Source: Nereida sp. MMG025 (lineage in GTDB: Bacteria; Pseudomonadota; Alphaproteobacteria; Rhodobacterales; Rhodobacteraceae). Taken from it: DNA of 64,000 nt. This document shows positions 1 through 64,000 of this stretch, in pieces. Under the pieces are notes generated by a model. It made no database searches and was not told the DNA's origin. It saw only the letters and a list, made by a program, of their open reading frames with translations. The first letter of the stretch is position 1, and each line of letters opens with the position of its first letter. Where the stretch lies: contig NZ_JAKFZN010000004.1 in assembly GCF_021654165.1 (NCBI RefSeq), forward strand, positions 1 through 64,000, given 5' to 3'. The position numbers and the translations under genes are program-made.

Positions 1-69
1 GGATGGTAGGATTCGAACCTACGGTACACTGTACCAAAAACAGTTGCCTTACCACTTGGCTACATCCCA
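1..69 (-). tRNA. tRNA-Gln (anticodon UUG), 3' end cut off
   Basis: Read on the minus strand this folds as a tRNA: acceptor TGGGATG, a D arm, an anticodon stem ACTGT/ACAGT closing a seven-base loop TTTTGGT with anticodon TTG, and a T arm with GGTTCGAATCC. The anticodon reads CAA/CAG, so it is glutamine. The window begins inside the 3' acceptor strand, so about three acceptor/discriminator bases and any CCA lie outside. It lies downstream of the phosphomannomutase gene on the same strand, with an 83-base gap. Confidence 0.93.
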
Positions 70-152
70 ACGCTGGCGTGTTATCTACTGCGATGACCCC
101 ATCGGTTCAAGGGGGGAAATGCATAAAAAATGAAGGCCATATTTTGCCAAGT

Positions 153-1655
153 TTATATGGTTTGATCGTAATCCCCGACAGAAGGTTCCGATCTGATGAT
201 TTGATCCAGTTGCGCAAAAATTGCCCGCATTTCCGCCTCGGATTCGGGGCTTTCGCAAACGACGACAAGGTTGGGGGTATTGGATGATGCTCGGATCAAA
301 CCCCAAGCGCCATTATCAAGGATCACGCGCGCGCCGTTTACGGTGACGATTTTCGCAATCTTGCGATTTGCAAAAGAGTGCCCTGCATTGTGCATGTCCA
401 CCAGCTTGGCCACCAGCCGTTCCAAAACCGCGTATTTCTGGGTATCTGGACAATACGGCGACATCGTTGGTGTCGCCCAGGTTTGTGGTAGCGCGCGGCG
501 CAGATCCGACATTTTCATATCGGGATTGCGGTCCATCAATTTACAGATCTCGACGGCCACCCGCATCCCGCAGTCATAGCCGCGCCCAATAGGCTCGGCC
601 AAAAAGTAGTGGCCTGATTTTTCAAATCCTGCCAAAGCGCCGATTTCTTTGACGCGGCGTTTCATATGGCTGTGACCTGTTTTCCAATAATCAACACGCA
701 CCCCGCGTTTGATCAGTTCGGGGTCCGAGGCGAAAAGGCCTGTGGATTTTACATCTGCAACGAAGGTCGCATTGGGATGAAGTTTACTCAGATCGCGGGC
801 CAGGATAACGCCAACCTTGTCTGCAAAAATCTCCTCGCCTTCGTCATCCACAACACCGCATCGGTCGCCGTCGCCGTCAAAACCAAGCGCAAAATCTGCT
901 CCACTTTCCATCACACTGGTTGCCATATCGTGCAGCATTTCCATTGCTTCGGGGTTGGGGTTGTAGTTGGGAAATGAATAATCGAGCCTGTTGTGACGTT
1001 CCACAACCTCCACGCCAAGGCGTTTGAACACCTCCGGCGCAAACGCGCTTGCCGTGCCGTTACCGGTTGCACAAACAACCTTGAGCGGGCGGGTCATTTT
1101 GTAGTCGCCAACAAGATCGTCAATATAGGCCTCACGCACGCCTTCGACAAACTCATAAGAGCCACCCGTGCGCTGTTCGCCATCGCCGTTCAGCACGATG
1201 TCCCGAAGTTCTGCCATCTCGTCTGGCCCATGGGTCAAAGGGCGCTCAAACCCCATTTTGACACCCGTCCAACCATTCGGGTTGTGGCTGGCCGTGACCA
1301 TTGCAACGGCGGGCGCATCCAGATGAAACTGCGCAAAGTAAGCCATCGGCGAAAGCGCGGGGCCGATATCTTTGACCTGAATACCGGCTTGGATAAGTCC
1401 AAGCATCAACGCATTTTTGATTGAAAGCGCGTATTCGCGGTAGTCGTTGCCCACGGCAATCACAGGCGCGATTCCGCGTCGGTGCATTTGGGTGCCGAGG
1501 CCCAATCCCAAAGCCGTCATCCCGGGTAGGTTGATCTGTTCGGGATACTGCCAGCGGGCATCGTATTCACGAAAGCCCGTGGGCGCGATCATCGCATCAC
1601 GCAAAAAGCCCCATGTGTTTTGGGTAACAGTTGCGGCGGGTTTTTGTCGCGTCAT
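153..1655 (-). CDS. manB: phosphomannomutase/phosphoglucomutase
   Basis: 500 aa member of the alpha-D-phosphohexomutase family, which interconverts hexose 1- and 6-phosphates to feed nucleotide-sugar synthesis in the cytoplasm. The phosphoserine loop TASHNPNG is at residues 121-128, with Ser123 the phosphate-carrying residue. The metal loop DGDGDR is at 260-265 and the sugar-binding loop EKSGH at 345-349, so all key motifs are present. It is the last gene of the leftward operon kpsT-kpsE-kdsA-manB and starts 12 bases after kdsA, consistent with a role in capsule or other surface polysaccharide. Motifs do not separate mannose from glucose specificity. The length is normal for bifunctional PMM/PGM enzymes. 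Confidence 0.9.
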   Translation of the reverse strand: MTRQKPAATVTQNTWGFLRDAMIAPTGFREYDARWQYPEQINLPGMTALGLGLGTQMHRRGIAPVIAVGNDYREYALSIKNALMLGLIQAGIQVKDIGPALSPMAYFAQFHLDAPAVAMVTASHNPNGWTGVKMGFERPLTHGPDEMAELRDIVLNGDGEQRTGGSYEFVEGVREAYIDDLVGDYKMTRPLKVVCATGNGTASAFAPEVFKRLGVEVVERHNRLDYSFPNYNPNPEAMEMLHDMATSVMESGADFALGFDGDGDRCGVVDDEGEEIFADKVGVILARDLSKLHPNATFVADVKSTGLFASDPELIKRGVRVDYWKTGHSHMKRRVKEIGALAGFEKSGHYFLAEPIGRGYDCGMRVAVEICKLMDRNPDMKMSDLRRALPQTWATPTMSPYCPDTQKYAVLERLVAKLVDMHNAGHSFANRKIAKIVTVNGARVILDNGAWGLIRASSNTPNLVVVCESPESEAEMRAIFAQLDQIIRSEPSVGDYDQTI

Positions 1656-1667
1656 TGTTTGCGGCCT

Positions 1668-2501
1668 TTACAGCTTGATCGGCTTTGATTTTGCGAGGGC
1701 ATCAAACTGGGCCAATGTTGCAATCAGATCGGGCATGTCTTTTAGGTAAATCATGTTCGGGCCGTCGCATGGTGCGGTATCTGGGTCTTGATGCGTTTCG
1801 GCGAAAACGGCGGCAATCCCAAGCGATACGGCGGCCCGCGCAAGCACTGGTGCCAATTCCCGTTGCCCACCAGAGGCAGATCCCAGTCCGCCAGGCTTGG
1901 CAACCGCGTGGGTGGCATCCATCACAACAGGGTATCCCGTTTTGGCCATTTCCGGCAGACCTGTCATATCAACAACAAGGTTGTTGTAGCCAAAAGATGC
2001 CCCCCGTTCGGTGAGCAACATCTTGTGATTGCCGGTGCTTTCAACCTTTGCGACCACGTTTGCCATGTCCCAAGGGGCCAAAAACTGGCCTTTCTTGATA
2101 TTGATTGCAGCACCCGTGCGTCCCGCGGCCAAAAGCAAGGCTGTCTGACGACACAAAAACGCAGGTATTTGGATCACGTCAACAACCTCTGCCACCGGGG
2201 CGCAATGGTCTTCGGCGTGAACATCAGTAATCACAGGACAGCCGATGGCGTCGCGCACACCTTGCAAAACCGCCAGCCCTTTTTCCATCCCGAGAGGGGG
2301 CGGGGCATTCAGCGATGTGCGGTTGGCTTTGTCGTAGCTGCCTTTGAAAATGTATTGCACGCCTGCTTTGGCACAGGCCTCGGCCAAGGTGCCTGCAATC
2401 ATCTGCGCGTGATCTGCGCTTTCCAATTGGCATGGACCTGCAATCAAGGTCAGAGGCGCGTCATTGCTGATCGCCAGATCACGCACGTTTACGGTTTTCA
2501 T
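1668..2501 (-). CDS. kdsA: 3-deoxy-8-phosphooctulonate synthase
   Basis: 277 aa. The family condenses phosphoenolpyruvate with arabinose 5-phosphate to give Kdo-8-phosphate, the precursor of Kdo for LPS core and for the Kdo linker of group-2-type capsules. Visible family motifs are LIAGPCQLES near the N-terminus, FKGSYDKANRTS, the stretch around ITDVHAEDH, and DATHAVAKPGG towards the C-terminus. I chose the ATG at 2501, which overlaps the kpsE stop codon by one base (TGATG). A TTG one codon upstream is the only in-frame alternative nearby. Placement directly after capsule-export genes suggests a supply role in that pathway, although it may also be the only copy serving lipid A-core. Confidence 0.95.
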   Translation of the reverse strand: MKTVNVRDLAISNDAPLTLIAGPCQLESADHAQMIAGTLAEACAKAGVQYIFKGSYDKANRTSLNAPPPLGMEKGLAVLQGVRDAIGCPVITDVHAEDHCAPVAEVVDVIQIPAFLCRQTALLLAAGRTGAAINIKKGQFLAPWDMANVVAKVESTGNHKMLLTERGASFGYNNLVVDMTGLPEMAKTGYPVVMDATHAVAKPGGLGSASGGQRELAPVLARAAVSLGIAAVFAETHQDPDTAPCDGPNMIYLKDMPDLIATLAQFDALAKSKPIKL

Positions 2502-4273
2502 CAACTTGATACCTGTTCGCGTAGGATTGAGGCCGTCAGGGATACAAGCAAATAGATGCCTGCGAAGATCAAAAAGGCCAACATGGTGTTTTCGAATTTA
2601 CGTGGATAGGTCGCCTCATCTGGCGGGACAGGGGCAACCGACAGCGACAGATAGCGCACTTGGCGTTCCGCCTCGACGCGGGCCGCTTCCATTGCTTGCA
2701 GTGATTGTTGCAGCAACACGGTACGGGTCTGGTAGTCCTCTTCCGCGGCGCGCAGTTCCGCGTTTTTGCGTGCTTGGTTGTTGGCGTCGCTGCCTGACGA
2801 CGTCATCTGCGTTTGCACTTCGACGATCTTTTCTTCCAGCCTGCGGATTTCAGCACGCGTGCCATCGACACGCGCTTGGTTCGGACGGCGGTTGTCCAGA
2901 AGGCTGGCAAGCTGAAGCTCTTTTTCTAAAAGCAAGGTCTGCAAAGATGACATCTCTTGTTGCAACAGCGCATTCGCGGCTGCGGGATCAAGCACGCCAA
3001 GCTCTTCTTGCAGCTGTGTCACGCGGGTCAGTGCCTCAACGCGTTTAAGTTCAGCTTCTTCAAAGCTTCCCCGCGCGCCGCGCATGGCATCTTCACGCAC
3101 GCGAAGGCTGATGTTGTCGACGCGTTCTTCGGCGTAGCCAACAAGGGCGCGCGCAAACTCCGCACTGGTCTGCGGGTCGGCGGCAATGACTTCCATCCGC
3201 ACGATCCCTTCGGTGGGATCATAGCCAATTTTTACTTTTTGTTGGTAAAGTTTGTAGGCTTCTTCATCGGTGCTGTTTTCATCCAGCCGCTTGAGCGTAT
3301 CAATATCGTCACCCGAAAAATGAGACTTGAAGCCCACATCTTCTTCCAGCCGCAACATCGCTTCGCGCGATTGCAGATACCCTTGCACCGCAATGCTGTC
3401 TTGCGCCGTTGCCATGGGCGAGCCACCAAAAAGGCCAGAGGCTGCGCCGGCAGCCTGACTTTCGGCCTGCTGGATCAAAAACTCTGACTTGGTCGCATAC
3501 ATAGGGGTGGCGATCACAAAGAAATACCAAGCCGCAATGAATGTCGGCAGGAACACAAATGCGGTCAGGCGCGTGGCCAGCAAGAACAGCTTTTTGCGGC
3601 GGCGGTTGGCAATGTCCTTCTGAATGCGGCGGATTTCCTTGGCGCGTTCCTCTGCAGGGGCCAGTTCGGTCGAGGGCAGCTGCGCTTTGCCCACGGGAAT
3701 GGTCTGCGGCAACTGGACTTTTGCCTGATCCGCATTGGGCGCGTTTGCCACTGCAGTGCCCGTGGCGGCCTGTTGGTCGGGTTGCTGGACAACCAGATCC
3801 ATCATGTTGGAGCGTTGGAACGGGTCAATGCCCTTTTCTCGCAACAGGCGAACAGCGTCGAAATCCGATGTCGGCGCCAAACCGTTTTTCTGTGCAACGC
3901 GCCGCGCCATGCGCAGCTGACGGCCGGTCAGGCCCTCTTTGCGGATTTCGTCGATACTGGTTGCCGTATTACCTTCGCGCGCCGATTGCACATTGCCGCT
4001 TGGTGCAGGTTTTGCAGCGTGTTGGGGTGCGGGCGTGTGCCCTGCTTGTTCCATGATCAGGCGGCGTGCGGCTTCCTCTGGGTCGGGGATCATATCGGCC
4101 GCATTGGGCGCAGGTTTGCGCGGTGCGGGTTTTGGCACGGCCTTTGGCGCAGGCCTTGGGGCCTGTTGCGCTGCAGCTTGCGGCTGTTGCGGGGCGGTAG
4201 AGGATCCAGACGCCTCGGGTGTCAGGCCCGGGCGCCGTATCCTAAACTTCTTGGCCTTGGGTTTGGTAGTCAT
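2501..4273 (-). CDS. kpsE: capsule polysaccharide export inner-membrane protein, KpsE/PCP type
   Basis: 590 aa. Residues 1-225 are a proline/alanine-rich, probably cytoplasmic extension. A first membrane segment lies at about 229-254, followed by a long periplasmic region rich in coiled coil (around 430-550), and a second membrane segment close to the C-terminus at about 565-585. This is the topology of polysaccharide co-polymerase type 3 proteins (KpsE/BexC/CtrB), which link the ABC exporter to the outer-membrane channel. The N-terminal extension makes it much longer than classical KpsE. The start is the ATG at 4273, inside the 3' end of kpsT (32-base overlap). A longer in-frame reading is possible but would run far into kpsT. 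Confidence 0.85.
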   Translation of the reverse strand: MTTKPKAKKFRIRRPGLTPEASGSSTAPQQPQAAAQQAPRPAPKAVPKPAPRKPAPNAADMIPDPEEAARRLIMEQAGHTPAPQHAAKPAPSGNVQSAREGNTATSIDEIRKEGLTGRQLRMARRVAQKNGLAPTSDFDAVRLLREKGIDPFQRSNMMDLVVQQPDQQAATGTAVANAPNADQAKVQLPQTIPVGKAQLPSTELAPAEERAKEIRRIQKDIANRRRKKLFLLATRLTAFVFLPTFIAAWYFFVIATPMYATKSEFLIQQAESQAAGAASGLFGGSPMATAQDSIAVQGYLQSREAMLRLEEDVGFKSHFSGDDIDTLKRLDENSTDEEAYKLYQQKVKIGYDPTEGIVRMEVIAADPQTSAEFARALVGYAEERVDNISLRVREDAMRGARGSFEEAELKRVEALTRVTQLQEELGVLDPAAANALLQQEMSSLQTLLLEKELQLASLLDNRRPNQARVDGTRAEIRRLEEKIVEVQTQMTSSGSDANNQARKNAELRAAEEDYQTRTVLLQQSLQAMEAARVEAERQVRYLSLSVAPVPPDEATYPRKFENTMLAFLIFAGIYLLVSLTASILREQVSS

Positions 4274-4910
4274 AGAGCTGTTTCGCTTCTTCCAAGGTTT
4301 CAAACATGTGCAGATGGCCATCCACAAGAACGGCTGCCTGCTTTGCAAATTTTTCAAGCGTTTCGGCTTGGTGTGAGACGATGATAACAGTTGTCGTCTT
4401 GAACCGCTCTCGAAGAATTTCCCCCGCTTTGCGGTTAAATTCAACGTCCGTCGTAGAGGGCATGCCTTCGTCGATCAGATACATATCGAAATCGAGCGCC
4501 AGCATCAGCGCAAATGTGAAACGCGCCTTCATGCCTTGGCTATAGGTGCCAACGGGCATGTCGAAATATTCTTCGATCCCGCACAGCCAACGGCAAAACG
4601 CCTCAACGTAATCCGGGTCCAGCCCGTAAAGTCGCGCGATATAGCGACTGTTTTCCATCGCAGAGTGTTTGCTGGTGACGCCGCCCATAAACCCGAGCGG
4701 AAACGAGATACGGCAAGACCGGCGAATTTCGCCCTCGTCAGGTTTTTCAAGCCCCGCCATCATGTTGATTAGCGTTGTCTTGCCGGTGCCATTTGGGGCC
4801 AGAATGCCAAGCGATTTGCCAAGCTCAACACGAAAGCTGACCCGATCAAGGATCACCTTACGTTGTGTGCCCGTCCAAAACGACTTGCTGACATTCTCGA
4901 ATTCGAGCAT
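4242..4910 (-). CDS. kpsT: polysaccharide ABC transporter ATP-binding protein, KpsT type
   Basis: 222 aa single ABC ATPase domain, the right size for KpsT, which powers capsule export across the inner membrane. Walker A reads APNGTGKT (residues 38-45); its first position is Ala rather than the usual Gly. The signature segment is TYSQGMKARF, Walker B ends in YLIDEGM, and the H-loop is IIVSHQAE. The start at 4910 is chosen because a GCGGAG ribosome-binding site precedes it and the domain begins there. An upstream ATG at 5003 would add a charged, non-conserved 31-residue leader. It is the first gene of the operon. The permease partner KpsM is not in the window. Confidence 0.85.
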   Translation of the reverse strand: MLEFENVSKSFWTGTQRKVILDRVSFRVELGKSLGILAPNGTGKTTLINMMAGLEKPDEGEIRRSCRISFPLGFMGGVTSKHSAMENSRYIARLYGLDPDYVEAFCRWLCGIEEYFDMPVGTYSQGMKARFTFALMLALDFDMYLIDEGMPSTTDVEFNRKAGEILRERFKTTTVIIVSHQAETLEKFAKQAAVLVDGHLHMFETLEEAKQLYDYQTQGQEV

Positions 4911-5232
4911 GTGCTCCGCTCTCTGCCCCGGTTGGGGCGGTTTCTGCTCTGCCTTCTTTATCGAAGGATTATTAACACCGTCCTTATTTGGACACTTGGA
5001 CATTATTATGTCTGAATCCAACAACAGTTGCAAAGCCGCAATGCACGCGATTGCCTCTACCTTAGGCGCGAAACTGCCAAAATCGCGGGTTTTTGAATGT
5101 GACGTGTTCCACAATGCCCCGAAATTGTTTCCAAAATGAAAACGGTGCGCACGGTGCATTATCTGCAAATTCATGAATTGGGTGTTTTCTTGTGCCTGTT
5201 CATCCCCTCGAATTGGCTTAGGTACATTGCAC
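4911..5232. promoter_or_regulatory. divergent intergenic region kpsT / uracil-DNA glycosylase
   Basis: A 322-base gap between divergent genes that must hold both promoters. I see a 12-base perfect palindrome AATTCATGAATT at 5168-5179, 54 bases before the glycosylase start, and a GGACA direct repeat near 4989-5003. No convincing coding region and no clear -35/-10 pair could be assigned by eye. Confidence 0.4.
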
Positions 5233-5826
5233 ATGGAAAACCTGATCTGTGATCTTTCGCGCTGTTCACTCTGCGCTGACCGCTTCGCACAAACCGCGAC
5301 ACGCCACAGGCCCAACCCAGTGGTTTGGTTTCAAAAAGGCGCCCGCATTTTGATTGCCAGCCAAGCGCCCGGATTGCGCGTGCACGAAGCCAACACGCCG
5401 TTCTGGGACAGATCGGGTGATCGTCTACGCCAGTGGATGGGCGTGGATGATCAGACGTTTTATGACCGTTCGCGCATTGCGATTGTGCCCATGGCGTTTT
5501 GTTTCCCTGGCTACAATGCAGCAGGTTCAGACCTGCCGCCGCCCCGTATTTGCGCGGATACGTGGCGCGCCCCTGTTTTAAGCGCGCTTGATGGGATCGA
5601 ACTGACACTGCTGATCGGGGGCTATGCGCAGCGATGGCATCTTGGCGGCAAAATGAATGTAACGCAGACCGTCAAAGCGTGGCGCGACCATGCACCGCGT
5701 GTCTTTCCCTTGCCGCACCCGTCGTGGCGCAATACCGCTTGGCTCAGCAAAAACCCTTGGTTTGAAGCCGAGCTGTTGCCTGCCTTGCAAGATCAAATTC
5801 AAAAGGTGCTACGACATGAGCATTGA
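5233..5826 (+). CDS. uracil-DNA glycosylase superfamily protein, probable Fe-S type
   Basis: 197 aa. The family removes uracil or other deaminated bases from DNA. The N-terminal active-site segment is ASQAPG (42-47) and the C-terminal DNA-contact motif is HPSWRN (162-167). Four cysteines are placed like a 4Fe-4S cluster: C11-x2-C14, then C90 and C107 separated by 16 residues, the pattern of family 4/5-type UDGs. The acidic residue usual after the first motif is not in the classical position, so substrate range is uncertain. The start is the ATG at 5233, where similarity begins. It overlaps the next gene by 11 bases, so the two are probably co-transcribed. Confidence 0.75.
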   Translation: MENLICDLSRCSLCADRFAQTATRHRPNPVVWFQKGARILIASQAPGLRVHEANTPFWDRSGDRLRQWMGVDDQTFYDRSRIAIVPMAFCFPGYNAAGSDLPPPRICADTWRAPVLSALDGIELTLLIGGYAQRWHLGGKMNVTQTVKAWRDHAPRVFPLPHPSWRNTAWLSKNPWFEAELLPALQDQIQKVLRHEH

Positions 5827-6595
5827 GCAAACACAACTGGATGCAGCGCATGCGGATATGGACGCGTCAGATGCCGCACGCTTGCGCTTTTACGAGTGTC
5901 TGGCGGCATCAGAGTTATTTCTTCTGCTGTCAAAAGAAGCAGATGGCGAGGATATCTCGCCCGATGTGTTTGAGGTGGAGGGCAATCAGTTTGTTCTGGT
6001 GTTTGACCGAATTGAACGGCTGACGGCTTTTGCTGAAAAATCAGTGCCTTACGTTGCCGTATCGGGCCGTGTCTTGGCGCAAATGCTGGCAGGACAGGGG
6101 ATTGGCTTGGGGGTGAACCTGTCTGTCGCGCCTTCCGAAGTCCTGATCCCGTCGGACGCTGTCGACTGGTTGCATCAGACCTTGGGCAATCGACCAACCG
6201 AAATGACAGCAACGCCTAAGGAAATTCGACCACCCACAGGTTTGCCCGAACATCTTGTATCCGCGCTTGACGCCAAGCTTGCAACCGCATCGGGTCTGGC
6301 CAATCACGCCTTGTTGGTCAGCGTTGTGTATGACGACAACAGCCGCGGAAGCCTTTTGGCGTTCATAGATGCAGCGGCCGGAGCCGAGGGCGCTTTGGCC
6401 CAAGCGGTGGGCGAGGTTCTGACGTTTTCAGGCCTGGATGCGGGCGTTTTGGATGTGGGATTTTTGCGCTCAGCTGATCCGATTGTCGGGACGTTGCAGG
6501 ACAAGGGATTGCGGTTCGATTTGCCACAACTGGTCATGCCCGATCCGCCCAAAGCACCCGGAATGGACCCAGATAAGCCGCCTAGATTGATCTGA
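5816..6595 (+). CDS. SseB family protein
   Basis: 259 aa with the SseB-type N-terminal domain: alternating short helices and strands, including FVLVFDRIERLTAFAE, then the YVAVSGRVLAQML region at about residues 80-95. A second, less conserved half includes LLVSVVYDD, resembling the SseB C-terminal domain. The molecular role of these cytoplasmic proteins is not well defined. The start ATG at 5816 lies inside the last codons of the preceding glycosylase gene, implying translational coupling. The 3' end overlaps the convergent YafY-type regulator by 14 bases. Confidence 0.7.
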   Translation: MSIEQTQLDAAHADMDASDAARLRFYECLAASELFLLLSKEADGEDISPDVFEVEGNQFVLVFDRIERLTAFAEKSVPYVAVSGRVLAQMLAGQGIGLGVNLSVAPSEVLIPSDAVDWLHQTLGNRPTEMTATPKEIRPPTGLPEHLVSALDAKLATASGLANHALLVSVVYDDNSRGSLLAFIDAAAGAEGALAQAVGEVLTFSGLDAGVLDVGFLRSADPIVGTLQDKGLRFDLPQLVMPDPPKAPGMDPDKPPRLI

Positions 6596-7313
6596 CAGGT
6601 GCTTGGCTGCTGCGTTCAAAATACCCATCATCTCTGCCATAAAAGTCCGACAGTGTTTGCCCTGCGATAGGCGTATAGGCCCCAAGATTTTCAAACGACC
6701 GTATCCGATCGCAGCGAAATGTCCGAAAGTCCTGTCGCAGTTCACACCAAGTGACCAGCGTCCAGACATTGCCCCAAAACCAAAGGCCAAGGGGGCGAAC
6801 GATACGCTGTGTTATGACCCCGTGTTGATCACGGTAGTCCAGTTGCAACCTTTGGGTTTGTTGGGTGGCGGCACCCAGATCGTCCAGTTTAACGGCAAGT
6901 TGGTTTTGCGCGGGCCCTGCGGCAATCGAATGGATGACTGTGGCATCCGCCTGCGCGCGGGCGTCATCTGGCAGGACCGTGTTGATCTTGTCGAGCGCGT
7001 CTTGCGCGGCCCGTGCCATATCTGCACCGCCAAACGCCTGAAGGATGCGGGCCCCTGCGACCAGAGCTGTGATCTCTGAGGTCGTGAACATCAACGGCGG
7101 CAGGTCATAACCGTCGCGCATCATGTAGCCAAGCCCTGCTTCCCCATCAATCGGAACGCCTGACCCGACCAGATCAGCGATGTCACGGTATATGGTGCGC
7201 GGGCTGACTTCGAGCGTATCTGCAAGGTCTTGTGCCGTGGTAAGCCGACCGCCGCTTTGGGCATTTGTCCGAAGGTGTTGGACAATCTGGAAGAGGCGAT
7301 CGGCGCGGCGCAT
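6582..7313 (-). CDS. YafY-type HTH/WYL-domain transcriptional regulator
   Basis: 243 aa. Residues 1-60 form a DeoR-like winged helix-turn-helix (LTTAQDLADTLEVSPRTIYRDI). The centre contains a spacer with ITALVAGARILQAFGG, and residues about 140-225 form a WYL-type sensor domain (RPLGLWFWGNVWTLVTWCELR). In this subfamily the WYL triplet itself is commonly degenerate, as here (LWF). It is downstream of a VOC protein gene with a 9-base gap, a common pairing, so it probably regulates that small operon. A candidate operator is the inverted repeat at 7747-7764. Confidence 0.82.
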   Translation of the reverse strand: MRRADRLFQIVQHLRTNAQSGGRLTTAQDLADTLEVSPRTIYRDIADLVGSGVPIDGEAGLGYMMRDGYDLPPLMFTTSEITALVAGARILQAFGGADMARAAQDALDKINTVLPDDARAQADATVIHSIAAGPAQNQLAVKLDDLGAATQQTQRLQLDYRDQHGVITQRIVRPLGLWFWGNVWTLVTWCELRQDFRTFRCDRIRSFENLGAYTPIAGQTLSDFYGRDDGYFERSSQAPVRSI

Positions 7314-7322
7314 GTCAGCAGA

Positions 7323-7697
7323 TTAGGCTGGCGCTTGGAACAGGGCAATCGAATTGCCATCAAGGTCAAGCGCTTTGATAAACCGTCCCTCTGGAATGTC
7401 GACGATCGGCATGGGAATAACGGTGCCGCCTGCCTGTGTGACACGTTCCATCGCGGCTTCCACGCTGTCTGCGACGCGGAAATGCAGTGTCGCACCACCC
7501 GAATTCGGCGCATCGCTTTGATAAAGATTTGTTGAGGCAGCGCCGTCACTTACTGGAAAAATCGCCACTTCCTGTGGTCCCATCATGGTGATTTCCAGAC
7601 CATAGTCGAACACCGCGTTGTAAAAGGCGACAGCGTTTTCAAGGTTCGAGACGGGCAGTTCGCTCCACATCAGCATTTGTTGGTTTGATTGTGTCAT
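7323..7697 (-). CDS. VOC family (glyoxalase/bleomycin-resistance fold) protein
   Basis: 124 aa, one vicinal-oxygen-chelate module pair: WSELPVSNLENAVAFYNAVF at the start and the closing strand GRFIKALDLDGNSIALFQ. The substrate is unknown. This short form resembles YciE/PhnB-like VOC proteins encoded beside YafY regulators. The start at 7697 is preceded by an AAGGACC ribosome-binding site, and an upstream in-frame ATG-like extension of 14 residues is not conserved in character. It is the first gene of a two-gene operon with the WYL regulator. Confidence 0.82.
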   Translation of the reverse strand: MTQSNQQMLMWSELPVSNLENAVAFYNAVFDYGLEITMMGPQEVAIFPVSDGAASTNLYQSDAPNSGGATLHFRVADSVEAAMERVTQAGGTVIPMPIVDIPEGRFIKALDLDGNSIALFQAPA

Positions 7698-7746
7698 TGT
7701 CAGGGTCCTTATTCTGAGTTGATAAGAACGCTCTAACACCCCCCTG

Positions 7747-7764
7747 CTGACAGCGTTGTGTCAG
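7747..7764. promoter_or_regulatory. inverted repeat upstream of the VOC-yafY operon, candidate operator
   Basis: Perfect six-base arms CTGACA and TGTCAG separated by GCGTTG, centred about 58 bases upstream of the VOC start codon, in the only intergenic space available for its promoter. The position fits a site for the WYL regulator encoded in the operon. It could instead be a weak hairpin after hyi, but there is no T run. Confidence 0.4.
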
Positions 7765-7785
7765 TAGTGTGTCGGGAGGCTGAAT

Positions 7786-8556
7786 TTATTTTGCCGGTTT
7801 GATCCAATCGAGCCCATCTTGCGTGCGCCCTTTGGCTGTATATTCACCGCTGACCCATCCCCGATAGCCCACCGCATCCAGCATTTCGAAAAACGCAGGG
7901 TAGTCGATATCACATCCGTCTTTGGGGCCGGATGGTTCGTGACGGCCCGGAAACCCCGCAACCTGGATATGTTCGGCCCGCGCGCCATGTGCTTCCCAAG
8001 TGGCGGTCAAATCGCCGGTAATGCGGTGCGCGTGATAGGCATCAAATTGCAGGTTAACGTTTGGTGCATCCACCGCGTCCAAAACGTCTGCCGCCAGATC
8101 AAAATCGTTCAGAAAGTAGTCGGGCATGTCATAAGGGTTGATCGGCTCAATCGTGAGGGACTGGTTGGGCGCAAGGGCGGCGGCCCATTTTAAATTATCG
8201 ATGAAGGTTGTTTTTGCGGCAGTGCCAGAGGCGACACCAGACATGATGTGGATATGCTGCGCACCCAAAGCCTGCGCAAATCGCAGGCACCGTTTGAAAT
8301 CGTAGCGAAACCGCTCTGCCGCTTCGGGAACAGCCGCGAACCCACGTGCGCCGCCCGTGTAGTTGGGCGGCGGCGTGTTGATCAGCACCAGCTCAAGATC
8401 ATTGGCGACAAGGAGTTTCTTGATTTCCGGCGCGGCGTGATCGTAGGGAAACAAAACCTCAACGGCGTTGAAGCCTGCCGCACTTGCCGATGCGAACCGT
8501 TCCAAAAACGGTTCATCGGCAAACATCATCGAAAGGTTGGCAGCAAATTTTGGCAT
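7786..8556 (-). CDS. hyi: hydroxypyruvate isomerase family protein
   Basis: 256 aa TIM-barrel of the xylose-isomerase-like family. It would interconvert hydroxypyruvate and tartronate semialdehyde in glyoxylate metabolism. Family features are MPKFAANLSMMF at the start, the INTPPPNYTGGARGFAA loop, the metal/substrate glutamate in TIEPINPYDMPDYFL (about residue 140), the QFDAYHAHRITGD histidine/aspartate segment and the final Glu in WVSGEYTA. The start codon overlaps the DUF1285 stop by one base, so the two are co-transcribed. The related OtnI enzymes act on 2-oxo-tetronate, so the exact substrate is not settled. Confidence 0.85.
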   Translation of the reverse strand: MPKFAANLSMMFADEPFLERFASASAAGFNAVEVLFPYDHAAPEIKKLLVANDLELVLINTPPPNYTGGARGFAAVPEAAERFRYDFKRCLRFAQALGAQHIHIMSGVASGTAAKTTFIDNLKWAAALAPNQSLTIEPINPYDMPDYFLNDFDLAADVLDAVDAPNVNLQFDAYHAHRITGDLTATWEAHGARAEHIQVAGFPGRHEPSGPKDGCDIDYPAFFEMLDAVGYRGWVSGEYTAKGRTQDGLDWIKPAK

Positions 8557-9167
8557 TAGAGCAGGTCAGATGCACGGATGATCGGAAAGAATGAATTGCC
8601 CGAGGTCACACCGAACCACTCCTCTTCATTGTGCAAACGGGTCTCGCCCAGATCGACGAGGCGATAGAACGACTTGCGATCTATCAATGCTTCCAGATTG
8701 CTTCGGATCAAGACGTAAGGAGAGGGCTCGCCGTCTGCGGCGTAACTGACCCGAATGGGGTGCTGTGGTCCTGCAAGTGCGGTGTCACCTACATTTGTTG
8801 TGAACAGCAGGCCATCGTTTGTTGCTTCAAAATCAATAGCAACAAAGGGTGCGTCCTCTACCGTTATGCCTACTTTTTCAACGGGGGTGACCAGAAAATA
8901 ATCATCGCCTTCGCGCTTGAGGATCGTTGAAAACAATCGCACCAGACCCGCACGGCCAATGGGCGTGCCTTGATAAAACCACGTGCCATCGCGTTTGATC
9001 TGCATATCAAGGTCGCCACAGAACGGCGGATCCCACAAATGAACGGGCGGAAGGCCTTTTTTTGAGGCGGCTGTCGCGCTGGCTGCGAGGCTTTCCGCCG
9101 ACGGGGTCACAATGTTTTGTCCACTCAACTCTTTTGCCCTTTGCCGTTGTCGCCTTAGATGTTTCAC
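8556..9167 (-). CDS. DUF1285 domain-containing protein
   Basis: 203 aa with the DUF1285 core: PPVHLWDPPFCGDLDMQI, the GTWFYQGTPIGR motif, and the VRLFSTILKREGDDYFLVTPVEKVGI segment. The function of this small cytoplasmic family is unknown. The ATG at 9167 leaves only 30 bases to the divergent moxR start. A TTG at 9128 (MSGQN reading, 190 aa) with AGGGCAAAAG upstream is a plausible alternative that would leave more promoter space, and the first 13 residues look unconserved. It is upstream of hyi with a one-base overlap. Confidence 0.75.
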   Translation of the reverse strand: MKHLRRQRQRAKELSGQNIVTPSAESLAASATAASKKGLPPVHLWDPPFCGDLDMQIKRDGTWFYQGTPIGRAGLVRLFSTILKREGDDYFLVTPVEKVGITVEDAPFVAIDFEATNDGLLFTTNVGDTALAGPQHPIRVSYAADGEPSPYVLIRSNLEALIDRKSFYRLVDLGETRLHNEEEWFGVTSGNSFFPIIRASDLL

Positions 9168-9197
9168 TAACGATATATCTGTCTAAGGGAGTTTGTC

Positions 9198-10202
9198 ATG
9201 GCCGATACCGAACTTGTGGCGCAAATTGATGCGTTGGGCGAGACTTTGGCCGAAGCAAAGGCCAGCATTACGAAACGGTTTATCGGCCAAGAGCGGGTTG
9301 TTGATTTGTCGTTGGCCGCCTTGCTGTGCGGCGGGCACGGCTTGCTGATTGGTCTGCCTGGTTTGGGCAAGACCCGTCTGGTGGATACGCTTGGCACCGT
9401 CATGGGCCTTCATTCCAACCGCATTCAGTTTACCCCCGACCTGATGCCCGCTGATATTCTGGGCTCCGAAGTCTTGGAGGAAAAAGCAGATGGTTCGCGC
9501 GCTTTTCGCTTCATCGAAGGCCCTGTGTTCTGTCAGCTTCTGATGGCCGACGAGATTAACCGCGCCAGCCCGCGCACGCAGTCGGCGCTGTTGCAGGCGA
9601 TGCAGGAAAAGGAAGTGACCGTGGCAGGCGAGCATCGCACTCTGGGCATGCCATTTCACGTTCTGGCCACGCAAAACCCGATCGAGCAGGAAGGCACCTA
9701 TCCGTTGCCCGAGGCCCAGTTGGACCGTTTCCTTGTTCAGATCGAGGTGAAAAACCCTGATCGTGCGACCGAACGGGACATCTTGTTGTCAACGACAGGT
9801 GTGGAAGAGGCGCAATCAACCGAAGTTTTCTCAACCCAATCCTTGCTGGATGCGCAAACCCTTGTGCGCCGTATGCCTGTCGGGGACGCGGTTGTGGAAA
9901 TGATCCTTGATCTGGTCCGTGCGTGTCGGCCCGAAGAAGATGGGGCAAGTGATTTGATCCGTGAAAATGTCGCTTGGGGCCCCGGGCCGCGTGCGGCGCA
10001 AGCGCTGATGCTGACCGTGCGTGCGCAAGCTTTGCTTGATGGTCGCCTTGCGCCGTCCCCCGAAGATGTCATGGCTATGGCGCGCCCTGTGATGACGCAC
10101 AGGATGGCATTGTCGTTCAGCGCACGGGCACGCGGCGTCGATCTGGGTGCCTTGATCGATGAAGTCGCGGCCAGCGTGACCAAGTCGGCCGCCGCTGCAT
10201 GA
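9198..10202 (+). CDS. MoxR family AAA+ ATPase
   Basis: 334 aa. Walker A GLPGLGKT lies at residues 52-59, Walker B is LLMADEINRAS near 117-127, and the sensor-1 region is LATQNPIEQEGTYPLPEAQLDRF, all typical of MoxR. These ATPases act as chaperones for maturation of metalloenzymes or envelope complexes together with VWA proteins. A strong AAGGGAG ribosome-binding site lies 7 bases before the ATG. It starts a four-gene operon with DUF58, a BatA/DUF4159 protein and a large membrane protein. The stop overlaps the DUF58 start by four bases. Confidence 0.92.
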   Translation: MADTELVAQIDALGETLAEAKASITKRFIGQERVVDLSLAALLCGGHGLLIGLPGLGKTRLVDTLGTVMGLHSNRIQFTPDLMPADILGSEVLEEKADGSRAFRFIEGPVFCQLLMADEINRASPRTQSALLQAMQEKEVTVAGEHRTLGMPFHVLATQNPIEQEGTYPLPEAQLDRFLVQIEVKNPDRATERDILLSTTGVEEAQSTEVFSTQSLLDAQTLVRRMPVGDAVVEMILDLVRACRPEEDGASDLIRENVAWGPGPRAAQALMLTVRAQALLDGRLAPSPEDVMAMARPVMTHRMALSFSARARGVDLGALIDEVAASVTKSAAAA

Positions 10203-11074
10203 GCCAACCCACCGCCCCCTTGAGGTTGCGCGCGGAAGTCGAAGCCGCCAGCCTGCCGCCTTTGTTGGCCGCCGCCGATCACCTTGCCGCAACGGTTATG
10301 ATGGGGATCCACGGACGCCGCCGCGCAGGTGTGGGCGACGAGTTCTGGCAATATCGCCCCGAACGAACGGGGGACGAGTTGCGGATGATTGACTGGCGCC
10401 GCTCTGCCAAATCAATGGGGGGGCGCTTTGTACGCGAGCGCGAGTGGCAGAACGCCCAATCGGTGATCATGTGGATCGACAGTGCTGCGTCCATGCGGTT
10501 TTCCAGTGGCACTTATGATAGCAAATCCGATCGGGCGCGCCTTCTGGGTATGGCCCTTGCGGTGCTTTTGTTGCGGGGCGGCGAACGCGTTGGGCTGACC
10601 GCCTTTGATGCGCCCCCGCGCACGGGCGAGGCGCAGGTCCAGCGGCTTGCGATGCTTCTGAGTGCAGAAGGCGACACGGCCGACTACGGAGAGCCAGAAG
10701 CCCGCGGCATGATCCCGCAGAGTCGCGCTGTGTTCGTCAGTGATTTCATGGGGGACATGGCCCCTGTCGAAGCTGCTTTGACCAAAGCGGCGGATCGTGG
10801 GGTGAAAGGCGTGTTGCTACAGGTTCTGGACCCGCAGGAAGAAAGTTTCCCGTTCAAAGGCCGTACTGTTTTTGAAAGTGTTGGCGGTAGCCTGCGTCAT
10901 GAAACGCTCAAGGCGAATGATTTGCAGGCGCGTTATCTTGACCGGCTGGCAGAACGCAAAGATCTGCTGCGTGGAATGGCGCGGGCCAGCGGCTGGCAGT
11001 TTTCAACGCATCACACAGGCGATGCCGCGCAATCTGCATTGATGTGGATGTATCAAGCGATGCAACGGGTATGA
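10199..11074 (+). CDS. DUF58 domain-containing protein
   Basis: 291 aa with the DUF58 core: GRRRAGVGDEFWQYRPERTGDELRMIDWRRSA at about residues 38-68, followed by a VWA-like fold (VIMWIDSAASMRF, a degenerate metal-site motif). DUF58 proteins are the usual partners of MoxR ATPases. No membrane segment is evident, unlike many DUF58 proteins. The start overlaps moxR by four bases (ATGA), and the end overlaps the next gene the same way, so translation is coupled throughout. Confidence 0.88.
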   Translation: MSQPTAPLRLRAEVEAASLPPLLAAADHLAATVMMGIHGRRRAGVGDEFWQYRPERTGDELRMIDWRRSAKSMGGRFVREREWQNAQSVIMWIDSAASMRFSSGTYDSKSDRARLLGMALAVLLLRGGERVGLTAFDAPPRTGEAQVQRLAMLLSAEGDTADYGEPEARGMIPQSRAVFVSDFMGDMAPVEAALTKAADRGVKGVLLQVLDPQEESFPFKGRTVFESVGGSLRHETLKANDLQARYLDRLAERKDLLRGMARASGWQFSTHHTGDAAQSALMWMYQAMQRV

Positions 11075-13827
11075 TGACGCTTTTTGGCATAGGTTTTGCA
11101 GCCCCTTGGTTGTTGTTGGGCTTGGTTGCCCTGCCGATCTTGTGGCTTCTTTTGCGTGCTGTTCCACCAGCGCCCGTAAAACGGATGTTTCCTGGCGTTG
11201 CCCTGTTGTTGGGGTTGAATGATGACGAGCAGCAAACCGACACAACGCCATGGTGGTTGTTGCTGTTGCGGACTTTGGCGGTGGCTGCGCTGATCACGGG
11301 ATTTGCAGGTCCTGTTTTGAACCCGAACCAAGACACAGGCGGTGACGGACCACTGTTGATTGTAGCGGATGGATCATGGGCGAGTGCGCGTGACTGGACC
11401 CGCCGCGAGGACCGCATCCAGACGCTGCTGACTGAAGCCGCCCGCGAGGGTCGCGAAGTGGCTTTGGTGTCTTTGACGGACCCTGATGTAGAACCGCAGT
11501 TTCTGAGTGCAGATGTTTGGCTTACACGCCTTGCTGGCCTGAGCCCGCAGCCTTGGGCCCCCGTAGCCGACCAAGGCTGGATCGAGGATTTGCCAGATCG
11601 ATACGAAACCTATTGGCTGAGTGACGGGATTGCGCGAATGGACCGCGCCGAGGTTCTGGCGCGGTTTCAGTCGGCTGGCACGCTCACTGTTTTCGAAAAC
11701 CCATCCCCCGTTTTGGCGCTGGCGCCAGCGCGGTTTGAGGATGGTGCCATTGTTGTGCGCGCCGTTCGCAATCGGACGGATGTGGCGCAGGGGATTTCGG
11801 TGAATGCGGTGGGTCTGGATCCTGCGGGCATTGAGCGCGTTCTGGCTGCGGTCGATCTTGAATTTGACGGGGATGCATCTGAGGCCGAAACGGCGTTGTC
11901 GCTTCCTGCGGAGTTGCGTAACCGCATTACCCGCTTTGAAATTGCAGGCCAGCGTTCGGCAGGCGCCGTCAGCCTGACCGATGATACACTGAAGCGGCGT
12001 GAAATCGCTTTGATTGCAGGCGGCACAGACCGTGAAGGGCTCGAGCTTTTGTCTCCGCTTCATTATCTTGAACGGGCATTGATCCCAACCGCTGACATGA
12101 TTGACGGCACGTTGGAAGACATTTTGCTAGCCAATCCTGACGTAATTGTGCTTGCGGATGTGGCCACCCTATCTGGCCTTGAGGCCGAGCAAATGGAAAC
12201 CTGGGTTGAGGACGGTGGATTGCTGTTGCGGTTTGCGGGTCCAAGGGTTGCCGCAAGTGACGTCAGCCGCGGCGTTGAAGACCCCTTGATGCCTGTGCGC
12301 CTGCGTGCAGGTGGGCGCAGTGTGGGTGGTGCGATGTCATGGGGCGAACCCAAGGGACTTGCGCCCTTTGCTGCTGATACACCCTTTGCGGGCCTGCCTG
12401 TTCCAAGTGATGTGACGGTGAGCAGTCAGGTCATGGCCGAACCAGACCCGACCTTGTCAGACCGTGTGATTGCAGAGCTGGCAGACGGCACACCGCTGGT
12501 CACACGCAAGCAAGTGGGCGCAGGGCAGGTGGTCTTGTTTCATGTCACCGCCAATGCCGAATGGTCGACATTGCCATTGTCGGGGTTGTTTGTGCAAATG
12601 CTTGAACGCCTTGCCGTTAGCACACAATCTGCTCGCCCAGAGGCAGAAGATCTTGCTGGAACCATCTGGGCGCCTGATGTTGTGCTGTCTGCCTTCGGGG
12701 TGCCGGAGGATGCGGGCACGCGTGCAGGGGTGGCTGGCGAGATCATTGCGCAAGGGCAGGTCGGCCCCGAATTGCCAGCGGGGCTTTACGCAGGCGAGGA
12801 CCGCCGCCTTGCTGTAAATGTCGTTGATGATGACACTGTGCTTGAACGGACGGCTTGGCCAGAAGGGGTGGCGGTTGAGGGGCTTGGCGTCACAGCTGAA
12901 CAGCCCCTAAAGGGACTTTTGCTGAGTGCTGCGATGGGAATGCTTATGATCGATATTCTTGCCTCTATCTGGTTGTCGGGCCGGTTGTTTGGCCCGCGCG
13001 CCACAGCGGGTCTTGCGATTGTCGGGTTGGCCTTGGCCCTGACGGGCGAGGTGCAGGCACAAAGCGAAGCAGACATGCGCGCCATCGATGCAACATCCGA
13101 AGCCGTCTTGGCGCATGTAGTCACCGGTGACAGCACGGTGGACGAGCTTGCCTATGCGGGCCTGCGCGGGTTGTCCGATACATTATTTCAACGAACATCG
13201 ATTGAACCGTCAGAGCCGATTTCTGTAAACTTGGAAACCGATGAATTGGCGTTTTATCCGTTCCTCTATTGGCCTGTGACCCCCAACCAGCCGACCCCGT
13301 CTGCCGAAGCCTATGCAAAACTAAACCGCTATCTGCGAACGGGCGGCATGATCTTGTTTGATACACGGGATGCAGACACGGCGCGTTTTGGTGCCTCAAG
13401 CCCAAACGGGCGCAAGTTGCAATCCTTGGCATCCCCTTTGGATATTCCCGCGATTGAGCCGATCCCGTCAGACCATGTTCTGACGCGTGCGTTTTATCTG
13501 TTGCAGGACTTTCCGGGCCGTCATGCAAGCCGTGATGTCTGGGTCGAAGCCGCACCACCCGACGCGGAACAGATCGAAGGTATGCCGTTTCGCAATCTGA
13601 ACGACGGGGTAACACCCGTGGTTATCGGGGGCAACGATTGGGCTGCCGCTTGGGCCGTTGATCGATTTGGCGCGCCTATGGTGCCCATTGGACGTGGCTT
13701 TGCAGGCGAACGGCAACGCGAGATTGCCAAGCGGTTCGGCGTCAATCTGATTATGCATGTGCTGACGGGGAACTATAAATCCGATCAGGTGCATGTGCCT
13801 GCGCTTCTGGATCGGTTGGGACAATAG
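11071..13827 (+). CDS. BatA-like N-terminal / DUF4159 membrane protein
   Basis: 918 aa. The N-terminus is a BatA-type membrane module (FAAPWLLLGLVALPILWLLL and a second segment near residues 65-85). A long periplasmic region follows, with VWA-like and amidotransferase-like segments (VIVLADVATLSGLEAEQM; GGLLLRFAGPRV). Two further membrane segments occur around residues 620-670, ending in VQAQ like a signal-peptidase site. The C-terminal 230 residues are DUF4159, with LAFYPFLYWPV and LRTGGMILFDTRDAD. It belongs to the MoxR operon, where such proteins are thought to form an envelope assembly or stress complex. The start ATG at 11071 overlaps the DUF58 stop. Confidence 0.82.
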   Translation: MMTLFGIGFAAPWLLLGLVALPILWLLLRAVPPAPVKRMFPGVALLLGLNDDEQQTDTTPWWLLLLRTLAVAALITGFAGPVLNPNQDTGGDGPLLIVADGSWASARDWTRREDRIQTLLTEAAREGREVALVSLTDPDVEPQFLSADVWLTRLAGLSPQPWAPVADQGWIEDLPDRYETYWLSDGIARMDRAEVLARFQSAGTLTVFENPSPVLALAPARFEDGAIVVRAVRNRTDVAQGISVNAVGLDPAGIERVLAAVDLEFDGDASEAETALSLPAELRNRITRFEIAGQRSAGAVSLTDDTLKRREIALIAGGTDREGLELLSPLHYLERALIPTADMIDGTLEDILLANPDVIVLADVATLSGLEAEQMETWVEDGGLLLRFAGPRVAASDVSRGVEDPLMPVRLRAGGRSVGGAMSWGEPKGLAPFAADTPFAGLPVPSDVTVSSQVMAEPDPTLSDRVIAELADGTPLVTRKQVGAGQVVLFHVTANAEWSTLPLSGLFVQMLERLAVSTQSARPEAEDLAGTIWAPDVVLSAFGVPEDAGTRAGVAGEIIAQGQVGPELPAGLYAGEDRRLAVNVVDDDTVLERTAWPEGVAVEGLGVTAEQPLKGLLLSAAMGMLMIDILASIWLSGRLFGPRATAGLAIVGLALALTGEVQAQSEADMRAIDATSEAVLAHVVTGDSTVDELAYAGLRGLSDTLFQRTSIEPSEPISVNLETDELAFYPFLYWPVTPNQPTPSAEAYAKLNRYLRTGGMILFDTRDADTARFGASSPNGRKLQSLASPLDIPAIEPIPSDHVLTRAFYLLQDFPGRHASRDVWVEAAPPDAEQIEGMPFRNLNDGVTPVVIGGNDWAAAWAVDRFGAPMVPIGRGFAGERQREIAKRFGVNLIMHVLTGNYKSDQVHVPALLDRLGQ

Positions 13828-13829
13828 GT

Positions 13830-15890
13830 ATGGGTGATGTTCTTTTTGATCCGCTGATAGCGCTGCCGCTGATATATGTCATCGCTGCATTTGCGTTGGG
13901 TCTGACACTTCTGTCGCTCTGGCGCGGTTTGGGGGGATGGTGGCTTCGCGGACTTGCGGCCGTGGTGCTGTTGGCAGCCCTTTTGAACCCGTCTTTGCAA
14001 ACAGAGGACCGCGAAACCCTGTCTGACATTGTGATCGTGGTGGTGGATGAAACGGCCAGCCAACGCATTGCGGATCGCAGTGATCAAACGGCGGATGCCT
14101 TTGAGCAGATCAGCGCCGCGGTTGCTGCACGGCCAAACACGGATTTGCGCGTTGTGCAGGTCACAGATGCAGAAGGGGATGCAGGGACAACTCTGATGAC
14201 CACGGTTGCGCAGGTGCTGTCCGAAGAACCCCGCGCACGTGTGGCTGGCATTATCACCATCACGGATGGACAGGTGCATGACACCGACCTTGCCCCCGAT
14301 TTGCCCGCACCCTTGCATGTTTTGTTGACGGGGCGCGAAGGGGATTGGGATCGCAGGCTGCAGGTCAATAATGCTCCCGCCTTTGCAATTTTGGGTGAAG
14401 AGGTTCTGCTTGGCTTGCGTCTGGATGATCAAGGCGCGGCCCCTGTTGCTGGCACGGCAGAGCTTTTGATTTCTGTGGATGGCGAAGAGCCACTGCGCTT
14501 TGAGGTGCCCGTTGGGGAAGATCTGGAGCTGCCCATTACGCTGCCCCACGGCGGCATGAACGTTATTCAGTTTGAGACACCAAGCATGGACGGCGAATTG
14601 ACAGACCGCAATAATGTGGCTGTCGTCCAGATCAACGGCGTGCGTGACCGCCTGCGTGTGTTGCTGGTGAGCGGAGAACCGCACGCGGGTGAACGCACGT
14701 GGCGCAACCTGTTGAAATCAGACAGTAGTGTTGATCTGGTCCACTTCACAATTCTACGCCCCCCAAACAAGCAAGATGGTGTTCCGGTTGATGAATTGTC
14801 CCTTATCGCCTTTCCGACACGCGAGCTGTTTTTGGAAAAAGTCGATGAATTCGATCTGATTATTTTTGATCGTTACAAACGCCGCGGGATTTTGCCATCG
14901 ATCTACATCGACAGTATCCGTGACTACGTCACCAATGGTGGTGCGGTGCTGATTGCTGCGGGGCCGGATTTTGCAAGCGCGGATAGTCTCTATCGATCCC
15001 CGCTTGCTGATATTTTGCCAGCCTCACCAACCGCACGTGTCATCGAAGATGGCTTTCGCCCGACAATCTCTGAACTGGGCGCCAAACATCCCGTCACGAA
15101 AGGGTTGGATACTTTTGCGCCTGCCGGTCCAGACGGGCCGGAATGGGGCCGGTGGTTCCGCCAGATCGAGCTTTCGCCGAAAGGTGGCCAGACCGTTATG
15201 GAAGGTATTGAGGGCAAACCGCTGTTGGTGCTGGACCGTGTTGGGGAAGGCCGTGTGGCCCTTCTGGCATCGGATCATGCATGGCTCTGGAACCGTGGGT
15301 TCGAGGGGGGTGGACCGCAACTAGAGCTACTGCGCCGCCTTGCGCATTGGATGATGAAAGAGCCAGAACTGGAAGAAGAGACCTTGTTTGCTCAAGCGGA
15401 TGGTCAACAAATCACGATCATCCGTCGCAGCCTTCTGGACGAGATTGGTGAGGTAACCGTCACAGGGCCAGATGGCACCGAAATCACCTTGTCCCTCGAA
15501 GAGGTTTCGCCAGGGCGATTTGAGGCTGTCTATGATGCGCCAGAGATTGGATTATACCGTTTGGCAGAGGGTGACCAGGAGGCCGTGATTGCCCTTGGAC
15601 CGACCGCCCCACGCGAGTTTATCAATACGATCGCAACCCAAGATGTGCTGAGCCCCACAGTTGCTACATGGCGCGGTGGGATTGTGCCGATTGAAGATGG
15701 CATTCCAAGCTTGCGGAATGTATCGGCGGGGCGGGTTGCGGCAGGGCGTGGCTGGATCGGTCTTACGCCGCGCGATGCCTATCTGACGGCAGATGTGCGC
15801 GTCACGTCGCTTGTGCCTGCATGGTTGCTTTTGCTGATCGCGGCGATGCTGTCCGTTGGGGCGTGGCTGCGCGAAGGGCGCCGCAGCTAG
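13830..15890 (+). CDS. large membrane protein of the MoxR operon, amidotransferase-like region
   Basis: 686 aa. Two membrane helices lie near the N-terminus (LPLIYVIAAFALGLTLLSL; LRGLAAVVLLAALLNP), followed by a VWA-like strand with a degenerate metal motif VVDETAS at about residues 70-76. The middle, about residues 270-500, resembles a class-I glutamine-amidotransferase fold (VLLVSGEPHAGERTWRNLL; YVTNGGAVLIAAGPDF) but I see no catalytic Cys in the expected elbow. A last helix (LVPAWLLLLIAAMLSVGAWL) anchors the C-terminus. It starts two bases after the preceding gene. Family function is unknown; context suggests a structural partner of MoxR. The 3' end overlaps the convergent gene by four bases. 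Confidence 0.75.
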   Translation: MGDVLFDPLIALPLIYVIAAFALGLTLLSLWRGLGGWWLRGLAAVVLLAALLNPSLQTEDRETLSDIVIVVVDETASQRIADRSDQTADAFEQISAAVAARPNTDLRVVQVTDAEGDAGTTLMTTVAQVLSEEPRARVAGIITITDGQVHDTDLAPDLPAPLHVLLTGREGDWDRRLQVNNAPAFAILGEEVLLGLRLDDQGAAPVAGTAELLISVDGEEPLRFEVPVGEDLELPITLPHGGMNVIQFETPSMDGELTDRNNVAVVQINGVRDRLRVLLVSGEPHAGERTWRNLLKSDSSVDLVHFTILRPPNKQDGVPVDELSLIAFPTRELFLEKVDEFDLIIFDRYKRRGILPSIYIDSIRDYVTNGGAVLIAAGPDFASADSLYRSPLADILPASPTARVIEDGFRPTISELGAKHPVTKGLDTFAPAGPDGPEWGRWFRQIELSPKGGQTVMEGIEGKPLLVLDRVGEGRVALLASDHAWLWNRGFEGGGPQLELLRRLAHWMMKEPELEEETLFAQADGQQITIIRRSLLDEIGEVTVTGPDGTEITLSLEEVSPGRFEAVYDAPEIGLYRLAEGDQEAVIALGPTAPREFINTIATQDVLSPTVATWRGGIVPIEDGIPSLRNVSAGRVAAGRGWIGLTPRDAYLTADVRVTSLVPAWLLLLIAAMLSVGAWLREGRRS

Positions 15891-16228
15891 TCCAGATCAA
15901 CGATTGTTGTTGTTTCGGACCACCCATCAACACTGCATTTTGCACGAACCTGAATTTGGTTATGCCCTTCGGGGATCACGACACCTGTAAGAGAGCGGGT
16001 AAAGGGCTGTTCTTCGACATGGGGGTGAAACAACGTCCGCACCCCCAATGATGTGCCATCCATTGTCAGAACTTCAAATCCATCGGCGTAGTGGTCCCAT
16101 CCGGTGTCGGGATGCTGGATTGTTACAGCCACAACGGTGTTGTCGCGTTGCAGCTCAACATTGGTGATTATGGGTGCATCGGCCAAGCTGACAGTTGGCG
16201 TAAGAACAAGGGACATAAGAAATCGCAT
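15887..16228 (-). CDS. small secreted protein of unknown function
   Basis: 113 aa. A short signal peptide ends at TVSLADA, so cleavage around residue 18 is likely. The mature part is about 95 residues, probably all beta, with conserved-looking HPDTGWDHYADGFEV and HPHVEEQPFTRSL segments and one Cys near the C-terminus. I do not recognise a named family. The start at 16228 is chosen because it begins the signal peptide. A longer in-frame reading overlaps the upstream hemJ-like gene and has no protein-like character. Confidence 0.65.
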   Translation of the reverse strand: MRFLMSLVLTPTVSLADAPIITNVELQRDNTVVAVTIQHPDTGWDHYADGFEVLTMDGTSLGVRTLFHPHVEEQPFTRSLTGVVIPEGHNQIQVRAKCSVDGWSETTTIVDLD

Positions 16229-16292
16229 AACCCTATGATACCGAAGTTTGAGCAGATGTGTTGTCACAAGTGCGAGATACGTGCCACGGCGT

Positions 16293-16703
16293 TCAAAAAG
16301 GCTTGACCACCACAAGCCAAAGAATGCCGATGGCGCCAAAGACGCTGATTTCGTTAAACACGCGCAACCAGCGGTCAGAGTGGGGGAAATGACCTGTTTT
16401 GGCCCATGATACCATCCGCCCCGTATAGGTGTAGTGCGCCGCAAGTGCGATGACCGTTGCCAGTTTTATCCAGACCCAAAGTGGGAATTGCCAGTCATAG
16501 GCCAACCAGAGCCCAGTGCCGGCAGCAATCACAGCAAGCCCTGCCGAAAAGCGGTAGAGCCGATAGGTCAGATCACCAAGGTCGCCATTTTGCCCAGTCT
16601 TTTCAAAGTCACGCTTCCAATAGATCAGAGCGCGGGGCACCGCAAAAATAGAGGTCATCCACCCCATCACGCAAAGAATATGTATAATTTTCACCCATTC
16701 CAT
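16293..16703 (-). CDS. CopD/HemJ-like integral membrane protein
   Basis: 136 aa with four membrane helices. The N-terminal EWVKIIHILCVMGWMTSIFAVPRALIYW carries the conserved His of the HemJ/CopD-like family, and the fourth helix ends in WLVVVKPF. HemJ proteins oxidise protoporphyrinogen IX. This sequence lacks part of the usual HemJ wording (WMAGLFYLPRLFVYH), so it may be a paralogue of unknown role. It is a single gene, transcribed away from glcD. Confidence 0.65.
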   Translation of the reverse strand: MEWVKIIHILCVMGWMTSIFAVPRALIYWKRDFEKTGQNGDLGDLTYRLYRFSAGLAVIAAGTGLWLAYDWQFPLWVWIKLATVIALAAHYTYTGRMVSWAKTGHFPHSDRWLRVFNEISVFGAIGILWLVVVKPF

Positions 16704-16770
16704 AGCCTCAGATGCCCTTCAATGCCCAGACGATGCAAGCGGGATTTGACAAAAACTGCTTGCTTTTGAA

Positions 16771-16793
16771 ATTGGTTATATTATTTTACCAAT
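16771..16793. promoter_or_regulatory. palindrome upstream of glcDEF, candidate GntR-family operator
   Basis: The arms ATTGGT and ACCAAT are separated by 11 bases; the 23-base site is palindromic at all but two paired positions. It is centred on 16782, 37 bases before the glcD start, and overlaps a possible -10 element TATATT (16777-16782). TGGT...ACCA half-sites are typical of GntR/FCD regulators such as GlcC/LldR types. No such regulator is encoded next to glcD. Confidence 0.55.
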
Positions 16794-16818
16794 CAAGCGA
16801 ATAAAGGGAAGCCCCGCC

Positions 16819-18267
16819 ATGGAAATGCCAACGCCTGATCCATTTGTCTTAGCCAAGAAGGCCCGTGTCGTCGCGCGTCTGCGCAGCGTGTTGCCTGCGG
16901 ATGCCGTTATTTCCGACGATCGCGAGGTGAAAGCCTATGAATGTGACGCGCTGACCGCCTATAAATGCCCGCCCATGGTTGCTGTTTTGCCATCCACCAC
17001 ACAAGAGGTGTCAGATGTGCTGCGCGTTTGTCATGAGGAAGGTGTGCCTGTCGTGCCCCGTGGATCCGGGACATCTTTGGCGGGTGGCGCGCTGCCAACC
17101 GCCGACTGTGTGATCCTTGGTGTTGCGCGTATGAATGACGTGCTCGAGACGAACTATCCAGATCGCTACATTCGGGTTCAGACAGGTCGCACAAACCTAA
17201 GCGTAACAGGCGCGGTTGAAGAAAATGATTTCTTCTATGCCCCCGACCCGTCAAGCCAACTTGCTTGCGCCATCGCTGGCAATATCGCCATGAATTCGGG
17301 GGGCGCCCATTGCCTTAAATATGGCGTGACCACCAACAACCTTATGGGCGTGACCATGGTCATGATGGATGGCGAAATCGTTGAAATCGGCGGGGCGCAT
17401 CTGGATGCGGGTGGCCTTGATCTGCTTGGGCTTATATGTGGCTCTGAAGGGCAACTTGGCGTTGTCACCGAAGCGACGCTGCGCATTTTGCACAAGCCCG
17501 AGGGCGCACGCCCCGTGCTGATGGCGTTCAATGACAACGAGGTCGCGGGCGCCTGTGTGGCCGATATCATCAAGGCGGGTGTTTTGCCCGTGGCGATCGA
17601 ATTTATGGATCGGCTCTGCATCGAAACGACCGAAGCCTATGCACAAGCAGGCTATCCTGATTGCCACGCGCTGCTGATCGTCGAGGTTGAAGGATCGGAT
17701 GCCGAGATTGACGAACAGCTTTCAAAAATCACCGCCATCGCCCGCAAACATGATCCGGTAGAGCTGCGTGAAAGCAAAAGCGCGCAAGAAAGTGCCGCCA
17801 TCTGGCTTGGACGCAAATCGGCCTTTGGCGCCATCGGTCAGATTAGTGATTATATGTGCCTTGATGGCACAATTCCCGTTTCGTCTTTACCGATGGTTCT
17901 TAAACGCATTGGCGAACTTTCGGACGAATATGGCCTGAAGGTTGGCAACGTATTTCACGCAGGTGACGGAAATATGCACCCGCTGATTTTGTATGATGCC
18001 AACAAGGATGGGGATCTTGAGCTGTGTGAAAAGATGGGCGCTGATATTTTGCGGCTTTGTGTCGAAGCAGGCGGCTGCCTGACAGGCGAGCACGGTGTCG
18101 GTATCGAAAAACGCGATCTGATGTTTGATCAGTTTACGCCCCAAGACCTTGAAGCGCAGATGGCCGTGAAAGATGTGTTCGATCCGCAGTGGCTTCTTAA
18201 CCCCTCCAAGGTGTTTCCACTGTCTGCATCACAAAGCCGACGCGCACCTGCAATCGCTGCCGAATAA
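16819..18267 (+). CDS. glcD: glycolate oxidase FAD-linked subunit GlcD
   Basis: 482 aa. FAD-binding type-4 domain near residues 50-230, including VPVVPRGSGTSLAGGA and the AGNIAMNSGGAHCLKYGVT segment, then the oxidase C-terminal domain with HAGDGNMHPLILYD and the GEHGVGIEKRDLM motif. This is the catalytic flavoprotein that oxidises glycolate to glyoxylate and passes electrons through GlcE/GlcF to the respiratory chain. It is the first gene of glcDEF, with AAAGGGAAG upstream. The related D-lactate dehydrogenases share these domains, but the complete three-gene set supports glycolate oxidase. Confidence 0.93.
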   Translation: MEMPTPDPFVLAKKARVVARLRSVLPADAVISDDREVKAYECDALTAYKCPPMVAVLPSTTQEVSDVLRVCHEEGVPVVPRGSGTSLAGGALPTADCVILGVARMNDVLETNYPDRYIRVQTGRTNLSVTGAVEENDFFYAPDPSSQLACAIAGNIAMNSGGAHCLKYGVTTNNLMGVTMVMMDGEIVEIGGAHLDAGGLDLLGLICGSEGQLGVVTEATLRILHKPEGARPVLMAFNDNEVAGACVADIIKAGVLPVAIEFMDRLCIETTEAYAQAGYPDCHALLIVEVEGSDAEIDEQLSKITAIARKHDPVELRESKSAQESAAIWLGRKSAFGAIGQISDYMCLDGTIPVSSLPMVLKRIGELSDEYGLKVGNVFHAGDGNMHPLILYDANKDGDLELCEKMGADILRLCVEAGGCLTGEHGVGIEKRDLMFDQFTPQDLEAQMAVKDVFDPQWLLNPSKVFPLSASQSRRAPAIAAE

Positions 18268-18279
18268 GGGCCATTCCTG

Positions 18280-19386
18280 ATGACACCTACCACTGAAACG
18301 GATGTGGCTGAGGCCATTGCCTCTGCAACTGGCCCTGTGCGGATTGAAGGTGGCGGAACGCGCCCCATCGGCAAGCAAGTCGCAAGCGATACACTGTCGG
18401 TGGCTGCGCTTTCGGGCATTTCGCTGTACGAGCCGGGGGCCCTGACGGTTGTCGCCAAGGCTGGAACACCAGTTGCCGAGATTGAAGAGACCTTGGCAAA
18501 GGAAAACCAACGGCTTGCTTTTGAACCGATGGACCACCGCGATCTTTTGGGAACGGCAGGGGTGCCCACCATCGGCGGCGTCGTCGCTGGTAACGTCAGC
18601 GGCCCGCGCCGTATTGCCGTTGGGGCCTGCCGTGATTTTATGCTTGGGGTGCGCTTTGTGGACGGCACAGGGACCATCTTGAAAAACGGTGGGCGCGTCA
18701 TGAAAAACGTAACAGGCTATGACCTTGTCAAACTTCTAACGGGTGCGCATGGCACTTTGGGCGTTTTGACCGAAGTGTCGCTAAAGGTTTTGCCAATGCC
18801 CGAAACCTCTGCAACCTTGCATGTCCATGATCTAAGCCCCTTGGATGCTGTCGCGGCAATGTCGGGTGCGCTTGGCTCTCCATTTGAGGTCACTGGCGCG
18901 GCTTACAACGGTGACGTGCTTTTGCGCGTTGAGGGTTTTGAAGCCTCGGTCAGTTATCGTTTATCTGAGCTTACCAAAAAGCTCGGGCACTATGGCCAGA
19001 TCAGCCAGACAAATGATCCCGAAGCGTCTGCTGAAATATGGCAGTCCATCCGCGATGTGCAGTCACTTCAGGCGCACGGAAGCGATGTGTGGAAGCTGTC
19101 TGTAAAACCATCGAGCGCGCCCGCGGTTTTGGAAATGATCCAAGCCGAGCAAACGCTTTTGGATTGGGGGGGCGGTTTAATTTGGGCCGCGCTGCCAGCA
19201 GGTCGTGACCTTCGGGCACAGATCAAGGACGTCAACGGCCATGCAACTTTGGTGCGTGCAAGCGCCGAAACTCTGGCGGCGATCCCTGCCTTTCACCCTG
19301 AAACCCCAGTGGTCGCGAAAATCGGGGCAGAGCTGCGCCGCAAGTTCGACCCCCGCGATATTTTGAACAGAGGCCTGATGGCATGA
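18280..19386 (+). CDS. glcE: glycolate oxidase subunit GlcE
   Basis: 368 aa, FAD-binding type-4 half-protein with IEGGGTRPIGKQV at the N-terminus, TIGGVVAGNVSGPRRIAVGACRDF at about residues 97-120, and GGRVMKNVTGYDLVKLLTGAHGTLGVLTEVSLKVLP at about 145-180. The C-terminus PRDILNRGLMA is typical of GlcE. It forms the GlcDEF complex at the inner membrane. It starts 12 bases after glcD and overlaps glcF by four bases (ATGA). Confidence 0.93.
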   Translation: MTPTTETDVAEAIASATGPVRIEGGGTRPIGKQVASDTLSVAALSGISLYEPGALTVVAKAGTPVAEIEETLAKENQRLAFEPMDHRDLLGTAGVPTIGGVVAGNVSGPRRIAVGACRDFMLGVRFVDGTGTILKNGGRVMKNVTGYDLVKLLTGAHGTLGVLTEVSLKVLPMPETSATLHVHDLSPLDAVAAMSGALGSPFEVTGAAYNGDVLLRVEGFEASVSYRLSELTKKLGHYGQISQTNDPEASAEIWQSIRDVQSLQAHGSDVWKLSVKPSSAPAVLEMIQAEQTLLDWGGGLIWAALPAGRDLRAQIKDVNGHATLVRASAETLAAIPAFHPETPVVAKIGAELRRKFDPRDILNRGLMA

Positions 19387-20702
19387 GGACTGAATTCACC
19401 GAAGACCAGTTGCAAGACCCGTCCACTGCGCGTTCCAATAAAATCCTGCGCACCTGTGTCCATTGCGGATTTTGCACCGCAACTTGTCCGACGTATCAGG
19501 TGCTTGGCGATGAACTGGATAGCCCCCGCGGGCGTATCTATCTGATCAAGGACATGCTGGAAAACGAGCGCGTGCCAGATGAAAAGACAGTAAAGCATAT
19601 TGACCGATGCCTGTCGTGTCTGGCTTGCATGACCACCTGTCCAAGTGGGGTGCATTACATGCATCTTGTGGATCACGCACGCGAATACATTGAACAAAAC
19701 TACAAACGGTCTTGGCATGATCGTGCGTTGCGGTGGGTGTTGTCCAAGATTTTGCCCTATCCTATGCGCTTTCGACTGGCGCTCGCTGGCGCGAAATTGG
19801 GCCGTCCTTTCGCGCGGCTGATGCCAGACGCCCGTTTGCGCGCCATGCTTGAGATGGCGCCGAAAACTATTCCGCCCGTCAGCCGCAATGATGATCCACA
19901 AACGTTTCAGCCCACCGCCCCCAAGAAGATGCGCGTAGCCTTGATGACAGGATGTGCGCAAAGGGCTTTGAACACCGATATCAATGACGCCACCATTCGC
20001 CTTTTGACCCGTTTGGGCTCTGAAGTCGTGGTGGCCGAAGGCGCGGGCTGCTGTGGTGCGCTTACCCACCACATGGGCAAAACATCCCAAAGCCATGCGG
20101 CGGCGGCGAAAAACATCCGGGCATGGATGAGCCATGTAAATAGCGACGGGCTTGATGCGGTTGTGATCAACACAAGTGGCTGCGGCACAACGGTCAAAGA
20201 CTATGGCCATATGTTCGAAGGGACAGAACTGGCTGACGACGCGGCTAAAATTGCAGGTCTTGCCAAAGATGTGTCCGAGGTCTTGATGCAACTGGAATTG
20301 CCAGAATTGGGACCACAAGACATCACCGTGGCGTACCATGCGGCGTGTTCGCTGCAACACGGTCAACAGATCAAAACCTATCCCAAGGACCTGTTGCGAC
20401 GTGCGGGGTTCACCGTGGTTGAACCTGCAGACAGCCATCTGTGTTGCGGATCGGCAGGGACCTATAATCTGATGCAACCTGAAATCTCCAAACAGCTCAA
20501 AGACCGCAAGGTGCGCACCTTGGAGGCCAAGAACCCTGATGTGATCGCGGCTGGAAACATCGGCTGTATGATGCAAATCGGATCGGCAAGCAAAGTGCCG
20601 ATTGTGCACACGGTTGAGCTTCTGGATTGGGCGACGGGTGGGCCACTGCCGCCAGCGTTTGAACGTGATGCGACTGCACCTGCTGTGCCGATCTTACGCT
20701 AG
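19383..20702 (+). CDS. glcF: glycolate oxidase iron-sulfur subunit GlcF
   Basis: 439 aa. Two ferredoxin-like 4Fe-4S motifs lie near the N-terminus: CVHCGFCTATCP at about residues 22-33 and CLSCLACMTTCP at about 75-86. Two cysteine-rich CCG domains follow (GAGCCGALTHHMG; HLCCGSAGTYNLMQP, with HAACSLQHGQ between). It transfers electrons from the GlcD flavin towards the quinone pool. It closes the glc operon, and translation is coupled to glcE by the ATGA overlap. Confidence 0.94.
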   Translation: MRTEFTEDQLQDPSTARSNKILRTCVHCGFCTATCPTYQVLGDELDSPRGRIYLIKDMLENERVPDEKTVKHIDRCLSCLACMTTCPSGVHYMHLVDHAREYIEQNYKRSWHDRALRWVLSKILPYPMRFRLALAGAKLGRPFARLMPDARLRAMLEMAPKTIPPVSRNDDPQTFQPTAPKKMRVALMTGCAQRALNTDINDATIRLLTRLGSEVVVAEGAGCCGALTHHMGKTSQSHAAAAKNIRAWMSHVNSDGLDAVVINTSGCGTTVKDYGHMFEGTELADDAAKIAGLAKDVSEVLMQLELPELGPQDITVAYHAACSLQHGQQIKTYPKDLLRRAGFTVVEPADSHLCCGSAGTYNLMQPEISKQLKDRKVRTLEAKNPDVIAAGNIGCMMQIGSASKVPIVHTVELLDWATGGPLPPAFERDATAPAVPILR

Positions 20703-20742
20703 TTGCCACATTTTTGCCCCAGTTGGGCCGTAGCAGAATTGC

Positions 20743-21552
20743 ATGAGGATTTTTGCCGCCCTTTTGTTATGCATTGCCCATTCTGCACAGGCAGATGACA
20801 CGCGTCTCAGTCTTATGCAGACGGGTGACGACAGCCGTGGTTGGGAAGCTGTGGGGCAGTTGGATATCAACGGGTCGGGCTTTTGCACAGGGGCTCTGAT
20901 CGCGCCGCAGGTCGTGCTGACCGCAGCGCATTGCCTCTATGACAAAATGACGGGACAGCAAATCGACCACCGCACCGTGCGTTTTCTGGCGGGGCTGCGA
21001 AATGGCCGTGCGCAAAGTTACCGTGATGTGCGACGTGCGGTGATCCCTTCGGACTATGTGTTTGACAGCGAAGACACCAGTGAACGGATCCGCGCTGATA
21101 TTGCGCTGCTCGAGTTGGAGCGGCCTATCCGCGACACGCGTATCCAGCCATTTGAGACCGATGTGCGCCCAACGACAGGCGACGAAGTTGGCGTTGTGTC
21201 CTATGCTCATGACCGTTCTGCGGCCCCGTCCATTCAAGAGGTTTGCAAGGTTCTTGGCCGACAAAGCGGGGCATTGGTTCTTTCGTGCGATGTTGATTTC
21301 GGCAGTTCTGGCGCACCGATTTTCATGATGGATGGGGACCTGCCCAAGATCGTATCGGTCGTTTCGGCCAAGGCTGAAATGGACGGCACACGGGTGTCTC
21401 TAGGGACCTCACTTGAAGTGCCGCTTGCTGAGTTGCGCGCACGTTTGCAAGCAGGCGAAGGGTATTGGCAGGGCGCCGCATCAGGCGGCCGCAAGGTTCT
21501 TCTCAGCGGTCAACGGTCGGATACAGGTGCCAAGTTCCTCTCGCCCAACTGA
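20743..21552 (+). CDS. secreted trypsin-like serine protease (S1 family)
   Basis: 269 aa. A signal peptide ends at about residue 18 (AHSAQA). The catalytic triad is visible: His in VLTAAHCLY, Asp in ADIALLELE, and Ser in VDFGSSGAPIFM. The oxyanion-hole residues around Ser read GSSGAP rather than the usual GDSGGP, so activity may be altered but the nucleophile is present. It is probably periplasmic or exported. It lies 40 bases after glcF and ends just before the hsp20 heat-shock promoter. Confidence 0.83.
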   Translation: MRIFAALLLCIAHSAQADDTRLSLMQTGDDSRGWEAVGQLDINGSGFCTGALIAPQVVLTAAHCLYDKMTGQQIDHRTVRFLAGLRNGRAQSYRDVRRAVIPSDYVFDSEDTSERIRADIALLELERPIRDTRIQPFETDVRPTTGDEVGVVSYAHDRSAAPSIQEVCKVLGRQSGALVLSCDVDFGSSGAPIFMMDGDLPKIVSVVSAKAEMDGTRVSLGTSLEVPLAELRARLQAGEGYWQGAASGGRKVLLSGQRSDTGAKFLSPN

Positions 21553-21555
21553 CCC

Positions 21556-21584
21556 CTTGAAGCGTAAAATCGAAGTTCCTACAT
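21556..21584 (+). promoter_or_regulatory. predicted RpoH (sigma-32) promoter of hsp20
   Basis: CTTG at 21556-21559, an 18-base spacer, then CCTACAT at 21578-21584. This fits the alphaproteobacterial heat-shock sigma consensus CTTG-N17/18-CYTATNT with one mismatch. It begins 4 bases after the protease stop codon and would give a leader of about 90 bases before hsp20. Confidence 0.6.
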
Positions 21585-21679
21585 CCTCTATGCGGACGCC
21601 AATGATGGGTTCGTAGACTGGAGATCGCCATGCCCATATCGGGATGGCACCGCAGATATCGCTCATAGGAGGATTGATG
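21585..21679 (+). ncRNA. ROSE-like RNA thermometer in the hsp20 leader
   Basis: Two consecutive hairpins each carry a single bulged G. The first pairs GCCAT(G)CCC at 21627-21635 with GGGATGGC at 21641-21648. The second pairs ATC(G)CTC at 21658-21664 with GAGGAT at 21669-21674 and so buries the AGGAGG ribosome-binding site (21667-21672). A bulged G opposite the Shine-Dalgarno is the hallmark of ROSE elements, which melt on heating to allow translation of small heat-shock genes in alphaproteobacteria. The assignment rests on manual folding. Confidence 0.6.
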
Positions 21680-22147
21680 ATGCGAAGCTTTGATATGACA
21701 CCGCTTTACCGTGCGACAGTTGGGTTTGATCAGATTGCTGATCTTATGGACCGCGTTTTGACCAACGATACCAGCACGCAAAGCTACCCCCCATACAACA
21801 TCGAAAAAACCAGCGACGATGCTTATCGCATTTCCATCGCGGTGGCCGGGTTTTCCGACAATGACCTAAGCGTTGAAGTCAAGGAAAACACCTTGCACAT
21901 CACCGCGCGGAAGGCCGAAGAAGATGGGGATCGTACGTACTTGCACCGCGGCATTGCGACCCGTGCGTTTGACCGGCGCTTCCACCTGGCCGATCATGTG
22001 CGCGTGACAGGCGCGACCCATGAAAACGGAATGCTGCATATTGATTTGATGCGTGAAGTGCCCGAAGCGCTCAAACCCCGCCGCATCGCGATTGAAAGTG
22101 CGAAATCCGTTGAAACCGATGTTGTTGAGGCGAAAGCCGTTAACTAG
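21680..22147 (+). CDS. ibpA: Hsp20 family small heat-shock protein (IbpA type)
   Basis: 155 aa. The alpha-crystallin domain covers about residues 35-130 (PPYNIEKTSDDAYRISIAVAGF; ELTVEV-like strand LSVEVKENTLHITARK; LHRGIATRAFDRRFHLADHV; MLHIDLMREVPE with the C-terminal tail). These chaperones hold unfolding proteins in a refoldable state. I chose the second of two adjacent ATGs because it sits 7 bases after the AGGAGG ribosome-binding site; the first (21677) is only 4 bases away. Upstream are an RpoH-like promoter and a ROSE-like thermometer, and downstream a strong terminator. Confidence 0.92.
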   Translation: MRSFDMTPLYRATVGFDQIADLMDRVLTNDTSTQSYPPYNIEKTSDDAYRISIAVAGFSDNDLSVEVKENTLHITARKAEEDGDRTYLHRGIATRAFDRRFHLADHVRVTGATHENGMLHIDLMREVPEALKPRRIAIESAKSVETDVVEAKAVN

Positions 22148-22166
22148 TTTGGTCTAGGATTGAGAA

Positions 22167-22198
22167 GGCGCGCCCCAAAAGTGGGCGCGCCGTTTTGT
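22167..22198 (+). terminator. rho-independent terminator after hsp20
   Basis: Nine-base GC-rich arms GGCGCGCCC (22167-22175) and GGGCGCGCC (22183-22191), a short A-rich loop, then GTTTTGTT. It lies 19 bases after the hsp20 stop and abuts the end of the convergent VWA gene. Confidence 0.85.
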
Positions 22199-24030
22199 TA
22201 TTTGCTCAGACTGTCGGCAAGGCGCATCATCTGGATAGCTTGCGCACGGTAGCCGAACGGATCGCCACCTTTGGCATCAGTTGCCATTCGGGAGGCCAGG
22301 GCAAAGCTCCACCCACCCAGATCATGCCCGCGCAACATCTGTCCAAACCCGGCAATGGCAACTGCGAATTTGGCTTCGTTTGTCAAATCGTTCGGTTCAG
22401 GCAATGGCGTTTCGATCAGCGCACTTTGGGATGCACCAGGGGTTTTGTAGCGCAGCTTCAGATATCCTAATTCGTCAGAACTTGGCGTTTCTGCACTGCT
22501 ATACCGAAGCGGATCACTTAGTTGAGCAGGACTGCCAACAGGGGTGATTTCATAGATAGCCGTAACAGAATGGCCTGCGCCAATCTCGCCTGCGTCCACA
22601 CGATCATTGTTGAAATCTTCACGGTTCAATGCGCGCGTCTCATATCCGATCAACCTGTATTCGGCCACGCGGGCAGGGTTGAATTCCACCTGTACTTTGA
22701 CGTCTTCTGCGATAGTGAAAAGCGCGCCTGACAATTGATCGACCAAGACTTTTTGCGCCTCGGGAAGTGTGTCGATATAGGCAGCCGTCCCATTGCCATT
22801 CTGGGCGAGCGACTGCATGGTCGCGTCATTCAAATTACCGCGTCCAAAGCCCAGAACCGATAGATATGTCCCGCTTTGGCGTTTTTCGGCGATGAAATCC
22901 TTAAGGCTTAGTGGATCGCTAAGCCCGACATTAAAATCCCCGTCGGTTGCTAAAATGACGCGGCTGACATCTCCGTCCTGCGCCATGTCTTGGGCCAGCG
23001 CGTAGGCTTGGGTCAGACCGGCTTGGCCCGCTGTGCTGCCGCCCGCTGAAAGGTTTGCAAGTGCTGCTTCGATCGTCTCGCGTTCGCTTGCTTTGGTGGG
23101 GGCCAGAACCTGCCCCGCGCTTCCAGCGTAGGTGACAATCGCCACTTCATCATTCGGCTGCAATTGGCCAAGCATCAAGCGGAAGCTTTGGATCAAAAGT
23201 GGCAGCTTATTTGGCTGATTCATGGAGCCAGATGTGTCGATCAGAAACACCAGGTTCAGCGGTGGCCGTTCGGTAATCTGGGCCCCTTGTAAGGCGATAT
23301 GGACCAGTTGTGTATCGGGGTTCCACGGGGTCTGCCCGACTTGGATGGTCGGCTGAAACGGGGCGTCGCCTGTGGGTGTTGGGTACTCATACGGGAAATA
23401 ATTGATCATTTCCTCGACCCGAACAGCATTGGCTGGTGGCAGCTGACCGTTCATCAGTGCGTTACGCACAACCGCATAGCTGGCGGTATCCACATCAATC
23501 GAAAACGTACTCACAGGATTTTCAGCTGTGATTTGCAAAGGATTGCTTGGGGCATTGGCAAAGCGTTCGGTGTTTGCAGGTGTCGCCAATACAGGTTCGG
23601 GCCGTGCGATGGTTTGCACGGAAACACTGCTGCGTTTTTGCGCCATCGGTGCGTTCGTCACCAACTGATCAGCCATAGGGGCAGGAGCGGCAACCTCTGC
23701 TTCAATAGCAGGTGTTGCAGAGGTCGCATCCATCACAGCAGGCTCAACAATCGTCGGGGGCTGCCACAGGTTTTGCCCTTGCGGAGAAAGCGTCAGGAAA
23801 CCGACGGCAACACAGGCGGTTGTCAGCGTCAAAGCGGCGGGGGTTGTCAGTTTGGCAATCATGGTGTGTCCTTTCGTCCAGATAGACTTGGGACGTGTAG
23901 GCACTGCCAATCCTTGGAGGGTATCAAAATTTTCCTGGGCCAGCGCCAGGTTCTTGGCACGCTTTTGGGCATCAGGCGCAGGCGTTGCGGCATGGATGGC
24001 GGTTTTCAGATCATCGAGATCATCTGTCAT
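22198..24030 (-). CDS. membrane-anchored VWA domain protein, YfbK/DUF3520 type
   Basis: 610 aa. Residues 1-55 are a short charged, probably cytoplasmic segment, followed by one membrane helix at about 60-80 (ALTLTTACVAVGFLTL). The rest is periplasmic: a YfbK-type domain (FSIDVDTASYAVVRNAL; EEMINYFPYEYP), a VWA domain with an intact metal site (VFLIDTSGSM, then TYAGSAG and ATDGDFN), and a C-terminal DUF3520. The start at 24030 overlaps the stop of the upstream ECF sigma gene by four bases. The short inner segment plus single helix is the topology of an anti-sigma factor, and no other candidate anti-sigma is present. Confidence 0.83.
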   Translation of the reverse strand: MTDDLDDLKTAIHAATPAPDAQKRAKNLALAQENFDTLQGLAVPTRPKSIWTKGHTMIAKLTTPAALTLTTACVAVGFLTLSPQGQNLWQPPTIVEPAVMDATSATPAIEAEVAAPAPMADQLVTNAPMAQKRSSVSVQTIARPEPVLATPANTERFANAPSNPLQITAENPVSTFSIDVDTASYAVVRNALMNGQLPPANAVRVEEMINYFPYEYPTPTGDAPFQPTIQVGQTPWNPDTQLVHIALQGAQITERPPLNLVFLIDTSGSMNQPNKLPLLIQSFRLMLGQLQPNDEVAIVTYAGSAGQVLAPTKASERETIEAALANLSAGGSTAGQAGLTQAYALAQDMAQDGDVSRVILATDGDFNVGLSDPLSLKDFIAEKRQSGTYLSVLGFGRGNLNDATMQSLAQNGNGTAAYIDTLPEAQKVLVDQLSGALFTIAEDVKVQVEFNPARVAEYRLIGYETRALNREDFNNDRVDAGEIGAGHSVTAIYEITPVGSPAQLSDPLRYSSAETPSSDELGYLKLRYKTPGASQSALIETPLPEPNDLTNEAKFAVAIAGFGQMLRGHDLGGWSFALASRMATDAKGGDPFGYRAQAIQMMRLADSLSK

Positions 24031-24557
24031 TGATCTTGCTCCTTTAAGGCGCGCAGATGCTTTTTTGCCTCGGACACGCGCCAAGAAATTGTGCCTTCCG
24101 AAACGCCCAGAACGTCTGCCGCCTCGGTATGGGTCATATCATCAAGGATCAGTGCCAGCGTGTCGCGCAACGTATCGGGCAGGGACGCCATCGCCGAGGT
24201 CAGCCACGCCGTGGCATCTTGTGCTTCGCTTATGGTCGCGTGTCGGCTCAATTCCCAATCCCCCCAACCTGTTGCGGCTTGGGCGCGGGTGGTTGCACGA
24301 CGTCTGCGGTCATGGGCAGCATTTACGGTCACACGGTAAAGCCACGTGGTGAACTTCGCCTCGCCGCCAAAAGACTGAAGTTTGGCAGGCAATGCTGCGC
24401 AGATATCCTGCGTTAAGTCTTCGGCGTCGTGTTGTGTGCCCGTCAGCCGAAAACACAGACCAAAGATTTTGTCGTAGTGGCGTTCGATTAACACACCAAA
24501 GGCGGCCGCGTCCCCTTGGGTTGCAGCCTTTGCCAGGTGGTTATCTTCAGTCATCAT
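24027..24557 (-). CDS. ECF-type RNA polymerase sigma factor
   Basis: 176 aa. Region 2 spans about residues 8-75 (LIERHYDKIFGLCFRLTGTQHDAEDLTQDI; FTTWLYRVTVNAAHDRRRR). Region 4 spans about 120-170 (LPDTLRDTLALILDDMTHTEAADVLGVSEGTISWRVSEAKKHLR). It binds core polymerase to direct transcription of a small regulon, probably including its own operon. Two adjacent ATGs (24557, 24554) are possible starts, and no good ribosome-binding site distinguishes them. Translation is coupled to the downstream VWA gene through an ATGA overlap. Confidence 0.87.
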   Translation of the reverse strand: MMTEDNHLAKAATQGDAAAFGVLIERHYDKIFGLCFRLTGTQHDAEDLTQDICAALPAKLQSFGGEAKFTTWLYRVTVNAAHDRRRRATTRAQAATGWGDWELSRHATISEAQDATAWLTSAMASLPDTLRDTLALILDDMTHTEAADVLGVSEGTISWRVSEAKKHLRALKEQDQ

Positions 24558-24608
24558 GCGCATCACTAGTCTATGACGCGCGGGCTTGGTCAATCCTTGG
24601 AAAAAACT

Positions 24609-24965
24609 TTATGAATTTGCGCAGCCGTCCTGAGCAAGCGGATCATGCCCCCAATTCATCAATGAATAGCGCCATTTTGACGTTTCTACATCTCTGTCCG
24701 GACCACCTTGGGAGCAGTGACGTTTGATGTAGCCCACGACGGTCGCCATGTGATCCCATTGATCATCGCCGAGATCATCTTTGTTCGTGCGGCAAATTTT
24801 GACAATACTGCGCCCCGACTTGTGGCCCGTGCTTTCGCCGTCGTCAGTGTCACCCACCGATCTGCTTTCTTCTGTCTCAAGCCAGTCTTCCAGGTCCGAG
24901 GGCGCCATATTCACGAGATCACGCCATTCGGACCAGATTTCATCATGAGATTTTGAAGAAGACAT
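24609..24965 (-). CDS. DUF3140 domain-containing protein
   Basis: 118 aa matching DUF3140: LEDWLETEESRSVG, GESTGHKSGRSIVKI, then the WRYSLMNWGHDP signature at the C-terminus. It is cytoplasmic and the function is unknown. The ATG at 24965 is chosen; a GTG three codons upstream is also possible. It lies upstream of the ECF sigma gene on the same strand with a gap of about 50 bases. Confidence 0.8.
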   Translation of the reverse strand: MSSSKSHDEIWSEWRDLVNMAPSDLEDWLETEESRSVGDTDDGESTGHKSGRSIVKICRTNKDDLGDDQWDHMATVVGYIKRHCSQGGPDRDVETSKWRYSLMNWGHDPLAQDGCANS

Positions 24966-25025
24966 AAGGGCCACCCCGCTTTTGTTGCACTTGCCAACAC
25001 AACGCGCAGCGGGGGCGTGGGGTTC

Positions 25026-26498
25026 CTAAACCGACATGCAAAGGTATTTCATTTCAAGATACTCTTCGATCCCGTGGTGGCTGCCTTCACGACCAAGCCC
25101 TGATTGCTTCACGCCACCGAAAGGGGCCATTGCCGTGCTGATGATGCCAGTGTTGATGCCAACAATTCCGTATTCCAACGCTTCTGCCACTTTGTAAACG
25201 CGGCTCAAATCCTTGGCGTAGAAATAGGCAGCCAGACCGAAAATCGTATCATTTGCCATTTCGATCACCTCGTCTGAGCTGTCAAATTTGAACAAGGGCG
25301 CCATCGGACCAAAGGTTTCTTCTTGGCTGACCTTCATGTCTTGTGTCACGCCTGTCAGGATTGTCGGCTGATAATACAGCGGACCCAGATCATGTGGCGC
25401 GCCGCCGATCATCACTTCCGCCCCTTTGGATGTTGCATCGGCAATATGGTTGGTGACTTTTTCGACGGCATTTTGAGAGATCAGCGGACCAAGGTCAGCC
25501 CCCTCCAGTCCGTCACCGACCTTGAGCGCTTTGACGGCGGCCGCAAATTTCTGTGCAAACGCATCGTAAACACCGGCTTGCACATAGATACGGTTGGCAC
25601 ATACGCAGGTCTGTCCATTGTTGCGGAACTTGCAGGCAATTGCCCCTTCCACGGCGGCGTCCAGATCGGCATCATCAAACACGATAAAGGGCGCGTTCCC
25701 GCCCAATTCCATCGAGCATTTCATCACTTGGTCAGCCGCCTGTTTCAGCAAAATGCGCCCGACTTGGGTGGAGCCTGTGAAGGTCAATTTGCGCACGGTC
25801 GGGTTTTCACAAAATTCCTTGCCCGTGGCCGATGCATCCGACGTGGTGACAACCTGAAACACGCCTGCGGGAATGCCGGCACGGGTTGCCAGCACACCAA
25901 GTGCGGTCGCTGACAGCGGTGTCAATTCTGCAGGTCGCGCTATGAAAGCGCACCCTGCAGCCAATGCTGGCGCGGCTTTGCGGGTGATCATGGCGTTGGG
26001 GAAATTCCACGGCGTGATGGAAGCCGCAACACCGATGGGCTGTTTGATCACGGTGATACGTTTGTCAGGTTGGTGCCCCGGGATCGTTTCGCCATAAATG
26101 CGTTTGGCTTGTTCGGCAAAAAATTCGACAAAGGATGCGCCATAGGCAATCTCGCCCTTGGCTTCGGCCAGTGGCTTGCCCATTTCCGCGGTCAGGATCG
26201 TGGCAAGATCGTCTTGATGTTCCATCATCAGATCAAACCATTTACGCAGGATTGTGCTGCGCTCTCCTGCGGTTTTGGCGGCCCAGTCTTTTTGGGCGAC
26301 GCGGGCGTGTTCAATCGCTTTTGCGATATCACCACGATCAAGGTCCGCCACTTGGGCAATGATATCGCCGCGGGCAGGGTTTGATACATCGAAGGTGCCT
26401 GCTGACCCGTCCACCCATGTTCCATTCACATAGCTTTGCGTCGCAAGAAGCTCTGGGTCTTGTAGCAAGGATTTCAAATCGGTGGTCATATCAGGCAT
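25026..26498 (-). CDS. gabD: NAD(P)-dependent succinate-semialdehyde dehydrogenase
   Basis: 490 aa aldehyde dehydrogenase. The cofactor and active-site motifs are PWNFPNAMITRK, FTGSTQVGR, the general base Glu in MELGGNAPFIVFDDAD, and the nucleophile Cys in FRNNGQTCVCANR, where the doubled Cys pattern is characteristic of SSADH. It would oxidise succinate semialdehyde to succinate for entry to the TCA cycle. The start at 26498 follows a GGGAGAGATAAG ribosome-binding site; MTTD three codons later is an alternative. It is divergent from the alpha/beta hydrolase gene. Related glutarate-semialdehyde dehydrogenases cannot be excluded. Confidence 0.87.
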   Translation of the reverse strand: MPDMTTDLKSLLQDPELLATQSYVNGTWVDGSAGTFDVSNPARGDIIAQVADLDRGDIAKAIEHARVAQKDWAAKTAGERSTILRKWFDLMMEHQDDLATILTAEMGKPLAEAKGEIAYGASFVEFFAEQAKRIYGETIPGHQPDKRITVIKQPIGVAASITPWNFPNAMITRKAAPALAAGCAFIARPAELTPLSATALGVLATRAGIPAGVFQVVTTSDASATGKEFCENPTVRKLTFTGSTQVGRILLKQAADQVMKCSMELGGNAPFIVFDDADLDAAVEGAIACKFRNNGQTCVCANRIYVQAGVYDAFAQKFAAAVKALKVGDGLEGADLGPLISQNAVEKVTNHIADATSKGAEVMIGGAPHDLGPLYYQPTILTGVTQDMKVSQEETFGPMAPLFKFDSSDEVIEMANDTIFGLAAYFYAKDLSRVYKVAEALEYGIVGINTGIISTAMAPFGGVKQSGLGREGSHHGIEEYLEMKYLCMSV

Positions 26499-26565
26499 CT
26501 TATCTCTCCCTCTTTCGCTTTTGGGTGGCATGGGCCAATGTGATTGTCCAGAGAAGGGGTGTGCA

Positions 26566-27336
26566 ATGGACTATGATGAAGCCTATGAGAACGGTCGCTT
26601 TATTCCGAATGGCGCTGCCTACTTTGACATTTGGGGCCAAAAGGCCGCCGTGTTCAGGGATCAACATCGTGGCGAATTGAAAGTTCCCTACGGCGATGGA
26701 GCGCGTCAATGGTTCGATGTGTTCGTGCCAGACAGGCCAAAGGGCCTGTTGGCTTTTGTTCATGGCGGCTACTGGCACAAAACGGACCCGCATGTTTGGT
26801 CTCACCTGGCGGCAGGCGCGGTATCGTGTGGATGGGCCGTTGCGATGATCGGCTATACATTGGCACCACAGGCACGTATCGCGCAGATGACACAGGAGGT
26901 TGCAAAAGGCATTGATTTGGCCGCCGTGCGTTTTGACGGCCCCGTGGTGATTGCAGGCCATTCGGCAGGCGGGCATCTGGCGGCGCGCATGGCGTGTGAC
27001 GATATCGCATTGCAATGCGCGGACAGGCTGCAGCGGGTCATGCCGATCTCGCCGCTCACAGATTTGCGTGAGTTGGCAAAAACGTCAATGCCACTTGGAC
27101 TGGACGCAGAAGAGGCCGCCGCGGAAAGCCCCATTCTCTGCCGTCCGCGTGATGTGAAGGTCCATGTCTGGGTCGGCGCGTCGGAACGCCCGGTTTTTCT
27201 GGATCACGCAGGTTGGCTGCAAGATACGTGGGACTGCACACTTACGGTTGAGCCTGACAAACACCATTTCGATGTCATCGAAGGGCTGGAAGACGCAAGA
27301 AGCCCTATGATCCGCGCGCTAATCGGGCAGGTCTGA
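26566..27336 (+). CDS. alpha/beta hydrolase, kynurenine-formamidase-like
   Basis: 256 aa. HGGYW (about residues 66-70) forms the oxyanion hole, GHSAGGHLAARM (about 128-139) is the nucleophile elbow with Ser, and the late His lies in EPDKHHFDVIEGL. The HGGYW/GHSAGG combination is typical of arylformamidase-like esterases, but no tryptophan-catabolism gene is adjacent, so the substrate is unknown. The 3' end overlaps the convergent P1 peptidase gene by 18 bases. Confidence 0.8.
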   Translation: MDYDEAYENGRFIPNGAAYFDIWGQKAAVFRDQHRGELKVPYGDGARQWFDVFVPDRPKGLLAFVHGGYWHKTDPHVWSHLAAGAVSCGWAVAMIGYTLAPQARIAQMTQEVAKGIDLAAVRFDGPVVIAGHSAGGHLAARMACDDIALQCADRLQRVMPISPLTDLRELAKTSMPLGLDAEEAAAESPILCRPRDVKVHVWVGASERPVFLDHAGWLQDTWDCTLTVEPDKHHFDVIEGLEDARSPMIRALIGQV

Positions 27337-28272
27337 CCAACAGGGCAATTCATCGTTTGGGTCGGGGCTTGCATGGAAAACGCCGCGCGCGATTGCGCGA
27401 CTTAGCGTTGTGGCGGCTGCATTGCATAGCCGCATCAGCACGGCATCGTCCACCGCGCCCGATGCGGTTGAAAGGCCAAAGACCAGATCCCCGTCAAAGG
27501 GCGTGTGAGAGGGGACAATAGCACGCGCAAGACCCGCATGCGCCGCCGTTGCCAGCCTTGTGCATTGGGCTTGGTTCAATGGCGCATCCGTTGCAATCAC
27601 CGCAAGCGTTGTGTTGAGTGTATCGAGTTTAGTGGGGTGCATTTGCGAATACGTTTGCACGGCCCCAAGTCCCCCGAATTCATGATCACGTTCAAAAGGC
27701 GCCGCCCAGAAATGTTGCCCCACGGTCGCTGAGCCCAATGCATTTACAGCCACCAGCGCACCAACGCGGTAGTCGCCAACGATGTCAGAGGCGCTGCCCA
27801 ATCCGCCCTTCAGCGTTGCAGTGGTGCAGCCTGATCCTGCACCATGTGTTCCAAGCCCGAAATCGACAGAGGCTGCATCAAAGGCCTGCTGACCCAGAGC
27901 ATTATAAGGGTTTGCGTCCCATGATTTATCGCCGCCGTTGGCCAGGTCAAAAAGGATCGCAGAAGGCACAATCGGAACAGTGTGGCCCGCAACTGCAAAC
28001 CCGCGTCCTTTGCGTGCGAGCGCACCCGCAACGCCAGATGCGGCCTCCAGCCCGAAGGCCGAGCCACCTGAAAGCACCAGCGCATCAACCTGTTGAACTG
28101 TGCGATGGGGCGCAAGTAAGTCTGTCTCGCGGGTGCCGGGGGCACCTCCCATCACGTGCACCCCACAGGTAAATGGCTGATCGGCGGTCACAACCGTACA
28201 GCCTGATTTAAGTGCCGTATCAGACGCGTTTCCAACCCGCAAACCTGCAATATCCGTGATAAGGTTTTTCAT
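27319..28272 (-). CDS. P1 family peptidase (DmpA/NylC-like N-terminal-nucleophile hydrolase)
   Basis: 317 aa with the S58 family pattern: LTDIAGLRVG-type start (ITDIAGLRVGNASD), LVLSGGSAFGLEAASGV, and GAGSGCTTATLKGGLGSAS. The segment LNTTLAVIATDA matches the site where NylC-type enzymes cleave themselves between Asn and Thr to free the catalytic Thr. Substrates of the family are D-amino-acid esters, beta-aminopeptides or amide oligomers; which applies here is not visible. The start at 28272 is where the family sequence begins (MKNLITDIAG). Confidence 0.85.
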   Translation of the reverse strand: MKNLITDIAGLRVGNASDTALKSGCTVVTADQPFTCGVHVMGGAPGTRETDLLAPHRTVQQVDALVLSGGSAFGLEAASGVAGALARKGRGFAVAGHTVPIVPSAILFDLANGGDKSWDANPYNALGQQAFDAASVDFGLGTHGAGSGCTTATLKGGLGSASDIVGDYRVGALVAVNALGSATVGQHFWAAPFERDHEFGGLGAVQTYSQMHPTKLDTLNTTLAVIATDAPLNQAQCTRLATAAHAGLARAIVPSHTPFDGDLVFGLSTASGAVDDAVLMRLCNAAATTLSRAIARGVFHASPDPNDELPCWSDLPD

Positions 28273-28398
28273 CCCGTCATCTTGCCAGATAAGCCAGAAT
28301 AGGCAACATGACACCATTGCGCGGGCGATGGCGTCGTCCGAATTTCAGCGCTTTTTTGTCCTGAACGCCGGGACCTCTTTTTGGTTAAGGAGGTCGCT

Positions 28399-29607
28399 AT
28401 GACCAATCGTCCCGAGTTTTACCGCTATCACAATGGCCAACCTGCAAAACTGCCGTTTGCGCCAGAGGAATATGAGGCGCGCCTGAAACGGCTGCGCCAG
28501 ATCATGGCCGACAGAAATGTCGAGGCGATGGTGCTGACGTCGATGCACTGCATCGCGTATTACAGTGGCTTTCTATACTGCTCTTTCGGTCGGCCCTATG
28601 GGTTGGTCGTGACTGAAACTGACAGCGTGACCATCTCGGCGGGGATTGATGCGGGCCAGCCATGGCGGTGGAGCCACGGAGATAGCATCACCTACACCGA
28701 TTGGCAGCGTGACAATTATTGGCGTGCCATCGTGCATGTCACGGGCAAAGGGCAGGTGATCGGGTATGAGGGGGATCACCTCACGCTGGTGCAGCGCGAC
28801 AAGCTGGAAGAGTTTATGGAACCGTCGGTTATGGTTGATCTGGCTGTGCCGTGTATGCAGCAACGGATGATGAAATCCGCCGCCGAGATTGAGCTTATTC
28901 GCCACGGAGCTGCAGTGGCCGACGTCGGTGGCTATGCGATCCGCGACGCGATCAAGGTCGGCACACGCGAGATTGACGTGGCGATGGCGGGTCGCGACGC
29001 CATGGAGCTGGAAATCGCAAAGCGGTTTCCCGAGGCCGAATACCGCGACACATGGGTTTGGTTTCAGTCCGGTGTGAATACTGATGGTGCGCATAATCCT
29101 GTCACCGGGCGCAAACTGGAACACGGCGATATCCTGAGCCTGAACACCTTCCCGATGATTTCAGGATATTACACTGCGCTTGAACGGACCTTGTTTGTGG
29201 GGGACTGCGATGCGGCATCGCGCAAAATCTGGGAGGCCAATGTGGGAGCGCATGTATTGGGGATGTCTTTGCTCAGACCCGGGGTGAGTTGTGCGCAAGT
29301 TACCCATGCTGTGAACCAGTATTTCGAAGAGCTGGACTTGTTGCAGTATCGCACCTTTGGATATGGCCATTCTTTTGGTGTTCTAAGTCACTACTATGGA
29401 CGCGAAGCAGGGTTGGAGTTGCGCGAAGATATCGACACAGTGCTGGAACCCGGCATGGTGATTTCCATGGAACCTATGTTGACCATTGCCGACGGAGAAG
29501 CTGGTGCAGGGGGCTACCGTGAACATGATATTTTGATCATCACGGAAGATGGAAACGAGAATATCACGGGGTTCCCGTATGGTCCGGCACATAACATCAT
29601 CGGCTAA
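28399..29607 (+). CDS. creatinase (creatine amidinohydrolase)
   Basis: 402 aa pita-bread-fold protein, the usual creatinase length. The C-terminus (GAGGYREHDILII...NITGFPYGPAHNIIG) and the N-terminal MHCIAYYSGFLYCSFGRPYG segment closely follow creatinases rather than metallo-aminopeptidase P, and the metal ligands of the latter are largely replaced. Creatinase hydrolyses creatine to sarcosine and urea. An AAGGAGG ribosome-binding site lies 6 bases before the ATG. No creatininase, sarcosine oxidase or transporter gene is nearby, so pathway use is inferred only. Confidence 0.85.
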   Translation: MTNRPEFYRYHNGQPAKLPFAPEEYEARLKRLRQIMADRNVEAMVLTSMHCIAYYSGFLYCSFGRPYGLVVTETDSVTISAGIDAGQPWRWSHGDSITYTDWQRDNYWRAIVHVTGKGQVIGYEGDHLTLVQRDKLEEFMEPSVMVDLAVPCMQQRMMKSAAEIELIRHGAAVADVGGYAIRDAIKVGTREIDVAMAGRDAMELEIAKRFPEAEYRDTWVWFQSGVNTDGAHNPVTGRKLEHGDILSLNTFPMISGYYTALERTLFVGDCDAASRKIWEANVGAHVLGMSLLRPGVSCAQVTHAVNQYFEELDLLQYRTFGYGHSFGVLSHYYGREAGLELREDIDTVLEPGMVISMEPMLTIADGEAGAGGYREHDILIITEDGNENITGFPYGPAHNIIG

Positions 29608-29644
29608 AACTTCGGTTGGAACCGCCTTGCATTTTTGTAAGCGG

Positions 29645-29693
29645 GCGGGGGCCAGCCCCCGCACCCCCGAGGTATTTAGACAACAATGAAGGG
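29645..29693 (+). repeat. dispersed hairpin repeat, copy A
   Basis: Perfect stem GCGGGGGC / GCCCCCGC (29645-29652 and 29655-29662) with a CA loop, followed by CCCCGAGGTATTT, three variable bases and CAACAATGAAGGG. It lies after the creatinase gene. The same unit occurs at about 47990 and 63108. It may act as a transcript end or processing element. Confidence 0.75.
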
Positions 29694-29757
29694 ATCATTG
29701 GTGGACAAATCCGGCGTGTCGGGTGACCTTGGGGTCTGATGATGCAGGTGGTGTTTG

Positions 29758-30060
29758 ATGGCAGGTGAGACAGCCTTTTTTTGGACCGTTGCGATGCCCG
29801 TGGTCGGGCTTATGGCGGCAGCGTGGCTTGTGCCGCGCGCACTGGCGCTCTTTTTTCCTGAAGGGGCGCGATGGCTGATTTTGTTGGCAGGCGTTGCGGC
29901 TGCTTTGCTGTGGCTCGCTTCAGGACTGTATCTGACGGGTGGGGTCGTTGTGCCGACGTTGATCGTGTCCAAAGGGGCGTTGGCCGCGCTGATCTGGGCG
30001 CCCGTAATGGTACTCTCGGTTGCGGGTTTGCCCGCCAAATGGAAAGAGGCCGTGTGGTGA
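29758..30060 (+). CDS. small membrane protein, first gene of DUF1523 cassette
   Basis: 100 aa with three probable membrane helices (FFWTVAMPVVGLMAAAWLV, WLILLAGVAAALLWLASGLYL, and VSKGALAALIWAPVMVLSVAG). I recognise no family. It starts at the ATG at 29758 (a TTG precedes it directly). Its stop overlaps the GTG start of the next gene by three bases within GTGA, so the five genes 29758-31457 are almost certainly one operon. Confidence 0.65.
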   Translation: MAGETAFFWTVAMPVVGLMAAAWLVPRALALFFPEGARWLILLAGVAAALLWLASGLYLTGGVVVPTLIVSKGALAALIWAPVMVLSVAGLPAKWKEAVW

Positions 30061-30359
30061 GTATTCATACGCTGTATTGGGGGCTTGTCGGTATGCTCGG
30101 GATATGGATGGGGTGGCGTCGTCAGGCCGATGATGCGTATTCCGTCGGATCCGTGGCACGCGCCTCGGGGATCGCCTTGGCGTGGTGTGCCGCCGCACAG
30201 ATTATCTTGGCTTTGGCTTATATGGGGGTGGTGACCAACGGGGGTGTTCTGGATGCACCGCTGTTTGTGCTGCGCTTGGCAATGATTGCCAGCTTCATAT
30301 GGGCCCCGCTTGTGGTGATTGGTGTGTTGTCGCGCAATGCAAAGGAGCGCATGAGATGA
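30057..30359 (+). CDS. small membrane protein, second gene of DUF1523 cassette
   Basis: 100 aa, three predicted helices (LYWGLVGMLGIWMGW, GIALAWCAAAQIILALAYMG, and LAMIASFIWAPLVVIGVL). It starts with GTG at 30057, overlapping the previous stop (GTGA), and ends overlapping the next ATG by four bases. The last helix with an FIWAP segment resembles the IWAPV of the first gene, so the two may be distant paralogues. No known family. Confidence 0.65.
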   Translation: MSIHTLYWGLVGMLGIWMGWRRQADDAYSVGSVARASGIALAWCAAAQIILALAYMGVVTNGGVLDAPLFVLRLAMIASFIWAPLVVIGVLSRNAKERMR

Positions 30360-30580
30360 GAGGTGTGATTGCCGCTGTCATTTTGGGGCCGTTTGCTTTG
30401 GCTTGGGCCCTCACGGGTAATTTGTGCGGACAGTGGTGGCCGCGTGATTATACCTGCAGCCATGCCTCTGATATGTTCATGGAAGTGTTCTTAGCGTTTT
30501 CGATCATGTTTTGTATCGCGATATGGATTGGCGCGTTGATGTGCTATTTATTGATCCGCGCACGTAGGGAGGGGCAATGA
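30356..30580 (+). CDS. small membrane protein, third gene of DUF1523 cassette
   Basis: 74 aa with two membrane helices (IAAVILGPFALAWALTG and EVFLAFSIMFCIAIWIGALMCYLLI). Two cysteines, in the NLCGQWWPRDYTCSH segment between the helices, would lie in the periplasm and could form a disulfide. The function is unknown. ATGA overlap with the upstream gene. Confidence 0.62.
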   Translation: MRGVIAAVILGPFALAWALTGNLCGQWWPRDYTCSHASDMFMEVFLAFSIMFCIAIWIGALMCYLLIRARREGQ

Positions 30581-30581
30581 G

Positions 30582-30839
30582 ATGTGGCGATTGGTGATTA
30601 TCCTGTTGGTGGTCCTGACCATTATTTACGTCAGTTTATCGCTCTATTCGCGCGCAGCACGACGTGAAAAGTTGCGTGCCCAGTGGCGCGAGAACCTGAT
30701 GGTGGGGGACCGCGATGCGTGGGTGCAAGAGGGGCTTGAGGCCTATGACAAGTCGCTGCGCCGCAAGTTGATCCTTGGCGTTTATGTCGTGCCCATTGTG
30801 GGCATTGCAGCGATGATTTATGTGCAGAATTTCATGTAA
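30582..30839 (+). CDS. small membrane protein, fourth gene of DUF1523 cassette
   Basis: 85 aa. It has an N-terminal helix (LVIILLVVLTIIYVSLSLY), a basic and acidic cytoplasmic stretch (RREKLRAQWRENLM, DRDAWVQEGLEAYDKSLRRK) and a C-terminal helix (LILGVYVVPIVGIAAMIYV). Both ends of the loop are charged, fitting an internal hairpin topology. It starts one base after the previous stop. Confidence 0.65.
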   Translation: MWRLVIILLVVLTIIYVSLSLYSRAARREKLRAQWRENLMVGDRDAWVQEGLEAYDKSLRRKLILGVYVVPIVGIAAMIYVQNFM

Positions 30840-30854
30840 CGAAGGACGAATGCG

Positions 30855-31457
30855 ATGGCTGTGGTGAAATGGACGTTTTGGGCCATCTTTTGGGGCAGCA
30901 TTGCGCTGGTCCTTTATTATGCGCTACCGCAAAAGGATATCGTTCAGGTGAAGGGCACGGAAATCATCCGACAGGATTTTTCGGGCTGGAACAGTTTTTT
31001 CTATGCGCAAGGGGATAGTGGCACAGGGGCCAGTACGGTTCGCGATTTGCGCCTGATCAACACGCGCACAGACGCAGGCCGCCCTTATGTTTACCGCAAC
31101 GAGGATACGGGCTTTGGCTGGCCATTTTATTTCAAGTTGGACAGCTCGAACCTGCAGGCCGAGGCGCAATCGGCTGAGGGGGACGAGTGGTATGCGGTCA
31201 CACACTATGGCATCCGCAGCGAGTTCCTGACGATCTATCCCAACGCGATTTCGATGAAGCTGGTCGAGGGGCCAGAGGTGCGGCTGATCCCGTGGTTCAA
31301 CATTATTTTCCTGACGGTTTTCTTTGCCGTCGTCTGGGCGATATGGGTGCGGCTGCGCAGGTTCCGTGAAGCGCGGATTGATCCGCTGCTCGAAGATATT
31401 GACGAAAGCCTGGATAGCACGCGCGACCGCGTTGGCGGATGGTTTTCAAAAAAATAG
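30855..31457 (+). CDS. DUF1523 family membrane protein
   Basis: 200 aa. It has an N-terminal helix (TFWAIFWGSIALVLYYAL), a periplasmic domain of about 115 residues with the conserved-looking DLRLINTRT, YRNEDTGFGWPFYFKLDSSNLQ and THYGIRSEFLTIYPNAISM, then a second helix (IIFLTVFFAVVWAIWV) and a charged tail. The pattern is that of DUF1523, whose function is unknown. It is the last and largest gene of the small-membrane-protein cassette, 15 bases after the fourth gene. Confidence 0.8.
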   Translation: MAVVKWTFWAIFWGSIALVLYYALPQKDIVQVKGTEIIRQDFSGWNSFFYAQGDSGTGASTVRDLRLINTRTDAGRPYVYRNEDTGFGWPFYFKLDSSNLQAEAQSAEGDEWYAVTHYGIRSEFLTIYPNAISMKLVEGPEVRLIPWFNIIFLTVFFAVVWAIWVRLRRFREARIDPLLEDIDESLDSTRDRVGGWFSKK

Positions 31458-31493
31458 GGTGGATTGAAATCCACCTTACTGCCTACTGCGCGT

Positions 31494-33818
31494 TTATTCG
31501 CCGTAGGGCACCCAGATATTTTTGACTTCGGTGGCGTGCAGCAACACCTGCTTGGTCAGATCCTGTGTCCAGTCTGTTGCCATGCCGTTGTTTACCCATG
31601 TGCGTTTGAGATTGCTTGCGCTGGCGCGTTCGACTGTCGTCGCCGTTGCGGCGTCGCGAAACGACCAGACGGCATCGATATCCATATGCCCGCCCATAGG
31701 TTTGGCTATATCTGCGGCGTGGCCTGTCAAAAGGTTCACGGTGCCTGCGGGAATGTCAGATGTTTCGAGCACCTGGATCAAGTCTGTCGTGGCCAGCGGA
31801 AAGGGTGAAGAGGCCAGCGCAATCACGCGGTTGCCCATCGCAAGCGCAGGCGCGATCAGGCTGATGAGGCTCAAAAGAGGTGCCTCGTCAGGAGCCAGAA
31901 TGCCGATGGTGCCTATGGGTTCTTTCATCGCCATGGCAACGCCGCGCATTGGGACATTGTGCACTTGGCCATCGTATTTGTCGGCCCATGCAGCGGCAGT
32001 GAACAGGCGTTTGAGACTTGCCTCAACCTCGGCTTTGCCCGATTTGCCGCCCTGCATCGCGTCCAGTCGGGCGGCGAATTCGGGCGCGCGGGCTGCGAGG
32101 TTTTCTGCAAGGTAATAGAGGATTTGCGCGCGCAGATGCCCCGTGGTTTTGGACCATCCTTTTGCGGCGTTTGCGGCCTCAACCGCGTTGCGCAGGTCTT
32201 TGCGGTTGGCAAGGCTGACGTGACCCAGAAGATCGCCATTTTTGGCAAACACAGGCGTGCTGTAGCCGCCATCGGGGCGGGTCTGTTTGCCGCCGATGTA
32301 GAGTTTTGCGGTGCGGTCGATTGCATCGGTGGGCGTGCTGTCGCCCTTCATTGCGACGGTTGGTTTCAGCGCCTTGGGGGTGCTGCGCGGTTTGGTGTAG
32401 CCGCTTAGCCCTTCCCATCCGCCTTCGCGCCCAAAGCCGCTTTCGCGCACGCCGCCAAAGCCTGCGGCGGCGTCCATCATGTTGGTGCCATTGACCCAGA
32501 CGATCCCGCTGGCCAGTTGCGGCGCCATATCAAGCGCGAGGTTGATGTTTTCGGTCCACACAGACGCGGCCAATCCGTAGCGCGTGTTGTTGGCGATCTG
32601 CACGGCCTCGGATGGGGTACGGAAGGTTGTAGCGACCAGAACAGGGCCAAAGATTTCTTCCTGCATCAGCGTGTCTGCGGGGTGCAATCCGGTGATCAGG
32701 GTTGGCGGGAAAAAGCAGCCGTCGGGGGCCGTGGTCTGGAAAAGGTCGCCGTCGGTGTTGGCATCGACCATCGCTTTGATAGCCGCTAATTGTGCAGGGT
32801 CCACAATTGCGCCCACGTCGATGCATTTGTCCAGCGGGTCGCCGACGCGCAGGTTTTGCATGCGGGTTTTGAGGCGTGCATAGACGTCTTCGGCCATCGC
32901 TTCGTGCACCAAAAGGCGCGAGCCTGCGCAGCACACCTGACCCTGATTGAACCAGATTGCATCGACCAGCCCTTCGACGGCGCTGTCGATGTCGGCGTCG
33001 TCAAAGATGATGTAAGGGGATTTGCCGCCCAGTTCGAGCGTCAGGGCCTTGCCACTGCCAGCGGTGGCTTCGCGGATCATACGACCCACGGATGTGGAGC
33101 CTGTGAAAGCGATTTTATCAACGTCAGATCCCACAATCATTTCACCCACCGCGCCATCGCCTGTCACGATGTTAACGACCCCCTTGGGCACACCAGCTTC
33201 TTGGCAGATCTGCGCAAATAGAAGGGCGGTCAGCGGCGTGTATTCGGCGGGCTTTAACACCACCGTGTTGCCCATCGCCAATGCTGGGGCGATCTTCCAT
33301 GCAAGCATCAGCAGCGGGAAGTTCCACGGGATGATTTGGCCGCACACACCAAGGGGGGCGGCGTCGGGCAGTTCGCTTTCCATCAGCTGCGCCATGCCCG
33401 CATGGTAATAGAAGTGGCGCAGCGCCAAGGGCACATCGATATCACGGGTCTCGCGGATCGGTTTGCCGTTATCGAGCGTTTCGAGGACCGCAAACAGGCG
33501 GCTGTGTTTTTGCAAAAGCCGCGCGATTGCATAGAGAACCTTGGCGCGGGCATGCCCGTCTTTGGCCCATTTGGGTTGGGCGGCGCGGGCGGCTTTTACG
33601 GCGGCTGTGACCTCGGCTTCGGTCGCTTGCGTGACGGTCGCCAGCACATTGCCGTTTGCAGGGTTCTTGGTTTCGAAATCTGCGCGGCCTTCGGTAAACT
33701 GACCATTGATGAAATGGCCAAAAGCTGCGCCCTGATCCACGATCCAAGCCAGTGCCTCTGATGCGTCTTCGGGCGCAGGGCCGTAGTCCATGGTTTCAAA
33801 AATCTCTTTGACGGTCAT
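31494..33818 (-). CDS. tandem aldehyde dehydrogenase, second domain degenerate
   Basis: 774 aa. The first half (to about residue 480) is a complete aldehyde dehydrogenase: IIPWNFPLLMLAWK, KPAEYTPLTA, the base Glu in LELGGKSPYIIFDDAD and the nucleophile in FNQGQVCCAGSRL. The second half repeats the fold (KLYIGGKQTRPDGGYSTP; EPIGTIGILAPDEAPLLSLISLIAPALAMGN) but I find neither the Glu nor the Cys motif, so it is probably structural. It is downstream of deoC with a four-base gap. DeoC releases acetaldehyde, so this enzyme probably oxidises it to acetate. This domain architecture recurs beside deoC in related bacteria. Confidence 0.82.
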   Translation of the reverse strand: MTVKEIFETMDYGPAPEDASEALAWIVDQGAAFGHFINGQFTEGRADFETKNPANGNVLATVTQATEAEVTAAVKAARAAQPKWAKDGHARAKVLYAIARLLQKHSRLFAVLETLDNGKPIRETRDIDVPLALRHFYYHAGMAQLMESELPDAAPLGVCGQIIPWNFPLLMLAWKIAPALAMGNTVVLKPAEYTPLTALLFAQICQEAGVPKGVVNIVTGDGAVGEMIVGSDVDKIAFTGSTSVGRMIREATAGSGKALTLELGGKSPYIIFDDADIDSAVEGLVDAIWFNQGQVCCAGSRLLVHEAMAEDVYARLKTRMQNLRVGDPLDKCIDVGAIVDPAQLAAIKAMVDANTDGDLFQTTAPDGCFFPPTLITGLHPADTLMQEEIFGPVLVATTFRTPSEAVQIANNTRYGLAASVWTENINLALDMAPQLASGIVWVNGTNMMDAAAGFGGVRESGFGREGGWEGLSGYTKPRSTPKALKPTVAMKGDSTPTDAIDRTAKLYIGGKQTRPDGGYSTPVFAKNGDLLGHVSLANRKDLRNAVEAANAAKGWSKTTGHLRAQILYYLAENLAARAPEFAARLDAMQGGKSGKAEVEASLKRLFTAAAWADKYDGQVHNVPMRGVAMAMKEPIGTIGILAPDEAPLLSLISLIAPALAMGNRVIALASSPFPLATTDLIQVLETSDIPAGTVNLLTGHAADIAKPMGGHMDIDAVWSFRDAATATTVERASASNLKRTWVNNGMATDWTQDLTKQVLLHATEVKNIWVPYGE

Positions 33819-33822
33819 GGGC

Positions 33823-34800
33823 TTATCCAATCGGGTGGCGGTATTGGGCAGAGTAGTGGCCGGTGAGGTGATGTTCCAGCTGGCGTTCGATATCCCCCAA
33901 AAGGGATGACGCGCCAAAGCGGAACAGATCGGGTTGGAGCCAGCGGTCGCCAAGCTCGTCCTTGATCATCGAAAGATAGACCAGCGCGTCTTTGGCTTTG
34001 CTGATCCCGCCCGCAGGTTTGTAGCCGACCATCAGCCCCGTGCGCGCGTGATAGGCGCGGATGGCGCGGATCATTGTCAGCGTGACAGGCAGGGTGGCGT
34101 TGACGGGTTCTTTGCCTGTTGAGGTTTTGATGAAGTCACTGCCCGCCATCATGCAGACCAGCGACGCGCGGGCGACATTGCGTAGGGTTCCAAGCTCACC
34201 CGTTGCAAGAATGGCCTTCATATGGGCGGGGCCACATGCGTCGCGCATGGCGCGCGTTTCGTCATAAAGGGCCTGCCAGTTGCCTGATAGCGCATGACGG
34301 CGCGAGATCACGATGTCGATCTCAGTTGCACCCGCTTTGACGCTTTCGCGGATTTCCTCAAGACGCAGGTGTAGCGGTGACAGGCCAGCTGGAAAGCCAG
34401 TGGACACGGCCGCGACAGGGATGCCTGTTCCATCAAGTCCATCGACAGCAGTTGCGACCATATCGTGGTAAACGCAAACGGCACCCGTGGTTAATTCGGG
34501 CAAGTCGAGCTGGTCCAGAAGGTCGGCCCGCACGGGTTGTTTGGCCTTCGCGCACAGGCGGCGCACGCGCATCGCGGTGTCGTCGCCAGACAAGGTTGTC
34601 AGATCAATGCAAGACACAGCTTTGCACAGCCACGCGGCCTGATAGTCCTTTTTGACACTTCGACGCCCTGGCAGTGTTTTGGCACGCCGTTCGATGGCCG
34701 AGGTATTGGCCTGGACGCTTGCCACCCAATCCAGATCAAGGGGCATTCCGTCATTGCGGGGCAAGGTCACGGATGGCAGGTGGGTCAAAGTGGTATTCAT
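33823..34800 (-). CDS. deoC: deoxyribose-phosphate aldolase
   Basis: 325 aa TIM-barrel that cleaves 2-deoxyribose 5-phosphate to glyceraldehyde 3-phosphate and acetaldehyde in deoxynucleoside catabolism. Recognised segments are the lysine pair region LTTLSGDDT, VSTGFPAGLSPLHLRLEEI, ATEIDIVISRRHAL, the MKAILATGELG region containing one catalytic Lys, DFIKTSTGKEPVNAT with the Schiff-base Lys, and GYKPAGGI. It starts at 34800 and is the first gene of an operon with the aldehyde dehydrogenase. It is longer than E. coli DeoC, as for the type found in eukaryotes and many alphaproteobacteria. Confidence 0.92.
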   Translation of the reverse strand: MNTTLTHLPSVTLPRNDGMPLDLDWVASVQANTSAIERRAKTLPGRRSVKKDYQAAWLCKAVSCIDLTTLSGDDTAMRVRRLCAKAKQPVRADLLDQLDLPELTTGAVCVYHDMVATAVDGLDGTGIPVAAVSTGFPAGLSPLHLRLEEIRESVKAGATEIDIVISRRHALSGNWQALYDETRAMRDACGPAHMKAILATGELGTLRNVARASLVCMMAGSDFIKTSTGKEPVNATLPVTLTMIRAIRAYHARTGLMVGYKPAGGISKAKDALVYLSMIKDELGDRWLQPDLFRFGASSLLGDIERQLEHHLTGHYSAQYRHPIG

Positions 34801-34833
34801 ACGCGTCAGTTTGTCAGAGCGTTGAAAGAGGAG

Positions 34834-34857
34834 CAAGGCAATCGGGGCTTTGCCTTG
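34834..34857. promoter_or_regulatory. inverted repeat between deoC and rpe
   Basis: Perfect eight-base arms CAAGGCAA and TTGCCTTG separated by eight bases, in the 108-base divergent gap, 34 bases upstream of deoC. It could be an operator for a deoC regulator or a leader hairpin. No regulator gene is adjacent. Confidence 0.35.
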
Positions 34858-34908
34858 GCGTCATGAGCGCGGTAAAGGAAAGCAACTTTGCAAAAGGATT
34901 CCCCCTCT

Positions 34909-35586
34909 ATGTCATTTGATCGTTCGCTAAAAATCGCCCCGTCCATTCTTTCGGCGGATTTTGCCAACTTCGGTGCCGAGTGTGAGGCGATTGAGGCGCA
35001 AGGGGCTGATTGGGTGCATGTGGATGTGATGGACGGCCATTTTGTGCCCAACATCACCTTTGGTCCGACGACCTGTGCCGCTATTCGCCCGCATATCAAA
35101 GGGGTGATGGATGTGCATCTGATGATCGCGCCCGTTGATCCCTATATCGAAGCCTTTGCGCAGGCAGGCGCGGATTTCATCACTGCACATGTCGAAGCGG
35201 GCCCGCATATCCACCGCACGTTGCAAGCCATTCGCGGGGCAGGGGCAAAGGCAGGTGTTGCGCTGAACCCCGGCACGCCCGCGTCTGCTGTGGCTGAGCT
35301 GATGGATATGGTTGATCTGGTCTGTGTGATGACAGTGAACCCTGGGTTTGGCGGGCAGAAGTTTATCGACATGACAGCCAAGGTGGCCGAGTTGCGCGCA
35401 ATGATCGGTGACCGTGATGTGCATATCGAGATTGACGGCGGCGTCACGCCAGACACCGCACCCTTGGTCCGCAATGCAGGCGCGGACGTGCTGGTGGCGG
35501 GATCGGCCGTGTTCAAAGGCGGCAGCGTTAGCAACCCTGCACCTTATGGCGACAACATCCGCGCGATCCGCAACGCTTGCGCTTAG
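34909..35586 (+). CDS. rpe: ribulose-phosphate 3-epimerase
   Basis: 225 aa TIM-barrel interconverting ribulose 5-phosphate and xylulose 5-phosphate. Motifs are IAPSILSADFANFG at the N-terminus, HVDVMDGHFVPNITFGP, DVHLMI, MTVNPGFGGQKFI and EIDGGVTPDTAP, covering the metal and catalytic Asp residues. The start is the ATG at 34909, and AAAAGGA lies somewhat far (11 bases) upstream. The stop overlaps the convergent glycosyltransferase stop by four bases. Confidence 0.95.
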   Translation: MSFDRSLKIAPSILSADFANFGAECEAIEAQGADWVHVDVMDGHFVPNITFGPTTCAAIRPHIKGVMDVHLMIAPVDPYIEAFAQAGADFITAHVEAGPHIHRTLQAIRGAGAKAGVALNPGTPASAVAELMDMVDLVCVMTVNPGFGGQKFIDMTAKVAELRAMIGDRDVHIEIDGGVTPDTAPLVRNAGADVLVAGSAVFKGGSVSNPAPYGDNIRAIRNACA

Positions 35587-37820
35587 TGGACGGTTTCCTG
35601 TTTCTCGACGGTGAAGAAAAAGTCGTCGTCGTGATCTTCAAAGACGACCTCATCAGGCACAGTTTGCGGGCCACCTAGGAACACATTGGCCCCGAAATGT
35701 TTGTGCATGCGGCACAGGCGTTGCATGCGGTCGCCTGTGATTTCGGCGTAAAATTCCTGGAAGTTCTCGGTCTTCAGCAGCGCGTCGATCTTGGCGCGGT
35801 GGGCGGCTACGCAGGCCTCGTGCTGCGCTTTGATGTCGGGGTCCGATAGCAGACGGGCCATCTCTTCTTTGAGGCGCGGGACCATGCGGGTGATCGAGGT
35901 GTTCTCTTCCTCATTGTTGTTCATGCGGAACCAGTAGGCCAGCCCTTGGTCGCGGTCGACGTGGTTCACGCGGCCACGGTCACGTTTGACAAGGAAACTT
36001 TCTGCACTGCGCACCGCATAGTGATTGAGGCTGACAAGACCATAGCCATAGGTATCCGAGGTTGAGCGCCATGCATTGCGGAAGGTGCTTTGCGGCATCG
36101 GTTCGCCCGATCCATTGACCCAACGCAGGCTGTCTTTGAGCTGTGGGCGCAGACCTTTGGGGCGGTGCACGCCGAGCTTTTTGAAAATCCCGTTTTGGCG
36201 GAAGAGCGTCTTGAACCCCCACGCTTGGTGCGGTTTGTTGGCAAACTCACGGGCGCAGCGCAGATAATTCTCTGTCAGCAGTTCGTCACGGTATTCGTGG
36301 ATTTCCGAGTTGCCAAAGAGCCGCCATGTCAGGCTGATCATATTGGCATCAGGCACGGCTTTGAACAGCGCATCCAACGTGCCGTCGCCTGTGTGGATGC
36401 AGATAAACTCATCGACGTCCATGGAAATGCACCACGCGGCGTCTTTCACCACATCCTCTTTTTCGGCGGCGGCCAATGCGGCGTGCTGCGGCTTGAGTTT
36501 GGTGCCTTTGAACGGGTTGTCGCGGTGTTGCAGATAGCCTTTTTCCTGCAACAGATCGAGGAATGTATCGGTCCCGTCGTCGCAATCATTGGTATAAACG
36601 ATGTAGTTTTCCACCCCGATCATGCGGTGATAAGCCAGCCATTCAAGAATGAACGGCCCTTCGTTTTTCATACAGGTCACGATCACGGCAGAGTTGTCAT
36701 CGGCCGCTTTTTTCTTGATCTTCTCTTCAGGCACGCGCACGGGATTTCCGCGCCAGATGTCTTGTGACATCGCCAAAAGATACTCGTCTTCGATCAAAGA
36801 AGTTTTGGGCACAATGGCGCTCACGTTGTCTTGTCGGTGGCGCAAGTTCATGAACGAATAGAACATCTGTGTGTCTTCAACCTTGGCATCCGCTCCGACC
36901 ACGCGGATCAACCGCCAAACGGTATCATCGCCCGTAACGGACGGCGCAACGCACCACCGTTTTTTGGCTTTTTTGTTGTCAAACTGCACGCAGATATGAT
37001 CGCTGAAATGCGCAGTATCTTTTTTGCGCACCCGCCAAGGATAGCATCGCCGCCCTGCCAGCATAATCGCGCCACTTTGCGATGTGACTGCTCGGTCAAA
37101 AACATTCGGTCCGAGGTTGGGTGCCATCAGGTCACACACCTCAATATTCGCAACGGCACGTGCGCTGGCCAAAAAGCGTGTTTTTGCAATTTCGAAAACC
37201 AGAAGTTCGCCTAATGGGCTGGTCCAAGGTGCAGGCTTGGGCACTTCCATTCTGTCTTTGCCGGGGGCCGCGGGCGCGCAATAGGGGTGGTTTTCGGGCG
37301 GCAGGCCCGCATCTCCTAGCGCGATTGGCGCATGTAAAACAATGACACGGACAAGCCCACCTAAGCCCTTTGTTTTTTGGGTCAGCTTGCGGGCGAATTT
37401 TTCGCTGTCCTTGGGCGGGCTGCGGTCAATAATCAAAGCCGCTTGAAGGCCATGATGGGTGACGTGATGCTCCAGCCAGTCCGCAACTATTCCCGGGCTT
37501 TCACCGTTGCGCACAGCAAGCATTGTGTTCAGACCCTCAAAAAGGTCCGTCTCTATGGGCGACGGGGCATGTTCTTGGGTATTCCCAAATGGAATGTCCG
37601 CGCCGCCTTCGGTTTCGACCAACAGCCCCTCACCAACACTGCGGATATACCGTAGCGCAGTGCGGTCACTGGCTTTTATCGCGTTAGGATCCGTCCCCTT
37701 GGTAAAATAGCTGCGGGTTACAATTGTGTCGCCCTCCAGCCATGACAGGTGGTCCAATAGATGCGTGTCGCCAAGCGACAAACCAATCAGGCTGCGTGTC
37801 TGAATATCTGGTGCGCTCAT
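35583..37820 (-). CDS. large glycosyltransferase family 2-like protein (PF13704 type)
   Basis: 745 aa. The C-terminal half carries a GT-A-like domain: VIVTCMKNEGPFILEWLAYHRMIGV near residue 380, YTNDCDDGTDTFLD, and the metal motif SMDVDEFICI near 470, followed by WRLFGNSE and GVHRPKG. The N-terminal 370 residues are not recognised and may be an extra binding or catalytic domain. Probably cytoplasmic and involved in surface glycan synthesis. It overlaps the upstream glycosyltransferase gene by four bases. Confidence 0.75.
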   Translation of the reverse strand: MSAPDIQTRSLIGLSLGDTHLLDHLSWLEGDTIVTRSYFTKGTDPNAIKASDRTALRYIRSVGEGLLVETEGGADIPFGNTQEHAPSPIETDLFEGLNTMLAVRNGESPGIVADWLEHHVTHHGLQAALIIDRSPPKDSEKFARKLTQKTKGLGGLVRVIVLHAPIALGDAGLPPENHPYCAPAAPGKDRMEVPKPAPWTSPLGELLVFEIAKTRFLASARAVANIEVCDLMAPNLGPNVFDRAVTSQSGAIMLAGRRCYPWRVRKKDTAHFSDHICVQFDNKKAKKRWCVAPSVTGDDTVWRLIRVVGADAKVEDTQMFYSFMNLRHRQDNVSAIVPKTSLIEDEYLLAMSQDIWRGNPVRVPEEKIKKKAADDNSAVIVTCMKNEGPFILEWLAYHRMIGVENYIVYTNDCDDGTDTFLDLLQEKGYLQHRDNPFKGTKLKPQHAALAAAEKEDVVKDAAWCISMDVDEFICIHTGDGTLDALFKAVPDANMISLTWRLFGNSEIHEYRDELLTENYLRCAREFANKPHQAWGFKTLFRQNGIFKKLGVHRPKGLRPQLKDSLRWVNGSGEPMPQSTFRNAWRSTSDTYGYGLVSLNHYAVRSAESFLVKRDRGRVNHVDRDQGLAYWFRMNNNEEENTSITRMVPRLKEEMARLLSDPDIKAQHEACVAAHRAKIDALLKTENFQEFYAEITGDRMQRLCRMHKHFGANVFLGGPQTVPDEVVFEDHDDDFFFTVEKQETVH

Positions 37821-38827
37821 GATTTGGGTGCCGATCGTAGTCTGGACAGGTGCGCCTTTGTCATCGGTAGGGTCGGCTCATACGAGCCGCCTGCAAGTTG
37901 AAGGCGCCAAAAAAACTGTATCATTTCGGGACGTTGCATCAAGGCATCAAACGTGGCGCGATGATGTTTAACGCTCTTGGCATGCCGCGCTAGCATAGCG
38001 TCGCTGATCCAAGAGCGATCAGGCGTGTGGCGCGTGATCAAATCATCCTCGACGGTATTCCAGTTTCTGGCGGCCCAGTAGCTGATGTCGATGGGGATAT
38101 CTGTTTTGTTCGGCAAGCCGCGCTGCGTTTTGAGCACAAATTCCTCGGTCGAGCGGAGGGAGTAGTGATTTAACTGCACCAACGGCTCTTCTGGCAGATG
38201 GCCGAAAAGATTGATGCGGTTGGCCTGTGTTGCGAAGCTGTCGGGCAACGGAGCACCGCCCGCGTCAGCCCACCGCGCAATGTGGTCTTTGAGCGGCTTG
38301 GGGCGATGAACGCCAGCTTCACGAAAAGCTGTGCGTTTGAAAAGCGTCTTGAAGAAATGCGCCAGTGGCAAGGGAATAGCGCGGCTTGCCGCACAGGTGA
38401 AACGCGTCGTCACGGCTGCGTCTGACGCATGATGTTGATCGGCATTTCCAAAAAGGCGCCACGGCAAGGTGATCGCCTCGGCCGCGCCGCAAGCCGCAAT
38501 CAGATCGGGCAAGGCATTCAGGGGCGGTGCAAGGCATATGTATTCATCAACATCAATGAACATGATCCAATCTGCGCGCTCATATGCGGCCTGTTTGCGC
38601 GCCGCTTTAAGGGCTTGAAATTGGATCGTCTTATCGCCCGTTCTGACGTGGCGCACATGGGTCAGCCAGCCGTCTTTGGCGATCTCGTCAAGCAGAATAT
38701 CGGTGCCATCATCGCAGTCATTTGAAAACACAAGAAATTCGGACACGCCAAGCGCGCGGGCATGGGCCAGCCAATCCAGCAGGTATGGCCCTTCGTTCTT
38801 GACGCATGTAATGGCCAGAATGTGCAT
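37817..38827 (-). CDS. glycosyltransferase family 2-like protein (PF13704 type)
   Basis: 336 aa, almost only the GT-A-like domain: AITCVKNEGPYLLDWLAHARALGV from residue 4, FSNDCDDGTDILLD, MFIDVDEYICL (metal DVDE motif near residue 90), LPWRLFGNADQH and GVHRPKPLKDH. These segments align motif by motif with the second half of the downstream 745-residue protein, so the two are paralogues in tandem. The start at 38827 is the first in-frame ATG before the fold. First gene of the pair. Confidence 0.78.
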   Translation of the reverse strand: MHILAITCVKNEGPYLLDWLAHARALGVSEFLVFSNDCDDGTDILLDEIAKDGWLTHVRHVRTGDKTIQFQALKAARKQAAYERADWIMFIDVDEYICLAPPLNALPDLIAACGAAEAITLPWRLFGNADQHHASDAAVTTRFTCAASRAIPLPLAHFFKTLFKRTAFREAGVHRPKPLKDHIARWADAGGAPLPDSFATQANRINLFGHLPEEPLVQLNHYSLRSTEEFVLKTQRGLPNKTDIPIDISYWAARNWNTVEDDLITRHTPDRSWISDAMLARHAKSVKHHRATFDALMQRPEMIQFFWRLQLAGGSYEPTLPMTKAHLSRLRSAPKS

Positions 38828-39031
38828 TGATCGCCTTTTTGTTCGGCCTGCCCGTTTTGCAGTAATGTGCCAAATGCAGCGGGTGCGAACAACCACCAGA
38901 CCGATCAAATGCCGCGTAATTTCCCCTTTTTGGCAACAAACTGTTCACGATAATGGCCTAATCCGTTGAAAGAGTTTGATGAAACGCGCATAGTCGCGGT
39001 CAAGAAAAGGCCAAAGAGGGGCAAGAGCGAA

Positions 39032-40042
39032 ATGGCAAATCTTCCAAAGATTGCAAGCCTTTGGATCGGTGGGCGACTGTCGTGGCTTGAGCAGTTGTGC
39101 CTAAAAAGCTTCGCAGATGCGGGCCACCACACAACGCTGTATAGCTACAGTCCGATTGAAAATGTCCCAGATGGCGTGCGCGAGGCGAATGCGGAAGATA
39201 TTTTCCCTGCGGATCCGATGTACAAACATGCGCGCACAGGCTCGCCTGCGATCCATGCAGATTTGTGGCGTTTGAACATGCTGGCCAAAACGGGTGAAGT
39301 TTGGGTGGATGCAGATATGTATTGCTATCGCCCCTTCGCCTTTGACACCCCTCATATCTTTGGGTGGGAAAAGCCCGGATTGGTATGCAATGCTGTGCTT
39401 GGACTGCCCAAGGACTCGCCTGCGCTTGCTGCGATGCTCGAATTTTTCAAAGATGAATATGCGATCGGACCGTGGTTGAAGCCTTGGCAACAACGCGAAT
39501 TACAAGCCGAAAAAGACGCGGGCCGTCCAGTCCACATGACCGAACAGAACTGGGGTTTTACGGGCCCTGCGGCAGTGACATATTTCTTGCAACAATCTGG
39601 CGAGATCGAACACGCGCAGCCTGAAACCGGCTTTTACCCGATCAGCTTTCCAGACCGAAACCATATGATCATGTCGAAATTCGATATCGAGGGGGATCGC
39701 CTGACAGATGGCACTTACGGCGTGCATTTTTGGGCGCGTCGGATGAAGCCCCGGCTTGAGGAAAAAGAAGGTGGCGTGCCGCGCCGTGGGTCTTTCATGG
39801 AAGGTCTGATTGAAAAGCACGGCATCAAACCCGAAGACGCACCGATTCCAGCGAAAATCGTCAAGCCACCAAAAGCAGCCCAAGACCCTGATACCTGCGC
39901 GGAAATTGCGATAGCAGCACTGCGCAAAGACGCGTCGATTGATATGATCAGCCGTAAATACAAAGTGGAAAAATCGTTCATTAAGGAATGTGCGGCCAAG
40001 CTGGAAAAAGCGGCGCCTGATATCTTTCGGGGGAGGGCCTAA
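39032..40042 (+). CDS. DXD-motif glycosyltransferase (GT32-like)
   Basis: 336 aa. The N-terminus KIASLWIGGRLSWLEQLCLKSFADAGH and the metal motif GEVWVDADMYCYRPF (about residues 90-104, preceded by HADLWRLNML) match sugar-transferases with a DXD motif. The C-terminal 80 residues are a lysine/proline-rich linker and a helical domain (MISRKYKVEKSFIKECAAKLEK). It starts a rightward three-gene group with a sulfotransferase and an alpha/beta-hydrolase-like protein. The sugar donor is unknown. Confidence 0.75.
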   Translation: MANLPKIASLWIGGRLSWLEQLCLKSFADAGHHTTLYSYSPIENVPDGVREANAEDIFPADPMYKHARTGSPAIHADLWRLNMLAKTGEVWVDADMYCYRPFAFDTPHIFGWEKPGLVCNAVLGLPKDSPALAAMLEFFKDEYAIGPWLKPWQQRELQAEKDAGRPVHMTEQNWGFTGPAAVTYFLQQSGEIEHAQPETGFYPISFPDRNHMIMSKFDIEGDRLTDGTYGVHFWARRMKPRLEEKEGGVPRRGSFMEGLIEKHGIKPEDAPIPAKIVKPPKAAQDPDTCAEIAIAALRKDASIDMISRKYKVEKSFIKECAAKLEKAAPDIFRGRA

Positions 40043-40045
40043 GCC

Positions 40046-40816
40046 ATGGCATTTAAAGACGACTTGCTTAGTAACTATTTGCACCCACGGCATTTTCTAC
40101 AGACCGTTTACATGCCTGCGTTCAAGCCGAAGGGCAGTGATTTTGTGTACATGAAAAATCACAAGGCGGCCTGTACGACTGTGATCGCAACACTCATGGC
40201 CCATCTGCTGCACGAGATGAAAGACGACCGCGATATCAGCATGGAAAACGTCCACCAACCACCGCGCGATGTGATCCATGCGGGCAAACGGGCACTTGGC
40301 ATGCCTCGCGTTCTGGACGCGCTGCAGTCCAAAGATGTGTTCCGTTTTACCGCTGTGCGCGACCCTATCGCGCGCACAGTGTCGGCCTATGCAGACAAGA
40401 TCGCACGGGGCGACAAGCAAAAGCGCAAGCTGATGAACCACTTGGGCCGCGACAAGGAGGACGATCTGAGCCTGTCTCAATTTCTGGATGTGATGGCCCA
40501 AGATGAAGGGGCACAAGACGTTGATCGCCATTGGCGCCCGCAAGTTAAGGAAATCAGCTACGGTTTGATCAAATACGACGTAATTGGCACGACCGATGAT
40601 CTGACCCCCGCTTTGAAGGAAATCGTTTACGCCTGCTTCAAACTCAAGCGCCCCAAGATGCAAGACACGCGGTCATCCATGGGCCATCAAACCGCCAGCA
40701 AAGATCTGATCGCCTCTATGACAAAAGAGGACATGCGCAATCTGGAACGCGCGTTTGAAGCGGATCTGCAGATGTATGAAGAGGTCAAAGCAGCACAGGC
40801 CAAGGCCGCCGCATGA
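40046..40816 (+). CDS. sulfotransferase family protein
   Basis: 256 aa. The 5'-phosphosulfate loop is KNHKAACTTVIATLM (about residues 37-51) and the 3'-phosphate site is FTAVRDPIARTVSAYADKI (about 98-116), the two PAPS-binding motifs of the sulfotransferase-2 (carbohydrate) family. It would transfer sulfate from PAPS to a sugar hydroxyl. It lies three bases after the glycosyltransferase and overlaps the next gene by four bases, so the group probably builds a sulfated glycan. No membrane helix is present, unlike eukaryotic homologues. Confidence 0.8.
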   Translation: MAFKDDLLSNYLHPRHFLQTVYMPAFKPKGSDFVYMKNHKAACTTVIATLMAHLLHEMKDDRDISMENVHQPPRDVIHAGKRALGMPRVLDALQSKDVFRFTAVRDPIARTVSAYADKIARGDKQKRKLMNHLGRDKEDDLSLSQFLDVMAQDEGAQDVDRHWRPQVKEISYGLIKYDVIGTTDDLTPALKEIVYACFKLKRPKMQDTRSSMGHQTASKDLIASMTKEDMRNLERAFEADLQMYEEVKAAQAKAAA

Positions 40817-41733
40817 GCGATCTTTCGCAGCAGGATTGGGCCACAGAGCTTGAAAAGGTCGGGGCCGAGCGCGGTTTTTTCGAACGTGTCGGCGCGGATC
40901 ATTCGGCGCTTTTCGTAAGGGGCGATCAAACGGGCGGCGGCACATTGATCGTGACCTTCGAAAACCTTGATCACGTCTATGAAAACGCAGGCGACCGTAT
41001 GCCATGGGGGTATGACTTTGTCACCTCGCGCGGCTGGTCCATGCTTGGGATGATGGCCCATGACTGGACATGGTATCGCGACGAGGCGGTCTTTGATTTT
41101 TTTGACCGGCTTCGGGATGACGGCTTTTTTGATCAATTTGATCAGGTGGTGTTCTATGGGGCGTCCATGGGGGGCTACGCTGCTTCGGTTTTTTGCAGTG
41201 CCGCACCGGGCGCAACTGTTATTTTGCTGAGTCCACAAGCAACGCTTTCGCGTGACATTGCACCTTGGGAAACCCGCTATCGCAAGGTTTGGCACCGTGA
41301 TTTCACAGGACGCTATGGCTATGGACCCGAAGAAGTTGAGGTCGCAGGCCCTGTTTATCTCTTTTACGATCCACGCGAGCCGTTGGATGCCATGCACGCC
41401 ACCTTGTTTCAGGCCGACAATGTTACCAAGCTACGGTGCCGTTTCATGGGGCACCGGATCGCGTCGCTTTGGCTGAAAATGGGTGTGCTCAAGAAAGTCG
41501 TCATGGGCTGTGTCGACGATACGCTGACGCCGGAAGTTTTTTATAAACTGATGCGCACGCGGTTGCATGTGCCGCGGTATCAAAAGGAAATGTTGGACCG
41601 TCTTTTGCAAATGGATCGTCCACGGCTTGTGATCCGCTACACCAAAGCGGTGCTGAACACGCGCGGCGGCCCGGCTTTCCGCAAAGCGATGCGCGCCGCC
41701 GAACAGCGGATTGCCAAATTCGAGCAGCGCTAG
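40813..41733 (+). CDS. alpha/beta-hydrolase-like protein
   Basis: 306 aa. The segment FYGASMGGYAASVFC (about residues 114-128) is a nucleophile elbow, and VILLSPQATLSRD follows like the next strand. Relatives in this group of bacteria are often labelled phosphoadenosine-phosphosulfate reductase, but I see none of that enzyme's motifs. Its position after a sulfotransferase suggests a role on the same glycan, perhaps as a deacylase or sulfatase-like hydrolase; that is inference only. Confidence 0.6.
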   Translation: MSDLSQQDWATELEKVGAERGFFERVGADHSALFVRGDQTGGGTLIVTFENLDHVYENAGDRMPWGYDFVTSRGWSMLGMMAHDWTWYRDEAVFDFFDRLRDDGFFDQFDQVVFYGASMGGYAASVFCSAAPGATVILLSPQATLSRDIAPWETRYRKVWHRDFTGRYGYGPEEVEVAGPVYLFYDPREPLDAMHATLFQADNVTKLRCRFMGHRIASLWLKMGVLKKVVMGCVDDTLTPEVFYKLMRTRLHVPRYQKEMLDRLLQMDRPRLVIRYTKAVLNTRGGPAFRKAMRAAEQRIAKFEQR

Positions 41734-41802
41734 ATTATTCCCCCTGTGGCGCTTTGCGCATTTGTCTGCTTCACTACTGCGACAAAATGGGAGGAATCAC
41801 TT

Positions 41803-42816
41803 ATGAAAAAACTACTGAGTGGAACGGTGCTTGCAACAATGTCGCTGGCGTTTGCGTCTGAAGCACTGGCAACGGAATGGAATGTCTCGCTTTGGGGCAA
41901 GCGTCGTGCATTTACCGAACACGTTGAGAAGTTGGCTGAGCTGGTCGCGGAAAAAACGGGCGGCGAATTCACAATGAACATCAGCTATGGTGGCCTGTCG
42001 AAAAACCGCGAAAACCTTGACGGTATCAGCATTGGCGCATTCGAAATGGCGCAGTTTTGTGCTGGCTATCACGCCGACAAAAACCCGTCGATCACAGTGC
42101 TGGAACTGCCTTTCCTTGGCGTGTCGTCGCTGGAAGAAGAGCGCAAGATCAGCCAAGCGCTCTATGAACATCCCGCTGTTGCGGCGGATTTGGCGCGCTG
42201 GAATGCCACGCTTTTGATGCCCTCGCCGCTGCCGCAATACAACATCGTTGGCGTGGGCGACGGCCCCAAGACGCTTGATGATTTTGCGGGTCTAAGCGTG
42301 CGTGCAACGGGCGGTATTGGTAAAGCCATGGAAGCGGTTGATGCCGTGCCAACCTCGATGTCGGCCACCGAAGTGCGCCAAGCGATGGACAGTGGCGTTG
42401 TAAAAGCGGTTAGTTTTGCCCCACATGCGCACATGTCCTTCGGCACAGTTGAATCGGCCACATGGTGGACGACAAACCTGAACCCGGGGACCGTGAACTG
42501 CCCTGTTGTCGCCAATACCGATGCTTTGGAGGCGCTATCCGATGATCACCGCGAAGCCCTTTTGGGATCGATTGATGAGGCGTTGGATCACTACATCTCG
42601 TTTTATAACAACAACACGATGACAGCTTGGGGCCCATTGCTGGAGGAAAAAGGGATCGAACAGATCAGCTATTCCGATGATGAGCTTGCCGCCTTCCGCG
42701 CGAAGGTCGCGGGTCCTGCTGCTGCATCGTGGGTCGAGGAAAACAGTGCCAAAGGCTTGCCGGCACAAGAGCTGCTGGACTTTGTGACTGGCATGATCGG
42801 ACAAGACGCGAGCTAA
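41803..42816 (+). CDS. dctP: TRAP transporter solute-binding protein (DctP family)
   Basis: 337 aa. The signal peptide ends at about residue 24 (ASEALA). The mature DctP fold includes LPFLGVSSLEEERKISQAL, LDDFAGLSVRATGGIGKAMEAVDAVPTSMSATEVRQAMDSGVV (with the ligand-binding Arg in SVRATGG) and TNLNPGTVNCPVVANTDALEALS. It captures a carboxylate-type ligand in the periplasm. GAGGAATCACTT precedes the ATG. A strong hairpin separates it from dctQ. The ligand cannot be read from sequence. Confidence 0.9.
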   Translation: MKKLLSGTVLATMSLAFASEALATEWNVSLWGKRRAFTEHVEKLAELVAEKTGGEFTMNISYGGLSKNRENLDGISIGAFEMAQFCAGYHADKNPSITVLELPFLGVSSLEEERKISQALYEHPAVAADLARWNATLLMPSPLPQYNIVGVGDGPKTLDDFAGLSVRATGGIGKAMEAVDAVPTSMSATEVRQAMDSGVVKAVSFAPHAHMSFGTVESATWWTTNLNPGTVNCPVVANTDALEALSDDHREALLGSIDEALDHYISFYNNNTMTAWGPLLEEKGIEQISYSDDELAAFRAKVAGPAAASWVEENSAKGLPAQELLDFVTGMIGQDAS

Positions 42817-42825
42817 AAAGCATTG

Positions 42826-42852
42826 CCGCTGCGGGGGTCTGCCCCGCAGCGG
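42826..42852 (+). terminator. intercistronic hairpin between dctP and dctQ
   Basis: Perfect 11-base arms CCGCTGCGGGG and CCCCGCAGCGG around a five-base loop, 10 bases after the dctP stop. There is no T run, so it more likely stabilises or attenuates the dctP mRNA than fully terminates it, allowing more binding protein than permease. Confidence 0.6.
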
Positions 42853-42875
42853 TGTTGCGCGGGAGAGGGGCTGCA

Positions 42876-43499
42876 ATGGCAGGGGCTGCACAAATTCACG
42901 AAGACGACTCTGTCCTAAGCAGGGCTGACCGCGCGCTTTATCGGCTTGAAAAGCTATTGGGTTTGGTCAGTGGCTTGGCCGTGTTCGGCTTGATGGTGCT
43001 GGCGGTCTTTTCGGTGACAGGGCGCAACTTCTTTGCCGCGCCTCTGCCTGGCTATGTGGATTACATCGAGCAGGCGATGCCACTTATTGCCTTTATGGGT
43101 GTGTCATACACCCAACGCGACGGTGGGCATATCCGTATGGATATGCTGGTTGGCACCTTGAAAGGGCGAATGCTCTATCTGGTCGAATTGATCACGACCC
43201 TTCTTGTTCTGGCACTTATGGTGCTTTTGGTGTGGGGTACTTGGGCCCATTTCCAACGTAGTTTCGATTTTGCCGCCCCGATGTGGAGCCGTGATAGCAG
43301 CATGGATATTGGACTGCCAATTTGGCCTGCCAAATTGCTCGCCCCTGTTGCGTTCAGCGTTTTGACGGTGCGATTGGCCCTGCAAACATGGGGGTTTGCC
43401 CGCGCGGTGGTGACGGGTGTGGCAATCGCTGTTCCATTGCCCATTGATGCGGCGACCGCAGCACAGCTTGAAGCGCGTGCGTTGGAAGGGGACCGCTGA
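42876..43499 (+). CDS. dctQ: TRAP transporter small permease (DctQ family)
   Basis: 207 aa with four membrane helices (LVSGLAVFGLMVLAVFSVTGR; AMPLIAFMGVSYTQRDGG region; LVELITTLLVLALMVLLVWG; KLLAPVAFSVLTVRLALQTW), the DctQ arrangement, including the GHIRMDML loop. It pairs with the large permease DctM. The chosen start (42876) follows GGGAGAGGGG. The stop overlaps the dctM ATG by one base. Confidence 0.87.
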   Translation: MAGAAQIHEDDSVLSRADRALYRLEKLLGLVSGLAVFGLMVLAVFSVTGRNFFAAPLPGYVDYIEQAMPLIAFMGVSYTQRDGGHIRMDMLVGTLKGRMLYLVELITTLLVLALMVLLVWGTWAHFQRSFDFAAPMWSRDSSMDIGLPIWPAKLLAPVAFSVLTVRLALQTWGFARAVVTGVAIAVPLPIDAATAAQLEARALEGDR

Positions 43500-44899
43500 T
43501 GGAACCCATCGAAATCGGCCTTTGGGTCACAGGCGGATTGCTGATTGTTGTTTTGCTTGGCATGCGTGTTGCCTTTGCAGCAGCCATGGCTGGAATGATT
43601 GGACTGATCTGGATTTTCTGGGCCAAACGCGGGATGGACCCCGAGCAGTTTGGTTGGGCCCTCACAGTCGCCGTGAAAACCGCAGGGCAGGTGCCGCATT
43701 CCAAAGTCTCGTCCCAAGCGCTGTCACTGATCCCCACATTTATCATGATTGGATATCTGGCCTACTACGCTGGCCTGACGCGTGCATTGTTTGAGGCCGC
43801 TAAAAAGTGGATCGCATGGGTGCCGGGTGGGTTGGCGGTGTCCACCGTTTTTGCCACCGCAGGATTTGCAGCTGTTTCAGGGGCTTCGGTGGCCACTGCC
43901 GCCGTGTTTGCGCGTATTGCGATCCCGGAGATGCTCAAGATCGGATATGACAAGCGCTTTGCCGCAGGTGTGGTGGCCGCAGGGGGTACGCTTGCCTCTC
44001 TCATTCCGCCATCTGCCATCCTTGTGATCTATGCGATTATTGTCGAACAGGATGTCGGAAAGCTGTTGTTGGCGGGCTTTATTCCGGGCGTGTTCAGCGC
44101 CTTTGTTTATGCCGCGCTTATCATTGGGATGGCCCTGACGATCAAAGGATTTGGCCCCCCTGTCAGCGGCTTTACGTGGAAAGAACGCTTCACCGCCCTG
44201 CCGCCCGCACTGCCCATCGTCGCGGTCGTCGTGATCATCATCATGTTTGTCTACAACCCCTTTGGCGGTGACGCTTGGGGCACCCCAACCGAAGGCGGCG
44301 CAATCGGGGCGTTCATCGTCTTTTTGATGGCCGTTTACCGCGGAATGCGTTGGCCCGAATTGAAATCAGCCTTGCTGGAAACGGCTAAACTTAGCGTGAT
44401 GATCTTTACCATCATTTGGGGGGTGCTGATCTATGTGCGCTTTCTGGGATTTGCGGATTTGCCAGGCGCTTTTGCCGATTGGATCACGTCTTTGCCCTAT
44501 GAGCCGATGATGATCCTTGTGTGTATTCTGTTGGCCTATGCGGTCCTTGGCATGTTCATGGATGCGATCGGGATGCTGTTGCTGACCCTACCCGTCGTCT
44601 ACCCCGCGGTGATGGCGCTGAATGGCGGCGAGGCGGTCTCGGCCACAGATAGCGCCTTTGGCATGTCAGGTCCGATGTGTGCGATCTGGTTCGGCATCCT
44701 TGTGGTGAAAATGGCGGAATTCTGTTTGATCACACCGCCCATCGGTTTGAACTGTTTTGTGGTGGCAGGGGTGCGTGATGACATCAGCGTGCAGGATGTT
44801 TTCAAAGGGGTGACACCGTTTTTCATCGCTGACGGGATCACAATCGCGCTGTTGGTCAGCTTCCCATCGATTGTTTTGTGGCTTCCGTCACTGGTCTGA
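43499..44899 (+). CDS. dctM: TRAP transporter large permease (DctM family)
   Basis: 466 aa, about 12 membrane segments. Typical DctM elements are ATAGFAAVSGASVATAAVFARIAIPEM, VVAAGGTLASLIPPSAILVIYAI (the PPS loop), TEGGAIGAF and FLITPPIGLNCFVVAGV near the C-terminus (here FCLITPPIGLN). It moves the ligand together with sodium or protons. Translation is coupled to dctQ through a TGATG junction. Confidence 0.92.
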   Translation: MEPIEIGLWVTGGLLIVVLLGMRVAFAAAMAGMIGLIWIFWAKRGMDPEQFGWALTVAVKTAGQVPHSKVSSQALSLIPTFIMIGYLAYYAGLTRALFEAAKKWIAWVPGGLAVSTVFATAGFAAVSGASVATAAVFARIAIPEMLKIGYDKRFAAGVVAAGGTLASLIPPSAILVIYAIIVEQDVGKLLLAGFIPGVFSAFVYAALIIGMALTIKGFGPPVSGFTWKERFTALPPALPIVAVVVIIIMFVYNPFGGDAWGTPTEGGAIGAFIVFLMAVYRGMRWPELKSALLETAKLSVMIFTIIWGVLIYVRFLGFADLPGAFADWITSLPYEPMMILVCILLAYAVLGMFMDAIGMLLLTLPVVYPAVMALNGGEAVSATDSAFGMSGPMCAIWFGILVVKMAEFCLITPPIGLNCFVVAGVRDDISVQDVFKGVTPFFIADGITIALLVSFPSIVLWLPSLV

Positions 44900-44943
44900 T
44901 GGGGGAATAGGAAAAGGTAAAAGGTAGGTGGGTGGTGCCGCAC

Positions 44944-44999
44944 GCGATCCTGAGGATCGCTTTCGCGCACTCATTCTAAAATTTTCAATTTTAAGAATG
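44944..44999 (-). repeat. two hairpins just after tRNA-Ala
   Basis: GCGATCC/GGATCGC (44944-44950, 44954-44960; loop TGA) and an AT-rich stem pairing CATTCTAAAATT (44972-44983) with AATTTTAAGAATG (44987-44999; one bulged base). In the direction of tRNA transcription the AT-rich stem starts two bases after the CCA end. They may define the tRNA transcript end and are probably part of a wider repeat. Confidence 0.5.
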
Positions 45000-45000
45000 T

Positions 45001-45076
45001 TGGTGGACCCTAGCGGGATCGAACCGCTGACCTCCTGCATGCCATGCAGGCGCTCTCCCAGCTGAGCTAAGGGCCC
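45001..45076 (-). tRNA. tRNA-Ala (anticodon GGC)
   Basis: Complete minus-strand tRNA: acceptor GGGCCCT paired with AGGGTCC, the D arm TAGCTCAGCTGGGAGAGC, anticodon stem CCTGC/GCAGG around ATGGCAT with anticodon GGC, T arm with GGTTCGATCCC, and CCA encoded at 45003-45001. It reads GCC codons. Confidence 0.97.
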
Positions 45077-45142
45077 TTGAAGCGGCTGATTAGCCGCGTG
45101 CGCAGGGGAGTTCAAGTGCAAAAACACCCCCGCGTTTAATTC

Positions 45143-45475
45143 TTAGGTGTCGTCGTCGCCTTCGGCTGCAACATCCGCAATTTCGTCAAGCGACACGTTA
45201 TCGTCGTCGTCATCGTCTTCCAGAACGTCGTCGCCCAGATCCACATCGACATCATCATCGTCCAAAACGATGTCTTCATCTGTTTCAACCTGATCGCCAT
45301 CTGCCTTTGCAGTCGCTGGATCGGCCTTATCAGCCACCATTGTGCTATTTTTGTTGGCGTCAACAGTTACTTCTTCGCCCGTGTAGGGGCTGACGATTGG
45401 TGTGCGGCCCAAATCGTAAAAACGCTTGCCAGTTGTGGGGCACAGGCGTTTGACGCCCCATTCTTCTTTCGACAT
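45143..45475 (-). CDS. FYDLN-acid family protein (TIGR02300)
   Basis: 110 aa. Residues 1-45 carry the family core (MSKEEWGVKRLCPTTGKRFYDLGRTPIVSPYTGEEV, including a single Cys and the FYDL motif). The rest is an extremely acidic tail dominated by Asp (about residues 65-110). The function of this alphaproteobacterial family is unknown; the acidic tail suggests binding to a basic partner. The start at 45475 is the only ATG in front of the core. It lies 5' of the tRNA-Ala on the same strand. Confidence 0.88.
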   Translation of the reverse strand: MSKEEWGVKRLCPTTGKRFYDLGRTPIVSPYTGEEVTVDANKNSTMVADKADPATAKADGDQVETDEDIVLDDDDVDVDLGDDVLEDDDDDDNVSLDEIADVAAEGDDDT

Positions 45476-45629
45476 GTCGGGTCCTCTGGGTTGAGGGTGA
45501 AATACAAGTACATAAGAGCGCGATAGGCGCAGCCCTTTGGCTATCGAAGGCAGGTGCCATAACTGGCAAGGTCTGTCAAAGTGATTCCGCGGGTTTGCGA
45601 AAACTAAGAGCGTTTTGGGGCATGACAAG

Positions 45630-46325
45630 ATGAGTGTGACAGAAATTGTGCTGCAAGGTGAGCCGACTGTGACGGTGCAGATGCGTCGCTCTGCGGCGGC
45701 GCGGCGGATGTCGCTTCGGGTTTCCAGTTTGGACGGGCGGGTCAGCCTGACCGTGCCCAAACGCGGATCGGAACGCGAAGCGCTTGCCTTCCTGCACAGC
45801 AAAGAGATGTGGCTGCGCAAACATCTGGCCCGACAAGCCCCCATGATCAATGTAGATCATGGCGTTGAAGTCCCGATTGGCGGCCAGATGTACGAAGTGG
45901 TCCAAGCCACCAAGCGCGGCGTTCATATCGAAGATAGGCAGCTTCGTGTCGGGGGCGCTGCAAACGCAGGAGCCAAGGTGCAGGCCTATCTCAAGGCGCA
46001 AGCGCGGCTGATCCTGCACCGGGAGGCTGATCAGTTTTCGCAGAAACTGGGAAAACCCTATGGCAAGTTAACACTGCGCGACACGCGATCTCGTTGGGGG
46101 TCATGTTCCAGCAGCGGCAATCTGAATTTTTCGTGGCGATTGATCATGGCCCCGCCCAAGGTGCTGTCCTATGTCGCGGCCCACGAAGTGGCGCATCTGG
46201 CCCAGATGAACCATTCGGATCGGTTTTGGGGCGTCTGCCGCGATCTGTTTGGCGCCTATGAAGAGGAACGGACATGGCTCCGCGTGCATGGGGCCTCGCT
46301 TCATCAGTATCGTTTCAAGGATTGA
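45630..46325 (+). CDS. YgjP-like M48-type metallopeptidase domain protein
   Basis: 231 aa. The zinc site is HEVAHLAQMNHSDRFW (HExxH near residue 180), and the preceding TRSRWGSCSSSGNLNFSWRLIMAP segment is typical of the DUF45/YgjP family, which resembles SprT zincins. It is presumed cytoplasmic and its substrates are unknown. The ATG at 45630 is preferred to a TTG five codons upstream. Confidence 0.85.
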   Translation: MSVTEIVLQGEPTVTVQMRRSAAARRMSLRVSSLDGRVSLTVPKRGSEREALAFLHSKEMWLRKHLARQAPMINVDHGVEVPIGGQMYEVVQATKRGVHIEDRQLRVGGAANAGAKVQAYLKAQARLILHREADQFSQKLGKPYGKLTLRDTRSRWGSCSSSGNLNFSWRLIMAPPKVLSYVAAHEVAHLAQMNHSDRFWGVCRDLFGAYEEERTWLRVHGASLHQYRFKD

Positions 46326-46338
46326 CCCGAATTGCGGT

Positions 46339-46348
46339 TGTGATCACA
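46339..46348. promoter_or_regulatory. TGTGATCACA palindrome upstream of GntR regulator
   Basis: A perfect 10-base palindrome, TGTGATCACA, ends 8 bases before the GntR start codon. The same sequence occurs in pairs upstream of sucC and sdhC. A single site over the translation start region is a usual place for autorepression. Confidence 0.6.
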
Positions 46349-46356
46349 CTTGGCCC

Positions 46357-47007
46357 ATGTTGATCCAATCTCGAAACGATCCGTCCCCGTCTGCCGCGCA
46401 TGAACGTGTTTACCGCACCCTGCGGTTGCGCATCATGCATGGTGATCTGTTGCCAGGCCAATCCTTGACGCTTCGGGGCATCGGGAAAGAATACGATGTG
46501 TCGATGACACCTGTGCGCGAAGCAATGCGCAGGTTGGTGGCAGAAGGGGCTTTGTCGCTTTCATCGTCCGGGCGGGTCAGCACGCCCGAATTGTCCAACG
46601 AACGGATCGAAGAACTGGCCGCCATCCGTGCTTTGCTGGAACCCGAGTTGAGCAGCCGTGCGCTGCCGCGGGCCCATATCGCGCTGATTGAACGGCTGGA
46701 AAGCATCAATGAACAGATAGATCAGGTCATCGCGCGGTCTGATGCGGTGGGCTATATTCGGACCAATCTGGAATTCCACCGCACGCTTTACCTCAGGGCT
46801 CAGGCGCCTGCGATGTTGGCCTTGGCGGAAACCGTCTGGCTACAATTAGGCCCGACCATGCGCAAACTTTATGGACGGTTGCGCCGCACTGAAAGCCCCC
46901 GAAATCATCGCCTGATTTTATCAGCGCTCAAGGCAGGGGATGAGCCGGGCTTGCGTCTCGCTGTCCGCTCTGATGTGACAAGCGGTTTGCGGATGCTCAA
47001 ACAGTAG
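46357..47007 (+). CDS. GntR family regulator, FCD subfamily
   Basis: 216 aa. The winged helix is at about residues 15-80 (RVYRTLRLRIMHGDLLPGQSLTLRGIGKEYDVSMTPVREAMRRLVAEG). The FCD ligand domain is at about 85-210 with metal-site-type residues in the FHRTLYLRA region and NHRLILSAL. Such regulators usually sense a carboxylate. Next gene: an agmatinase-family hydrolase, 11 bases downstream in the same operon. The palindrome TGTGATCACA at its own promoter makes it a candidate for the factor that also binds upstream of sucC and sdhC. A second regulator of the same type elsewhere is equally possible. Confidence 0.85.
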   Translation: MLIQSRNDPSPSAAHERVYRTLRLRIMHGDLLPGQSLTLRGIGKEYDVSMTPVREAMRRLVAEGALSLSSSGRVSTPELSNERIEELAAIRALLEPELSSRALPRAHIALIERLESINEQIDQVIARSDAVGYIRTNLEFHRTLYLRAQAPAMLALAETVWLQLGPTMRKLYGRLRRTESPRNHRLILSALKAGDEPGLRLAVRSDVTSGLRMLKQ

Positions 47008-47018
47008 GAGAGCAAGAT

Positions 47019-47966
47019 ATGGGGGAGTATGAAACGGGTCGATTGAATTTGCCGTTCGTGGGCATATCCACCTTCGGGAAATATCCCTATGTGCAAGACT
47101 GGGATGCCATCGACGCGGATGTCGCTGTGATGGGTGCGCCTTTTGATTTTGGCACGCAATGGCGTGCCGGTGCACGCTTTGGCCCGCGCGGTGTGCGCGA
47201 GGCGTCCACGCTCTTTTCCTTTGGCCACGCGGGGGCCTATGACCATGAAGATGACGTGACCTATCTGGATCCCGCTAAGGTGCGCATTGTTGATATCGGT
47301 GATGCAGACATCGTCCATACAGATACTGTGACCAGCCATGCCAACATCCGATATGGCGTTGAAAAGATGCTGGCGGCAGGGGCATTGCCGGTCGTGATCG
47401 GTGGCGATCACTCGGTCAATATTCCTTGTATCGAAGCCTTTGAAGGGCAAGAGCCCTTCCATCTGGTGCAGATTGATGCCCATCTTGATTTCGTAGATGA
47501 ACGCCACGGGGTGACACGTGGGCATGGCAATCCGATGCGGCGGGCAGCGGACAAGCCCTTTGTCACTGGCTTAACGCAAATCGGCATTCGAAATGTATCC
47601 AGCACTGCCAAAGAGGGCTATGCGACGGCCCGTGCAATGGGGTCTGATATCTTGAGCGTCAGGCAGGCCCGTGCTTTGGGGGCGCAGGCGCTGGCTGATC
47701 GAATACCCAAAGGGCGGGTGTATCTGACAATCGATATTGACGGGTTCGATCCCAGTATCGCGCCTGGTACTGGCACACCAAGCCACGGTGGTTTTGGATA
47801 TTATGATGTGCTGGAGTTTATCAACGCGCTGGTGCAACGCTGCGATATTGTGGGGATTGATTTGGTTGAGGTCTCGCCCGACCATGATCAGACTGGCATC
47901 ACCAGTGTTTTGGCCGCACAGGTGCTGCTGAACACCATCGGTCGTATCTTGCATCACCGTTCGTAA
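47019..47966 (+). CDS. speB: agmatinase-family ureohydrolase
   Basis: 315 aa with the two-metal site of the arginase fold: GGDHSVNIP (about residues 127-135), DAHLDFVD (about 153-160) and DIDGFDPSIAPGTGTP (about 237-252). Agmatinase releases urea and putrescine from agmatine; other members act on guanidinobutyrate, proclavaminate or guanidine, so the substrate is not certain. AGGAGAGC precedes the ATG. It is cotranscribed with the GntR regulator. The stop codon lies inside a 28-base palindrome. Confidence 0.82.
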   Translation: MGEYETGRLNLPFVGISTFGKYPYVQDWDAIDADVAVMGAPFDFGTQWRAGARFGPRGVREASTLFSFGHAGAYDHEDDVTYLDPAKVRIVDIGDADIVHTDTVTSHANIRYGVEKMLAAGALPVVIGGDHSVNIPCIEAFEGQEPFHLVQIDAHLDFVDERHGVTRGHGNPMRRAADKPFVTGLTQIGIRNVSSTAKEGYATARAMGSDILSVRQARALGAQALADRIPKGRVYLTIDIDGFDPSIAPGTGTPSHGGFGYYDVLEFINALVQRCDIVGIDLVEVSPDHDQTGITSVLAAQVLLNTIGRILHHRS

Positions 47967-47989
47967 GCTGAGCACATGCTCAGCTTACG
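47962..47989. terminator. 28-base palindrome over the agmatinase stop codon
   Basis: 13-base perfect arms reading outward from a CA centre (CGTAAGCTGAGCA and TGCTCAGCTTACG). It covers the TAA of the agmatinase gene and lies directly before dispersed repeat copy B, between convergent genes, so it probably helps end both transcripts. Confidence 0.6.
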
Positions 47990-48041
47990 GTGGGGGCGCT
48001 GCCCCCACACCCCCGAGGTATTTTGCCAACAATGAAGGGGG
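47990..48041 (+). repeat. dispersed hairpin repeat, copy B
   Basis: Stem GTGGGGGC / GCCCCCAC (47990-47997 and 48001-48008) with loop GCT, then CCCCGAGGTATTT, three variable bases and CAACAATGAAGGG. It lies between the convergent agmatinase and lpd genes. Confidence 0.75.
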
Positions 48042-48042
48042 A

Positions 48043-49431
48043 TCAGCTATGGATTGGGCCGTCCCCGCAGGCAAGTGCGGCCTCGCGCACGGCTTCTGAG
48101 TAAGTCGGGTGTGCGTGGCATGTGCGCGCGAGGTCTTCGGCGGCAGCGCCGAACTCCATTGCAACGCAGATTTCATGCAGCAAATCACCCGCCATGGGGC
48201 CGATGATATGTGCGCCAAGGATACGGTCGGTGTCTTTGTCGGCGAGGATTTTGACAAAACCGTCTGCTGCAAAATTGGCCTTTGCGCGGCCGTTGCCCAT
48301 AAAGCTGAACTTGCCTGCTTTGTAGGCACGGCCCTGTTTTTTCAAAGTTTCTTCGGTTTCGCCAACGCTTGCGACTTCGGGATGCGTATAGATGACGCCC
48401 GGGATCACGTTGTAATTTACGTGGGGGTGCTGTCCTGCGATCAGCTCGGCCAAGGCCATGCCTTCGTCTTCGGCTTTGTGGGCCAGCATCGGACCGTCGA
48501 TGGCGTCACCGATGGCATAGATGCCCTCTACGCTGGTTTTGTAGCCTGCGTCGGTTTTGATCTGACCGCGGTCCGACATGGCGACACCAAGCGCTTCGAG
48601 ACCAAGCCCGTCGGTGAAGGGTTTGCGGCCCGTGGCGACCAGAACAGTGTCGGCATCGATGGTATGTTCGCTGTCGTCCTTGCGCAGTTTATAGGTGACT
48701 TTCGCCTTTGTTTTAGAAGCGTCGACGGATTGGACGGCGGCGCCTAGGGTGAAGTTAATGCCCTGTTTTGTCAGGAGCTTTTGGAAGGTGCGCTGGACTT
48801 CTGCGTCCATGCCCGGGGTGATCGCATCAAGAAATTCGATCACATGCACCTCTGATCCCAGACGCGCGTAGACGCTGCCAAGCTCAAGCCCGATGACGCC
48901 TGCGCCGATCACGACCAGTTTCTTGGGGATTTTGGGCAGTTCCAGGGCGCCTGTGCTGTCGACCACTACTTTTTGGTCAACCTCGATGCCCGGCAGTGCC
49001 GTGGGCACAGAGCCTGATGCGACGATGATACTTTTGGCTTCATGCACGTCATCGCCCACTTTGACCTGACCTGCAGAGGGGATGCTGCCCCATCCTTTGA
49101 GCCAGTCTATCTTGTTCTTTTTAAACAGAAATTCGATGCCTTTGGTGTTGGCATCAATGGTGTCCTGTTTGTAGGTTTGCATCTGTTTCCAGTCGACGGA
49201 CGGTGACTTGCCCTTCAGGCCCATGGCAGCGAAATTATGTTCGGCTTCGTGCAGCATATGGCTGGCGTGCAGCAGGGCTTTGGACGGGATGCAGCCCACG
49301 TTCAGACAGGTGCCACCGAGGGTGTCGCGGCCTTCGACAACAGCGGTTTTCAGGCCCAATTGGGCGCAGCGGATGGCGCAGACATAGCCGCCTGGGCCGC
49401 TGCCGATTACGATGACGTCATAGCTGGACAT
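48043..49431 (-). CDS. lpd: dihydrolipoyl dehydrogenase (E3)
   Basis: 462 aa flavoprotein. The N-terminal FAD motif is [12 protein letters not shown], the redox-active disulfide is [14 protein letters not shown] (about residues 40-53), the NAD motif is [14 protein letters not shown], and the C-terminal dimer motif contains [10 protein letters not shown] with the catalytic His and Glu. It reoxidises lipoamide on the 2-oxoglutarate dehydrogenase complex encoded just upstream. The start at 49431 begins the family sequence. It is the last gene of the leftward suc operon, separated from odhB by the MAPEG and orphan genes. Confidence 0.94.
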
Positions 49432-49550
49432 GGGTTTCTCCTTGGTTCGAACGCGGGTCGATTTTGGCGCTTTTCGGGCTGTCATTCGATGTATGGCCTA
49501 GCGTCTGCTGGGCGTCTGCTACGCGTATGACAACAAAAAGAGTCAGGTAT

Positions 49551-49940
49551 TCAAAAAAGCGCTGCGATAAGCATGGTTAATGTGGCAAGAAATCCCACCA
49601 TCCAGATGACGCTGCGCCACGGGGCGAGGCCTTGGACATAGGCGGGGATGTAGAGGATGCGCGCGATCAGATAGGTGTGCGCGGCGGCTTGGGTGATGGT
49701 GTTGGATTTGTCGCTCAGCGTGACGACCAGCACGGCGATCGTGAAGAGGATCAACCCTTCAAAATGGTTGTTCATGGCCCGTTGCAAACGGCCTGCGGTA
49801 CCCGTCAGCTCGACCTTTTTGTCGCGTGGTCCCATTGCGGCCTTGGAGCCGACTTGCAGATTGGCCGCGACCGAGTAGAGCACGAATTGCACGACTTGGA
49901 GAAGGGCGGCGAGGGTGAGGACGTGGAGTTCGGGGGTCAC
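49551..49940 (-). CDS. MAPEG family membrane protein
   Basis: 129 aa with four membrane helices and the MAPEG pattern (NHFEGLILFTIAVLV, ARILYIPAYVQGLAPWRSVIW). Family members are glutathione-linked or eicosanoid enzymes in eukaryotes; the bacterial role is unknown. It starts with GTG at 49940, one base after the upstream orphan gene's stop. MAPEG-type genes are commonly found between odhB and lpd in Rhodobacteraceae as far as I recall. Confidence 0.83.
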   Translation of the reverse strand: MTPELHVLTLAALLQVVQFVLYSVAANLQVGSKAAMGPRDKKVELTGTAGRLQRAMNNHFEGLILFTIAVLVVTLSDKSNTITQAAAHTYLIARILYIPAYVQGLAPWRSVIWMVGFLATLTMLIAALF

Positions 49941-49941
49941 T

Positions 49942-50634
49942 TCATGTCTCCGTAGGGGCTACGAGCAGCTTGGGAGGTGCTGGAAGTTGAGGCACTGGTG
50001 GGTTGTTAAAGCCTTCAATTAAAGATTGGTGCTTTTCGCTCGCTTCCTGTTGTAAACCGATAACTTGCATAATTGTGGCGATGGCGTCTGGTGCATCAGC
50101 AAGAAATGCTGTTGTTCCTCCAAGTCCCATTGCCACAAACGCAAGAGTCTTCATGAGATCGGAATACGCAATGGATTTTTTGGCAAGATCGGCTATCAGT
50201 TCGTCGAGCTTGTTGAGTGCCATTTCTTTTTTTTCGGCTTCGAGATCAGAGTCTCGAATTGCCTTTTTCAACCGTTCGATTTCAACTTCGATACGTTCTT
50301 TGACGGGCTCCGAAACTACCAAAATACCGTTATATGGGGCATTTCGGGCTCTAATATTCCAACGAGCAGCCGTAGCCGCTACTTGCGCTTTTATGGACGG
50401 AAAATCTTCATCTATATTCCCGTAGGAACTGTCAATGATGACCCCTAAGCCAAGCTCTGTAGAAAGTGCATTTAGCGTTTCTGTGTATTCAACTTTTGCG
50501 TCAAATACAAAGTCTGCAGTCTGTTGGTCGTAGTAATTAGCAAGCCTCTTCTCTATGGTATCTCTTAACTGAAGCCATTTTTCAATCGGTTCGGTCGGGA
50601 GGTTGTCATAGTCTTTGGCTTCGAGCAGTGCCAT
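49942..50634 (-). CDS. orphan protein inserted in the odhB-lpd interval
   Basis: 230 aa, no family recognised. The first half is soluble (residues 1-105). Residues 110-155 look coiled coil (RIEVEIERLKKAIRDSDLEAEKKEMALNKLDEL), followed by a hydrophobic stretch at about 165-195 (TLAFVAMGLGGTTAFLADAPDAIATIMQVIGL) and a Pro-rich tail. By eye its DNA is clearly more AT-rich than the flanking odhB and MAPEG genes, with long T runs. It is tightly packed, with one base on each side, yet it interrupts an otherwise metabolic operon, so recent acquisition is likely. Confidence 0.65.
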   Translation of the reverse strand: MALLEAKDYDNLPTEPIEKWLQLRDTIEKRLANYYDQQTADFVFDAKVEYTETLNALSTELGLGVIIDSSYGNIDEDFPSIKAQVAATAARWNIRARNAPYNGILVVSEPVKERIEVEIERLKKAIRDSDLEAEKKEMALNKLDELIADLAKKSIAYSDLMKTLAFVAMGLGGTTAFLADAPDAIATIMQVIGLQQEASEKHQSLIEGFNNPPVPQLPAPPKLLVAPTET

Positions 50635-50635
50635 C

Positions 50636-52114
50636 TCACAAATCCATCAGCAGGCGGCGCGGATCTTCCAGTGCTTCTTTCACGCGCACGAGGAAGGTCA
50701 CGGCGCCTTTGCCGTCGACGATGCGGTGGTCATAGCTCAGCGCCAGATACATCATCGGGCGGATTACAACCTGACCGTTGATCGCCATCGGGCGGTCTTG
50801 GATTTTGTGCATGCCGAGGATGCCCGACTGCGGTGGGTTCAGGATGGGCGAGGACATGAGCGAGCCGTAGACGCCACCGTTCGAGATGGTGAAGGTGCCG
50901 CCTTGCATTTCGGCCATGCTCAGCTTGCCGTCGCGGGCACGGGCGCCTTTTTCGGCAATCGCTTGTTCAATGGCGTGAAAGCTCATCGCGTCGGCGTCGC
51001 GGATCACCGGCACCACAAGGCCCGTGGGCGTGCCAGCGGCGATGCCCATGTGGACGAAGTTCTTGTAGACGATGTCTGTGCCGTCGATCTCTGCGTTGAC
51101 CTCTGGCACCTCTTTGAGCGCATGACAGCAGGCTTTGGTGAAGAAGGACATAAAGCCCAGTTTCACGCCGTGCTTTTTCAGGAACAGGTCTTTGTATTCG
51201 TTGCGCAGGGCCATCACCTCGGTCATGTCGACCTCGTTGTAGGTGGTCAGCATTGCGGCGGTGTTCTGGCTGTCTTTCAGACGCTTGGCGATGGTCTGGC
51301 GCAGGCGGGTCATTTTCACGCGTTCTTCGCGCGAGGCGTCATCGCTGCTGACAGGGGCGCGCGGGGCTGCGGCGGCGGCAGGGGCTGCGGGAACCACGGC
51401 TTTCATCACGTCTTCTTTCATGATGCGGCCATCGCGGCCTGTGCCTGTGACCTGATCGGGCGAAAGCCCCTTTTCGGCCATCAGTTTCTTGGCTGATGGC
51501 GCGTCTTCGACGTCTCTGCCGCCTGTGGGGGCCGCTGCGGGCGCGGGGGCCGCGGCCGGGGCGGATGCGGCAGCGCTGGCCGAGCCGCCGATGACAGCCA
51601 GCTTGGCGGTGGCGTCAACGGTTGTGCCTTCTGGGGCTGTGATTTCCGACAGCACGCCTGCGGCGGGTGCGGGCACTTCGACGCTGACTTTGTCGGTCTC
51701 AAGCTCGCACAGCATTTCGTCTTGGGCCACGGTGTCGCCCACGGCTTTGAACCATGTGGAAACGGTGGCCTCTGTCACGCTTTCGCCCAAGGTGGGGACC
51801 ATGACGTCGACCGACGCGCCGCTGTCGTCTGACTTTGCCGGGGCGGCTTCTTTTTTGGCGGGCGCGGCTGTGGCTTCGCCGCCTTCGCTGATTTGCGCCA
51901 GAAGCGCATCAACGCCAACGGTGTCTCCTTCGGCGGCGACGATTTCCGACAGGGTGCCTGCGACGGGCGAGGGGACTTCGACGGTGACTTTGTCGGTTTC
52001 CAGCTCGCACAGCATTTCATCGACAGCGACCGCATCGCCGGGCTTTTTGAACCATGTGGCGACAGTGGCTTCGGTGACGGATTCACCAAGGGTGGGGACG
52101 CGAACTTCGGTCAT
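50636..52114 (-). CDS. odhB: dihydrolipoyllysine succinyltransferase (E2), two lipoyl domains
   Basis: 492 aa. Two lipoyl domains, each with the lipoylated Lys in ELETDKV (about residues 43 and 145), are joined by Ala/Pro linkers. The E3/E1-binding domain follows ([30 protein letters not shown]), then the acyltransferase core ending in [16 protein letters not shown] with the catalytic His and Asp. It transfers succinyl groups to CoA in the TCA cycle. Enteric OdhB has one lipoyl domain; two are usual in Rhodobacteraceae. It starts directly after odhA with no gap. Confidence 0.94.
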
Positions 52115-55081
52115 TTACTTGTTTCCTTCGATGGTCAGGGCTTCGTCCACAAGGGCGGCCTGTTGGGCTTTGTGGGCGCTTGCAAGGCCCGTTGCAGGAG
52201 AGGCGGAGGTGGCGCGACCCACATATTTGGGGCGCGTGTGCTTGGCTTTGATGCGGCCAAGCACCCATTCGATATTGGGTTCGATGAAGGTCCACGCGCC
52301 TTGGTTCTTGGGCTCTTCCTGACACCAGACCATTTCGGCGTTGGGGAAGCGTTCCAATTCGCGCACAAGCGCCATGGCGGGGAAGGGGTAGAACTGTTCG
52401 ACGCGCAGAAGATAGACATCATCGATGCCACGGGCGTCGCGTTCTTCCAGCAGGTCGAAATAGACTTTGCCCGAACACATGACCACGCGTTTGATGTCCT
52501 TGTCGGCTGCCAGTTTGGTGTCCGAGTTGCCTTTTTGGGCGTCATCCCAGAGCACGCGGTGGAAGCTGGAGCCTGTGGTGAAATCTTCGGTCGCAGAGAT
52601 AGCCAGTTTGTGGCGCAGCAGCGATTTGGGCGTCATCATCACCAGCGGTTTGCGGAAATCGCGGTGCAGCTGGCGGCGCAGGATGTGGAAGTAGTTGGCA
52701 GGCGTGGTGCAGTTTGCCACGATCCAGTTGTCCTGACCGCACATTTGCAAAAAGCGTTCAAGGCGGGCCGAGGAGTGTTCAGGCCCTTGGCCTTCAAACC
52801 CGTGGGGCAGCAGCATCACAAGGCCCGACATGCGCAACCACTTGCTTTCGCCCGAGCTGATGAACTGATCGAACATGATCTGTGCGCCGTTTGCGAAATC
52901 GCCAAATTGCGCTTCCCAAAGGACCAGCGCGTTTGGTTCGGCAAGGCTGTAGCCATATTCAAAGCCAAGCACCGCATATTCCGACAGCATCGAGTCGATC
53001 ACTTCGTAGTGCGATTGACCTTTGCGGATATTGTTGAGCGGGTAGTGGCGTTCTTCGGTATCCTGATTGACCAGCCCCGAGTGGCGATGGCTGAAGGTGC
53101 CGCGTGTGGAATCCTGCCCGGCAAGGCGCACAGGGTAGCCTTCGGTCAGAAGCGAGCCAAAAGCCAAAGCCTCGCCCGTGGCCCAATCAATGTTGTTGCC
53201 CGATTCAAGGTTGTTTTTCTTGGTTTCCAGCATCCGTGCGACTGTTTTGTGCAAAGGGAAGCCCTCTGGCACGGTGGTCAGCGCGGTTGCCACTTCTTTG
53301 AACGTCTCTGGTTTGATGGCGGTCTTGCCACGCTCGTATTTGTCGGATTTGCCGCGTTCGACGTGCTTCCAACGCCCATCTAGCCAATCGGCTTTGTTGG
53401 GTTTGAAGTCTTTGCCGGCCTCGAACTCTTCGTTCAGCTGCGCTTGGAACGCGGCTTTCATATCCTCGATCTCGCCTTCGGGGATCAAGCCGTCTTTGAC
53501 AAGCCGTTCGGTGTAAAGCGTCAGCGTGGTTTTCTGCTTTTTGATCTTTTTATACATGACGGGGTTTGTGAACATCGGTTCATCCCCTTCATTGTGGCCA
53601 AAGCGGCGATAGCAGATGATGTCCAGCACGACGTCTTTGTGGAATTTCTGGCGGAATTCGGTGGCAACCTTGGCGGCATGCACCACGGCTTCGGGATCAT
53701 CGCCGTTCACGTGGAAAATCGGCGCCTCAACCATCAGCGCGATGTCTGTGGGATAGGGCGACGAGCGGCTGAAGTGCGGTGCGGTCGTAAAGCCGATCTG
53801 GTTGTTGACAACGATGTGCATGGTGCCGCCCGTGCGGTGGCCACGCAGGCCCGACAGGCCAAAGCCTTCGGCGACAACGCCTTGCCCTGCAAAGGCCGCA
53901 TCACCATGCAGCAAGATACCCATGACCTTGGTGCGGTCGGCATCGCCCTTTTGGTCCTGCTTGGCGCGCACCTTGCCCAGAACCACGGGGTTCACCGCCT
54001 CAAGGTGGCTAGGGTTGGCTGTCAGCGACAGGTGGACCGAGTTGCCATCAAATTCGCGGTCGCTGGACGCGCCGAGGTGGTATTTCACATCGCCCGAGCC
54101 ATCGACATCTTCGGGCTTGAAGCTGCCGCCCTGAAATTCGTTGAAAATGGCGCGGTAGGGTTTGCCCATCACATTGGCCAGCACCGAAAGGCGCCCACGG
54201 TGGGGCATGCCGACGACGATTTCTTCCAGACCAAGCTGTCCGCCGCGTTTGATGATCTGTTCCATCGCAGGGATCAGGCTTTCGCCGCCATCAAGGCCAA
54301 ACCGTTTGGTGCCCATGTATTTGACGTGCAGGAATTTTTCAAAGCCTTCGGCTTCGACCAGCTTGTTTAGGATGGCCTTGCGCCCTTCACGGGTGAAAGC
54401 GATCTCTTTGCCGTAACCTTCGATCCGCTCTTTCAGCCAGCTGGCTTCTTCGGGGTTTGAAATATGCATGTATTGCAGCGCAAAGGTGCCGCAGTAGGTG
54501 CGTTTCACGATCTCGACGATCTGGCGCATGGAGGCAATTTGCAGCCCCAATACGTTATCAATGAAGATCGGGCGGTCCATGTCGGCTTCGGTGAAGCCGT
54601 AGGATTTTGGGTCAAGTTCGGGATGCGGTGTGTGTTCTGTCAGGCCAAGCGGATCAAGGTCTGCATCAAGGTGCCCACGGATGCGGTAGGCGCGGATCAG
54701 CATGAGCGCGCGGATACTGTCCAGCACAGCGCGTTTGATGGCGTCATCGCTGACTTCGGCGCCGGTTTCTTTGGCTTTGGCGGCAATTTTCTTGCCTGCG
54801 TCTTTTGCTTCGGCGGGGGCGGGATATTCGCCCGTAAGCGCATGGGTCAGATCATCGTTTGGCACAGGCGGCCAATCGGTGCGTGCCCACGAGGGGCCTT
54901 CGGCTTCGCGTTTGACCGACACTTCATCGTCGCCAAGGGCGTTGAAGAAGTTTTGCCACGCCTGATCAACCGCATTGGGATCATTGGCGTATTGGGCATA
55001 AAGCTGTTCGAGGTATTCCGCGTTATGCCCTTGCATGAATGAGGACGCATGGAATTGGTCGTTCTTGGGATGGTCAGTCAT
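52115..55081 (-). CDS. odhA: 2-oxoglutarate dehydrogenase E1 component
   Basis: 988 aa thiamine-diphosphate enzyme that decarboxylates 2-oxoglutarate. Motifs: the N-terminal E2-recruiting helix (SFMQGHNAEYLEQLYAQYANDP), GMPHRGRLSVLANV, HLGASSDREFDGNSVHLSLTANPSHLEAVNPVV, GDAAFAGQGVV of the ThDP site, and HNEGDEPMFTNPVMYK. C-terminal PYPTD-type sections end in WCQEEPKNQGAW. The length is normal. It sits between sucD and odhB in the leftward operon. Confidence 0.96.
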   Translation of the reverse strand: MTDHPKNDQFHASSFMQGHNAEYLEQLYAQYANDPNAVDQAWQNFFNALGDDEVSVKREAEGPSWARTDWPPVPNDDLTHALTGEYPAPAEAKDAGKKIAAKAKETGAEVSDDAIKRAVLDSIRALMLIRAYRIRGHLDADLDPLGLTEHTPHPELDPKSYGFTEADMDRPIFIDNVLGLQIASMRQIVEIVKRTYCGTFALQYMHISNPEEASWLKERIEGYGKEIAFTREGRKAILNKLVEAEGFEKFLHVKYMGTKRFGLDGGESLIPAMEQIIKRGGQLGLEEIVVGMPHRGRLSVLANVMGKPYRAIFNEFQGGSFKPEDVDGSGDVKYHLGASSDREFDGNSVHLSLTANPSHLEAVNPVVLGKVRAKQDQKGDADRTKVMGILLHGDAAFAGQGVVAEGFGLSGLRGHRTGGTMHIVVNNQIGFTTAPHFSRSSPYPTDIALMVEAPIFHVNGDDPEAVVHAAKVATEFRQKFHKDVVLDIICYRRFGHNEGDEPMFTNPVMYKKIKKQKTTLTLYTERLVKDGLIPEGEIEDMKAAFQAQLNEEFEAGKDFKPNKADWLDGRWKHVERGKSDKYERGKTAIKPETFKEVATALTTVPEGFPLHKTVARMLETKKNNLESGNNIDWATGEALAFGSLLTEGYPVRLAGQDSTRGTFSHRHSGLVNQDTEERHYPLNNIRKGQSHYEVIDSMLSEYAVLGFEYGYSLAEPNALVLWEAQFGDFANGAQIMFDQFISSGESKWLRMSGLVMLLPHGFEGQGPEHSSARLERFLQMCGQDNWIVANCTTPANYFHILRRQLHRDFRKPLVMMTPKSLLRHKLAISATEDFTTGSSFHRVLWDDAQKGNSDTKLAADKDIKRVVMCSGKVYFDLLEERDARGIDDVYLLRVEQFYPFPAMALVRELERFPNAEMVWCQEEPKNQGAWTFIEPNIEWVLGRIKAKHTRPKYVGRATSASPATGLASAHKAQQAALVDEALTIEGNK

Positions 55082-55157
55082 GGGAGCACCTGCAGCGAAA
55101 GAAATGCGGGGAAAGCCAAGCCGCGTGCTGTTGCGGCTTGGCGGTGTGTTTGCGGGG

Positions 55158-56039
55158 TTAACCGATCGCTTCTTTGACGGCTTCGCCCAAGGTGGCGGGG
55201 CTGTCTGCGACGATGATGCCAGCGGATTTCATCGCTTCGATCTTGCTTTCGGCGTCGCCTTTGCCGCCTGCAACAATCGCGCCCGCGTGGCCCATACGGC
55301 GGCCGGGAGGGGCCGTGCGCCCTGCGATAAAGCCAGCGGTGGGTTTCCAGCGGCCTTTTTTGCGTTGCTCGGCCAGAAACTCGGCGGCTTCTTCTTCGGC
55401 GGTGCCGCCGATTTCGCCGATCATGATCATCGAATGGGTTTCATCATCGTCCAGGAACATGTCCAAAACGTCGATATGTTCGGTGCCTTTGATGGGGTCG
55501 CCGCCGATACCAACGGCTGTCGACTGGCCAAGACCCATGTCGGTCGTCTGCTTGACGGCTTCATATGTCAAAGTGCCCGAACGCGAGACAACGCCCACGC
55601 TGCCGCGGCGGTGGATGTGGCCCGGCATGATGCCGATCTTGCACGCATCAGGCGTGATGACGCCCGGACAGTTCGGGCCGATCAAACGGCTGGCGGACCC
55701 TTCCAAAGCGCGTTGCACTTTCATCATGTCCAGCACAGGGATGCCTTCGGTGATGCACACGATCAGTTCCATCTCGGCGTCAATCGCTTCGAGGATCGAA
55801 TCCGCGGCAAAGGGGGGCGGCACATAGATCACCGATGCGTTGGCTTCGGTCACATGCTTGGCTTCGTGCACGCTGTTGAACACGGGCAGATCAAGGTGGG
55901 TGGTTCCGCCCTTGCCCGGTGTCACGCCGCCGACCATCTTGGTGCCGTAAGCAATCGCTTGTTCGGAGTGAAAGGTGCCTTGCGAGCCTGTCAGACCCTG
56001 ACAGATCACCTTGGTGTTTTCGTCAATCAATACAGCCAT
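55158..56039 (-). CDS. sucD: succinyl-CoA synthetase alpha subunit
   Basis: 293 aa. The CoA/nucleotide-fold start is [35 protein letters not shown], and the phosphohistidine loop is [22 protein letters not shown], whose His is the phosphate carrier. With SucC it makes ATP or GTP from succinyl-CoA. It lies 12 bases after a lipoprotein gene that separates it from sucC. Confidence 0.96.
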
Positions 56040-56051
56040 GGTTCAGGCTCC

Positions 56052-56627
56052 TTATTCTTTGCCAACGGCGAAGCCATACAGCTCGCCCAGTGTTGCGTCT
56101 TGCTCACGAATTGTGAGGTAAATGAGAGGGGGGTTGTCCGCGGTCACCCAGATGTTTTCCGCGGTTTCCGTGCCCAGATTGATATCTTGCAAGCGTTGCA
56201 CGCTGTTGCCGTGGCGGCTTTTGACATAGCGGTCAAGCGCGGTGCCGTAATCGCCACCCGCTTGGGTGATGGTCATGCACAGAGCAGGGCCACCCGCTTC
56301 GCGGCCAACGCCGATCATCGGACGGCTGTCTTTGGTGACAAACATCTTGATACCGTCACCCGACATTGTGCCAAGCAGGATAAACCCGTTTGCCCGCAAG
56401 GCCCGTTCGGTCGCTGCAGGGTTGCCAATGTTCTTGCCGCAATACTGCTGGAACGCACTGGTCAGTTGCGACGCCGAAAGACGTGGCACCATTTGGGCGG
56501 GGGTGGCATCGCGAAGCTCTTCCATCGCCGACGCAGGAATGACGAAATCGCCATTTCCATTTACCGGCTCACAGGCTGCAAGCGCACCAACGGCGGCCAG
56601 CACCGAGAGAGATTTGAGAATGTTCAT
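56052..56627 (-). CDS. lipoprotein encoded between sucC and sucD
   Basis: 191 aa. A lipoprotein signal ([19 protein letters not shown], lipobox LAAC, Cys19) is followed by about 170 periplasmic residues containing two further cysteines ([14 protein letters not shown]) that could pair. No family recognised. It lies four bases after sucC, inside the succinyl-CoA synthetase genes. The lipidation signal is clear but the role is unknown. Confidence 0.75.
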
Positions 56628-56631
56628 TCCC

Positions 56632-57825
56632 TTACCCTTTAACCGCTTTTACGATTTTCTGGGCGCCGTCCTTGAGATCGTCAGCCGCAATCACATCAAC
56701 GTCCGAGTTGTTGATGATCGCTTTGCCTTGCTCGACGTTTGTGCCTTCAAGGCGCACAACCAGCGGCACTTTCAGGCCAACCTGTTTAACAGCCGCAACC
56801 ACACCTTCAGCGATGACGTCACAGCGCATGATGCCGCCAAAGATGTTCACAAGGATGCCTTTGACGTTTGGATCCGATGTGATGATCTTGAAGGCTTCGG
56901 TCACTTTTTCTTCGGTGGCACCGCCACCAACGTCCAAGAAGTTGGCAGGCTCTGCGCCGTAAAGTTTGATGATGTCCATGGTGGCCATCGCCAGACCTGC
57001 GCCGTTGACCATACACCCAATCTCGCCGTCCAGCGCGATGTAGTTCAGATCGAATTTTGAGGCGGCCAGCTCTTTTGGGTCTTCTTCGGTTTCGTCGCGC
57101 AGGGCGGCGATATCGGCGTGGCGGTAGATCGCGTTGCCATCAAACGCCACTTTGGCGTCCAGCACTTTCAGATCACCACTGTCGGTGACGATCAGCGGGT
57201 TGATTTCCAGCATCTCCATGTCTTTTTCCATGAAGGCTTTGTAAAGGTTTGCCATCAGTGCAACACATTGCTTGACCTGCGGACCTTTCAGTCCGAGCGA
57301 GAACGCAATGCGGCGACCGTGAAAGCCCTGATAGCCCGTGGCAGGATCAACGCTGAACGACAGGATTTTTTCAGGGGTCGCGGCGGCAACCTCTTCGATG
57401 TCCATGCCGCCTTCTGTTGAGCAGACAAACGAGACGCGGCTTGTGGCGCGGTCGACCAGAAGGGCCAGGTACAGCTCGGTCTCGATGCCCGATCCGTCTT
57501 CGATATAGATGCGGTTGACTTGCTTGCCTGCCGGACCTGTCTGGTGCGTGACCAATGTGCGGCCCAACATCTTTTTGGCTTCTTGTGCGGCTTCTTCGAC
57601 CGATTTGGTCAGGCGCACGCCCCCTTTGTCACCTGCGTCAGCTTCTTTGAAGCTACCTTTGCCGCGGCCACCTGCGTGGATCTGGGCCTTGACCACCCAA
57701 AGGGGGCCGTCCAACTCACCCGCGGCTGTTTTGGCGTCTTCGGCCTTGAGAACGGCGCGGCCGTCGCTAACTGGAGCGCCATAGCTGCGCAAAAGGGCCT
57801 TGGCCTGATATTCGTGGATGTTCAT
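56632..57825 (-). CDS. sucC: succinyl-CoA synthetase beta subunit
   Basis: 397 aa. ATP-grasp domain (residues 1-230) with [38 protein letters not shown] and the metal site in [14 protein letters not shown]. The C-terminal CoA-ligase domain contains [36 protein letters not shown]. First gene of the leftward suc-odh-lpd operon, with paired TGTGATCACA sites about 115 bases upstream. Confidence 0.96.
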
Positions 57826-57935
57826 TGGAAAACTGTCCCCATGTGACTTCGTTGGCTTCGATTTAGGTCAGCTAAAACACGGGTTATTGTGAACATTAAA
57901 CGTCTTTTCGTCGCAGGGGGCGAAAAAGCGACATT

Positions 57936-57966
57936 TGTGATCACAGTTTGAAAAAGTGTGATCACA
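57936..57966. promoter_or_regulatory. paired TGTGATCACA operators upstream of sucC
   Basis: Two perfect palindromes TGTGATCACA at 57936-57945 and 57957-57966, with centres 21 bp apart (two helical turns), separated by 11 bases. The near edge is 111 bases upstream of the sucC ATG. The same arrangement and spacing occurs upstream of sdhC. Confidence 0.7.
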
Positions 57967-58024
57967 AAATAAACGGATATGCTGTTTGTTGTCGGTTTTT
58001 GCGGGCCTGAACGAATCTGGACAA

Positions 58025-58060
58025 CAAAAAAGGCGCCCTGCAATTGTGCAAAGCGCCTTT
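58025..58060 (-). terminator. rho-independent terminator after mdh
   Basis: Arms AAAGGCGC (58029-58036) and GCGCCTTT (58053-58060), with an inner TGCA/TGCA pairing, followed in the mdh direction by a run of T. It lies 22 bases after the mdh stop, separating mdh from sucC transcription. Confidence 0.85.
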
Positions 58061-58081
58061 GATAATATTGAGGAAACGGGC

Positions 58082-59149
<1,068 letters not shown>

Positions 59150-59191
59150 CTAACCCTTTGCAGGTGCAGCATTATTCACTAGGAAAGGTTT

Positions 59192-59944
59192 ATGGAGTTC
59201 GACCTTACATTCTTTGCGCTGGCGATCCCTGCTGTCATGTTTGCGGGCATCTCCAAAGCGGGGTTCGGCTCTGGCGCGGCCTTTGCCGCCGCATCGATTC
59301 TGGCCTTGGTCGTAGAACCTGCCTTGGCCTTGGGCATCATGTTGCCCTTGCTCATGCTGATCGATGTCTCGTCGCTCAAACCCTATTGGGGCAAATGGTC
59401 GGGGCGGGACGCAAAACGCCTGATCCTTGGCAGCATCCCCGGCGTTGGGCTTGCGATCTGGCTCTACCAGATTGCCGACGCAGATGTGTTCCGGCTTTTG
59501 ATCGGGGGGATATCGCTGGCGTTTGTCGCCTATGAGATTGCACGCAAACGCGGGCTTTTGCCCAAACGTGAGGCCCCGTTTTCGTCGCCTGTTGGGCTGT
59601 TCGCAGGGGTCACGGCGGGATTTACCAGTTTTGTCAGCCACGCAGGTGGGCCGCCCGTTGCGGTGTATTTGCTCAGCCAAGGGCTGCAAAAGACCACCTA
59701 TCAGGCCACAACAGTGCTGGTGTTCTGGGCGATCAACGGCTTCAAGGCCCTGCCTTACGCCATCTTGGGTGTTTTCACATGGCAAACGTTGCTCATCGAT
59801 CTGCTTTTGGCGCCCTTTGCAATTTTGGGCGCATGGTTGGGCGTGCGCGCGCATTTTTGGATACCCGAGAAGGCGTTTTTCACTGTCACCTATATTTTGC
59901 TGACGATCACAGGCACCAAATTGATCTGGGACGCCCTGAGCTAG
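59192..59944 (+). CDS. TauE/SafE family sulfite or anion exporter
   Basis: 250 aa with seven or eight hydrophobic segments and the family motifs GISKAGFGSGAAFAA near residue 20 and SFVSHAGGPPVAVYLLSQGL in the middle. These permeases export sulfite, sulfoacetate or related organosulfur anions; the substrate is not assignable here. AGGAAAGG precedes the ATG. It is divergent from mdh and overlaps the convergent small gene by four bases. Confidence 0.85.
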   Translation: MEFDLTFFALAIPAVMFAGISKAGFGSGAAFAAASILALVVEPALALGIMLPLLMLIDVSSLKPYWGKWSGRDAKRLILGSIPGVGLAIWLYQIADADVFRLLIGGISLAFVAYEIARKRGLLPKREAPFSSPVGLFAGVTAGFTSFVSHAGGPPVAVYLLSQGLQKTTYQATTVLVFWAINGFKALPYAILGVFTWQTLLIDLLLAPFAILGAWLGVRAHFWIPEKAFFTVTYILLTITGTKLIWDALS

Positions 59945-60255
59945 GCATCTTCTTCGCTTGGGTCCGGCAATTTTGCGGCGATGGTTTCAAAGGCCTGACC
60001 ACTGGCCACAAGGCAGGTGGGCCCGCCCGGGGTGGTCACGGTGATGGTCCATGATCCTGTGGTGTCAGAGGCAAAGACCTCCACCATCGCGTTATTGGCA
60101 CCCAGTCCCACAGATTTGCGGGTTTCGCCGAAACGATCCTGCAATCGGTCCACAATGGCGGCGCGTTGCCCGCAGTTGCGTGGATCGGCGTGCAGCAAAG
60201 TCGGGATGATAAACGCGACAAGGCTGGTGATCAGAACGGTCTTGAAAAGCTTCAT
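59941..60255 (-). CDS. small secreted protein of unknown function
   Basis: 104 aa. A signal peptide ends at LLHA (about residue 23). The mature part is about 80 residues with two cysteines (NCGQRAAIVDRL; PTCLVASGQ) that could form a disulfide, plus GSWTITVTTPGG. No family recognised. The end overlaps the TauE/SafE stop. Confidence 0.68.
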   Translation of the reverse strand: MKLFKTVLITSLVAFIIPTLLHADPRNCGQRAAIVDRLQDRFGETRKSVGLGANNAMVEVFASDTTGSWTITVTTPGGPTCLVASGQAFETIAAKLPDPSEEDA

Positions 60256-60429
60256 GGCATTATCCTTTCGAACTGTGCTGATAGAATGGCCGCGAAATTC
60301 TGGAGATTTGGTTAACGCACCGTGCGCAGCCCGTTGCGCAGCTTTTTTGCTGCGATGCGGCAGAGAGTGCTTGTAATCATCGGTAAAAAATTGTGTTTTC
60401 CACGCAAGAATATTGCGGAGACTAGAATC

Positions 60430-61263
60430 ATGCGCCCAACACGGTCCGTCCTTTACATCCCCGGCTCAAAAGAACGTGCCTTGGAAAAAGCCAAAACACT
60501 GCCCTGCGATGCGATCATCTTTGATCTCGAAGATGCGGTTGCGGTCAGCGAAAAAGAAACGGCCCGCGACCTGCTGGCCCAAACCCTTCCCACCGCCGAT
60601 TATGGCGGGCGGATGCGCATTGTTCGGATCAACGCGCTCGATACGGAGTGGGGCAAGGCCGATGCCGCGTCGGTCAAAGACGCCGACGCCGTGCTGTTGC
60701 CCAAAGTAGACAGCGCCGCCCATGTCGAGGCGCTGGCCCAACTGACCGACCTGCCGATCTGGGCGATGATGGAAAGCCCTTTGGGGATGCTGAACGCGGC
60801 CGAAATTGCGGCCCACCCGCGCCTGAGCGGTATGGTGATGGGCACCAACGATCTGGCCAAAGACCTGAACACGCGGTTTGTGGCCGATCGCACGCCGCTG
60901 CTGACCTCGCTTGGGCTCTGCCTGCTGGCGGCCAAGGCGCATGGCGTCACAATCGTGGATGGCGTCTATAACGCCTTCAAGGATGACGACGGCCTGCGCG
61001 TGGAATGCGAGCAAGGCCGCGACATGGGCTTTGACGGCAAAACCCTGATCCACCCTGCACAGCTTGAGATTGCCAACGCCAGTTTTGCGCCGACGGAAGC
61101 CGAGATCGACCTGTCGCGCCGCCAGATTGCCGCCTTTGAAGAGGCCGAAGCCGCAGGGCAGGGCGTGGCCGTTGTAGATGGCAAGATCGTTGAGAACTTG
61201 CATATCGTCACCGCCCGCGCGACCCTTGCCAAGGCAGGCGCCATTGCAAAGCTGGAGGGTTAA
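60430..61263 (+). CDS. mcl2: (3S)-malyl-CoA thioesterase / CitE-like lyase
   Basis: 277 aa HpcH/HpaI-fold protein. Motifs: RSVLYIPGSKERALEKAK, IIFDLEDAV (metal Glu/Asp), RIVRINALDTEWG, the central MMESPLGMLNA and MGTNDLAKDL, and GFDGKTLIHPAQLE. Length and position fit Mcl2 of the ethylmalonyl-CoA pathway, which hydrolyses (3S)-malyl-CoA to malate. The activity (thioesterase or lyase) cannot be told from the motifs alone; neighbouring mch favours Mcl2. A long leader (174 bases) precedes the ATG. Confidence 0.85.
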   Translation: MRPTRSVLYIPGSKERALEKAKTLPCDAIIFDLEDAVAVSEKETARDLLAQTLPTADYGGRMRIVRINALDTEWGKADAASVKDADAVLLPKVDSAAHVEALAQLTDLPIWAMMESPLGMLNAAEIAAHPRLSGMVMGTNDLAKDLNTRFVADRTPLLTSLGLCLLAAKAHGVTIVDGVYNAFKDDDGLRVECEQGRDMGFDGKTLIHPAQLEIANASFAPTEAEIDLSRRQIAAFEEAEAAGQGVAVVDGKIVENLHIVTARATLAKAGAIAKLEG

Positions 61264-61827
61264 ATGGGCTACATCGTTCTGATCATCGGGGTCCTTTTGT
61301 GGATTGCCGCGCATTATTTCAAACGCCTGATGCCAGACGTGCGGGCCAATATGGGCGACAAAGGCAAAGGGGTGGTGACCGCTCTTATCGTCGTCAGCCT
61401 GCTGGCCATGATCTTTGGCTACCGTTGGGCCCCGTTCGATCCTGTTTGGGAGCCACAGCCGTGGCTGCGCACCATCAACAACGCGCTTATGGTCGTGGCG
61501 TTTTATGTCTACGGCGCCTCTGCCGCGAAAGGCGCAAAGGTGTGGTTGGGCACAAAGCTGCGCCACCCGCAGCTGACGGGCTTTGGCATCTGGGCCGTGG
61601 CGCATTTGCTGGTCAACGGGGATCTGGCCTCACTCATCCTGTTCGGCGGCTTGCTGGCATGGGCCATCGGATCGGCCCGTTTGATCAATGCGGCCGAAGG
61701 TGCATGGGTTGTGCCTGATCAAGCGCCGTTCAAAAAAGAGATCGTCCTGCTGGTCATCACAGTTGTTCTTTTCACCATCGTCTCGCTGCTCCACACTTGG
61801 GCAGGCGTCTACCCGTTCGGAGGATAA
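61264..61827 (+). CDS. NnrU family membrane protein
   Basis: 187 aa with about five membrane segments, starting VLIIGVLLWIAAHYFKRLMPD, and the family segment GIWAVAHLLVNGDLASLILFGGLLAWAIGSA with its His. NnrU was first seen near denitrification genes, but many copies, as here, lie in TCA/ethylmalonyl-CoA clusters. It starts immediately after the mcl2 stop (TAAATG), so it is co-transcribed. Function unknown. Confidence 0.85.
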   Translation: MGYIVLIIGVLLWIAAHYFKRLMPDVRANMGDKGKGVVTALIVVSLLAMIFGYRWAPFDPVWEPQPWLRTINNALMVVAFYVYGASAAKGAKVWLGTKLRHPQLTGFGIWAVAHLLVNGDLASLILFGGLLAWAIGSARLINAAEGAWVVPDQAPFKKEIVLLVITVVLFTIVSLLHTWAGVYPFGG

Positions 61828-61831
61828 GTCC

Positions 61832-62035
61832 ATGAAATTGTATCGTTTTCTGTCCGAAGATGACACGTCCGATTTTTGCCACAAGGTGACTGACGCGCTG
61901 AACAAAGGTTGGGAGCTTTATGGCGGGCCGACCCAGGCCTGGGACGCCGCCAACGGCGTGATGCGCTGCGGCCAAGCTGTCATCAAAGAAGTTGAAGGCA
62001 CCTATACACGCGACACAAAACTGGGCGAACACTGA
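61832..62035 (+). CDS. DUF1737 domain-containing protein
   Basis: 67 aa cytoplasmic protein matching DUF1737 (KLYRFLSEDDTSDFCHKVTDALNKGWELYGGPT). It lies four bases after the NnrU-like gene and one base before mch, in what appears to be one transcription unit. Function unknown. Confidence 0.78.
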   Translation: MKLYRFLSEDDTSDFCHKVTDALNKGWELYGGPTQAWDAANGVMRCGQAVIKEVEGTYTRDTKLGEH

Positions 62036-62036
62036 G

Positions 62037-63065
62037 ATGAGCAAGACAAACACAGGCCGCTTTTTTGAAGATTACCACGTTGGCGACACGCTGACCCACG
62101 CGGTGCCGCGCACCGTATCGGGGGGCGAACGCGCGCTCTATCATGCGATGTATCCCGCACGGCACGCCCTCTATTCGTCGGATGAATTTGCGCGCGCCTG
62201 CGGTTTGCCCGCGTCCCCACTCGAAGACCTTGCGGCCTTCCACGTGGTTTTCGGCAAAACGGTTCCCGATGTTTCGCTGAACGCGGTCGCCAATTTGGGC
62301 TATGCCGAAGGGCGGTTTTTGCGCCCTGTCTATGCAGGTGACACGCTGCGGTCGGTCTCCGAGGTGATCGGCGTCAAACAGAACTCCAACGGCAAATCGG
62401 GCGTCGTCTATGTGCGCACGCGCGGGCTGAACCAGCGCGACGAAACGGTGATGGAGTATGTGCGATGGGTGATGGTGCGCAAAGGCGATCTGGACGCGCC
62501 CGCGCCCCAGACGGTGATCCCCGAGCTGAAAAAGGCATTGAGCGTCGAAGACCTCGCCCTTCCTGATGGTCTTGATTTCACGAGCTATAATTTCGATCTG
62601 GCGGGCGAGCCGCACCGGTGGGGCGATTACGCCGTGGGCGAGGTGATCGACCACGTCGATGGCGTCACCATTGAGGAAGCCGAACATATGATGGCCACGC
62701 GCCTGTGGCAAAATACAGCCAAGGTGCATTTTGATGCCACCAACCGCCCCGACGGAAAGCGGCTGATCTATGGTGGTCACGTGATTTCGATGGCGCGCGC
62801 GCTGTCGTTCAACGGTTTGGCCAATGCACAGATGATCGCGGGGATCAACGCGGGGGCGCATGCGAACCCCTGTTTTGCGGGCGATACGGTGCGTGCGTGG
62901 ACCGAAGTGTTGGACAAGGCCGAAACCAGCGCCCCCGGTGTGGGCGCATTGCGTTTGCGTCTGGTTGCTACTAAAGGGGCGGCGGGGGATCTGAGGGGCG
63001 AGGACGGCAAATACCTGCCCGATGTCTTGCTGGATCTGGATTACTGGGTGTTGATACCCACCTGA
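62037..63065 (+). CDS. mch: mesaconyl-CoA hydratase
   Basis: 342 aa double-hotdog (MaoC-like) enzyme. The first half has RFFEDYHVGDTLTHAV, and the second half HRWGDYAVGEVIDHVDGVTIEEAEHMMATRLWQNTAKVHFD with the hydratase Asp/His pattern. It hydrates mesaconyl-C1-CoA to beta-methylmalyl-CoA in the ethylmalonyl-CoA pathway for acetate assimilation. Its length matches characterised Rhodobacter Mch. It starts one base after the DUF1737 gene and lies just upstream of the sdh operon, as in related genomes. Confidence 0.9.
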   Translation: MSKTNTGRFFEDYHVGDTLTHAVPRTVSGGERALYHAMYPARHALYSSDEFARACGLPASPLEDLAAFHVVFGKTVPDVSLNAVANLGYAEGRFLRPVYAGDTLRSVSEVIGVKQNSNGKSGVVYVRTRGLNQRDETVMEYVRWVMVRKGDLDAPAPQTVIPELKKALSVEDLALPDGLDFTSYNFDLAGEPHRWGDYAVGEVIDHVDGVTIEEAEHMMATRLWQNTAKVHFDATNRPDGKRLIYGGHVISMARALSFNGLANAQMIAGINAGAHANPCFAGDTVRAWTEVLDKAETSAPGVGALRLRLVATKGAAGDLRGEDGKYLPDVLLDLDYWVLIPT

Positions 63066-63107
63066 GGGCCGAATTGTGCGGCCCGAGGCCGCCCATCCTT
63101 TGGACAA

Positions 63108-63153
63108 TTGGGGCGCTGCCCCAAACCCCGAGGTATTTGGACAACAATGAATG
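63108..63153 (+). repeat. dispersed hairpin repeat, copy C
   Basis: Stem TTGGGGC / GCCCCAA (63108-63114 and 63118-63124) with loop GCT, then CCCCGAGGTATTT, three variable bases, CAACAATGAATGG. It lies after mch, directly before the TGTGATCACA sites of sdhC. Confidence 0.75.
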
Positions 63154-63159
63154 GAAAAA

Positions 63160-63190
63160 TGTGATCACGCTTTTGATGGCTGTGATCACA
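63160..63190. promoter_or_regulatory. paired TGTGATCACA operators upstream of sdhC
   Basis: TGTGATCACG at 63160-63169 and TGTGATCACA at 63181-63190, with centres 21 bp apart, about 152 bases upstream of sdhC. A possible -10 TATACA lies at about 63202-63207, which would put the second palindrome over the -35 region. Confidence 0.7.
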
Positions 63191-63341
63191 AAGTGGGAAA
63201 AATATACAAACCGCGCCAATTCACCGCGCATTTTAGCGCTCACGGCCCGTGACTCACATTCAGAAATCGCTAGAACATATACAAAGCCAACCCGCGGCGC
63301 AGTTTGCCTTGCGCCTTTGGCAGCCAACGAAGGGAACCACT

Positions 63342-63725
63342 ATGGCCGACGTGAACAGGGGCAATCGCCCGCTTTCTCCGCATCTGGAGATTTATCGCCC
63401 GCAGATGACCTCCATTTCCTCGATCCTTGTGCGGATCACGGGCAATGCGCTTTTGGTCGGCAGTTTGATGATCGTCTGGTGGTTTCTGGCCGCAGCCACA
63501 TCGCCCGAATATTTTGCTGTTGCGAACGGCGTGCTGACATCATGGTTTGGTGACATCGTTCTGGGCCTGTCTGTTCTTGGGCTGTGGTATCACACCCTTG
63601 GCGGCTTGCGTCACCTGATCTGGGATATGGGGTATGGCCTTGATCTGGACTCGGCGGAAAAAATGGGATGGGGCTGCATCATCGGCTCGGTTTTGTTGAC
63701 CGTTTTCACCATCGCAGTGATTTAA
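63342..63725 (+). CDS. sdhC: succinate dehydrogenase cytochrome b556 subunit
   Basis: 127 aa with three membrane helices. RPLSPHLEIYRPQMTSISSILVRITGNAL is the SdhC signature start, and the heme-ligand His lies in WYHTLGGLRHLIWD. It anchors the SdhAB catalytic part and binds heme and quinone with SdhD. The start at 63342 is chosen over an upstream in-frame reading because the family starts a few residues before RPLSPHL and AAGGGAA lies 7 bases upstream. First gene of sdhCDAB, with paired operators upstream. Confidence 0.93.
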   Translation: MADVNRGNRPLSPHLEIYRPQMTSISSILVRITGNALLVGSLMIVWWFLAAATSPEYFAVANGVLTSWFGDIVLGLSVLGLWYHTLGGLRHLIWDMGYGLDLDSAEKMGWGCIIGSVLLTVFTIAVI

Positions 63726-63737
63726 GGAGCGTTCCGC

Positions 63738-64000
63738 ATGGCATATTTAACCGACCGCAAACGCGCCCAAGGGCTTGGCAGTGCCAAATCAGGCACAGAA
63801 CATCATTGGTCGATGATGGTTTCGTCCGCAGCCCTGTTGCTGCTTGTTCCGCTGTTTGTCTTTACTTTTGGCGCCACCCTGGGGGGCAGCTACGAAGAGG
63901 TGGTGGCCACCTTCAGCCGTCCGTTCCCTGCGATCATTGCGGCGTTGACGCTGGTTGTGGGCTTTATGCATTTCAAAAACGGCGTGCAGACCCTGATCGA
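63738..64000 (+). CDS. sdhD: succinate dehydrogenase membrane anchor subunit, 3' end outside
   Basis: At least 87 residues are present before the window ends. TMs at about 27-47 (MVSSAALLLLVPLFVFTFG) and from about 65 (AIIAALTLVVGFMHFKNG, with the heme-ligand His). The N-terminal region AYLTDRKRAQGLGSAKSGTEHHW is typical for this group. It begins 12 bases after sdhC, with AAGGAGC upstream. sdhA and sdhB presumably follow. Confidence 0.92.
   Translation, partial: MAYLTDRKRAQGLGSAKSGTEHHWSMMVSSAALLLLVPLFVFTFGATLGGSYEEVVATFSRPFPAIIAALTLVVGFMHFKNGVQTLI

Follow-up and report, generated by a model that had tools for sequence, protein, structure and literature searches.

The gene at 46357-47007 of the window (the whole 64,000-nucleotide stretch of Nereida sp. 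MMG025 DNA analyzed here) can be assigned with high confidence as an orthologue of AkgR, with its operator directly in front of it. AkgR of Rhodobacter sphaeroides is a transcriptional activator with the published motif GTGATCAC (PMC6365646); both regulator and motif have already been described, and the window gene very probably represents an orthologue of that described protein. Based on its Pfam matches (PF00392, 3.6e-14; PF07729, 1.6e-19; both above cut-offs), the protein is placed in the FCD (FadR-type) subfamily of the GntR superfamily, while structure prediction yielded a low confidence model (pLDDT 63). ATG 46357 was taken as the right start instead of the mechanically assigned TTG 46249, because orthologues have MLIQ... 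and the position of this ATG in common.

AkgR is reportedly RSP_0981, as Imam et al. are said to have described in 2015. This is consistent with PMC6365646 and with PMC4344238, in which RSP_0981 is a GntR family member predicted to regulate RSP_0967-6, RSP_0974-6 and RSP_0965-62; predicted AkgR control in R. sphaeroides covers sucCD, sdh and sucAB-lpd. The name AkgR is the only feature that hints at a response to 2-oxoglutarate. The reaction-centre M chain encoded by G094, one of the genomes compared, is the same protein as a chain in the PDB, and we take that chain to be the crystallised protein of R. sphaeroides. Because of this identity, and because a GntR gene of G094 at 2,223,051 coincides with the published RSP_0489 ChIP peak (peak from PMC4344238), G094 was treated as R. 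sphaeroides. Its orthologue of the window gene (74% identical) lies just beyond sdhB with a YgjP gene adjoining, at 2.740 Mb, close to the ~2.73 Mb expected for RSP_0981 by interpolation from RSP_0489 and RSP_0773 (positions from PMC4344238), and the next GntR gene beyond it on that chromosome follows at 2.798 Mb. The suc-sdh region has no other GntR gene, and this one stands at the RSP_0981 position; the RSP_0981 tag was assigned to it from this position, which leaves little room for another reading. The same paired sites also precede sucC and sdhC of R. sphaeroides. Together with the co-occurrence of regulator and sites described below, this orthology upholds the proposal of the preliminary description that the gene encodes the regulator of the sucC and sdhC pairs.

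The palindrome TGTGATCACA had been described as ending 8 bases before the start codon of the regulator gene and as occurring in pairs at sucC and sdhC. The first observation was confirmed (46339-46348, with a gap of 8 bases to ATG 46357), and both pairs exist as well, but one of the sdhC copies (63160-63169) differs by its outer base and reads TGTGATCACG. The octamer GTGATCAC within these sites occurs five times in the window, at 46340, 57937, 57958, 63161 and 63182, and when one mismatch was allowed the decamer had nine matches in the window against 2.4 expected, a count of at least nine being reached in none of 100 shuffles. Eleven exact decamers were found in the 3.13 Mb genome and none for the reversed control. 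The only exact copies in front of genes are the akgR site, the sucC pair and the sdhC copy at 63181, and the seven exact copies outside the window all lie within coding sequences, namely an indolepyruvate-oxidoreductase-like gene, a thiolase gene with an adjoining enoyl-CoA-hydratase-type gene, and cobN-like and mttB-like genes (names given by eye from the translations). These seven copies might suggest that the palindrome before akgR likewise arose by chance or as a side effect of neighboring coding sequence; however, 72 of the 80 orthologous loci have it at one fixed position, other surroundings included, and this conservation refutes such a reading and leaves it a negligible probability. 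Background decamers in the 100 bp before all seven FCD genes of the genome are jointly expected at ~0.001, and GTGATCAC was not found in the loci of the other six FCD genes. Used as a literature query, the decamer returned unrelated papers only. An additional GTGATCAC was observed between sdhA and sdhB (G000:C34:66096), apparently within a small lipoprotein-like reading frame.

Features of the akgR locus and its predicted target promoters in the window.
Feature	Coordinates	Strand	Evidence or remark
YgjP-like metallopeptidase gene, conserved upstream neighbor	45615..46325	+	PF01863 3.2e-46; adjoins in 60/63 loci
Putative -35 element TTGACC	46322..46327	+	TTGAC position conserved in 66/72 loci
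Single operator TGTGATCACA (self-operator) before the regulator gene	46339..46348		same place in 72/80 orthologous loci
Probable akgR orthologue, 216 aa, GntR wHTH (residues 16-68) and FCD (86-205)	46357..47007	+	Pfam; 74% identity to R. sphaeroides gene
Agmatinase-type ureohydrolase gene, 11 bp downstream of the regulator stop codon	47019..47966	+	TIGR01230 above cut-off
sucC, predicted target, heads the minus-strand suc-lpd genes	56632..57825	-	84% identical to R. sphaeroides sucC
sucC paired operators, two TGTGATCACA, 21 bp centre to centre	57936..57966		upstream of sucC; pair kept in relatives
sdhC paired operators, TGTGATCACG and TGTGATCACA, 21 bp apart	63160..63190		upstream of sdhC (plus strand)

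Regulator and target site pair occur together across the family. Of the 150 genomes examined from the order, 148 had the operator pair (at most one mismatch; control, 0) and 149 had the regulator protein, whereas the 187 genomes from elsewhere in the class contained the pair once and no regulator above 41% identity. Two genomes (G141, best match 32%; G110, 49%) have neither a close orthologue nor GTGATCAC before sucC. Another, G023, keeps pairs at sucC while an akgR orthologue was not found in the genome, which could reflect either an assembly gap or a replacement. Outside the order, a 41% identical GntR gene (L192, G253) has GTGATCAC at 45 bp before it, and this site may indicate that the operator is older than its TCA role.

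The preliminary description had also drawn a connection to the TCA cycle from the adjacent agmatinase-type gene, via putrescine, GABA and succinate. As a conserved association, this link was ruled out by gene neighborhoods: no agmatinase adjoins akgR in any of the 63 orthologous loci with full flanks, none was found in G337, a genome of the same genus in which lpd comes directly after akgR, and the same ureohydrolase is present in eight relatives without ever adjoining akgR. The agmatinase gene is a neighbor in this genome only, among the genomes examined; it stands outside the conserved system and gives the TCA role no support, although it may be co-transcribed with akgR here. A second ureohydrolase-like reading frame was noticed by eye just past the window (G000:C34:70534-71550), at a distance of ~23 kb from the agmatinase-type gene at 47019.

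These neighborhoods also bear on whether the gene is a paralogue that merely shares the operator, for instance as a regulator of the adjoining agmatinase, with another protein binding the sucC and sdhC pairs. The short distance between the regulator stop codon and the agmatinase start (11 bp) fits such an arrangement, as do the octamers upstream of the L192 homologue (at -45) and of PS417_07240, the deoxyribonate regulator of Pseudomonas simiae, which is 32% identical to AkgR (PMC6365646). Nevertheless, we regard a paralogue as very unlikely given that the window gene is orthologous to RSP_0981, its proximity to the agmatinase is not conserved, no other protein of the genome matches the regulator at E <= 1e-20, and the other FCD genes have no octamer. 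Neither the FCD genes of the contig nor, by eye, the reading frames listed between 61 and 80 kb included a second regulator next to sdhB past the window.

Conservation of the self-operator is strict across the family. An octamer stands before the start in 72 of 80 orthologous loci compared to ~0.19 expected, the expectation being taken from the remainder of the same loci. With the operator as the reference point of the alignment, 66 of these 72 loci have a TTGAC that starts 18 bases (59 loci) or 19 bases (7 loci) upstream of it, and in 61 of 72 the first in-frame start (ATG) lies 16-18 bases downstream of the operator's first G. In the window TTGACC shares bases with the stop codon of the preceding gene; TTGAC appears to be kept in loci with differing upstream sequence. 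The self-operator also persists where akgR sits away from the suc genes, at ~80 kb in G049 and on other contigs in G057 and G011. It is absent from the remaining 8 of 80 loci, and no GTGATCAC was found before akgR of R. sphaeroides with up to two mismatches allowed; autoregulation is therefore not universal.

With a 17-base spacer behind the -35 element, the -10 element would fall inside the operator and transcription would start at or beside the ATG, and the akgR mRNA is therefore probably leaderless. An operator covering the -10 suggests autorepression, as bound regulator would exclude polymerase from the promoter, and we consider it likely that AkgR represses its own gene through this single operator. 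We propose that AkgR binds TGTGATCACA in dimeric form. In the akgR promoter, the lone operator lies over the predicted -10 and downstream of a good -35 box, so that bound protein would block RNA polymerase and thereby limit the level of the regulator. The earlier suggestion that the position of the site suits autorepression agrees well with an operator over the predicted -10 and behind a conserved -35. The binding sites of activators are normally located at the -35 element or further upstream. Here, the conserved TTGAC at fixed spacing upstream puts the operator over the -10, and the target promoters show the opposite layout, which together make it improbable that the single site instead activates its own gene (i.e., positive autoregulation), as the description of AkgR as an activator (PMC6365646) might lead one to expect.

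At the targets, sucC starts at 57825 on the minus strand with the operator pair upstream, in the same relative position as in R. sphaeroides. Two octamers spaced 21 bases apart (start to start) were found at sucC in 20 promoters and at sdhC in 14. Neither TTGAC at the position seen for akgR nor a conserved TAnnnT-type -10 at a fixed place was found in these 34 promoters. Operators at sucC of G002 (L169) and G133 (L173) are spaced 20 bp, not 21. From this contrast in layout between the targets and akgR we infer that AkgR activates the former and represses the latter. Promoter layout, taken with the activator role known from the literature, suggests that AkgR activates suc and sdh from the paired operators. 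Bound at two operators that are two helical turns apart, upstream of promoters without a recognizable -35 box, AkgR would recruit polymerase to sucC and sdhC and activate these TCA-cycle genes. Overall, we lean towards AkgR acting as a two-way switch, with promoter layout deciding between activation and repression, and towards a self-limiting loop that the Rhodobacteraceae inherited from their ancestor and R. sphaeroides has since lost. An in-phase operator pair would stand in for the -35 box and activate suc and sdh, and a lone operator covering the -10 of a promoter without a leader would repress akgR.

A palindrome recognized in raw sequence could in this way be tied to a described regulator of central metabolism. 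The layout rule sets a lone operator on the -10 against operator pairs at promoters that have no -35, and it applies throughout a large family of marine bacteria; R. sphaeroides may not represent well how the level of AkgR itself is set. What this adds to an otherwise ordinary system is modest: the self-operator is strictly conserved, and R. sphaeroides does not have it.

Compared with known systems, the window system most resembles AkgR (RSP_0981) of R. sphaeroides: both involve a GntR family regulator, the motif GTGATCAC, a gene in the suc-sdh region with the YgjP gene adjoining, and site pairs with a 21-bp period at sucC and sdhC. The two differ in that the R. sphaeroides ygjP-akgR pair lies beyond sdhB (L162, 17660-18951) and that of the window beyond lpd, and in that the akgR promoter has an operator in the window but none in R. 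sphaeroides. PS417_07240 of P. simiae is likewise GntR-like, and its gene is preceded by GTGATCAC (PMC6365646); in contrast, it belongs to a deoxyribonate catabolic cluster and not to the TCA cycle, and its site is located at -47 to -40. Among solved structures, the best relative of the whole protein is E. coli McbR (PDB 4p9f, E 7.5e-24), a distant homologue.
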